Source: Branchiostoma floridae (Eukaryota; Chordata; Leptocardii; Amphioxiformes; Branchiostomatidae). Taken from it: DNA of 64,000 nucleotides. Shown piece after piece: positions 1-64,000 of this stretch. The notes beneath the pieces were generated by a model that worked only from the letters and a program-made list of their open reading frames with translations, had not been told where the DNA came from and made no database searches. The stretch spans positions 9,073,871 to 9,137,870 of the forward strand of contig NC_049990.1 of assembly GCF_000003815.2 (NCBI RefSeq), in the 5' to 3' direction. Both the position numbers and the translations under genes were made by a program. Position 1 is the first letter of the stretch; each line of letters begins with the position of its first letter.

Positions 1-310
1 GTATAAAGGTGCGTACGGTATGTGGCCACAGGGCTCTATTCACACCTATGGTGTACATCAATTAAAAATAGTGAAATTTGGGATTTTTGCCGTTATTGAC
101 CAAAAATGTACATTTTTGCTTCATGTGTCATGAGAAAGCCAACTCATCTGGAATTTGGTATTAGGGTAGTTTTATCACTTTAAATGGGAAATGGGCCATA
201 TAGACTGGTCCATTTTGCATAGATAGGGGTGTTCTGGAAGAGTCCATTATTGTATGAAGATGGATTGCAATATGCTGTATTTGCTCCCAAGCAAATGTCG
301 GCCTTTCTAG
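1..310 (+). mobile_element. 3' part of a Helitron/Helentron-like repeat unit (family A)
   Basis: This is the right end of a unit whose start lies outside the window. By eye it is identical over its 310 bases to 3207-3516, so the block is a higher-order repeat of about 3.2 kb. It ends with a short hairpin made by ATTTGCT and AGCAAAT-like arms, ten bases, then CTAG followed by T, which is the 3' terminal pattern of Helitrons. No coding capacity is seen. Confidence 0.6.
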
Positions 311-1440
311 TTATATTGCAATCCATACATAGTATGGATGCAATATACTGTTTATATTGCAATCCATACATAGTATGGGATTGCAATATATTGTCTTTCC
401 TGTGTTTCTTCTTCTTCTCCTCCTGTCAAATCTACAAATGGGATTAATTTTTTCATTTTTTGACCAAATGAGCTGAAATTTGGCAGGGTGGTAGAAATAG
501 CAAATACCCCCAGACGTTTTTTTCACTTTCTTGATAGAGGCCTTAGAATTTATGATATTTAGGGTTTTTGGTCATTTTTAGACAAAATATGTATATTTTG
601 GGCCCCTGTGCCCTGGTATTACAAGCTAATGACCTGAAATTTGGTACAGAGGTGCATTGGACATATGAGCACAGAAAACCATCAACACTTTTTTCATAGA
701 TCACTTCAAAAATTAGTTATTTTAGAGTTTTTGGCCATTTTTGACTAAAAATGTATATTGTTGGCACCTATGCCCTTGTATTAAAACCAAATGACCTGAA
801 ATTTGGTACATAGGTGCGTTTGACATATGACCACAGAACCTCGTCAACGCTATGTTCATTGTTTACTCCAAAAATGAGTTATTTTAGGGTTTTTGGCCAT
901 TTCTGACTAAAAATGTATATTTTTTGCTCCTATGCCCTTGTATAGAAACCAAATGACCTGAAATTTGGTACAGAGGTGCATTGAACATATGCTCACAGGA
1001 CCCAATTGACACTTTCTTCATAGATCACTTCAAAAATTAGTTTTTTTTTGGTTTTCAGTCATTTTTGACTAAAAATGTATATTTTTGGCTTCTATGCCCT
1101 TGTATGTAAACCAAATGACCTGAAATTCGGTACAAAGGGAAATTGGACATATGACAACAGGACCCCATCAACACTTTTTTCATAGAGCACTTATAAAATG
1201 AGTTATTTTGGGATTTTTAGCCATTTTTAACTAAAAAATGTATATTTTTGGCTCCTATGCCCTTATATTGAAACCAAATGACCTAAAATTCGGCATGAAG
1301 GTGTGTAGGACAGGTGCCCACAGTACTTCATTTTTCCTTTGAGCACATATTATTTCAAAATGTGAATTGGAGATTTTTCAAGGATGAAGATGGATTGCCA
1401 TATGCTGTATTTGCTCCTAAGCAAATGTCGGACTTTCTAG
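311..1440 (+). mobile_element. Family A Helentron-like non-autonomous unit 1
   Basis: The unit starts directly after the CTAG of the preceding unit. Its 5' end carries two near-perfect palindromes (about 312-347 and 352-389) whose half-site, ATGGATTGCAATAT, recurs near the 3' end at about 1389 in the same strand, so the 5' and 3' ends hold subterminal inverted repeats. The body is a tandem array of ~162-bp monomers; the shared AATGACCTGAAATT core falls near 628, 789, 952, 1114 and 1277. It ends with a hairpin at about 1410-1427 and CTAG at 1437-1440. No transposase or Rep/helicase is visible, so it would be non-autonomous. Confidence 0.6.
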
Positions 1441-2483
1441 TTATATTGCAATCCATACATAGTATGGGATTGCAATATATTGTTTTTTCTGAAATTCTCC
1501 TGTCAAAATNNNNNNNNNNNNNNNNNNNNNNNNNNNNNNNNNNNNNNNNNNNNNNNNNNNNNNNNNNNNNNNNNNNNNNNNNNNNNNNNNNNNNNNNNNN
1601 NNNNNNNNNNNNNNNNNNNNNNNNNNNNNNNNNNNNNNNNNNNNNNNNNNNNNNNNNNNNNNNNNNNNNNNNNNNNNNNNNNNNNNNNNNNNNNNNNNNN
1701 NNNNNNNNNNNNNNNNNNNNNNNNNNNNNNNNNNNNNNNNNNNNNNNNNNNNNNNNNNNNNNNNNNNNNNNNNNNNNNNNNNNNNNNNNNNNNNNNNNNN
1801 NNNNNNNNNNNNNNNNNNNNNNNNNNNNNNNNNNATTGTTGGCTCCTATGCCCTTGTATTAAAACCAAATGACCTGAAATTTGGTACATAGGTGCGTTTG
1901 ACATATGACCACAGAACCTCATCAACGCTATGTTCATTGTGTATACTCCAAAAATGAGATTTTTTGCTCCTATGCCCTTGTATAGAAACCAAATGACCTG
2001 AAATTTGGTACAGAGGTGCATTGAACATATGCTCACAGGACCCAATTGACACTTTCTTCATAGATCACTTAAAAAATTAGTTATTTTGGTGTTTTCAGTC
2101 ATTTTTGACTAAAAATGTATATTTTTGGCTTCTATGCCCTTGTATGTAAACCAAATGACCTGAAATTTGGTACAAAGGGAAATTGGACATATGACAACAG
2201 GACCCCATCAACACTTTCTTCATAGAGCACTTATAAAATGAGTTATTTTGGGCTTTTTAGCCATTTTTAACTAAAAAATGTATACTTTTGGCTCCTATGC
2301 CCTTATATTGAAACCAAATGACCTAAAATTCGGCATGAAGGTGTGTAGGACAAGTGCCCACAGTACTTCATTTTTCCTTTGAGCAAACATTATTTCAAAT
2401 TGTTGAATTTGGAGATTTTTTCAAGGATGAAGATGGATTGCAATATGCTGTATTTGCTCCTAAGCAAATGTCGGCCTTTCTAG
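1441..2483 (+). mobile_element. Family A Helentron-like unit 2 (contains a gap)
   Basis: Second tandem unit, again starting with the 16-bp-arm palindrome at 1443-1480 right after the previous CTAG and ending in hairpin plus CTAG at 2480-2483. Bases 1510-1834 are N. The visible part is nearly the same as unit 1, but one monomer near 1955 is about 38 bp shorter. The high similarity suggests recent tandem duplication, though an assembly artefact next to a gap cannot be excluded. Confidence 0.55.
1510..1834. other. Assembly gap (N), 325 bases
   Basis: Run of N within unit 2 of the repeat array; long open frames drawn across it are meaningless. Confidence 0.99.
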
Positions 2484-3516
2484 TTTTCCTTTGTTTCTCC
2501 TGTCAAATCTTCAAATGGGATTAATTTTTTCATTTTTGGGTCAAATGAGCTGAAATTTGGCATGGAGGTAGGGATAGCAAATACCCCCAGGCGTTTTTTT
2601 CACTTCCTTGATAGAGGCCTTAGAATTTATGATATTTAGGGTTTTTTGTCATTTTAAGACAAAATATGTATATTTTGGGCCCCTGTGCCCTGGTATTACA
2701 AGCTAATGACCTGAAAGTTGGTACAGAGGTGCATTGGACATATGAGCACAGGAACCCATCAACTCTTTCTTCATAGATCACTTAAAAAATTAGTTATTTT
2801 GGGTTTTTTGGCCAATTTTGACTAAAAATGTTTATTTTTGGCTCCTATGCCCTTGTATAGAATTCAAATGACTTGAAATTTGGTACATAGGTGCATTGGA
2901 CGTATGGGCACAGGATCCCATCAACGCTTTTTTCACTGACCACTTCAAAATTGAGCTATTTTGGAGTTTTCGGCCATTTTTGACTAAAAATGTTAATTTA
3001 TGGCTCCTATGCCCTTGTATAGAAACCTAATGACCTGAAAGTCGGCATGAAGGTGTGTCTGGCATGTACCCACAGTACTTCATTTTCACTTTGGGGATAC
3101 ATTACCTCAAATTGTTGAATTTTGGGATTTTTTGCCATTTTTAGACTAAAAATGTTAAGTTTTGGCTCCTGTGCCTATGTATGGCAACCAAATGGTCTGA
3201 AATTTGGTATAAAGGTGCGTACGGTATGTGGCCACAGGGCTCTATTCACACCTATGGTGTACATCAATTAAAAATAGTGAAATTTGGGATTTTTGCCGTT
3301 ATTGACCAAAAATGTACATTTTTGCTTCATGTGTCATGAGAAAGCCAACTCATCTGGAATTTGGTATTAGGGTAGTTTTATCACTTTAAATGGGAAATGG
3401 GCCATATAGACTGGTCCATTTTGCATAGATAGGGGTGTTCTGGAAGAGTCCATTATTGTATGAAGATGGATTGCAATATGCTGTATTTGCTCCCAAGCAA
3501 ATGTCGGCCTTTCTAG
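2484..3516 (+). mobile_element. Family A Helentron-like unit 3
   Basis: Third tandem unit. It lacks the 5' palindrome seen in units 1 and 2 and begins with a T-rich tract before the common CTCCTGTCAAATCTTC segment. Monomer cores fall near 2705, 2867, 3029 and 3190, again ~162 bp apart. It ends with hairpin plus CTAG at 3513-3516. Its last 310 bases equal window positions 1-310. Confidence 0.55.
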
Positions 3517-6500
3517 TATTCGTAATGTTTCTTTCTTTCTTTCTCCTGTCAAATCTTCAGAACACGGTATCTCCGTTGTTCCTCAACCGAATGACTTGAA
3601 ATTTGGCACAAGGGTAGAGTGGGCCAATACCCTCGGGCGTTTTTTTTCATTTTTTTCATATCTGTCTCTTAAATGATTTTATTAAGGTTTTTTGGTCATC
3701 TTAAGACCAAAACTGTATATTTGGGCCCCCTGTACCCTGGTATTATAACCGAATGAGCTGAAATTTGGCACAGATGTGCCTTGATAAGTCCCCCATATAG
3801 ATTCAATATCAGTTTTGGTGTACAGTACAACAAAATGCTTATTTTTGCGATTTTTTGACCAATTTTTGACCAAAAAAGGACACTTTTGGCTCCTGTACCT
3901 TGCTATTGCAACCGAATGAGCTGAAATTTGACACAGATGTGCCTTGATAATACCTTCATATAAATTCAATAACACTTTTGGTGTACAGTGCAACAAAATG
4001 CTTATTTTTGCGATTTTTGGCCAATTTTTGACCAAAAAAGGACACTTTTGGCTCCTGTACCCTGGTATTACAATTAAATGACCTGAAATTTGGTATAGAT
4101 AGGCATTAGATACTTGGTAACAAGATTCAAGTAAAATTTTTGACATAAACAACTTTAAAATGATTAATTTTGGCACTTTTCTGAGGGGAAATTTGTTTTC
4201 TTTTGGCCTCCTGACGTGACCTTCCGTGACCCCGCACAGAGCCACACCTGTGCGCGTCAGCCGGAGAGTTAATTGAATCAAAGACCTAGCCAATCAGCGA
4301 AGAGGAGGCCAAAGGCTAATTAATATTCATAAGCGGGGCCTCATGATCCCGTATATAGCAGTGTTCCCGCCAGGGGGAGCAAAGCCCGCCTAAGGCTCTC
4401 GCATTTTAGACTATTCAGAAGGCTTTATATTGTATCAGTTCTTAGGGGCATATCTATGATAATCGCAGCAGTCACTTAACTTCTCTTCAGGAGTTTAGCG
4501 TAACACTGTTTCAGGTCAAACCGTCAAAGGCAACTAAAAACAAACTTTAACGTTACTGAGTTCAACAGTACTTATAACTTGTTATCCGAAGTTGAAACGC
4601 TAGCGATGGTATTTTCGCTGCGCTGTTAGCTCCGTGCGACTGTTGTTGACGGTCTTATAACGGTATATTTTGCACCCCTGTACCCTGGTATGAGTAACAT
4701 TTGGTATAGATAGGCATAATATAGTTGGTAAAATGATCCAAGTAAAATTTTTGGCATAAAGTACTGTAAAAGGCTTAATTACAGCACTTTTTTTAGGGGA
4801 AATTGGTTTTCTTTCGTTCTCCATGCCGTGACCTTTCGGACGTTCACCCCACAGAGCCGACATCTGCACCTGCGTCTAGCCGGCAGGAAGAGTTAATTCA
4901 ATTAATGGTTCAGCCAATCAGCGAAGAGGAAAGCGAAGGCTAATTAATATTCATAAGCGGGACCACACAATACGTTAACTTGAAGACTCAGGCCGTACAG
5001 ACTTCTCGCCAGGATTTTTTCAAAGCGTCGGACAGGGGTCCGGGGGCCGCCGAATGTCCCTGGCGGGGTCCAGGGGCAGGGCCACTGTGGGGGGGACCCA
5101 GGTGGGCGAAGCCCCCCCGGAAGCTCTTGCATTTTAGGCTATTGAGAAGGCTTCTTTTATCAGTTTTTTTAGGGCCATATCTACGATAATCGTAGCAGTC
5201 ACTTATTTCTCTTCAGCAGTTTGACTTTAAAATATTTCGGGTCAAAGCTTCAAAGACAACTAAAACCTCATAAACAACAAACTTTACTTAGCTCAACAGT
5301 ATACAAAAATATTGTACGGGTTGCCATCCTTAGTTGAAGCGCTTATTTATAGCGCTAGTATCTTCGCTGCGCCGTTAGCCGCCGTGCGACTTTTGTTGAC
5401 GGTCTGATATCCCTACGTCGCCGCCTCGCTGATATTCCCACGGACATGTTTCAAAAAAAAATACCCAGCAAAAAACGCTGTTCTGCGTCAAATTCTATTC
5501 TATAAAACTCAGTGTTACAGTCTAAATATTTTGTAGAAGCACCGCTGTAGGAAAGAAGGTCCAAGCAATGTAAAACATCACGTAGCATGAAGTTCGCTGT
5601 CAACTGGCACACAGCACATGACTGTTTGAAACTCTAAGTCTAATCAACAGCCGTGTTTGATTGATAGCCGGCGGTCCTATGATGAATTCGGCGAAAGGTG
5701 CGTTAGTTAGAAAATCTGCGTTTAGTTTTGATACGTAATTATAAGTTAGACAGTGGCGAGAATGATTATTTTCTCATCAATATTTCTCTTCAGAATTATT
5801 TGAACTTAATTGTACATCTAAACAATTGGCTTACCTGTGCAATGTTTATATGATTAATGATCAGTGTACTGAAATCATGTGTAACGTATGGCTCCTAGTC
5901 AATAGATCAGCATTTTCTCTATAGTGACCACCTGTCTATAGTGGCCACATTTCCTAGTGCTGTTGTTGTTTGGCATAAACTTTGAACATTTAAATTGTTA
6001 GTAACTTTAAACTGCCAGAGTTTCAGCCCAATAAAACACTCTCAGCGCCAGGGTATGAACAGACTGACCAGACAGACGAAAATAAATCCTCGAACAAGGT
6101 TCAATCGTATCTTCCGGGTCTGGCAGGAAGTTGTTAAACTAAAATAAGAATAGGCTCGATGGTTGATTGCATACAAAGTAAAACAGTTTTTTTTTTAACA
6201 GTTTTACAGCTTGAAGAAAACAAACGCTCCTACAGTACCTGCACCTGCTTGATAATTATTAAATCGTATGCCCTACTTGAATAAAAAAAGTTCATTGCAA
6301 TAATAAATGTACCCACATCACAAGGAGCTTATACTTTTTTAAACTTACACCTAGTTATCGTACTGAAAATTGTTAATGACATTACATGAAGTCATTCAAC
6401 AATTTTCAGTCATGATGAAAATTTTCTGAATGGAAGGTGTGATTATTGTCATTTTCTGAAAAATAGAAGCAAGCTCTGTTTTTACCTGGAGTCAATTCAC

Positions 6501-6648
6501 AATACCAGTCCACTTTGGGGGATAATGTACTGTTAAGAGGATGTTCCATTTTTGCGCAGGGGTGATTTGGAACAGTCCAATGTTGCGTGGGAAGGGGTAT
6601 GGCTGAAATATGCTGTATTTGCTCTTAAGCAAATGTCGGCCTTTCTAG
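3517..6648 (+). mobile_element. Longer family A element with internal duplicated module
   Basis: After the CTAG at 3516 the same T-rich and CTCCTGTC start is seen, then four ~162-bp monomers to about 4190. The body then holds two diverged direct copies of a ~650-bp module (about 4062-4660 and 4684-5412) and further sequence that I do not recognise (5412-6480). The right end (6500-6648) matches the family A 3' end at lower similarity and finishes with the cleanest hairpin of the family (ATTTGCT, 4-base loop, AGCAAAT), ten bases, then CTAG at 6645-6648. Whether it is one element or two fused pieces cannot be decided here. No protein gene is evident. Confidence 0.45.
4062..5412 (+). repeat. Direct duplication of a ~650-bp module with CCAAT and TATA-like sites
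   Basis: 4062-4660 and 4684-5412 align along their length: a shared start (CCCTGGTAT), GTGACCTT, AGCCAATCAGCGAAGAGG, GCTAATTAATATTCATAAG, a segment with TCGCAGCAGTCACTT versus TCGTAGCAGTCACTT, and a common end GTGCGACT...TTGTTGACGGTCT. Each copy has a CCAAT box; the first also has a TATATAG about 40 bases on. The second copy has an extra GC-rich stretch (5024-5120). These look like promoter modules, but no transcript is visible. Confidence 0.5.
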
Positions 6649-6967
6649 TTAATTACTGAATTAAGAACTATTCTTGTTACTTTCATAGTCATGGCATCAA
6701 GAGCATTGTGTACACAACATCATCTTCATTTCGCACACGTTTAAAACAAGAATACAAGATGAAGGTTAAAGAGACACCCAAATCAGACAAACAGAGATCC
6801 GAATGGCGCAAGGTTAAAAAAAGTGCTATGCATCAGCATTTTAACATATCAATTGTATACGTCTCTTCTTATTTATTGCACAGATGTCACCATACTCTAC
6901 ACATGCATTGCACCAGTAATTTCAACTAGTTAAACTGAATCAAGATCCCTCTCGCTTTCGCACCCAG

Positions 6968-7545
6968 GACGAGGACGGGTACATCAACGCTGCGGACCTG
7001 ACGTACGTTATGACATGGCTGACGAGACAGGAGGCGGTGGAGATGATCCAAGAAGCAGACGGAGATAAAGATGGCAAGGTTAGATCTACTAGCTCTGTGA
7101 TCACAGATCACTGGGATCCTGGGATGTTCTGTAAACTACCTCAAGTATAGAATGTATACAAATAGTCATTCTTTTGATCAACTCATCTCAATGTACAATG
7201 TATTGAGTCGAAAATTACGAGAAGATTGAAGTTTCTTGCAATTGGCCAAAGATTATTCTTATCGTCTTGCGACCACCGATTTCACAATAATTGTGGGTAA
7301 CGATATTTTGATGCTGTAGAATTTTCAAATTGGCTATCACAGAACCGACCGCAACAAACATCTAAGGCATTAAATATTTTCCGTCAAAAGACAGGTGAAC
7401 TGGACACGTTTGCGATTGTAGGACTTTCGTAATGCCTATATTTCGTAACGAAATACATTTATGCAACCGCTGTGAACGTTTCTTATTTCATCTTCCCACA
7501 CAGGTGAGCTACACAGACTTCGTGAAGATCATGGGTCCGGATTGA
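6968..7545 (+). CDS. Calmodulin-like EF-hand protein, last two exons (partial)
   Basis: Exon 6968-7078 (37 codons, phase 0, acceptor CACCCAG) and exon 7504-7545 (ends TGA). Together they encode the C-terminal EF-hand pair of a calmodulin-type Ca2+ sensor. The first loop begins in a missing upstream exon and shows DEDGYINAAD; the second is complete, DGDKDGKVSYTD. Both loops have Asp, not the usual Glu, at position 12, and only 20 residues separate the loops against 24 in calmodulin, so Ca2+ affinity and lobe geometry may differ. The upstream exons are not recognisable between 6649 and 6967; they lie beyond the repeat block or outside the window. Family assignment is good, exact gene name unknown. 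The 3' UTR runs to a polyadenylation signal at 7988. Confidence 0.75.
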
Positions 7546-7987
7546 GCGACGGTCATCCTCTACATCTGCTTGGAGATCTACTGATGAAGTTTTCATTTGT
7601 TGATGGCTGAATTTTGTATCGTGCACGTGGTATCATTCAAGTAGTTCTAGTATACTGCATATTCTAGACCCCTATAGACTATATAGCGAGGGCGCTGGTG
7701 TAGGGCATTAATGTTACAAAATAGTGCGTTTTCGTAAACATTTATAATACTATTTGACACTTACACGGAACCAACACTAGTCTATAAACCACTCGCGCTA
7801 GCAAAAACATCATCTAACTACAATGTAACGGAAAAACGTAAGTTCGTTTACACATGTTTTAAGCAGAGAGAAGAAGAATTAAAACTATAGAAGATAGAAA
7901 TAAAGCATAGCATAGCTTTCCTGTCATCCTCGTTGTAACTACTGTAATTTAATGTATTCATGTAGCCTCAGTTGGGCATGGACATGC

Positions 7988-7993
7988 AATAAA
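7988..7993 (+). terminator. AATAAA signal in LINE-like tail after the EF-hand gene
   Basis: AATAAA followed by CTTCATTGTCATTG. The same string, with one change, closes the LINE fragment at about 56717-56736, so the poly(A) signal of this gene may be LINE-derived. Confidence 0.45.
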
Positions 7994-8010
7994 CTTCATT
8001 GTCATTGCCA

Positions 8011-9175
8011 TTCATTACAACAACAATAACATATACTGTATAGTTTGAAGTGTAACATGACTTTGATAAATATAGATTAGTTAATGCAGGAACAGAACTT
8101 TGTGTAATGAATACATTGTAGTTTGAGTTTAATGTGCTGTCGATCGGTGCTTAGAAATGGAAGTATTTGTATTTGCTGTACCAGAAAGCATTTCTTAAGA
8201 ATATAATACAGTACCAACACGTAGGGAATGTGAATTTATATTTGTAACTGGTTATTACTGGTAATATGTGTTTTGTTTTAAATATAATGGGAATCAAGCT
8301 GTTGTAACGCTTGGCACTCATGTCAATGTAAAAATAAATGAATGTATGGAGGAGTAAACCATGGTTCACTGTGCGTTAATTCAACTTTACAGCCTGATAG
8401 TACGAGTTACATATATATTCATTCAAATTAAGTGCACATTGCATATCTATATAGATAAGATAAGAAAACTTTAGCTTGGCATAGATTAGCTACGTGTACA
8501 ATGACCTGCAGTTACTGGCAAGGTCCGATCGTTCTATATCAGATACTCCTAATCTCTCTCACGTTGGATGGTCTGTGGTTTGTCTCAATCAATGCATTGT
8601 TACAAGTAACGTTAGTCAACATAATTCGGACGTCCCCTTAAGTTCGGATGAATTTGTAACTGTTATCGTCATACGAACTAGAAAGCTTAACGTTAATCCA
8701 CCGTTAGTCCACTTTGATCCTTTTCTTTGCAACGACATATAACTTTAACAAGTTACCGATTGATCAACTATATGTGAGCGAATACTGCGATCAAATACAA
8801 AAAAGGGATTTTGGATTTGTTATAATTTGTGTAGCATTATTCTTAAAACACCGTTTAACCTTTATTTGGAAATAAATTAATATGTTTGATAAAGAAGTTC
8901 ACGAAAGTTAGTTACTGGCCAAAACTAGACAGAAAACAAGTCCGATGAAATTCTCGTTATTCTGGCTCCTCTGGAAATTAAAGCATCAAATAGATTTAAC
9001 TGTCGTTGAACCGATCATAAAATCTTCAAGTAAGGAGTCACTGAGTCAGGATCAGTCAGGCTTTCATCCTGATCAACCCTCAAGCAGTCTTGTCATAGAG
9101 CAGCAGCGCCCCATTGCAGTTTAGATAAGAAACACAGGTCCGTGCAGGCCCTATCATCATCAAATCGTCATCAAC
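8011..9175. other. Intergenic region before MCCC1
   Basis: AT-rich and without recognisable coding exons or repeats. The MCCC1 promoter should lie in the last few hundred bases; no clear TATA box is seen. Confidence 0.5.
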
Positions 9176-20147
<10,972 letters not shown>

Positions 20148-20187
20148 GTATGGACGTCCAGTACATTACATATCATGGAAAGGCTTA

Positions 20188-20380
20188 GGTCACATTTCCA
20201 AACCGGGGCCCGGCCGGGTAGTTTTCGGGAGCAAAAAGAATGATATGAAAGACATCATTCAAAATACACAAAATGTAAAAATAAGATCCATGGGCATAAT
20301 ATGTGTGTATTTCTAGGTATACATTTTGATTTTTTGCTTCTTAAAACATCCCGGCCGGGCCCCGGTTTGGAAATGTGACC
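20188..20380. mobile_element. MITE with perfect 31-bp GC-rich inverted ends
   Basis: 20188-20218 and 20350-20380 are exact inverted copies (GGTCACATTTCCAAACCGG...). TA flanks both sides, so a TA target duplication (Tc1/mariner-like) is plausible. It sits 40 bp after the last visible MCCC1 exon. Confidence 0.75.
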
Positions 20381-20394
20381 TAGGCCAAACTCAT

Positions 20395-20617
20395 CTGTAT
20401 TGGTGGTAATCATAGTACAAAGCTAAACTTTCTTCCAACACAAAAGTTCACACAGATCAAATTTTCAACGACCACTGTAGCCTTCTTCAGGATCAATGCT
20501 GATGACCGATCGCTTAAGAACGTAAACTCGCGAGAGCTACGGACACGTGATCTTATTAACACGTGATCTTGCGGATACGTGTCGTCAGGCAATTGGTCAT
20601 CACGGAAATGTCTCCTG
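20395..20617 (+). repeat. Left part of a repeat also found at 33451-33740
   Basis: CATAGTACAAAGCTAAACTT...CTTCCAACACAAA matches the inverted ends of the element at 33451-33740. It runs into the gap at 20618. Confidence 0.5.
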
Positions 20618-20961
20618 NNNNNNNNNNNNNNNNNNNNNNNNNNNNNNNNNNNNNNNNNNNNNNNNNNNNNNNNNNNNNNNNNNNNNNNNNNNNNNNNNNN
20701 NNNNNNNNNNNNNNNNNNNNNNNNNNNNNNNNNNNNNNNNNNNNNNNNNNNNNNNNNNNNNNNNNNNNNNNNNNNNNNNNNNNNNNNNNNNNNNNNNNNN
20801 NNNNNNNNNNNNNNNNNNNNNNNNNNNNNNNNNNNNNNNNNNNNNNNNNNNNNNNNNNNNNNNNNNNNNNNNNNNNNNNNNNNNNNNNNNNNNNNNNNNN
20901 NNNNNNNNNNNNNNNNNNNNNNNNNNNNNNNNNNNNNNNNNNNNNNNNNNNNNNNNNNNNN
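20618..20961. other. Assembly gap (N), 344 bases
   Basis: Expected to hold the final MCCC1 coding exon, since the visible coding sequence stops at the MKME codons (20147) and 20962-21223 looks like 3' UTR. Confidence 0.85.
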
Positions 20962-21217
20962 GGGGATTTTACAGTAGAATGTAACACGTATTTCTGAATT
21001 TTGGTGCCTACAACAAGAGTTAAGATAGGATTATGTAGGGTTCCAAGCATATGTATGATAACTTTGAGTTAAATTATTTTGAAAAGTATACTGGAATACA
21101 CTTGACAGTTAACCATGCATTAGATCTACATGTCACATCTTTTGTTCATCTTTAACTAGAAGCTCTTCCTGTATCATTTTTAAACAGTCCACAATATGAA
21201 GCTGTCTTATGATTTTC

Positions 21218-21223
21218 AATAAA
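21218..21223 (+). terminator. Poly(A) signal, probably of MCCC1
   Basis: AATAAA in non-coding sequence after the gap that should contain the last MCCC1 exon. Confidence 0.55.
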
Positions 21224-21298
21224 CACTGGTCTGTCAAATCATTCCCATTTGTATCATGTTTGGAGTCATTATTTCACCTGTACATGTATATATCTGAT

Positions 21299-21375
21299 CA
21301 TGGTGGCATGAGTGGTCTAGTGATTAGAAATTCTGCTTCTTGACCGTAAGGTGTGGGTTGAGTCTTTGTGTGTCA
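21299..21375 (+). mobile_element. tRNA-like SINE head
   Basis: TGGCATGAGTGGTCTAGTG (A-box-like) and GGGTTGAGTCTTTG (B-box-like) at tRNA-like spacing. No clear tail. Confidence 0.4.
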
Positions 21376-22064
21376 GAGAATGTATTATTATCATGGTAAT
21401 TATTTTGTTACAATCTGTCCATCAACCAAAGATACTATAGCAAACAGTGGTTGTATAGTTCATGCTTCATATAGAGAAAGAAGAAAAAAAGTATTACTCT
21501 CTGTTGATTTTCCGTACTAGAATTGTTTTGTATTGTGACAATGTTACCAACATCAAATCTTGCATGTATGTATGTTAGGTGGTACATTGTACTTATAAAC
21601 TTATGTTCTTTAGCTAAGTCTTCCTCTTTTTGACTTTTCAATAGTGTTGTTGGGGTGGGGACTATTGTCCTATTTAAATGTGTCAATAGCACTACGTGTG
21701 AGTCAGTAAAGGAGCCTATAAACTAGACTTGAAAAAGCAAAACAAAAGTTGTGTTTTCCGTAAACAAACATTATAGCAATGGTCGGTTTGTACAGAGGGA
21801 GATAGGCAGCCATCACTCATCAAAACCGCTATGTTATTGTATAGAGAACCTTCCTCCACCATGTTGTTTAGATAGCCAAGCCCAATGGTGAGAAAATATA
21901 CACAGTAACCCGTACGTTACGGTCATGCGGTAGACGATATAGCGGACCATTCGTCGGACATGACCGCAAACGACCGACCAAGCGTAACGGAACGCCTGTG
22001 TATGGCGTCAATTGTTCGTGACCGCTAGCGCTTGGAGAACTAACATACTGTTGCCATGAGTTCA

Positions 22065-22072
22065 TATATAAA
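22065..22072 (+). promoter_or_regulatory. TATA box upstream of the coiled-coil gene
   Basis: TATATAAA, with GC-containing sequence 25-35 bases downstream where transcription could start. The nearest downstream plus-strand gene is the 302-aa coiled-coil protein. Confidence 0.4.
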
Positions 22073-22443
22073 CAAGCCGGCCAACACACACCAAGTTCTC
22101 GGCCCTTTTCCTTACTTTCCGTCTTCTGGAGTATCTTAAAGGGTAAAGGATTATCCTTAAAAGCGACCTTAGGAGGACAGGTTTTCTAAACACGTCTGAA
22201 GTACGAGGAAATCCTATGTAAATCAAAAGACATTGCTCAAACATTGGCGACAGTTTAGTCAACACAGGCTACTGGTAACTATACACAAATCGTCACGGAA
22301 GAATACTCCTACACCGCCTCTGCAACGGTGTACAGGGGCTCCTCTTACAGTAAGCTGTCAAGGAGCCCTCTCGGGTGTTGTTTTTGTTGTAGGTTTCCCA
22401 TTTGTCACCAGAAAGGATACTTGTTGGAGGATAAAAGGGCATA

Positions 22444-22709
22444 ATGCACGGCCTACGCATTGCAAAGGGTACTGTTACATTGCAAGGGAAGGAAAAGGCG
22501 ACTCTTGCGTTCTGGCTGCAAAGATTCGCAGCTGAGCGAGATGTAGCAGGTCACGCTAAATACCGCATCCGAAAAGGTGCAACTGAGCCAATACTTGACA
22601 CACCCCTCCTTACAGTAGTTCTCAACGTCTTAGCTCCGTCCCGTAAGGACCCTTGTACGTCCATGTGGTCTTTGTGGCGGACACCACACGCGCTTGAGAA
22701 GCTCCCAGG
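22444..22709 (+). CDS. Possible coding exon of unknown gene
   Basis: Open frame from ATG at 22444 (starts MHGLRIAKGTVTLQGKEK) to a strong donor, CCCAG|GTAAGA, after 22709. Joined to the acceptor at 23779 the frame stops at a TAG after ten codons, so it does not fuse to the coiled-coil protein. It may be 5' leader with a chance frame, or an exon of another transcript. Not recognised. Confidence 0.25.
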
Positions 22710-23809
22710 TAAGAAATCTTGAATTGGTTTGTGTTTGAGATTAAGGTGGTGGTTATGTGAACACCTGTCGGCTTTGCTGCGCCTGGAAGCTCTTAAGAAA
22801 CTGTTTCAATCATTAAGACGCCAATCATGATCCTAGTCTTCTTCGGTTAGATAGAAGGGCGTGAGTCACTCTGTCCTTTCAAGACAAGGTAAGGCGGCTG
22901 TTTTATTTAAGGTACGGTAAGGTGGCAAAGTTCACATTCCTACCGATTGTGATAGTTGCTTTGCTGTTTATGGTTTATGTACAAGTTCGCAAGGCAGTGC
23001 ACGGCAATAAGGAAATATTATGTATTTGTTGAAAAATTATGCATTCAGAAGAAGTATCTAGTTCGGACGCGTTTCAAGCCATGAAAAAATTTTGTCAATA
23101 TAAAGTAGTCTCTACGAAACTTTCTAACTAGATTATGTACATTATATTAACTAATTAACAAATTACTAAAGGTTTTGTCTATAGCTTCATACTTGACTAT
23201 TACGAGCACTTTTCAATGCTTTTAATCTTCAAAAGACTCTCGGTAGTTACCAGCCCTTTTAAAAGGGTTTTAAAGAGATTTTGAAAAGCTTCGTCTACTA
23301 CGACGCTAAGACCCAAACACAGCGATCTCAGTTACCGTATTCCACTCCACGGACTTTCATGGTCAAACCAGTACTATATGTATGTGGCATTTCTGGACTT
23401 GCAGTAAACCAACGATTGGCTTGCGTGTTTTGTGGTTATTCTTAAGCCTATTGGTCTGCCATAGAGGTCTTGAAAGTTCCTAAACCCTGCCAACTTAAGA
23501 CGATGGATCTTTACTTTGCCAACTAGTAAACTCTCATTTAAAGTACAGTAGCAGCCGTTTAATTTGCCAGCGTATTTCGTGCAATCAGTAGCTGGCTGGT
23601 GCAATAATGCGAAGTTATCTAGCTGTACCGCACCGGTTTGGGATTTGGGGATTCCGTGCAGTTAACAAAAATGCGTTAATCCGTTGTAAGTACCATGTTC
23701 CTTGTGACCCCACATGTTTTATCATACTAGTATTGTGTAAAATGTGCCCTTTTAACCAATCATTTCCCACGGTTCCAGGTACCGCTGTGCGCAGACGCAG
23801 AAGCTAGCC

Positions 23810-25412
23810 ATGTCAATCAGCCTGACCCAGGGGCGGTTCTTCGCTATCCAGAAGACGGAAGCTCACAACAGGAAACACATCTCAGTACTCAACAAGATAG
23901 AGAAGAAACGGACAGATTTTCTAACCAGGTATTTGGTTTGTTGCTTTACAGCACACTCGTTTTGTGGTACATTGAGCAAGATGTGTTAGACACGACTTGA
24001 TCTACTCACGACGATCTATAGCTACTCACGATGGATCCTTAGTATTTTTGGTAAGTGTGGTGGGATCTTTAAAGTACTCGGGGTGTGGCTCTCCGTAAAC
24101 ACGGAACCCGTCCACTTTGCCAAATTGACTTTAGTATTTTGGAGATAAACTGCTGACATTATAGTTTGGTGTGGTTTTCCAGGTTTACACACTGCTAAAC
24201 ATTTGCTATACGCCAAATTGAAATTTGAAAAAGATCCCCTAAATGATTTTCATGTATTCATACACACTTAATTCTACTTTATTACTTCCTCATTTCGCTA
24301 TCTTTTTATCCTACTGACTATACGACGAGTTTCCTTCTTTGTACTATGTTGGGGTCGTCAATTATCATATGAAAAGTCACCAGTCTTTCATTGTTCGAGA
24401 CACGCATACTGGACCATGTAAAAATCGTTTTTGTATGAATATATCTTTCATGTCAGGAGGAAGTCATTGAGTACTTTTGAGTTTTTTCAGGAAGTAATTA
24501 TAATATTTTGAAAGTCGACAAACGAATGAGCTCATAGAGATCTTTGAAAATAGAATACAACAGACACGAAAATGGGTATAAATTCTAAGTCGAATTTGTT
24601 TTCCTTCGATTAATTTTCACAGGCAACTAGAGAAAACAAGGCAAGCGGAAGAATACCGAGTCAAACAACAACGCCAAAAGCTGACCAAGTCCTTATCGAA
24701 GATAGAGGGTCTGCGTCGTGGACTGATGCGGAAATTATCCCTACAAAGTCAAGGTCAAAATCCATACGAGGGAGACATGAGTTCCAACTACGGTAGGTAC
24801 GGGGGAATGACCTTGGACGCCATCAAGAAGGACACCGACCGTTGGTTCAAACCCAAGGATCCAAAAGTCGAACGGATGAAAAAATCACAAGATCTTCTAC
24901 GAGAAGGACGTAGGGACGGACGAATCATTGCATACGAGTCCCTTCCCGCCATTTTGTCTCTCCCCGAGCAAAGGAAAGAAGAGGAACGAAAGAAACGAGA
25001 GAAAAAGAGAGAATTATTACCGGAAACACCCGAGAAGGCCCCCGAGTACGATCCTCTCCCGAAGGAAGCCGAAAAAACACGAAGCGGCCACTTCGAGACT
25101 GTTCGGAAAAGACGACGGAGCTCGGTAAGCCCGAAGCTGAAACTTCCTCCACTCAAAGATTTCAACGAGATGAAAAAGGAAGACGCCTTCAGTTTTTTGA
25201 AACCACGAGATGATCATGAAGACGGTTTGAGGTTTCCTCCGATAGGAAACGGACAAGAAACTGAAGTAAACACAGGAAAGAGAGACGCTGCGACTGAAAC
25301 TGATCTTCCTCCATTAAAAAGCCATAAAAGTGGAAAAGGGAACCACAAGTCTAAAGCCAAACAATGGAACAAAGGCGCGCACGGTGTCTTACCACCGGTC
25401 ATTGAAAACTGA
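23810..25412 (+). CDS. Basic coiled-coil protein, unknown function (302 aa)
   Basis: Exons 23810-23928 and 24623-25412 join in frame (GT-AG, phase 2). The exon containing the start begins at 23779 after GGTTCCAG; I chose the ATG at 23810 because the frame of a directly spliced upstream exon would stop just before it. Residues ~15-75 are rich in Lys, Arg, Gln and Glu with heptad-like spacing (KIEKKRTDFLTRQLEKTRQA); a middle part has GGMTLDAIKKDTDRWFKPKD; 105-140 is a highly charged EERKKREKKRE stretch; the C-terminus has KRRRSSVSPKLKLPPL, a possible nuclear signal. No transmembrane segment or signal peptide. I do not recognise the family. It is convergent with the CUB-LDLa gene. Confidence 0.75.
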
Positions 25413-26517
25413 TTATGCTCTAAACAGGTGTATGAAAATTTATATTGGAACTATAATATTGCCAGCCAGAAGTAGTATCTTGTATGTTTTTGTCAAAATT
25501 CCATGTAATGGAAATGTAGTTTTTGAAATCCACTTATTCATTTTGACTGAAGATGTGTTGATGATGAAATGATTTAATATATGAATATATAACTGCATAG
25601 CAAATGCTGCTGCTAATATTACGTTACATGCTGAAAAGACCCAGTTTTTGTTTTATGTCAAAATCTAAATCGACGAACACAATTTTTTAATTGTTGGTAT
25701 GTATAATTTGTAGTTGCTACGACAACTGCTTTATAAAGCGGTAAGATGTCTATTGTATACGGAAGTAAACTTTTCTGTTGGACAATATGTACAGTTTCAT
25801 ACAACAAAAGTTGTCTTTATTTGTGATATTCATTTGACACATTTTATAAATGGACGGAAAAACTTTGTTTTTTAATGGTACATGATACAACACTCTGCTT
25901 TCTATCACAATACTCAACTTTCTATCATGATGGCCAAAATATATACATATAGTATACTTTAACATACTACCAAACGGGTGCAAAAACCGTAATTAGTTAC
26001 ATTTCCATACTTAACTATTGCTCATTCTAAACTTCCCATTGACACCATCAAACCCATAGGTTGGTCCCCGATATGTATGACAGTGACAGATATTTTCATT
26101 GTATATAAAGAACTCCCACTTTCTTTACAATTTCTTTTTACAATTTCTGTCACAGTATCCATCAGATGTAGATTATTTGACACCCAAGGAGAGTATCGAA
26201 TAGTATATACAATTAAACTATACAACGACGGAATGGTACTAGCAAATGTTTAAGTTCTAAAAGTTTTGAAATCGTTTTTCGTTCAAACCACATGGAGAGA
26301 CATGAAAGTTATTGAAACCGTAATCGTCACATTCCAAGGAAGTTCAATCAAAGCTGTGTTTTTGTAGACATCTCTGGATCAACGTTTTTTTTACAATATT
26401 TATATCTTAAAACTCTTTATGAATACTTTTACCATACGCAGCATTGTTCTCAATGATAAACTCCAACAGGCTATAATAATAACAATGATATTGTTATCAT
26501 AGTAGTATACATTTCAT
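25413..26517. other. Convergent intergenic spacer
   Basis: AT-rich sequence between two genes that end towards each other. It should hold both 3' UTRs; no other feature recognised. Confidence 0.6.
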
Positions 26518-29500
26518 TTATGCCTGTTCCACGGGTGTGATAGACCTGGCCGGGGACGCGGCAGGTGACAGAGACCGGGGCGGTATGTACGTAGGCGGCC
26601 CGGGCACCGCGTCAGGGTAGACTGGCTTAGCAGCCTCCTCGGTGGCCTCTTGTTCTGTGTAGAGCTCGGGCTCCTCTGGACGGGGCTGCTGGGCCGGAGG
26701 GGGCTGGAGCGAGGACGATGACTCGCTAAGCTCCGTTATGGCGAGGTTGTCCTCATCCACGCGGGCCGGTTTGGCCATGGCCGGGTTGCTGGTGTAAGCA
26801 ACGGTTTGTAGAACAGGCTGTAGAGAAAGAAAGGAGATCATTAGAATCATAATTAATACACGAATCGAATGTCGCTACACTGTGTGTATTAGACAAATAC
26901 AATCCTCTCCTCCGGCGTCGCCAAAATGCGCCAGTATAGTGTTTCAGCATAAAACAGTATAATGAGAATGTTAACATATGTTGATAGTGTTTATCTACAG
27001 AAGAGAGAATTGAAAATTTACCATAAAACGGTATAATGAAAACGTTGATATATATTTTTTTTTACCTACAGACGAAAACAATTTACAATTAGCATAAAGT
27101 TCAAAAGGCAAAGTTCTAAGTTACAACGTACACGTTTGTCATACTTTTATAAAATCATCAAGTCTAAATGCTAGAATTGGAAGTAGTTTGATCAAGGCAT
27201 GCAATTTTCCGCAGAGAAACCTTACCTCCTGCTTTTCCGAATCGATCCCCTGGGAGGCGCTGCTGCTCTGTTGGTGCAGGATGAAAAAGCAGACGGCCAG
27301 GACGATCAGGACGACGAAGAGGATGACGGCGATCGCGATGGCGGCGATCACTCCCACGCCGAGGCCGCGTGACTGAGCAGCAGTTACGCCATTCACAGCC
27401 GCTACATCTTCGAGAAAAAAACATCAACAACAAAATAACCAGATTTGTATAGATGTATATTATATATTCATTTATTTTGAAGATGGGATTTCAATTGTTG
27501 TGGTATCAGAACCAAGGACAGCAACAACCAAAGGGGAAACGCTTGACTTGGCAGCAGTTACGCTATCGCTAGACACCCCATTTTGAAAACAACAACAACA
27601 GAATAATCAGATATATAGATCGCCTTGTTGTACAGATGATAAGGATGTAAATATGAAAATGGGATTTCAATTGTTGTGGTATCAGAACCAATGACAGCAA
27701 CAACCAAAGGGGAAACGCGTGACTGGGCAACAGTTACGCCATCGCCAGACACTCCATCTTTGAAAAAAATAACAACAGAATAATCAGATAAATAGATCCC
27801 CTTGTTGTACAAATGACAAGGATGTAAATTTGAAAGTGGGATTTCAGTTGTTGTGGTATCAGCACCAAGGACAGCAACAACCAAAGGGGAAACAGATGGA
27901 TAGAACATCTCGGAGTGAATCCTTCCAAAGCATTTGGCGGAAAACGGTTTGTACAAACGAGTTCACAAACAAACAAGCGACAGCCAACGTCCCAACTTTA
28001 GTGCAAGTTTTGCCGCCATGTTGGCAGAATCTTTGACCTACTAACGGGCGCGAAACACGTTATAGTCATGTGACTTCAAACATCCAATAGGATCGCCCCT
28101 TACTTGCACAGTTGGCGTGGAGATCGCTGCTGCTCTCGTCAGTGTTGTCTCCGCAGTGGTCCGCCAGGTCACACCTCAGGTCCCGGGATATGCAGCGGCC
28201 GTTCCCGCACTCAAACTCGGCATTGTCGCAAGGAGAACCTGGGAGAAATGACCAACGATGTTTAAATCAAAACTGATTTGCGATCAGTAGAAAGTCATGG
28301 GCTAGATTGCTGACATTCCTGGCTATACGTTGTGACCTTTAATCTTAGATTCAATCAAGAAAAGAAGGTGTATGCATTCTAAAGGCATAATTGCAATACC
28401 AATACAATTCGTTTATAGTTTTACTGAACACACAAAATTGATAAATTGTTTTTGTCAGTGCATATGCCCTTCTTGGATAGCATCTTAATTACTGTAAAAT
28501 ATAAGGTACATCATGTAACGTTAACGGACATATAAGTAATAAAGTCATTATTTGTTTTTTATATGAATATCAAATTCAAACTAGCTGTGGACTCAAAGTG
28601 TAATTCAATTAACATCACAGGGGAAAAACAATGTTCTTAAGTTAAGTTGAACTGTAATTAAGTTAATCTCAAACTGCTTCGGAATTATTTTTACCAATAC
28701 TTTCAAGTTAACAATGTTTATATCAGTTACACCATTGTTTATCTTACCACTGTCAAATGCGGCATACACAAGCAGGAAACCACTGCCTCGCTGATTGTCG
28801 GAATCAGAGGTGAACTTCAAGGTCACGGCGTCCCCTGTTGACTCATATTCCCCGCCGGCACTGGAGCCGCAAATTGGGCTGCCTAGGACGCTTCCTGTCG
28901 CGGAGGGACCGTCGTAAATACGCAGGCTGTCGCCGCAATTCTGTCCGCTTCAACCGTGAGATTAAAAACTGGTTAGGTATAAGTCTTAGATGTATAATTC
29001 TTACATTAGTAATGCCGCTTTTATCATTTCAGAGACTTTCTGACTAAGCCTTACATGAAAGTTGTCACCTAACAGGAAAGACCCAAGGTAGGCAAACATA
29101 GTCGATTTTTTTCCCAGCCGGAGGTAGATGTTCTTTCAATGGGTATTTAACCAACTAACATGGCGGACGATGGGTTACGTCACTGTCACGTGACATCGTA
29201 TGATCTTACCCTCCGTCTGATATGTCCAATCGTTCCACATGGAGGTAGATGTTCTTTGCGTGCCTACTAAGTACACGTGATTTTTAACCTCCTTGGTTTA
29301 ACCAACCAAGATGGCGGACGATTGATTACATCACAGTCACGTGACTGCAATCATCGTGTGACCTTACCTTCCGTCTGGTATATCCAGTCGTTCCAGTCGG
29401 AGGTAGATGTGTTTCCCGGAGTCGGCCTGTAGAGTCAGCTCACAGTCGGTGTTGGCTGGATATGTTACCGCCGCCTGGGAGTTGACCTGGCCGCCGTGAC

Positions 29501-31723
29501 TTTTGATGTTGATGCTCTTTCCGCACTGGTCAGTTAGGTGTACTGTGATACAATAGCCACACTCATTAGGGCATATAATCGTAATGTTTCGAGGGTATGC
29601 GCGATTTCAAAATTGACTGTTAATTTCTTAATCTCTAGTCGTCCATAACTGTACGTTGAACGTGTTTTCTTCTGCATTAGCCTATGCAAACAGGTGTTTT
29701 CAGACATGAGCTATTAGCTGTATATAAATTACAGTTAGGTGTTTTCGGTAAACCAGTGTGTATAACTAGCCCATATTTTGCAGATGTTTGTTATAAAAGT
29801 TGATGATCTGGTGCCCTTATTTTTATCATATTTAGGGCATGAGGAAACGATATTTGTTGTCAAGGGAACGTGGATGATGTCCACTAAATGTTATATCTTT
29901 AACAAACTCGTAAGATACATAGAATAAATGGTGTGAATATGAATGTAGGTGGCGCTTTAATGGCCTGTCACGGCTATGCAAGGGCCTCGCGGGTAGGTTA
30001 CAAACCAATCCTTTTTATGTCAACTGGTGTCTTTTCTAAGTATCAAAGGTCATTTTGATTGTCTGGAAATACGTATGGACACGTTTGGGAAGATGGACAC
30101 GGGCTTTAAGCCTGCAATCGTGCAACTTTTCCCATTTTTACAAGTTGGACCTGTATACCCTTTCACAGCCTAATCTGCAGTACTGCTCCCGGCCGCGACG
30201 AGAAAAGTCTTAAAACGACCGCCAAATTGCTAAATTCCCGTCTTTTCGGGAATTAGGAAATCGCCAAAGGCTCACAAAGGGGTTTGAAATTTTGAGGCTT
30301 AGTTGAATTTGCTTTCGACAATGTGGCTATTGAAGATCAAGAATGACAATATTTCGAGACATTTCACAAACAAAATTAATGGAACATTTGCATTTCAGCA
30401 ATAGGAGTGATCGCTCGTAATATAAATTTACTGTATAGCTTCACTTTCTGGAGGATTACCATATCCTTATTATATCTTTATCCATGACAGAATCAGACAC
30501 GTGCAGTGAGAAAAACATAACGATTTAGCCTCCCAGATGCTTGAATATTGCATGCCGTGTACGAGTCGTTTGTTAATCCGTTGAGACCTGTGCGGTTAGC
30601 GTGGACAAAAGCAACCCACTTCCCCCATTCCTATATTCTAAGCCTGCCCCTGTCACCAGTGAGTTCGAATCACTGAATCCCTGCTGTGTCGCTCACCGGA
30701 CATGCACACTACTCAAAAGGGCCGCAGCCCTCAGGACGGGACGTTAAGCCGTATTCAGTGTACAGTACTAGTGTACGTGTCGAAATGAGCAAACCGGGAA
30801 TTTCCACATACAAAGAACCTGTAAATACTACACATAGTTTCCGTCTTCGCTGTCACAACCAGTGGAAGATTAGCTCTTCAGTGAGCTAACATGATTTGAG
30901 ATCTCTTTTTTTCACTTTCAAAAGCCTCATAAAGTCAAGCACGAATAAAGACGACTGATCTTCGAGAAAAATCTCAGACGCGCTCACCCAGCTGATAGAT
31001 ATGTAACATTCAATCTCGTATGGGCCTCAGACATAGCACACATGCAGAGATTCTTCTATACTAGCAATCACCATTGTGTCGCTGACAGGGATAATTACTG
31101 TGTTGCGGCTCAATAGAAACGAGTTTGACGCCCGAAGCGAAATCACCTGCCGTCGCTTAGCGACGTACAGCAAACACGTCTATATTTACTTTGAGATATC
31201 CCCGGGTGTCTGTTGGTTTAGTCTGGTGGCTAGGCAACAAATATACGGGATAAACATATCTGGTGCTCTGTTGTAAGTTGTGCTTGGACGAAATATGTTC
31301 GAATTCTTGTATTTCATTGCCGTTTATTGCAATATGAAAACGACAAGAATAATAGATAATGCTTGGAAGATTTGTTACAAACGAGACCAAAATGCACGAT
31401 GTCTGTAAACATATTGAAAATATGATTGTAAATTCAACTAAGTTCTTGCTACTTGTAAGAAGAATTAATACTTTCCCCAAATGCCATGTTTCCTGAGAAA
31501 ATATTCGTTCTCAATATGAAAAAAAATGAATCGTTGAACCTTTCTATATTACATGTACAAAATCAAAGTATTTTAATCATGATGCGTTAAATACGGCGAA
31601 TAAGACCGTTAAATCAATGATCATTTTATGAAACACTTAACTCTCACCTGTAAATGCACTACTTCCTTTAACCAACAGTGTCAAAACCAGGAGCGCGGCT
31701 AGACATGTTCCTGGGCAGTACAT
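26518..31723 (-). CDS. CUB + LDLa single-pass membrane protein, paralogue A (355 aa)
   Basis: Exons in transcript order: 31723-31648, 29542-29368, 28947-28748, 28238-28104, 27407-27226, 26817-26518, all GT-AG, intron phases 1,2,1,1,0. Signal peptide at residues 1-23 ([12 protein letters not shown]). CUB domain ~32-148 with four Cys and [10 protein letters not shown]; LDLa ~154-194 with six Cys and DHCGDNTDE, an acidic calcium-cage-like site. Membrane helix ~211-239. The cytoplasmic tail of ~115 residues is Pro/Glu/Ser-rich and holds PPTY, a PPxY site of the kind bound by WW domains of Nedd4-type ligases. A cell-surface binding or endocytic role is inferred from domains. No specific orthologue name is assigned. 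A paralogue lies at 55663-63064. Confidence 0.9.
27430..27900 (-). repeat. ~177-bp tandem repeat carrying the start of the TM exon
   Basis: Three tandem copies of the membrane-exon acceptor region (minus-strand starts near 27407, 27584 and 27761) and of the segment containing TTGTTGTGGTATCAG (near 27495, 27672, 27850). In the two extra copies the minus strand still encodes a GVTVAQSR-like segment, as in the real exon (GVTAAQSR), but continues differently and has no membrane helix. Confidence 0.75.
29113..29425 (-). repeat. Partial duplications of the first CUB exon end and its donor
   Basis: CTTACC + TCCGTCTG(A/G)TAT... at 29207-29255 repeats the true exon end at 29363-29410, and GGAGGTAGATGTTCTTT at 29118 is a third piece. 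The spacing is about 155 bp, each copy being followed by the AACCAACYAASATGGCGGACGA segment. Confidence 0.65.
30640..30790 (+). mobile_element. Possible SINE remnant
   Basis: B-box-like GAGTTCGAATCAC at 30661-30673, then CAGGACGGGACGTTAAGCCG, a segment typical of SINE bodies. It lies in the large first intron of the minus-strand CUB-LDLa gene. Confidence 0.35.
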
Positions 31724-33450
31724 GGTGAAAAACTCGCCGGACCTTCTCTCTCGCACACCCGGCACCACCGCCAGGTCTCGCCTCAACTCTCGTAAAATCT
31801 CGCCCGACAGGTTGCAGTGCCGCACCTCCAGGAAACAATGTGTTCATCAAAAGTCTTTTGTGTCGGATTTTCTCAATGACGCATGACCTAGTTTGGCTTC
31901 TTTATCTGCCCTTTCTTTTATCTATTTGCGCTTACTGCCTTTGTTTCTGAGTTGAGAGATTATGCCGATTTGTAACTAGGAAACAAAGGCTAAATAGAGA
32001 TACATGTGTATGTCCTCTTTTGTTAAAGACTTGGAAAGAGGGTGATCCGAATCCGACAAAGTTTAAAGAGTGTCTGAAATTCTATCAATTCGGATTAATT
32101 CCTTCGTGGTTGAACAGAACTTAGACGTAATCTAGCTATTTTGGATAAATATAAATCTTAGTTTCGCATGGAAGGATTTTCAATTATTTTGCACAACAAT
32201 CAGGTTGATTATATGAATTTCTTGATGCTCAGAAGTGAAGTGTCCTTTTCAAGGTTTAGTGTTATCAACCTTAGATTTGTTTAGCAAATAAATTTGAGTA
32301 CCAGAATATCATGACAGAATATCGGTAGTGCATGTTAATATCTATTGATGTTACCATGGCCAACAGATATGAATCATATACCAGTCTTCACTTTATCATG
32401 TGTTTTGTATGTGTGTAATGGTTTGTGTATAGATTTCCTAGGACATAATCTGTCTTTGTTATATTCTATCTAACCCTCATGACCTTATTTTTGTAAGGTA
32501 CTTTCTACACTCTTCTTTGAGAAAAGATATGATTTAAACAAAAACAGACAAACACGCTCAAAACAATCTTCTGGCAAAGGTAATGACAATTCAAGGCGTA
32601 TAATCTAAATTCTTTTATTTGTGACCAAATGAAGTACATACAAAGTGTATGTATTCTATTGTACAACATTTGCTTGAGCAAGGAACATTCACAAAACAAA
32701 CTTAAACTACAATGAGAAGATTCAATCCAAATCTACAAGTCTCTTATCTAACATTTTTACATTTTTGGACAACAAATTATTACATGTACATCTTCATATA
32801 CATCTTTTATCAAATCGTGAAAATTTAGAAGTGACAGAAAAACAAACAAGGAAAGAAGAATAGTTTGTAGATGATTCATGAAATGATATTCAACATGCAA
32901 TGACGTTACTCAACTATGTAGCATCAATTTTACATGGACTGTAAGTTGTAACTGACACCATTAAAACTTGGACGAGGTCAACTTAGGTCCAAGCCCAGGT
33001 CATAGGTGATTATAACAGCTGACCTTTAAGATTCCAGGGTCTGATCTGACTCTGAGCTTGTTTCATGGATGAAAAGTGACAACATATCTGTACATGAAAT
33101 CTTCTAGATTTGGCTCCTCAGACATAGAATCCCTCCTATTCTACATTGTGTCGCTCCATTTTTTTCTCAAGAATCATTTACACCCATGCAGAATGGTCTG
33201 ATTTAAACATTTGGTCCTTACTCCTGCATTACTTTGGAAATTGGATATCAAACTCTTAAATGCATGTTTAAATTCTGGCAATGCCATTACAAGGACTGTA
33301 TGACTTGAAGCCAAACAGAACTAAAAATATTCAAATGCTGATTGTTTCTCTATTGACAGGTGGCAGACTATTCTACGTCTGATCAAAGGGGTGAATGTAG
33401 CTAGAAATGGATGGATTAAGTTAAGGCCATCTCTGATGAGACCATGAGAA
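31724..33450. other. Intergenic region between CUB-LDLa gene and IFT81 3' end
   Basis: AT-rich. It holds the promoter of the minus-strand CUB-LDLa gene at its left edge; otherwise nothing recognised. Confidence 0.5.
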
Positions 33451-33740
33451 TAGTACAACGCTAAACTTTCTTCCAACACCAAAGTATAACGGATCACTTT
33501 GTAAGAGGTATAAAGGAGGCCATATACATCGGGGCACTCCAGCCTGGAACAGAGACGGTGAGTGTTATAAACTTCCGACCATGTTTGACCAATTGCTTAC
33601 ATCATGTATCCATAATATCATGTTAACAAGATCACATCTCTGTAACTTTCTATTGGTCATCAGTATTGATCCTGACGAAGTGAAAATTTTATTCGTGTAT
33701 ACCTATAATTTGTGTTGGAAGAAAGTTTAGCATTGTACTA
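33451..33740. mobile_element. MITE with ~28-bp inverted ends just after IFT81
   Basis: TAGTACAACGCTAAACTTTC...CTTCCAACAC at 33451 and its inverse ending at 33740 (GTGTTGGAAGAAAGTTTAGC). A relative is at 20395. It lies in the likely 3' UTR or flank of IFT81. Confidence 0.65.
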
Positions 33741-33795
33741 CAATTACTACCAACACAGATGAGCTTCCATGATAATTTGAGACCATGAGAAGTTT

Positions 33796-36700
33796 TTACA
33801 GCACTAGTCTCTCTTCCCCACCTACATCCCCGCTGTAGTCGGTGCCCCCCATGGTGCGTTCAGCGTTGCGCTCTCCCAGGAAACAGCGCCGCTTGCACTC
33901 CATCAGCTTCTCAAAGTCCTTCCACATCTTCATCTGTCGCATGCTCGGCCCGTGGCTCTCACGTACAGCCTTCTGTTTCTCACGCAGAGTCTGCGAAAAT
34001 CAGACAAATATTTTATACATGGTAGTATTAAACATAATATATACTAGAAAAGTTTTATGGAAATATATTCCACATCGGCATAATCTCTGACAGTTTTTGT
34101 TCCATTCTGAAAGACTGGGAACATCACACAGAAATTTTACACATAAAAAAAAATGTGTACCTATTTTGACAAAATTTAAACAACACACAACTACAGTTTG
34201 AGATTGAAGCTTTCGAGACGTACTCAGTCCCTTCATCAACCCGCTAGATCTCATCTTGGAGTTTCCTTGTCACATCAGCATTATACCTAATTCAGTATGG
34301 CATTTTTGTTCCGAAAACTATTCTGGGTGCCACCATTAGTTAACCAAAAAAATATCATATTGCTCCCTGGGCTTACCTTTCCAAGGTTCTCTTGTTCCTG
34401 AATCTTCCTACTGTATTGTTCCCTGTAAAAGGTCATCAGCATGTTGTAAAAATCAGGTCAATAACATTAAATTACATGATTGTATATTGCTTGACAATCT
34501 TTAATTCTAATCAAAGTCTTTTAAGATGGAAAACAGTTCTTTTCGAGACTAATTGGCCAAATTTCTTCTGCATAATACTGTCAGTGAGTAACAAATGTCC
34601 TGTACTTAAGAAATCTGTTCATGTCTAAAAAATTGATTTACAACTCTTTCCAGCTACAGATTATAAGCATGTACATCCTATTGACAGAGGAAACTATGAT
34701 GCCCTGACAGAGGTTTGTATGTAGTATCTCACTAGCAGGGCTCTAGCCAGCATCCGTTCTTCCCCCCGTCAATTGACAGAAATTTGCTGCGTGTGACGGA
34801 AATTTTTTAAAACCAATCCGTCAACCTTGACGGACAAAAATTATTGGTGGAAGCTACAAGCGGCTTGGGGTCCACGGCCGTAAAAGCTACACACTGTTTG
34901 TTTTGCTATTGTTATTATTGTTGACGAAGTGTGTCGGTGCCCTTTCGCATACAATAATCTCATTAAAAACCCGTATTTCAAGGTCTCAGTTCAGTCTCTC
35001 TAACTCCTGGAATAATGTTTTCGCGACAATGGGAATTGGCTGACGGAAAAAAATTTCGAGCTGGCTAGAGCCCTGCTCACTAGACAGTAGGAAGTAGCCT
35101 GTCTTGTAAGATTATGAAAAGTACAGATTCTACAAAACGTAGTTACACTACAATGCAACTCTCCGCTGCTCATACCTGCAGGATTTCTTCTTATCTTGCG
35201 GGTCTGTGGACAGGTAAAGCTTCATCTCCTCCTGAGCTCGGATCAGCTGGGTGTCCACAACCTGGGGAAAAGGTAATATGATTAGTGCTGATTACCCACA
35301 TAACCAATACAATGGCCGAGTGGGTAATGTTGGCCTTGCATTCAGTAGGTTGTGAGTTTAATCCCCAGCCAAAGACTTTAAAAATGGTGCATTCTGCTTC
35401 CTCTGCTTAGCACTCAGCATCCAGGAAAGAGTACCGAATGGTAATTGAACCGTCACACACAACTATAAGTGGACTAGTCGCCTACTGCACATAGTTGTGT
35501 GGCCCAGGGCTACTCAAATGGTGATGGGTGACGCCCTATACACCATCTGGTGCGGGAAGGACTTTAACTTCCTCAGATAGGACTTAAATTTTTTTAAACT
35601 AAACCTTACATCATGTAACACTCGTCTCTTTAAATCTAGAAAGTCGCTTTACCACCTAAGACCAAATCCCAAATTTTTCTTACTTAAGCTGAAGTTAAAG
35701 CACATTGGAATTTTACATGTCAGTTGGAAGAATATTTTCTCCTTTCCATGATGTATTCATTTTTGTTATAACTCATCCACAAAACTACTACAAGAGGAAG
35801 GAAAGGTATTTACAACCTTCTTCATGCTCTGAAGGTAGTGGTAGCGGCTCTCTTCTGCACCGCATTCCTCTCGGTAGGTACGGACTTCCTAAGGGGCAAA
35901 ACAAAGGCAAGAATAGTACTTTATACATTAGCTGTTACTTATTTTGGGAAAGAATTTGTAGAACCTTGATGCAAAGGCCTTAGAGAGGTACATGAAATTG
36001 AATCAACATTTTCACAATTACATGATAAAATCACAAACTAACACCAACCCCCAAACTGGTGAAACAACCTATTTGATGTTCATGTAATCTACTGTAGCTA
36101 ACCATATTAGCATGGCTGCAATACCAGCATGTTACTCCAGAGGGTGTTTACATGGGTTGATTAATATGTTTACAGTACCTGTTCCAGTTTGGACCTGTCT
36201 GTCTCGTACCCTGCTGCCCGGTTGTCATATTGCGCCTTCTTCTCTTCGTAAACCAGCGACATTTCCTACAAAACAACAACAATTTCCATTACACCTCCAG
36301 CACCTTAAAAAAGGAGTAAGGTACAATCCTAAAGTTTTGAAAGAATAGAAAAGATCATTGCCAGAGTTCAAAAACTTGACATAACTGTCGTGGGGTAATG
36401 TGGCATAACTTCAGGGTATTTGGCCCAGAACCCAGAAGTCCAGGGCTCGAATCCTGCCATGCTATCAATCTTGTGCGCTTGACGACTATCCTCACTTTTA
36501 AGTCAGGTGGACATGAATACCTCATAGATAGGATGTTAAAGGGAGGTGTCACGTTTGTGGAGAGCTACACCTATCACGTTAGAAAACCAACACTTATCGA
36601 AAAGAGTAGGGATCCTTCTATGTGTGAGCGGATCAAGCCTTACAACATACAGGCTACAGAATGGTACATGTAGCATCAAAAGAAAAAAGAAGACCCCACC

Positions 36701-39700
36701 TGACATTTCTGTCTCATAGGCCTCAGCTCTTTGATGACAGGAGCGAGAGCTGACTTTTTCTCCGATATGGTTGATGTCAACTTCAACACCTGCAACAAAA
36801 GGTACAACTATTAAAACATCTACATCAAAGTTTTCTGATCAGCAACAATTATTACTGATATGTATATTACATGTTTTTAACTCTGTGAAAACAGAGATCT
36901 TGGTGTCTCAAGCAGTTCAAATACTGTATGGCACCATGTAAGTGGGAAGTGGGGTAATAGAATACTAGAAGAATTGGAAGTATGTTATGGCTCAGGTCCA
37001 ATGGTGTTGTAGTTGAGAGCCAGGGTGACTTGTGGTTACACACAACACAGTAATGTCAGGTTAATTGTTAGGGGTACCCAATTAAAACTTGGGACACAAT
37101 GTTCAACAAATACATTATGCATGTTAGTGATGTATGGTGTAAACGGGAAAGCAGTAATGGTAAAATTAAAGTTTGGGTCGAAGCTGAGCGTTAGGATAAC
37201 TCATGGTTACACCCATAGTAATGTCAGGTCGTAAGGGGTACTCACTTAGAGATTCTGACAAAGATGTTCAGCCAATTGTATCAGGCTCTTGTTTAAGTAT
37301 GCATGTTAGTACAAAATGGCGTACGGAAAAGCAGAAATGGTAGGATTAAGGTTTGGATCGAAGCAAGATAAACAAAGAGATAGACAAACAAACAGACCAT
37401 GTCCGAGATGTCGTCCAGTGTTTTCCCCTTCATCTCGTCCAGCTCGCTTTTGATGGTGGACACCTTCTCCAGCTCCTCCTGGGTGTCATGGTAACCCGAC
37501 ACGCCCTTCTTGGCCTCCAGTCCTTCCTATTGACATGCAAATAAAGAAAGTGTTAATTCATTTGGTGTTTGTGTTCCTTTCTCTGGCAAAAAAATCTAAA
37601 GTCACTTAAATCTTAAGTTTCACTAGATGGCGACCACTGAGAGTCTGTGTGGCAACCAAAATTGCATTTGGGTGAGCCTTAATTTTATAACTTAATTTCA
37701 TAGATAATACAGTTTGATTTCAAACACAACAAACCATTTTTAAAAACTGTTCTTTGTTACTGTCTATAAAATCTGTTGAGCAATCTATCAAATACATGTA
37801 TTTGGTCAGTCTAGTGGATAAATGTTAGAGGGTTAGAAGATCTCTTGTTCCGCTACATTTTTAAAAGTGACATCTACTGTTATAGCACAACCAAAGAAAA
37901 AACTTATGAATGCATTGTGTTACTTTGGCTTAGAATTTCTACTATAACACGGTATGGTCAATAACTAAAACTGGCTATACATGTACATTAAGGTTATTCA
38001 CCCGGCTGATCAATTTTCCCCAAAGCCCTGTAATATTTTTTCTATTGAGCCGCTTATACCTGTAATATATGTTTTTTACTTCAAGTCCACCCTATTCTTA
38101 CGTATCAATTAGTTATGAATATGGGAAAATGTTTATTCCAGTCAATTTTTTTGGGTGTCTCCGCTGGCGGAGACAGCCAAGTTAATCCCCTGTATAACCA
38201 ATGACATCATTCTGCACATGCGCACTACTGTCCACAACAAACAAGATGGCGGACATGTCTGGCCTATTTTTCGTCACGGCGCACAGGCATCAAAATAGCG
38301 ACAGATACTTTTATTTCAAGGTTTACTTGGTTTAGTTAGCCCGATGTTATTGGGTTCATGTATTTGTGTACATAAATAGCCCACTTTGAACGGTGCTGTT
38401 GCCTATTTCAGTTGCTTTTTTTTATGGAAACAGTCACCAAAATGCAAGTGCGTAAGCGGCAGCGTAAGGCCGTAAATTTTTGGTAGGAAGTTTAGAAACT
38501 CTTGCACCGTTAAGAAGATTGGCTAGATTTTTGCGCCGCTAAAAAGATTGGCTATATTCCGCTGTCGAGTTCCGCGCACGGTCCGGTGGCGGTGGCATTC
38601 CGCGCTCGGCCCGTTGGTCCGTTGCATACCCCCGTGAGCTCGCCGCTAGATCTTCGGCGCTTAGAGTGTTGCCCGCCCGCCCGGTGCACTGGCGCATATC
38701 GGAGAATTTTTACGGTCTTGTTTCAGTTACGGGCGGTCGTAACTCGAAATGCCGGTTCAAAAGATGAATAGAAAAAAGTTGTTTACAGGCGTAAAAGCAG
38801 AACGGGCCCGGTAAACCTCCGAGCAGTTTAGTTGGCTGGCGGATAGAAAATTATGTCCTACACCGCAACGTGACCTACATTTCACCAATCTCCAAGCAGC
38901 GGCCTTTTTGCCGCGAACACTGGCAGCCTTGCGTCTCCGCACCTTCTTCGACATCCGTCTTGATACGAAGCCTAGATCTTTGGCAACATCAAGGTTGTCT
39001 TGCTTCATTGCCTCCACGATACCAGGCACATTTTTCAGCGCTTTCACCGCGGCCGCCGCGCAGGGCCCCGGGCCCGGGACACCCGCCATCTGTAAGGTCG
39101 GGTCTGGCGCATTACGTCATAGGTATCGGGAAAGATAAACAAATCGGGGGAGGTGACGAAAATGGAGGAACAGCCAGATTTCTCGAGGTTTCTCGCGTTT
39201 TGCGAGATTGTCCGAGAGTTCTAAAGCTGTTTAGGGGTCAAAAGGGGTCAAACTCGCCGAGAGGCAGCACGCCACCAAGTTTGGTGGAGTTTCGGCGCAT
39301 TTTGCGCTCAAAATGGACTATTTATGGTTCACTGCTCAGTTTTATGGCCCTGTGGCCTCATTTAGCCCTAAAAGTAGGAAACAGGGAACATATCTGGCCA
39401 CATATTCCCCTATATTCTTGAAGATAATCGTTCGATCTTCAAACTCGCGGTTGCGCAAAGGGCTATCTTGTTTGGTTCGTCAGGTACGGAGACTTTATTT
39501 ATTACCTAATTAAAAATCAATAAATTGGCAATAACTACAGACTGTTAGTAGTTATTTTCTTGCGCAACATACAATGCATAGCTTTGATGGTTATGTGTAA
39601 GAAAAATAACATTTTTATCCTGTAGGAAATAACAACGTGCTGTATTTTCTACTTAATGATAACAATATAAGGAGCAATAAAGGAGCAATAAAACATGATG

Positions 39701-42700
39701 ACGTCATTCATATGGTCTAAAAATTGCAATTGGCAAGACTATTTCATAGACAATCAATATTCAGTACAATCATATTCCTTTTCCCAAAAATGTAGGTTTT
39801 AAACTGAGGAAAACAATGGAAGGTCAAAATGCCAATTTATCCAACCTAGATACCTTAAACCAGTGGCCAATCAATAGTTCCTACATGTATCTGCCAAATT
39901 TATGACAGCTTTAGATATGAGTTCAATGTTAGCAATTTCTTCCAGTATTAAGCAGACAACTGGAACTGACCAGTGCACGTTGGGCGTTTTCGTCCCGTTG
40001 TCTCAGGATCTCTTCTGTACGCGAAAGAACGCCGTACTCTGCTCGGAGTTCGGCAAGTTCCTGTCGTTTCTTCTTGTAAACGGTACTCTTCCCTCGCAGC
40101 TTGTTAACGTAGCGCTTGAACTGTGGATGGGAACAGGATGCATGTGAATACAAACTGTAATATATTCTTTTTTTAAACATGACTATTTCCAATCAAATAT
40201 TTCAATCATAAGATTCCTAACTGTAATTCAATACTCCTTCTACTGAAGTTCTAGATTTTCCTAGAAGGTTTTGTACTGTCAACTCATTTATTCATAGATT
40301 TAATTTTGCTATTGGGATGGAAAGAAAGTTTTCTCAGTGTTATATGCTCACAGTCAAAATGATAGTGTAGCACAAAAACACATCATGGTCTTGATTTTGT
40401 GGTGAAGAGGCACTGTGAAAATAAAACCATGGTGAACATTTCCAGATTTACAGTGCTTACTGGGATTTCTGAAGATTGAAAGGAGTCACCTTCGGTACCA
40501 GGGTTTAACAAGTTTTCTGAAAAATCACTTGTACTTGTCCTATTGGGCAAGTATATAAAAAATTTACTTACCAAACTAACTTTTCACTTGTCCAAATTTT
40601 AAGTCACATTTTCACTAATAATGTATTTTTCACTTCCAGCAATTGAATTCTTTTATTTTTGGCTCTATTTTTGTGTTGACCAATGCTTGATGCTATGACT
40701 TTGATAAGCAACAAAAATATCAGGAAAAAATCTTACTTGCCCGAGGGTAGGATAGGACATGCACTAGCCCGATTGGCACTCTCACTTTCCCGGGACAATC
40801 GGACTAGTCAAACCCTAAGCACATTTTTTACCTCATCTCCCTTCAACACTTCTCCTCCCTCCAGTTCCCGCGCCATCTGTCGCTTCTCGCTCAGCTCCTG
40901 TTCCGTGGCCGCCAGCTCGTCTTTCGTACTCTGGATCTCGTCCGCGGCCTGAATCTTCTTCTTTGCAATGATGGAGGCCTGTAAAAAAGACAGTAGACAA
41001 AAAATTTTTTACAACCCTCTAAAAACACTAAATCTTTATGTTTCTGTTTTAGAATAATACCAGATTTTGTTTGCGCAGCCATAAAGGTAGATGTTACTCT
41101 TAAATCAGTTGTAATGTTCTTTTTGGCAAAAAAACAACTGTTATTTACAAAGGTACATGTACCAGGAACCTTAACTCTTGAAAAAAACAATTTTGTAATC
41201 CAAAATTTGTAGGAGGGAAAGCAGGCATTGCAAAAATACCACTGAATCACAGTCACGAAATGCCTCCGCTCTAGAGGTGTCGCCAAAAACAACATGTCTC
41301 ATAGGGATATGTTAGATGTTCCCAATGATTCTCTTAAAGACTTGACTCTGTGAATAACTTTGCTGCATGTTCTCCTGACCTGTTGTTTGAAGATGGACAG
41401 TTTGTCATCGATCGGGTCATTCCGCATCATCCTCTTCTCTATCAACTGGTTAATCTCCGCATTTGAATCCTTGATCTGTGAAATAAAAGGCAGACAATTC
41501 ATTAAATTATGATACACAATGTGACTTTCGTTTTTACTTACATGCACAAGTCTCATTTATGTAATAGTAATTGGGGTAAACATATTAGTAAAAACAGCTT
41601 GCTGTGTTCAGAATCAAAGGAAAGCCATGTCGGCTTACCATCCGTGAATGATTTTGAGATTTGTACCCGTAATACTGAACCAACATTTCTGTGTAACACA
41701 CAAGTTAAAGAGTTTCAAGAAGTGACCGCGTACGCACATGTAACATCAATTTTTGTGGTGCCACTTCTTTAAACCAGAATCAATACAAAAGTTACTCAAG
41801 CGACTGTGAAATTTGGGTAGTGTGTTTAATGAATTCAAAGTAAAAGTGATATCAATCCAGTTTAGCTCACAGAAAAGTTATTCTTCTACTTGCCGTGACA
41901 AAGAAGAGTGATACTGTAGGAGATGCCATGACATACCTTAGTGTGGAGCTCATCCAAGTCTGACTGTCCCATCGCTGGTTCCAGGACCACCTTCTGTAGG
42001 TCTGCTACAACTTTTCTCTTGGCTTCTATTTCCTACTCAAGACAAAAACAATGAGAATATCAACAATATACATGTACCTGCATACCACATACACAAATGT
42101 ACCATCTTATCAAATATGTTTTACAACTTTCCGTTTTTAAATTGTTAACACATGTTGAAGAAAGAGTATGCATTTTCTGTCATTACATGGTTAAACATTT
42201 TCTAATTCATATTTCTATGAATACAGTGTATCATGCAGTGTATAATATGCAAATCCCACATTCAGGACTTTTGCATCACTTTTCTTCCTACCAGCCCAAA
42301 CTAAGGTTTAGAGTAGCCTGCAATCTATTGTATTCTAGCTCCAATTTGCTCTTCTGATTGCGTCTAAGAACTTCCCAGCTTTGCTTTTAAGAATTAATCG
42401 TCGGCTGGCACAAACAACTTTAACAGACTAGTACGCAACGTCGTCGACAATCTCCAAACCACGGATAACTTCCTCACATCTAACTCACAACCATAGTCTG
42501 GAGAAGGTCGGGAGGCCATGGTCAGCTATGTGTGAAAGGGGCTTATATCACAAAGATGCACAACTACATAAGTACACAAATAAAATACAGCTCCATTACT
42601 TCCGTACCTTTGGTAGTTTCTCCTGGCCCAAGTACGTGTTGACATTATTCTCCTCCTGTAGCTTTTCAATCAAGGCTGAAGTTGGGGGATACAAAAATAT

Positions 42701-45700
42701 TACATGAGCAACAAGGAATGCTTTAGTAAATAACAAACTTAAGAACTTGGTACATAGACTGCTTCACTACAGGCAGTAAGAGTCTCTAGACAATAAAGTC
42801 AAATGTAGAAGGACAAGCACAAGCACTCGAAAATATGCCATTTAGTAAAACAAACTGTATGCTTGCGATAAAAATTTAAGCTGTCATAGTATACTGTAAA
42901 TGCATTTAATTTCGCGGGGATTTAATTTTGCGGTATTGGGAAAAGGGACTTTTCGCGGTGGTTTTAATTTCGCAGTAACACCATAGACTGCAGTCTAATA
43001 CCATAATAGAAAAATGTTCGCGGTGATTTAAGTTCGCGGTGAAGTGGTCACCCCGAAAACCGCGAACATTAATCCACCACGAACATTTCTGCATTTACAG
43101 TATATCATTTGGCAATCGGGATTGTCGTAAATGCACTAAAACAAGTCTTAGAATTCTACCATACAATGAACCAAAGCTGTCATTTATGAATGAGCAGACT
43201 AGAAATAGGATGATAGAACAACTATAAATTAGTATAAAACGTACCCTCAGCTGAGGCCCCTTTGGCAGCCCTCTGCAGGTCTTTCAGTTGGTTCATAGCA
43301 CGCTGGTACCTCTGGTCTGCATGCATTAACTAGGATGGGAGAGCATCATAATGATAATCTGGCCTTTTTTTTTTTTTACAAATATAGGATTATTTAGTGC
43401 TAAGGATACTTAAATGCAACATATAGAAAGGATTACGGTACTTCTGTAATAAACCAAGTCATACATAACACTTTCACAAAAGCAAGGTACAGCAAAAGTT
43501 AACTATAACATGTAAAATGTAAAATTGAAACTCATCACTTAGGATAGTATTTCTCTACCTATCCCAACTTCTTATGTTGGAAACATTTTTTTTTGTCATT
43601 CTGGCAAAATACAGTACTTTACAATACTAAAACATTAGTTAACATAACAAGTCCCTAAGTTTCTCTAAAGCATCTTTCGCATTCTGGTAAAATTTCAACT
43701 TCTGTAGTAGGAAATAGGTTTCTGTGGTGTTTCTTGTGTTCAGATTCAGAACAAATATTCGCAGTGTCCATGATATCACAGTGAAGAGGCACCGCGAAAT
43801 AGAACTACTGCAAAAATTTCGAGATTTACAGTAATTTTTGAAACCTCCCACCTGGTTCTTCTGTTCTTGTTTCTGATTGGCCAGCGAGAGTTCCCGCTCC
43901 TTCTCCTGACGCAGCTTGCGGGCGGTGTCCATCATCCGGTCGAAGTTCGGGACGGACTCCACCTTTTTCTTCAGGCGCTCGATCCGCCGGACAACCTGCT
44001 CCTTCTCCTCCTCCATTGATTGGATGTCCTGGGAATTATGTCATTGCATGCATAATTAGCGCTCTTCCAAATATGGGGCACAACATTTAGGATCTTTTTG
44101 TCCCACCAAATTGCAAAATTGTAGACTCTGGTATCTAGAATGATGCGATGATATTTTTTCCTTGATAAAATGTTTTAAAGCAATATAAATGAATCAAGTA
44201 AATCCTTTGATTTGTTTGCCATAACACAAAGGATGTTTTGTCCCAACATAAAACTCTAGATGCCAAATAGTTTCTAGATTAATGTAATTGTCATGCCAAA
44301 TAAGATATTTCCAAGTCATAAAATGTTTTAAGCAATGAATCAAATTTCCACAATCATAATTCATATCCAGTGGCTCGAGTAATTGCTATTATCTTATTAC
44401 CTGGATGGCTAACCTTCATCGACATACAATGAATCAAGTATTACATCTTATTGACTTCTGAAATAGTCATAGCAAAATATGGTAATAGATAATCACTGTC
44501 ATGACTGAGTAAGATATGGTAGCCATGAAGCAGAGATGCCCCCTAGTGATAAAGACTTAAACTGCACAAGTTGGTAACTGCAGCTTCACAAACCTTCTTG
44601 ATGTCTGAGGTTGAAAAGCCAGACTTCTTCAGCTCTGTAAACTCCTTGTGCAGCTCCTTAAACTGTTCCACCAATTCTTCATACTACAACACAAATATTC
44701 AACAATGTGATTGAAAAATATAGGTCTTTTTTCAACAGTTATATTCTTGATGCAAGCTTTTGTGGGGAAATGGGGAAACTTGCATTTGTATGCATGGTAA
44801 CTGTTTTTTTGTCATGATCAATAATTCAGACCACTCAAAGCTAGCCTTTACTGCTTTAGTCAAGCTTTCATAATGGACACACATATTACAATTTGTTCAC
44901 TTCTTATGGTACAGTTAGACAAATATCTAACCACATGTATCGTAGCTTAAAGAAAACTAAAACTTTACCAAAAGATGTGGTCGTAGCAGCTAGCCTAACT
45001 AATAGAAATAGCCCAAAGAATAGGTACAATGATACCATCTGTAAGCATGCACATACACAACAAGGAACATAGCAGACATATATCAAAAGCTCTCCCTACC
45101 TGTTGGTTACAATCTGCAACGGCATCGTCCTGTAGAAAGTCTGGCGGGACCTCTATCTTGACGAGGAACCGTGCGAGGTACGCCCGTTTCTTCAAGTCCG
45201 GTACGCGTTGCAGCACCCATTCCAAAATGTGGTACACTGTGGGCTTGTCACCCATGACTAAACCCTGACGAAATTCGCTCCTAGGAAATAAAGAATATAA
45301 ATGGTCCATATAATTTTTATAAAATAACACTTCTTTTTCAATCCCTTATTTGGCTGTATACAACTTACAAGTATAAACCTTTTTGGCAATGCCTCCAGGG
45401 CAGACCCTTTTTGCATGGTGTAACCTGAAGTTCACCAAATACTGCATTACTGTTACTTCTGACTATATGGGGGAAATGAACCTACCTATTAAAGACATAA
45501 TAGATAACAATACTTTGTGTTACTTGTTACTCCTTGCCTTTGTCAGCGGCAAAGTATGATCAATGAAAGCACATTTAATATCTTACAGTAAGTATTGTAC
45601 CATTTGTCTGATGTTACTAGATTACAAGGTGATGACTCACGTGTTGTCTGTCTTGGGTTTGTACTTCAGGATCTTTAAGATTCCCAGCATCCTTATGGCT

Positions 45701-47126
45701 GTTTGATCTGCTGCTTCTTCCCGAATGTCCAGCTTGTTCTGTTGGTGCAAAACATAAAAAAACAATCAGATACTGCTAGTGGTACATTAATACAACATAT
45801 ACATTTGTAGTACATAATACACCAAAGAACATGTGTAACAATTCCGATTTACAAATACAATAATCAGAAAACAATGGTCACTGCAGGTTTTGAAAGCTAT
45901 CTTTTACATTTCAGGGGCACCCCTAATTTGTTTGTATCTTAGCTTACAAATTATATGTATGCATATTCTTTTCTGTCATAATAGATGTTAAATGAAAGCA
46001 TTTTCAACATGCTCAGCTCTTAAAAAATTGAGGCAGATTTCAAGAATCCTTTCAACTTTAGAGTGACCAGTGTTATGGATACTCTGGTATCCATCATATT
46101 CAGCTCCTACGATCACCTTTCTTTATGCATTCATGCAAATTACCAAGAGGCGTGAGGAAGTTGAATGTACTGGAGTAGATTAGACATTTATTTGTACACA
46201 AAAATGCAGTATATGATTGTTAAAAATTTGACCTGTGCTCTGCCCAGTGGGGCAGAAATGCACAATAAAGGTCTTAATTTGTTTAATGGAGACAGAAACT
46301 ATTCTGCAGGAAAGTGATCGTTGGAGCAAATGGAGCTAGAATAGGACAGATTCCAGGCTTGTTAAGTTGGAGACTCACACGATCTTTAGTACTGGGGGAT
46401 CCGGGAGTAGACGGAGACGGAGTGCTTTGTACATATGCATTCTGTGAGGAGAGAGGCAGTAGTGCTAGCACAAGGTGCAGGTGATATACAGTAGAGTACA
46501 GTAAGCATAGCAACAAGAGAAACTAGTCTGGTGCAGAAAAAAAGAGTACAAAGTTACAGCTTGGAATCACACATGTAAGTGTACAGTTAAGTTCCTAGTT
46601 CAGTTCTACAAGATGATGAGAATATACATACATTTTTGCAACTTTTTACAAGTTCTTGCTCAAGAATTTGAGTCAATATACATTAATATCATTCAAAAAT
46701 CAATTACTGTAAATTCATTTATTTTCTCGAGGATTGTCATCAAGCCTCCACACCTACATGATCGATGACAGGGAACAACAGACGATAACCGGATAATGAG
46801 TGACTTAATTTTGTGATAATATTAAAGGGAAGGAAGTTTTTGCCACAAGTTTGCAGTGCAGTATAAATTGGAAAACCATCTTTGCTGAGTTTTGGGGAGA
46901 TCACTACAAAAATAGCCACAAACATTTCAAGATTCACAGTAACGTGGTCTGTGTACATGTATCAGTGGATATTTACACTTACCCGCGAGTCAATCTCTGC
47001 AAACACATCGTTGAGCACTTGTAAGAGTTGCAGGGGTTCCAGCGCATCGAAGCTAATGAGATTATAGTTTCTCTTGAACGGCTCCTTGTTCAAGGTTTCC
47101 ACAATGAACTTCAGCTGCTCACTCAT
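33796..47126 (-). CDS. IFT81: Intraflagellar transport protein 81
   Basis: IFT-B core protein that pairs with IFT74 and carries tubulin in cilia; its N-terminal calponin-like (CH) domain binds tubulin. Coding exons, transcript order: 47126-46983, 46441-46379, 45738-45641, 45280-45100, 44683-44594, 44028-43852, 43329-43245, 42675-42608, 42032-41937, 41475-41380, 40978-40832, 40120-39971, 37526-37398, 36789-36700, 36265-36179, 35888-35817, 35261-35176, 34422-34377, 33990-33796. All GT-AG and frames join; 2100 nt, 699 aa. Without the second exon it is 678 aa, near human length (676). Start [20 protein letters not shown]; marker strings [56 protein letters not shown], end EERLVL. A leader exon begins beyond 47842; the coding exon's acceptor is at 47145. 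Confidence 0.95.
34736..35075 (-). mobile_element. hAT-type MITE, second copy
   Basis: Same family as 15445-15796 but reversed. Ends CAGGGCTCTAGCCAGC/GCTGGCTAGAGCCCTG and a perfect 8-bp target duplication CTCACTAG (34728-34735, 35076-35083). Lies in an IFT81 intron. Confidence 0.9.
35311..35585 (+). mobile_element. tRNA-headed SINE with tail shared with the 5S SINE
   Basis: A box TGGCCGAGTGGG at 35313 and B box GAGTTTAATCC at 35354, then a body and the tail AGTGGACTAGTCGCCTACTG...TGTGTGGCCCAGGGCTAC (35468-35520). The tail resembles the 5S-headed SINE at 19215-19290 (minus). Confidence 0.65.
36393..36625 (+). mobile_element. tRNA-derived SINE
   Basis: A-box-like TGGCATAACTTCAGG near 36400 and B box GGGCTCGAATCCTG near 36443, followed by a body with TATCGAAAAGAGTAGGGATC, which also occurs in the MCCC1 intron at 13890 and 14050. 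Confidence 0.55.
37014..37370 (+). repeat. Tandem duplication (~178 bp) in an IFT81 intron
   Basis: Two direct copies: GGTTACACACAACACAGTAA...GGTTTGGGTCGAAGC-like and GGTTACACCCATAGTAATG...GGTTTGGATCGAAGC, at about 37014-37180 and 37192-37367. Confidence 0.6.
38886..39089 (-). CDS. Exon-like open frame nested in an IFT81 intron
   Basis: 68 codons from ATG at 39089 (directly after CTTACAG) to a donor TTG|GTGAAA. It reads [20 protein letters not shown], a middle [20 protein letters not shown] and a basic end. The local sequence (38160-39330) is far richer in CpG than the rest of the intron and has promoter-like motifs (TGCGCA, AAGATGGCGG). It may be a nested gene's exon, a captured gene piece in a transposon, or chance. 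No partner exon found. Confidence 0.3.
42894..43100. mobile_element. Mariner-like MITE (CTGTAAATGCA ends)
   Basis: CTGTAAATGCA at 42894 and TGCATTTACAG ending 43100, flanked by TA on both sides. Interior has repeated TTCGCGG motifs. Related copies: 46707-46939 and partial ends at about 40390-40460 and 43780-43835. Confidence 0.75.
46379..46441 (-). other. IFT81: IFT81 21-codon cassette exon (Ser/Thr-Pro rich)
   Basis: 63 nt, phase 0 on both sides, with acceptor CCTCACAG and donor CGT|GTGAGT. It encodes [16 protein letters not shown] after NAYVQ. Skipping it joins EIDSR to NKLDIREE, matching the continuous EIDPKQLVDIREE of the human protein as I recall it. Confidence 0.75.
46707..46939. mobile_element. 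Mariner-like MITE, second copy
   Basis: CTGTAAATTCATTTATTTTC at the left and GATTCACAG at the right, with TA flanks, in the intron between the first coding exon and the cassette exon of IFT81. Confidence 0.65.
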
Positions 47127-47316
47127 CTTGGCAGTCGATCAGAGTCTGTGGCAGAAAAAAATGTTGGTCGGCATGCTATAAACAGTTAAATCAAGCAAGG
47201 TCTTTTCTAATTTCTTTACAGCAGCAGTAAAAATGTGAAAAAGTCTTACTGACAGGTGGAACAGCAACACATCTTAATAACCCAACATCTTGTCAAAGAA
47301 TCATTAAAAAGGCTCA

Positions 47317-47470
47317 AGGGGTACAGTGATCACATAGAAAGCAGAAGGCTGGACGTTCGATGCCCAGCCATGATATCATCCATTCCTCAGCATTAAATTG
47401 TTCTTATAGTTAAGAAATCTAAAGAAGTCTTATTTTTGCACTCTTATACAGGATCAAGCTCATGGTTTGA
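47317..47470 (+). mobile_element. Possible tRNA-like SINE
   Basis: B-box-like ACGTTCGATGCCC near 47352 after an A-box-like stretch, then a body with ACTCTTATACAGGATC. Weak. Confidence 0.3.
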
Positions 47471-47845
47471 GTTAGGCCTTTGGGTCGACACAACTTGACA
47501 GGATCACAAGGTTATCAAACTTTGAGTTTGAAAGGAACATTCTGTTTCTGTCAATACTCAATAGTGCCAAAAGCTCTCACAGGAACATCCTGCGCATTGA
47601 GCCATAAAAATTCTTATTAATAGGAACATGCTGTCAACAGTGAAAAAAAAAATCTTATTGACAGGAACATTTTATTCACAACGTTGCTAAGACAAAATTA
47701 TGTGTAAACTCTCTACTCGAGTACTGGCACACATTTTCTTCAAATAATTGCAGGATCAATCTATATAATTGCGTGTCTTTATCATACACAAGCACTCATA
47801 GAATACACAAGGATCTTGAAAATACAAAATTAACATATTACATAC

Positions 47846-48209
47846 CTTAGCAGCGTGGAAAATACGCAAAAATTAAGATAACTGACCTGCCCACCTGTTT
47901 CAAACTTTCCTCTAGAAACTATGCAAGAGGTCCCGGATGTTGACCTTTGACAAGCATTTCAACCATTCCATTAAAAAATAAGGGGTGATTTTAGATTTTA
48001 TATGTTTCTTAAAATTTTCAACAAAAGACCAGTTACTAACGTGTAAAATCTACAATCTAAACATATCTTTGTTGAAAATTGTCTTTCTTCTTGCTTATGG
48101 ATTGAAACTCTCTGTATTTTTTAAAAATGTTTTCACTCTCCTTGAAACAAAATGGTTTACTCAGATAACGCGAGACGCAGCGAGAAGACACGTCACTTCA
48201 AGAAACATC
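47846..48209. promoter_or_regulatory. Divergent promoter region of IFT81 and SPCS2
   Basis: An IFT81 leader-exon donor is visible on the minus strand at 47842 (TTAGC|... with GTATGTAA), and SPCS2 begins at 48210, so the two start sites are within a few hundred bases, head-to-head. No TATA box is seen. Confidence 0.5.
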
Positions 48210-51200
48210 ATGGCTGACAGCGATAAAAAGAAAGCAACCCTGCCGGTAACTTGTCCCTTCCTCCTGCTTTGATACATTATTTTAGGTCATAAGGCAATGA
48301 TATTGATGCATGAGGTAAACCAAGAGGTACACAGTCCAGATTTATGCTCTTAAACGGCACACATGATGAAAAGATATGGTTTTTCGTTGTCACGTGTAGG
48401 AATTAGCGGAGGGACCCATGCGTTTGCAGTTCGGATACTGATTTTTAGCCGCACCAAAAACTGAAATTTCTCTTCTATGCGTAAACTGCCTTTCTTAGTT
48501 TCATCAATGAATACTACAGACATAGCATGCCAGAAGTAACACATTACTAGCAGCCGCGCAGCCCTCAGAAGAACCGTTCCTCGTAAAGGTCTGCTATATC
48601 ATATAATAACTCACCATATGGAAAAAAAAATTATGGTTTCTCATGGCAGTCATGCATAGCCACCTGCTCGAAACAACAACAACAATCAAACACTTTTTAT
48701 CTTTTACGGACGCATCTCACGTGGCTAAGTAGCTTAAAATGATGCTTTGGGTGATATGTTTAATGTGAATGCCCCGAGACATACACAAAACACGCCTAAA
48801 TATGGTATGAAATATGGTGTAGACAAGAGCTGTTTACAAGTTAGTAGGGCCTTCAAATATGACCTCTTCCATATGTGGTTTAAACTGTGAACAGACTAAA
48901 GATGCTCAAATTCATGCTCGTTAATGCATTTCTTCTTTTTAGTTTGGGGCAGACGAAAAACCAATCAAGGTGGACAAGTGGGATGGCAGTGCGGTTAAGA
49001 ATGCCCTGGATGATGTGGCTAAGAAGGTACGACAAGTGGATTATGGCTACATACAAGTATCAGTACCTGGACAAAAGCTGTATTTTCTCTAAACTTGTGC
49101 GTTGTTCAATGTTTGTCTTTTGTATTGCAGTATTGGTCAAAATTCAACAATGTGACTAGGCTTATTCATAGTTGTAAGTGTGCATGCATTGTGAGTATAT
49201 GTGAAAGTTGAAGGCCAATGGCAATACATTAAGAAGGGCTAGAGGCCTCCAATATTGACATAATATTAGCCAAGTACATGTGAACTTCAAATCATTAACT
49301 AGCTCATTCATGCACCAAATAGCAATTGCTCAAGCAACTGGATATGATTTTGAAAACGTCTGAATGTTTCCAAAATCATATCCAGTTCTTTGAGTAATTG
49401 CTATTTGGTGCATCTTATTTCCGAGATTTCTAACCTTCATCGGCATAGCTTATTCATGTGTCTACATTTCCTGATTTCTCGCTCGAAAATTTCCCGCGTG
49501 CTACTTCAGATCCTGACGGATAACGATTGTGGGTATGGCTACGTGGAGAACTTCGTGCTGATGGATACGCGACTTCTCATCTGCACGGTGTCGGTGATGT
49601 TTGCGCTGGCTGCCCTGGTGTACGATTATCTGCGACCCTTCCCGGACTCGCGACCTGTCCTGATATTGTGTGTCATTTCATATCCTTTTGATGCCGTATC
49701 TTTCCATGCTTGATCACAGTAGTATATACAAGCGTGAATAAGTTGCAGAAATACATCCATAACCATAAGATTTTGCCACTCAGAAAGTTGCATTTGGTAC
49801 TACCGCTTTTTAAGACCAGAGAAAACTGCTTGATGGTGCTTTGTGCTTGTATATCTTTGATGTGTACTTGAACTTATTGAAAAGTCTTTAAAAATAGATT
49901 TGAGATATCTGTGTTTTTTCTCCAACATAGTAGTAAATCAATATGATGAGCAACAGTTACTAAAAGTTTCACAAGGACTCAATAGGCTATAAAGCAGGGC
50001 TCGAAATCAACATAGTCCCGGGGCACCAAAAAATTTAGTCCGGGAACACTAAAAATCACTTTGGGACCTTTTTTGGGACGGTAAAAAAATTATCAATATC
50101 AGAATGTAAACCAATCATACGTTTGTCAGGTGCGTGACCTAGCTTTTGGTTCCCAGTCCTAAGGCCCCCAAATTTGATATGTGACTGTGCAATTACAGTG
50201 TGCGTTTGATCTGCAAATACACTAAATTTAACATCTATATATAGTACCATTATTGATGATATTATTACACAAAATACAAATGTTTTCCACAGACAAAAAA
50301 CTACTTCTTCCCAACTTCCACTTGTTTTGCTACTTAAGTTACAGCAAGTGGTCCTGTAAAGGACTGTAGTCTAGAGTACCAATGCTATTACACAAAATAC
50401 AATTTTTTCCACAGACAAAAATCTTTCTTCCCAACTTCCACGTGTTATGTTTGGTTTGTCTCAAATTTCTGGAGATATGTGGGACTGTTTGTCTAATAAT
50501 AGATCAGACAAGACACGTTTGAATCTGCATTGATTTTGAGTTTATTGTAATTGACAATTAGTTAATATAGACAGAAATATTGTACTCTGAGTCTGACTCA
50601 ACTTTATTGTTGTGATACGGGACTTCCTAAAAACCTGCTTGGGACCATCCATCCTCACTTCGGGACGATTGGAATTTATTTTTGGGAACACTTCTGGGAC
50701 AATAGAGAAAACAGTTAATTTCGAGGCCTGATAAAGCTTTATTAGTATACTAAAACAGTGGTCAATTAATGACTCACAATTCTAGATTTGCAGTAGAGAT
50801 ACACTCATACCTTTTGCTGTCTTAAGAAGCTGGTCTTAAACAATCTATGCTAATATGGTGATAAGGTGGTTTGTGATACATTGCAGGCTATATGTCAAAT
50901 TTGAAGGTCCCTGGCCATTCTTTATGTATTGCCAGGGGCCTTCAACTTTCTATATATTACTAAGAAAAAAAAAAAGTAACAATGTGTTACTCATAAGTGA
51001 AAGCCCTTAAGGTCTATTCCCTAATTATTGTAACCCACAAAATTAGGCTTCACAGGGTCCTCGCGCTACTGTGGCATTGAATATTTGCTCCTTGAATGTT
51101 GGAATTGAAAGGAATAGAGTTGCTTCATCACGTAAAAAAGTGCCCCAAAACATTGACTTTGATAAATAATTGAAGTTCTACGACCCTGGTTCAGGCTAAT

Positions 51201-53459
51201 ATTGTTTAGCTTGCCTTTAAGGTAATGTATGATACATGTTTGTCTTTAACCACCACCTCACCTACTTTGTGCTGATGGGAGTGCTGACTGTCTACACAAC
51301 TTTCAAGGAGAAGAATGTGATCCTAGTGGCCCATCAGAAGGACCAGGCAGGAGTGGACCCAGACAACATTTGGACAGTCAGTTCTTCTCTCAGGAGGTTG
51401 GTATATGGTATTGTTACCTCCATGAAACGGGAGGTAATGTTTTGGACGTGTCTTTTTGGGTATACTGAAACTGTGAAAGTTGTAAGGATTTAAGACTTTT
51501 AAACCCCAACAAGCTCTGAAAAGGGAAAACCTGTAACTTAGTAACTAGTACAGGCACCCTGGATTCAGTAACCATTCCAGGGCTCGAAATACTTTTTTCT
51601 GCATACCTGCACGGGTGCAGGTGGCATTGAAAATGACCCGCACCAGACAAATTTTACCTGCACCACTCTGCATTTAGGAAGGATGGATCATACTGAAATT
51701 GTTCAGGAACCAGTATTTTATACTTACTAGGTGGTAACAGTCAATGCAGCTAATAACTATCCACATGCACCCACACCATAGGATTTTTACCTCCATGAAA
51801 TGTCATGGAGGTTATATTTTACCCCGCATTTGTCTGTGTGTGTGTGTGTGTGTCTGTGTGTAAACAAAATAACTCATGAATGGTTGGGTGGATTGGTTTC
51901 ATACTTGGTGTGTTGGTAGTGTGTGATGAAAGCTGGAAATGATTAGATTTTGGACCCCCTAGCGACTCCCCTTGGTACTGCAGCACAATTTCCGGTTTTG
52001 CTATCTCGGTGTTCTGAACATGCTATGGTGACGATTTTTGAATATTAGATAGCTCCTGTGCTCAGAAAAAAATGACATAAGTTTGGGCCCCCTAGCGTCT
52101 AGTTTTGGGACAGCAGGGGCATTTTTGTCAAAAACTTCTGAAGACGATAACTCAAGAAGGGAACAACGGATTTTCATGATTTTTGGTATGTAGATACCTC
52201 AGACAATGTTGTACAAAATGACATACTAATTATGCAAAATAGAAGTACATTTGCATAATTAATGAGGATATTCTATCATGGCAGTTTTTTCAATGTATCT
52301 CTTGTCCTGGATGTGATATGGTCTTGACATTTGGCTGGTAGATTCAGTAGCTTGCAGTGTCATGACAAAGTGGGGCAGGTTTCAGCCCCCTAACATTTAA
52401 TTTCGGAACTGCAGGGGCGTTTTTGTCAAGACATTCCAAAGAGGATAACTGCAGAAAGGATTGATGGATTGGCATCATATTAGGCATGCGGGTACCTTAG
52501 GCAAAGATTTTCATAATGATATACATGTTGTGCAAATGAGGACTTAATTTGCATAATTAATGAGGAAATTGTATAATTCTATTGTTTTCAATAACTAGAC
52601 TTCAATAAATGTAACACATGTTAGTTATGATAGGTGGAATATAAGCAGATACCAAATATGGTAATGAGGAACTTATTTGCATAATTTATGTAAAAGTTGC
52701 AAAACCGCTTTATGATTAATAATGGGAATTTTATAATTGTGACATGTGTACGTTAGTCAATGATGAACAATACCATGCATGAATTATGTAAATGTGTTAG
52801 TCAATTGCATGAAATTTATGAAAGCTCTAAATTTTCATGGAGGTATGAGGTCGCCGAACTCTAGTTATGTATAAAAGTGTTTTTTTTAAAACCTAGTACA
52901 TGGACTAGTGTAGGTTAGGTGCAGGTAGACACCTGCACTAACCTGCATATGCAGGTGGTATTTCGAGCCCTGCATTCAAAGGACTGATTGATGAAAATGA
53001 TTTCTCAGGACAGGGTGGGGTTAACTATGTAAAGATGGGCTGTTTTAATGTTTATTATGAGTAGAGTAGCCTGATTGACTCGCTTATAGCAGTCCACCCA
53101 ACATCCGACCAGCCTCCCCTCTGTGGGGAGAGGCCAGTTACGGCCTTGGACAGCAGAGTTTCTGTTAATCAGGCTATGACTAGAGGTGTTTGCAGTTACC
53201 CAACCAGGTTTGACTGTACTTATAAATTAATTATTTCCTACTTGACCAATCAGTTCTTGCATCTCACCACAGGTTTGATGACATGTACACGCTACACATA
53301 GCCTACCAAGACGGCCAGACCAACCAATCACGAGAGGCGTCCGTGGTGAAGTCCGTTGCCTCGTGGTTTGATGAAGAGGGCACGCTACTCATGGATCTGT
53401 TCACACAGGAAGTCAAGTCCATACACAGCAGCCTACTTACTGAGAAGAAGGAGAAGTAA
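48210..53459 (+). CDS. SPCS2: Signal peptidase complex subunit 2
   Basis: Accessory subunit of the ER signal peptidase. Exons 48210-48245, 48943-49026, 49510-49679, 51262-51396, 53273-53459; 612 nt, 203 aa (human 226, with a longer N-terminus). Start [12 protein letters not shown]; then [15 protein letters not shown], a first membrane helix ~62-80, a second ~90-110, then [16 protein letters not shown] and a basic end EKKEK. Three introns are GT-AG. The third (49680-51261) begins ATATCCTTTT and ends CAC, with TCTTTAAC 12 bases before the end: an AT-AC, U12-type intron that splits codon 97 in the second helix. Only this join restores LCVISYFVLMG, which matches the family. Confidence 0.95.
49311..49412. 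mobile_element. Foldback MITE in an SPCS2 intron
   Basis: Arms 49311-49352 and 49371-49412 are inverted copies (TGCACCAAATAGCAATTGCT / AGTAATTGCTATTTGGTGCA) with an 18-base loop. The right arm and the sequence after it (TAACCTTCATCGGCAT) resemble 44365-44425. Confidence 0.75.
49995..50730 (+). mobile_element. hAT-like non-autonomous element, 6-bp target duplication
   Basis: Ends CAGGGCTCGAAATCAAC and GTTAATTTCGAGGCCTG; flanks ATAAAG on both sides (49989-49994, 50731-50736). An internal ~120-bp segment is duplicated (about 50272 and 50391). It lies inside the SPCS2 AT-AC intron. No transposase. Confidence 0.8.
51413..51440 (+). repeat. Solitary 5' palindrome of a family B-like element
   Basis: TTACCTCC, 8-base loop, GGAGGTAA, 16 bases after the SPCS2 exon ending 51396. 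It resembles the 5' ends of the family B elements. Confidence 0.45.
51578..52972 (+). mobile_element. hAT-like element, 5-bp target duplication, with nested insertion
   Basis: Ends CAGGGCTCGAAATAC and GTATTTCGAGCCCTG; CATTC flanks both sides (51573-51577, 52973-52977). Interior is rich in CCTGCAC/GTGCAGG palindromes. A family B element sits inside at 51787-52864. In the last SPCS2 intron. Confidence 0.75.
51787..52864 (+). mobile_element. Family B Helentron-like element, copy 1
   Basis: 5' end is a palindrome (ACCTCCATGA, AATG, TCATGGAGGT) followed by a TG/TGTC microsatellite. Near the 3' end TCATGGAGGTA recurs as an inverted match, and the element stops at GCCGAACTCTAG followed by T. About 1.08 kb without coding capacity. 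Inserted in the hAT-like element 51578-52972. Confidence 0.7.
53067..53176. mobile_element. Small inverted-repeat element
   Basis: TAGCCTGATT at 53067 and AATCAGGCTA ending 53176, about 110 bp, in the last SPCS2 intron. Confidence 0.4.
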
Positions 53460-53901
53460 TATGTGCTGTACATCTACGAGAGAGTAATTATGTTTTAGTA
53501 GACATGTGTTTGCCACTAACATGACATCAGCCTTGCTGGATGGATCAAGCTGGAAACAGACGAGAAAATTTGAATCATTAGATGTACTGTACTTTGGGAA
53601 ATATTTGCAACGGTTTTATGTACATGGGTTTTGCAGTCCCCCTCCATGTATTTGCAATGTATCAATACTGTATTAAAGAATTGTTTCAGTCACGAACTTG
53701 ACATAAAGAGTTCCGTTCCCCTTCTATATGTACCATGCAAAGTAATTATAGCAATGTAATTATGGCATAAACCACATGCAAATTTAGAGGTCTGACACTC
53801 CTAGCTTCAACCAATCAGCATGCTGGCTGTGATGTCATGTGCAAACACACTGTAGGGATTGTGTCAAACCACAATGTGCATCACAAAAGAAGTAGTTGTG
53901 T

Positions 53902-53907
53902 AATAAA
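53902..53907 (+). terminator. Poly(A) signal, probably of SPCS2
   Basis: AATAAA about 440 bases after the SPCS2 stop codon. Confidence 0.5.
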
Positions 53908-55662
53908 TAGATGTTCAAAGATTAAAGACAAGTTTCAAGTTCAATAAGGACAATTTTCAGACTACGTGCTCAATGCGACGTATCTAAATCCCCTGTCACA
54001 CATAGCTGATCATGACATCTTAAACTTCTCCAGAGCATGGTTCGTAGTTTGTTGGGAGTAAGGTCATCTCTGGTTGGGATTTCGTGATGAGCAAGGTCTT
54101 AAAAAATCATCTGCACCAGCCAACTATTGATTCTGAAAATCAAAGTTGAGAAAAGCCATATACTGCTTGGATGCAGGAGCCAACTGGATGCAGATGTGTG
54201 TGGATTCCTTAAGCTTCTCTTAATCCAGTGCTGACCTTGGTTGGGGAGTGGTCAGGAGCAAGGGAAGGTCGTGAATGTGTGACAGGGGCTTTAGTCATTG
54301 TGTCTTTCTTACTTTTGATGTCTTGTAGGTCACATACAGCATGTAGAGGTAAAGGTTTTGTTGGAAGATTAGATTCTCAAGTGTAAGTGACAAATGAAGT
54401 ATTTCGATACATTTTGTCAAGCTGTTTTTTTGTTGTTGTTGTGAAATACAGCTGTAAAGAAGAACCAGAATTTGTTGACAAACAAAAAAATTTGAATCAT
54501 TCCTGATTTACATTTTACATGTTTAGTTTAAGCACACAGAGACCAGATTTCATGAGTAATGTTCATGTATTTGGGATAATGCAGAAGGTAGAATGGGCGC
54601 CTTTAGATTCCCAAAGTTATGTTATAAATGGTACCTTGTATTGTAGATTGATGGTACCTTGTACCAAAGGAGGCCATAATATGGTATTGTAGATTGATTG
54701 ATGTAGATTCAGTATTTTAGAGGCAATACCTACAATTTGTAGCAATCCCGTGATTCAGTGTTTGAAGTGGGCATGCACGATGAGATGCATTGTGGGAAAT
54801 ATGTCAAAGTTGAAGATTCCTGAGACATAAACAAAACTCATCTGGACATGTGTCAAGCATGTTCTAGACAAATCCTGTTTACAAGTTTGGGGCCTCCACT
54901 TATGACATGTTACCCACAATGCATCCAACTGCAAATGTGCAGTTGAAACTGAAAACTGGCTTATTTTGTCCAAATATGGACATAACATGACCATGTTGCT
55001 ATGTTATGTTCACAATGTTACCCAAGTCAGATTCCTGTTGTTTGGGTATCGGGAGAAAGGAATTAAATGTCAAGTAAGAATGAAAGAGATGAAAACTTCT
55101 TTGTTTGTTTTTGTTTGTTTTGTAACAGCGGGGTATAAATGTAAGTTGTGAAACATGTATCAATCTGTAGATAATCTGTAAACTAATAGTCTCCAAGCAG
55201 ATGTTGGGAGTCTAAATTGTGACATTTTCTTAGCTACCCTTTTCTGTGACATTAGCTCCCTTCAGCATCTGCTTGGAGATTATTACCCTATCTAGTGCCA
55301 ACACCATGTATTGTTAATGTACTATTAGATACAGGCAAAATTGATATAGATATAGGTATAATGGTATAATCTATTCATAACCAGCCCAGATTTACATCAA
55401 GTCGATATATCAGACTATGAAAGCAGAAAAGCTACAATAACAATGCTTTAAATTTTTTATTAGTTCAGTAAATGCTGTATACAATTTCTTGTTGGAAAGC
55501 AGAATACTGCAAAAGTAACGGGTAACATTAAAATCAAGACCCCACCCCCCCTTCATGTTAGTATCTTCCCTTGTCACATGCCCATGACTTCCGCTAGTGG
55601 TGACTTTTAATCCACTTCCTCCCACTGTACCCAAAACCTTGTGGTGGCTACAAGAAGCCAAC
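53908..55662. other. Intergenic region SPCS2 to second CUB-LDLa gene
   Basis: No coding sequence recognised. It contains two small inverted-repeat elements: 54783-54925 (GATGCATTGTGGG / CCCACAATGCATC) and 55185-55283 (AATAGTCTCCAAGCAGATG / CATCTGCTTGGAGATTATT). Confidence 0.6.
55185..55283. mobile_element. MITE with CTCCAAGCAGATG ends
   Basis: ~20-bp inverted ends, about 100 bp in all. Same terminal family as 62177-62426. Confidence 0.6.
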
Positions 55663-58600
55663 ATGAAGTGGAAAACGCCCGCCATTTTTGTCTTCTGCGT
55701 TTGGGTTACGACATCGCTGGCTGTAGGTGAGTTAATATTTGTGTATCATTCTCGTAGCAAGCATTCATGTATGCCACTGTCTCAGCCATTGTCAACCGTG
55801 GCCTCCTAATCTTCTGCAGACAGTGCTTTCATGGTTGGCCGTCGGCTAGGTGACAAACTTACAAGACATTGGTCTGAAAGTGTGCCAGTCGACAATGAAT
55901 TTTGGCAAAATCAAAGTCAGGAAAGTCATATTCTTCAGTGCGACCGGAGATACAATAATTCGAGGCTACTGCCAACCTAGCGCCAAGGGAGTGGTCGGGA
56001 GCAAATTTAAAGTCGTAAGAAGGTAATGAAGGACCTTTACGCTACCTACAATTTTAGAAGATTATTTCCTTTTCACCATGACAGGTTTAGAAATGAACAC
56101 GCTGACACTCGCTGCTAGTTTGTAGATTTTCACCATAGAGCGAACACTCGTAATGCTATTAACTAATTGAAACATACATTTTGTAATTTAGGCCAAAATG
56201 CAAATACATGTACGCAATACACTCAGCTGGCCAATATTTATATGTCGTTCATGGACTATTATTACCTGTGGGCGAAAGAACCTGCAACCATTGTATTGCA
56301 AAACCGGTGGAAGACGAAATACATTATTTTTCTAACTGCCTCTCCAATGACCAGGAAAGAAAGGAGTTATTTGAAGAGGTTTGCAAAACACACAAAAATT
56401 TCGAAACGCTTACCGACGAAAACAAAACTATAAAGCTGTTGACGTCACATAACCCACTCATCATAGAAAAAGTGGGGTACTTCGTCTTCCACTGCTTCCA
56501 GAAAAGAAGTCAAACCCCAAATGCGTAGATTGTAGCTCTCAGCAGTCAATATCATTGCTAGAATAGTCACTTGTTTACACTTGTCAACATTGTTATCTAT
56601 ACCAAATTACTTATGTATGTTTACTATATCTTCTGTATGCTTCATGTTGCAATTAGCCCTCGGGCAAGAACTTGCAAATAAACTTCATCATTATTTCAAA
56701 GTATATTTATAATATGCAATAAACGTCATTGTCATTGTAACGCAATATTATGACAAGTTGGGCAATGTTCAATACGATCTTGATACACATAACACGCACA
56801 GGTCACATGCAACAAATGCCAAATGACCCCATTTCACATCCTGTCCCTTCAGCAACTTTCAACTCCCGTCACATTTGACTCCCTTCAAAGCATGTTGCAT
56901 ACTGCAATGTATAAGCTTTTGCCCCATTCCTGAAATAGACATAACGTTACTTCTAAATGGAAGATATTAGACACCGTGTTCTCTACAAAAAATGAATAAC
57001 GTCTTTGAGACAGTTATCTTTCAGATGATACTGACACGTTGATTTGATTATAAGGATGACATGTTCTCTGGACACCCAAAACTAGTAGTGCGAACTTGTA
57101 AAAAAAAAAACGTTTAGCATAAAAAGTTTTCATTTTAGAATTTACGTGTTCATGAAGGTCAGAGTATGGTAAACCGAATGATAGAGTCTTAATTTTTGCT
57201 CTTGCGCATCGTCCTCTTTGTCTTTTATGAATTTGACTTTGGTGTTCTATGACACTAGTATAGTATCCGTTTTCCTACATTTATTACCTCCATGAAATGT
57301 AATGGAATGGAGGTTATATTTTACCCTGTGTTTGTGTGTGTGTGTGTCTGTGTGTGTGTGTAAACAAAATAACTCAAGAACGGTTGGGTGGATTGGTTTC
57401 ATACTTGGTGTGTTGGTAGGGTGTGATGAAAGCTGGAAATGATTAGATTTTGGGTCCCCTAGCGGCTCCCCTTGGTACTGCAGCGCAACTTCCGGTTTTG
57501 CTATTTTGGTGTTCTGAACATGCTATGGTCACGATTTTTGAGTATTAGATAGCTCTTGTGCTCAGGAAGAAGTGACATAAGTTTGGGCCCCCTAGCGTCT
57601 AGTTTTGGGATAGCAGGGGCATTTTTGTCAAAAACTTCTGAAGAGGATAACTCAAGAAGGGAACAACGGATTTTCATGATTTTTGATATGTAGGTACCTC
57701 AGACAATGTTGTACAAAATGAAATACTAATTATGCAAAATAGGAGCAAATTTGCATAATTAATGACAACATTGACACATAGCAGTTTTTTCTATGTATCT
57801 CTTGTCTTGGACGTGATATGGTCTTGAAATTTGGGTGGTAGATATCTTTTAGTGTCATGACAAAGTGGGGCAAGTTTCAGCCCCCTAACATTTAATTTGG
57901 GAACTGCAGGGGCGTTTTTGTCAAGACACTCCAAAGAGGATAACTGCAGAAAGGATTGACGGATTGGCATCATATTAGGCATGCGGGTACCTTAGGCAAA
58001 GATGTTCATAATGATATACATGTTATGCAAATGAGGACTTAATTTGCATAATTAATGAGGAAATTGTATAATTCCATTGTTTGCAATAACTGGACTTCAA
58101 TAAATGTAACACATGTTAATTATGATAGGTGGAATATAAGCAGATACCAAATATGGTAATGAGGAACTTATTTGCATAATTTAAGTAAAAATTGCAAAAC
58201 CGCTTTATGATTAATAATGGGAATTTTATAATTATGAAATGTGTACGTTTGTCAATGATGAACGACACCATGCATAAATTATGTTAATGTCTTAGTCAAT
58301 TGCATGAAATTTACGAAAGCTCTAAATTTTCATGGAGGTATGAGGTCGCCGAACTCTAGTTTACCCATATTTTTTTGCACTCAGACTGTCTATGGCTATG
58401 CTATGGCATATATTTGCTCATTTTTCAACTGCTTTCTAGGATTTACACTGAGGTTGAAATTCTTTTGTTTAAACGGCCGATGGTCATTTGACTTTTACGG
58501 TGTTTTCAGAGTATATGACGGACCACTGCGGTGAAGTGTTGCCGGTGGCGGGAGGAGGCGTGCTTGTGTCCCAGCCTGAGGACCAGTACTCCGGGGGGAC

Positions 58601-61600
58601 GGACTGTCAGCTTACCCTGTCCGCGCACTCTGGCAACTACATCCACGTCACAGTTCACACGATGTCGTAAGACTTGCTATTTCATGATATCAATTTTCCA
58701 AACAATATCATTGCTTAAACCTACACTCTTTAATGATTTACTTTTATGATAATTGTTTTAATCTGAATTCATGATGACTGACGGACAGCAGTGGTGGTAG
58801 TGGTAGTGCATGTAGTATCTTTATGAAAACCTTTGCCTTTACTTACAACAAATACTTACCCGAAGATAAATTCTAGTAATAATAGAGCTTCTTATTTTTC
58901 CATATATATTTCACTATTGTGGTTTTATTTTTCGTTTACTTGTTAGTTTATTTCAGCAATTGTTCTTTTATTTTCTCAACAGAATTAATTGTAATGGAGA
59001 CAGTCTCTCCATATATCGCGGCAGGAGCGTCGCACTTTTCGAGTTGTTGGGCAGCCCAATTTGCGGCACGTCGCAAATTGCCTTCACCACGGAGGAAGGA
59101 GGGTATTTCTCCTCTACCAACAAACTGACGTTACACTTCGTCTCCGACAGCAGTAGCTCTCCGAAAGGGTCTGGGTTTAACATCACCTATGCTGAGTATA
59201 ACACGAGTAAGTTGTGATCAATCTTCTATTGTTACAAAGATCGCGATTAGGCGTGATCGGCAATTCTTCTGGTAGAGATTCGGAACACAGTCTCTAAATT
59301 CAGAAATATTCCCTTAAAAGATAGTTGTAATTACCTCCATGAAAAAATGGAGGTATAGTTTTGAGTGTGTCTGTGTGTGTGTCTGTGTGTGTGTCTGTGT
59401 GTGTGTCTGTGTGTCCGCATATTTGTGGTCAGCATAACTTGAGAACCTGTTGATGGACTACGATGATAACTGGTATGTGGGTAGGGGTTGGGAAGACGAA
59501 GGTCAAGGTCAATTTTGGGCCCCCTGGTATGTGACCTTGGTACTGCAGCGCAACTTCCGGTTTTGCTATCTCGGTGTTCTAAACATGCTATGGTCACGAT
59601 TTTGTAGTATTAGATAGCTCTTATGCTCAGGAAAAAAATGACATAAGTTTGGGCCCCCTAGCGTCTAGTTTGGGGATAGCAGGGGCATTTTTGTCAAAAA
59701 CTTCTGACGAGGAAACTCAAGAAGGGAAGACCGGATTTTCACGATTTTTGGTATGTAGGTACCTTGAACAATGTTGTACAAGATAAAATACTAATTATGC
59801 AAAATTGGAGTACGTTTGCATAATTAATGAGAATATTCTATCATAGCAGTTTTTTCAATGTATCTCTTGTCCCGTACGTGATATGGTCGTGACATTTGGG
59901 TGGTAGATAGCTTTTAGCGTCATGACAAAGTGGGGCAAGTTTCAGTCCCCTAACATTCAATTGTGGAACTGCAGGGGCGTTTTTCTCAAGACACTCCAAA
60001 GAGGATAACTGCAGAAAGGAACGGCGGATTGCCTGCATTTTAGGTATACAGGTAGCTTTGGCAAAGATGTTCATAATGATATGCATTTTATACAAATAAG
60101 GACTTAATTTGCATAATTAATGAGGAAATTGTATAATTCCATTGTTTGCAATAACTGGACTTCGATAAATGTAACCCTTGTTAATTATAATCCGTGGAAC
60201 ATATGCAGATATCAAATATGCAAATGAGGAGCTTATTTGCATAATTTATGCAAAAATTGCAAAACAACTTAATGATTAATGATTTGAATTGGGAATTTTA
60301 TTTGTGACATGTGTACTGTACGTTATTCAATGATGAACAACATCATGCATAAATCATGTTAATGTTAAGTCATTTGCATGAAATTAACAAAAGCTTTAAA
60401 TATTCATGGAGGTATGAGGTCGCCGAACTCTAGTTTTTAACTTGATTTGATCCACGTCACTCGAGTATCGAATTAAAATGATCTGCTTTTAATTTGCATA
60501 TATGGGACAAAACCATATAGTCCCGTTTACTGACGATTACCGAGTGTGTATATCCATCATCCGATCCTGATATATGATGAGAGTTAATGTCAAAAGAGAC
60601 TCCGACCGATAATGATCTAATTCTGCCAGACGACAATCTCTACCATATACGATTATATATACTTAAGTGAGAGGGGAACTGGAAGGTCACTTTGAAAAGT
60701 TCTAGTGTCTTTGGTTGTAAAGTTCTCGTCATTTTAGCTACAAGTTTGATACTAAATAATTCAAATTCTTTACCAATGCTTAATGATATTGCGTATTTAG
60801 GTCCCTGCAGTTCGGCGGAGTTCCCGTGCAGTAATGCCCGCTGTATCTCCGCGGACCTAACCTGCGACATGCACGATCACTGCGGAGACGGTTCAGATGA
60901 GACCGGCTGCACGAGTAAGATTATTTTCTTGATTACCAGAAGGTTTTGTTTTCGGTAGCGTTTTTTGTGTGTTTGTGTATTTATTTATTCATTTCTTTCC
61001 TTTTCTGAATGTGTGTCTGTATGTATGTTTGCGGACATACTACTCCAGAAGGACTGAATGGATTGTGTTGATATTTGGTATGTGAATAGGTCTTGATGAG
61101 ACCTTGAAATAATTAGATTTTGGGTCCCCTAGCGGCTTGTTACAGTAGTGTAGAGGAACGTCCGGTCAAGTCCGATTGTTCCTGTCAAATATGCGGACGA
61201 TCTGACAACCTCTGAAATGCTAATGGCGTCACTTCCTGGTCAAACGCAGAAGGCACTTGACTCCATTGTTGAATGGGGGGAGGACTACTCTCTCGAGGTA
61301 AACGGGAAAAAGACAATGGACATGGTTATCAGCGCAAGGAAGGAGGTAAACATTCCTGTCCCTCCTCATCCGACAATATCCGGACATGTGATTCAGAGGA
61401 CTACGTCTTTCAAACTACTTGGAGTACACATCACTGCCAACCTTACCTGGGATGAACACGTTCATTTCATGTTGACGAAGTCCCGGCCACGTGTGTATTA
61501 CCTTGCAGCTGCAAAGAAGGCTGGTCTCCCTACTGATGTCTTGCTCCAGATTTACCTAACATTCCTACGCCCCTTACTGGAGTATGCCAGTCCGGTGTAG

Positions 61601-63064
61601 GAAGGACTGCCGAAACACCTGTCAGACAAGCTAGAAGCCATGCAGAGGCGCTGTCTTAGAATCATTGGTATCCCATCTGACTCTCTGCCCTCACTATCAG
61701 ACAGACGGGACGCAGCGACGCTGAAGACTCTACAAGATACACTGCGGGACAGTAGCTCTCCGCTGAGGGAGTTCTTTACTTCACCTCAGGACAGTTCGTA
61801 CAGTCTTCGTCGGGAAGCCCGATACAGGGCATCTAGAAGTAAAACGAAGCGACATGAGATGTCATTTGCACCCCGCTCTGTACGATTGCTGTACGAAAGT
61901 GCTAGATGATCGGTAAAGAATGTTGATTCTGTCATGTATATTTTCTTAATCCGATTGCTGTCTAATTTTAAATGTTGTAAATGTATTAATGTTTTAAAGT
62001 TGATTCTGTGACTGATGACGTATTTCATGTGTATATACATGCCAAGTCATCCAGGAATAAAGCTGAATCTGAATCTGAATCTGATATCTCGCTAACGATG
62101 TCTTCTTAAATTTCCGGTCGACTTGACAACGAAGTATGACGGTTTTCCATTATACTAATTTATAGTAGTGTGTTGCTATTCTCCAAGCAGAGGTTGGATC
62201 ACCGGGATGGTAGAGGCCGGGATTTTTACGTACTCACTCTCCACAGGGGAGCCTGTGTTGACACAATCTCTGGCCGGATGGGGTTAATGACCCCCTCCTC
62301 GAGATGGTGGCAACTGTAAGGCCGGTCGCTAGGAGCGCGATTTTAGTCAGGCTATCCTCAGGGGAGCGAGCGGTAAAATTCCCGACCAAGTACCAACTCC
62401 GTGACCCAACCTCTGCTTGTAGAATGGTGTGGTGCGGCTTCACCACGCCTTCCGTTATAGCCAGGCACACTACTCCTGCACCTCTCGATAAGTGTGATGG
62501 GTTCTTTTACGTGCAGAGATTTGACGCTTGACATTTACAAATACACAGAACAAATTAAATGCTGAAGGAAAACATTTATCCACGCCCTGTATTTTGCCAA
62601 ATATCTAACAGGTTCATGCTATGTATATCCCATCCCTCTCCATATTGGACTACCGTAATTGAAAATAGTGTACAGGTACTAGAAATGTCTCAAAGGCCTT
62701 TTCGTCAACTTCCCGACTGTCTGTTGTTGTTTTTTTAGATGGAAGTAACTCCCATCTCAGTGCGGGCAAGATTGTCGGAATCATAGTGGGAGTGATAATT
62801 GTCGTGATCTTCTTCGCCACTGCTCTAGCTTACTTCACTTGTTTTCGCAGACATGATGATAGTCAAAGTAGCAAGGTGAGTGACCTCTCTCTGTCTCTCT
62901 CTCTGCTTATAACACAATACAACGCTTAAATGAAATGTCTTTTTCTCCTTTATTATGTATTTTTGTGTTCATGTTATGTTATGTTTTATGTTATTTTTAT
63001 CTTCTTTCCAAAGTCGCCGGCTGTGGTGTATTCTACCCGACAGTACCGTGGGCAAAGAGTCTGA
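55663..63064 (+). CDS. CUB + LDLa single-pass membrane protein, paralogue B (248 aa)
   Basis: Exons 55663-55726, 58510-58666, 58983-59206, 60801-60914, 62739-62875, 63014-63064; GT-AG, phases 1,2,1,1,0, identical to paralogue A. Signal peptide [23 protein letters not shown] ~28-147 (DHCGEV...[11 protein letters not shown]...GSPICGTS); LDLa ~151-186 with six Cys and [12 protein letters not shown], a canonical calcium site; helix ~198-220 ([20 protein letters not shown]); the short tail ends TRQYRGQRV. Unlike A there is no PPxY motif. The last exon is the least certain: phase and a weak match (PAVVYST against VLQTVAYTS) support it. Introns are swollen by family B elements and LINE pieces. A surface receptor or co-receptor role is inferred. 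Confidence 0.88.
56167..56760 (+). mobile_element. LINE 3' fragment (C-terminal CCHC segment and 3' end)
   Basis: An open frame at 56208-56528 ends in a C-terminal segment with C-x2-C-x9-H-x4-C (RTCNHC...[11 protein letters not shown]), as at the end of many non-LTR retrotransposon polymerases. A 3' region with AATAAACTTCATCATT and a final AATAAACGTCATTGTCATTG follows. It lies in intron 1 of the second CUB-LDLa gene; the rest of the LINE is absent. Confidence 0.7.
57285..58359 (+). mobile_element. Family B Helentron-like element, copy 2
   Basis: Same structure as copy 1: 5' ACCTCCATGAAATG..., TG microsatellite near 57330-57360, AATTTGCATAATTAATGA repeats, 3' TTTTCATGGAGGTATGAGG and terminal CTAG at 58356-58359. 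Very similar to copy 1 along its length, so recent. Confidence 0.7.
59331..60433 (+). mobile_element. Family B Helentron-like element, copy 3
   Basis: Same ends (TTACCTCCATGAAAAAATGG at 59331, CTAG at 60430-60433) but a longer TG/TGTC tract and a different left ~130 bp (59415-59545) before the shared sequence resumes at GGTACTGCAGCGCAACTTCC. A mosaic copy, in the intron before the LDLa exon. Confidence 0.7.
61010..61160 (+). repeat. Partial family B-like element
   Basis: TGTGTCTGTATG tract, then GATTTTGGGTCCCCTAGCGGCT as in copy 2. It is cut off by LINE sequence beginning about 61165; sequence after the LINE (62091 on, ATATCTCGCTAACG) may continue it. Confidence 0.45.
61165..62091 (+). mobile_element. 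5'-truncated LINE with reverse transcriptase C-terminal part
   Basis: Begins near the polymerase active site (VKYADDLT, the YADD motif, at 61180-61203) and runs to 61909 with one in-frame TAG at 61598-61600, where relatives have Trp (ASPVWEG-like). Features include [26 protein letters not shown] and [10 protein letters not shown], as in CR1/L2/Jockey-group elements. The 3' end is AATAAAGCTGAATC with a short CTGAAT tandem tail, typical of such LINEs. Only the distal part of ORF2 remains. Confidence 0.85.
62177..62426. mobile_element. MITE with TATTCTCCAAGCAGAGGTTGG ends
   Basis: 26-bp inverted ends at 62177-62202 and 62401-62426 with two mismatches; body ~200 bp, GC-rich. Related to 55185-55283. 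Confidence 0.7.
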
Positions 63065-64000
63065 TGCACAACTGCGAGCAAGGGCACCATCACCAAACCT
63101 TACTGTATCGTTAGAAAATTCATTCAACAGAAAATTTTCCCAAACTTTTAGTTTCATCAATAAGACAGTTTGTTATCACTTATCAATTGTATTTTAGATA
63201 TGTCCGTTTTTTTTATTATTGGCATCATGTGTTATATCATTTGTTATTGTCACACCTTTGTGCAATGAGCACCGATACTATTCAATTTATAATTTGATAA
63301 CGGAAATATGATTAAGTTTCCGGTACATGTTGCCGGTGGTCGTGAAATTATGTATATGTAAGGCAAGGTATGGAAAGTCACATTGAAATAGTTGTGCGTG
63401 GTGTTTAAAGTAAAAATGACGCGGTGGACTGAACTGAAACTGGTTTTACAAACGTACATGATGACGAAAAGCACCGACTGTTTTGTACTGAATCTTAATC
63501 TTCATATGATATCTAATTCGATACTTCTAGTTCGACAAACAGTAGGAATTTCATCGGAAACAAGAACTAAGGTGCGCGGGCCGGGCAAGTGCCATGTAAT
63601 TATATGGATAACATCGTATGGAAACCCCAAAACTGATGCGAGCGAGCGAATAAAAAAGAATTTGGCAAAAAAAAAAAGTCTTCATTATGAAATCCAAGTT
63701 ATCAGGAAGGTTTAACAGATGACTAAACACGCGGAGTAGGGGGAGGTCCCGTGTTGGAAGGGGTGCCTTGAGCATGTAAACAGCCGCATTATTCAGCTTG
63801 AGTACCTACTATACTAGCTGTAATAATACACCAAGGTAAATAATATGCCATTGCCTTTTGGCACTAGACCAAGATGGCTGCCATATGCATGACGTTGCCA
63901 TACCAACGCCGCGTCACAAAGCGTACGGCATTCTCTTTCAGATAGTGTAGATTTACTGTGTAAACAAGAAAGTACGTAGAAGATTGCTTTGTCACGTTCT
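63065..64000. other. 3' flank of the second CUB-LDLa gene
   Basis: Nothing coding recognised. An AATAAA at about 63649 could end the transcript. Confidence 0.4.

Follow-up and report, generated by a model that had tools for sequence, protein, structure and literature searches.

How are exons 3 and 4 of SPCS2 joined in the lancelet Branchiostoma floridae, and by which spliceosome? Reading the stretch of DNA analysed here (64,000 nucleotides, referred to as the window), a sequence-only reading had proposed that these exons are separated by an AT-AC intron of the U12 type, which would interrupt the second membrane helix in its middle and host a hAT-like element. Its arguments were a classic U12 AT-AC donor directly after exon 3, the lack of an AG acceptor with an open frame (a TGA lying just upstream), a branch site about 12 bases before the end, and an AC end that restores the peptide LCVISYFVLMG, matching the human protein; a GT-AG pair yielding the same protein was named as the finding that would refute it.

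SPCS2 is a component of the machinery that trims signal peptides. In our model the lancelet gene consists of five exons with 203 codons and spans 48210-53459 on the + strand of the window (Table 1). The protein gives a Pfam SPC25 match (E 1.2e-49) and aligns to the human SPCS2 chain 7p2p_C (E 1.4e-75) with no gap across the exon 3/4 junction, where lancelet LCVISYFVLMG faces human LCVISYFVMMG: the restored peptide is thus the one that had been predicted. Kyte-Doolittle analysis reveals two hydrophobic stretches, at residues about 55-81 and about 86-111, and the intron interrupts the latter of these, following residue 96, in agreement with the position assigned to it beforehand. Searches for further copies returned no SPCS2 retrocopy with joined exons, all four protein-search matches in the assembly being the SPCS2 locus itself. 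Pattern matches to SPCS2 relatives in the viral_contigs (1 match, 0 confirmed) and genome_contigs (30 matches, 0 confirmed) collections carry no weight, as both are by description without animals; the window yielded no tRNA.

Table 1. Features of the SPCS2 locus and its third intron (window coordinates).
Feature	Position	Strand	Basis
SPCS2 exon 1, coding part	48210..48245	+	ATG and frame; GT donor next
SPCS2 exon 2	48943..49026	+	AG/GT flanks; alignment to human SPCS2
SPCS2 exon 3	49510..49679	+	final letters ...CTG ATA TTG TGT GTC ATT TC; alignment to human SPCS2
U12-type AT-AC intron (intron 3 of SPCS2), 1582 nt, phase 2	49680..51261	+	splice-pair scan; snRNA pairing
U12-type 5' splice site ATATCCTTTT	49680..49689	+	exact RTATCCTTT; pairing with own U6atac and U11
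Inverted-repeat DNA element, 736 bp, ends CAGGGCTCGAAAT / ATTTCGAGGCCTG	49995..50730	.	flanked by ATAAAG (6 bp)
U12 branch site TCTTTAAC with putative branch A at 51249, 12 nt from intron end	51243..51250	+	U12 pairing
AC 3' terminus of intron 3	51260..51261	+	sequence; splice-pair scan
SPCS2 exon 4	51262..51396	+	first letters C TAC TTT GTG; alignment to human SPCS2
SPCS2 exon 5 with TAA stop	53273..53459	+	reading frame

Intron 3 starts with ATATCCTTTT and ends with TCTTTAAC-CACCACCTCAC: exon 3 closes at 49679 (...ATTTC) with ATATCCTTTTGA next, and exon 4 opens at 51262 (CTACTTTGTG...) with TCTTTAACCACCACCTCAC directly before it. With an AT start and an AC end, the intron has the termini of the AT-AC subclass. 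Read backwards from exon 4, the frame is open to 51233 only, with the expected TGA at 51230-51232; no AG ends within 51222-51261, the final 39 nt of the intron being AG-free, and the nearest AGs further upstream finish at distances of 40, 52, 67 and 86 nt from its end. The absence of a usable AG acceptor is therefore as had been described. A rival reading is that the intron is U2-type, with GT-AG or GC-AG termini at other positions, and that the AT-AC reading is forced. GT and AG dinucleotides do exist nearby: a scan of splice pairs, with the donor first base at 49600-49799 (GT, GC or AT) and the acceptor last base at 51100-51339 (AG or AC), yields 157 pairs that leave an open frame through to the native stop, including 18 GT-AG and 20 GC-AG pairs. 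However, within the scanned ranges the full SPCS2 protein is obtained from AT-AC 49680/51261 only, and the GT-AG and GC-AG solutions were rejected on these grounds. The 40 pairs (of 157) whose products come closest to full length include no GT-AG pair, and each of the 18 thus alters the protein length by at least 7 residues, never coming within 6 residues of full length; the residues that would be dropped are conserved with human SPCS2. In these ranges, then, the refuting GT-AG pair was looked for and does not exist, and together with the AG-free intron end this renders a U2-type intron very improbable.

The signals within the intron point in the same direction. The U12-type 5' splice site consensus is RTATCCTTT, and ATATCCTTT at 49680 matches it exactly, so that the classic donor that had been recognised after exon 3 stands. 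This donor forms 6/6 pairs with the genome's own U6atac and 7/7 pairs, one wobble included, with its own U11. For the branch site, TCTTTAAC forms 7/7 pairs (one wobble) with GUAAGGA of the genome's own U12, leaving one bulged A, and is the unique such place in intron 3. Relative to the branch site consensus TTCCTTRAC, which is usually located some 10-15 nt before the 3' end, it carries 2 mismatches, and was missed by a scan that allowed for one; its distance to the intron end agrees with the earlier estimate of about 12 bases. The donor motif by itself is unremarkable, since about 1.5 occurrences of RTATCCTTT are expected on both strands of the window and 2 are seen. The second exact match, GTATCCTTT, lies on the minus strand at 22412 and has a potential branch site at 22357 (CTCCTTGAC); no recognisable gene was seen in the open frames around it, and it was treated as chance. 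The chance that a donor match falls within about 20 nt of where the protein requires it is near 2e-4, and U12-pairable branch sites occur at 29 of 63,992 + strand positions of the window, which corresponds to a chance of about 0.004 across the 8 allowed positions; if the two are taken as independent, the joint chance of donor and branch site is about 1e-6. Full pairing with both U11 and U6atac, wobbles allowed, is found at 103 of 63,988 + strand positions, 23 of which start with AT or GT.

Duplex energies fail to single out either the donor or the branch site within intron 3: 408 of its 1561 21-mers equal or surpass the branch site in pairing with the U12 segment, 20 of its 1572 10-mers equal or surpass the donor in pairing with the U6atac segment, and with 40 nt of U6atac the number of stretches equal or superior to the donor rises to 180 of 1567. 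As the energies do not discriminate the branch site, we relied on register-specific pairing.

The RNAs of the minor spliceosome are encoded in this genome, with one match over the cut-off each for U6atac (133.6 bits), U12 (132.1 bits), U11 (94.1 bits) and U4atac (81.1 bits). The genome also contains one match over the cut-off (E 2.9e-68) to Pfam CCDC84, which we take to be CENATAC. PMC11039992 describes CENATAC as needed for AT-AN U12 introns.

Could the major spliceosome remove the AT-AC intron instead, say by means of a variant U1 able to read AT donors, of the kind PMC13172311 proposed for human AT donors? That study has a human SPCS2 AT donor used both in wild-type cells and in variant U1.3/.4 knock-out cells, and suggests vU1.3/.4 as possible readers of AT donors. 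A weak fit to U1 distinguishes U12-type from U2-type donors, and the intron 3 donor shows exactly this, with 4/11 positions paired and a longest run of 2, as compared with 7, 6 and 9 for introns 1, 2 and 4. Of the two U1 variants compared, C8-to-U gives 5/11 (longest run 3) and C9-to-U gives 4/11. Against these values stand the full pairing of the donor with the genome's own U11 and the human third intron, which according to PMC3958305 needs U12 splicing and is misprocessed in RNPC3 patients; removal by the major spliceosome is thus hardly to be expected. That an assembly error or pseudogene has produced a broken exon end mimicking an AT-AC intron is just as hard to credit: the window does hold 1478 N bases, i.e. 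assembly gaps, but 47000-55500 is free of N, all five SPCS2 exons are intact and in frame, and all four protein-search matches belong to this locus.

Intron 3 of SPCS2 is therefore almost certainly a real U12-type AT-AC intron, with removal by the minor spliceosome being inferred from sequence, and the coordinates first put forward for it are exact. Donor, branch site, branch-to-end distance, AC end, protein continuity, minor snRNAs and the published class of the human intron are all concordant, and it is this agreement that supports the U12-type reading. In the splicing reaction, U11 would bind at AUAUCCUUUU of the donor and U12 at UCUUUAAC with the branch adenosine 51249 bulged; U11 would then be replaced at the donor by U6atac, and the joining of exon 3 (...ATTTC) to exon 4 (CTAC...) would give ILCVISYFVLMG in the second hydrophobic, presumably membrane-spanning segment.

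The element within the intron is indeed present, whilst its hAT-like label needs refining. Classic hAT elements generate 8-bp target-site duplications. The family of the 736-bp element shows exact 5- or 6-bp duplications at 24 of 30 loci (among the distinct flank pairs, 12 carry 5 bp and 10 carry 6 bp) and longer exact ones at none, which does not match a classic hAT. PMC12730594 defines hAT5 and hAT6 groups by 5- and 6-bp target-site duplications: by duplication length in its DNA copies the family fits these groups, which it resembles also in its short inverted ends CAGGGCTCGAAAT, although here both lengths occur among copies retrieved with one 736-bp query.

The AT-AC call fixes the likely SPCS2 gene model, and the splice-pair scan implies that annotation restricted to GT-AG would truncate or mis-join lancelet SPCS2. 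It reveals no new mechanism, but adds one more data point on the long persistence of minor introns, and is relevant to human studies that use SPCS2 intron 3 as a minor-splicing read-out (PMC3958305 and PMC11039992) as well as to the discussion of an SPCS2 AT donor in terms of variant U1 in PMC13172311. In the literature as accessible to our search, no report on U12-type or minor introns of amphioxus, Branchiostoma or lancelet was found, one lancelet paper mentioning U12 in its reference list only; PMC5848618 deals with Spcs2 transcript ends and has no bearing on intron 3.

Human SPCS2 intron 3 is described as U12-type in PMC3958305 and PMC11039992, and the lancelet intron shares with it the gene, the ordinal (third) place and the U12 class; as an orthologue within a class that is already known, it is largely expected. 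Most likely, both descend from one U12-type third intron kept since the common ancestor, the exact positional homology being inferred from ordinal place and class. PMC13172311 mentions the human SPCS2 AT donor with the intron unnamed in the available text. We lean slightly towards a joint reading in which the AT-AC ends are ancestral to lancelet and human and this human donor is the same ancient minor-spliceosome donor; if so, altered AT-donor usage in variant-U1 knock-outs would be a direct or indirect effect on minor splicing rather than U1 reading AT. Among U12-type introns of human, 26% belong to the AT-AC subclass (PMC7367187, Table 2; PMC10639083); the intronIC matrices of PMC7367187 take a probability of 90% or more as the threshold for calling an intron U12-type. 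Minor introns are reported to be biased away from phase 0 (PMC10639083), with which phase 2 of the lancelet intron is consistent. The likeness to this subclass comprises the ATATCCTTT donor, a branch site close to consensus and 12 nt before the end, the AC terminus and the non-0 phase; the one difference noted is the T that TCTTTAAC carries for the second C of the consensus, a G-U wobble with U12.

The interval 49680-51261 of SPCS2 is a real U12-type AT-AC intron (intron 3), the splicing of which we infer; both its coordinates and its class, as proposed by the sequence-only reading, are upheld. The window spans 64,000 bases (9073871-9137870 of its contig), including 1478 N. Joining the five coding exons (see table) affords an uninterrupted protein of 203 residues that matches Pfam SPC25 (E 1.2e-49) and, over residues 14-202, structure chain 7p2p_C (E 1.4e-75), which we take to be human signal peptidase complex subunit 2. 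The sole gap in the 7p2p_C alignment is of three residues and lies in exon 3, about 50 residues ahead of the exon 3/4 junction, which reads LCVISYFVLMG in the query and LCVISYFVMMG in human. Intron 3 follows residue 96, within the second of two hydrophobic stretches. A minus-strand open frame at 46962-47138 contains a 41-residue stretch that resembles the start of IFT81, suggesting a possible head-to-head neighbour of SPCS2.

Coordinates of SPCS2 exons, introns and the inserted element
Feature	Position	Strand	Properties
Exon 1 (coding)	48210-48245	+	joined frame
Exon 2 (coding)	48943-49026	+	joined frame
Exon 3 (coding)	49510-49679	+	joined frame
Exon 4 (coding)	51262-51396	+	joined frame
Exon 5 (coding)	53273-53459	+	joined frame
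Introns 1, 2, 4			GT-AG; phases 0, 0, 2
Intron 3	49680-51261	+	AT-AC; phase 2; 1582 nt
Element in intron 3	49995-50730		736 bp; ends CAGGGCTCGAAAT...ATTTCGAGGCCTG; ATAAAG on flanks

Splice pairs were scanned with the first donor base at 49600-49799 and the last acceptor base at 51100-51339, and were kept if the frame stayed open to the native stop. This left 157 pairs (42 GC-AC, 32 GT-AC, 27 AT-AC, 20 GC-AG, 18 GT-AG and 18 AT-AG), of which three give 203 residues and, in the scanned ranges, 49680/51261 alone gives the reference sequence, in line with the earlier claim that AT-AC termini are needed for the protein. The other two, GT-AC 49672/51253 and AT-AC 49675/51256, also give 203 residues but replace three and two of them, respectively, and lack the donor motif. 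The 40 pairs that come closest to the full length include no GT-AG pair, and hence all 18 of that type are at least 7 residues off. The lack of an AG acceptor in open frame ahead of exon 4, which had also been stated, was borne out: the nearest AG upstream ends 40 nt ahead of the intron end, beyond an in-frame TGA (51230-51232).

The donor ATATCCTTTT is an exact U12-type motif under the consensus that we assumed. Composition predicts 0.89 ATATCCTTT and 0.66 GTATCCTTT on both strands of the window and one of each is seen, so that the motif alone is unremarkable; the remarkable point is its placement at the base required by the protein. The exact GTATCCTTT lies within 22301-22420 on the minus strand; CTCCTTGAC follows it at a distance of 55 nt, and an AG comes shortly after. 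No gene was recognised in the surrounding open frames, and the motif is probably a chance occurrence. The intron 3 donor forms 6/6 pairs with AAAGGA of the U6atac matched in the same genome and 7/7 (one wobble) with its U11. Full pairing with both, wobbles allowed, is found at 103 of 63,988 plus-strand positions (23 starting AT or GT), and pairing alone therefore does not define the site. With the U1 5' end letters that we assumed, the donor pairs at 4 of 11 positions (C8-to-U variant, 5; C9-to-U, 4), against 7, 6 and 9 for introns 1, 2 and 4.

The branch site TCTTTAAC, whose last base lies 11 nt from the 3' end of the intron, pairs 7/7 with U12 (one wobble) around a bulged A, which we infer to be 51249, 12 nt from the end; it is the sole such place in the intron, with 29 among 63,992 on the plus strand of the window. 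The consensus for U12-type branch sites is the 9-mer TTCCTTRAC, from which this one differs at two positions; this counts against the U12 call, and a scan for the 9-mer allowing one mismatch missed it. Also against the call, free duplex energy singles out neither signal: 408 of 1561 segments match or beat the branch site and 20 of 1572 the donor (180 of 1567 with 40 nt of U6atac).

Genome-wide (513 Mb, 431 contigs), each minor-spliceosome snRNA has one match above the Rfam cut-off (U6atac 133.6 bits, U12 132.1, U11 94.1, U4atac 81.1), and a Pfam CCDC84 match, presumably CENATAC, was found (E 2.9e-68).

Both intron ends are intact despite the insertion of the 736-bp element. Classic hAT elements leave 8-bp target-site duplications; the hAT-like element of the sequence-only reading is present, but with duplications of 5-6 bp in its family. 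Among the best 30 loci (L005-L034) of at least 66 genomic matches, the pair of ends is found in 27 and, with duplication lengths of 4-10 tested, an exact flanking duplication as well in 24, always of 5 or 6 bp; none was found in L012, L018, L022, L024, L027 and L031 (one L031 flank is N). The same insertion appears in some loci; distinct flank pairs in these best 30 number 22 (12 of 5 bp, 10 of 6 bp), a few of which belong to adjacent or nested copies and not to the one that the search matched. The hAT5 and hAT6 groups are described as defined by 5- and 6-bp duplications (PMC12730594), whereas this family mixes both and fits neither alone. In intron 4, a second, related element (51578-52972) is bounded by these ends as inverted repeats of 15 nt with 100% complementarity, and has CATTC on each side.

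Very probably, intron 3 is the orthologue of the third intron of human SPCS2, which is U12-type in accounts that leave its termini unstated (PMC3958305, PMC11039992). An 'AT donor site' in human SPCS2, used in both wild-type and variant-U1 knock-out cells, is reported in passages that leave the intron unnamed (PMC13172311); U11, U12 and minor each appear once in the main text there, in the introduction. Should that site belong to the third intron, an AT donor at this position would be common to human and a distant animal, where it carries full minor-spliceosome signals. Of human U12-type introns, 26% are given as AT-AC (PMC7367187), and minor introns are described as avoiding phase 0 (PMC10639083); no observed feature of SPCS2 intron 3 is out of line with the U12-type AT-AC class.
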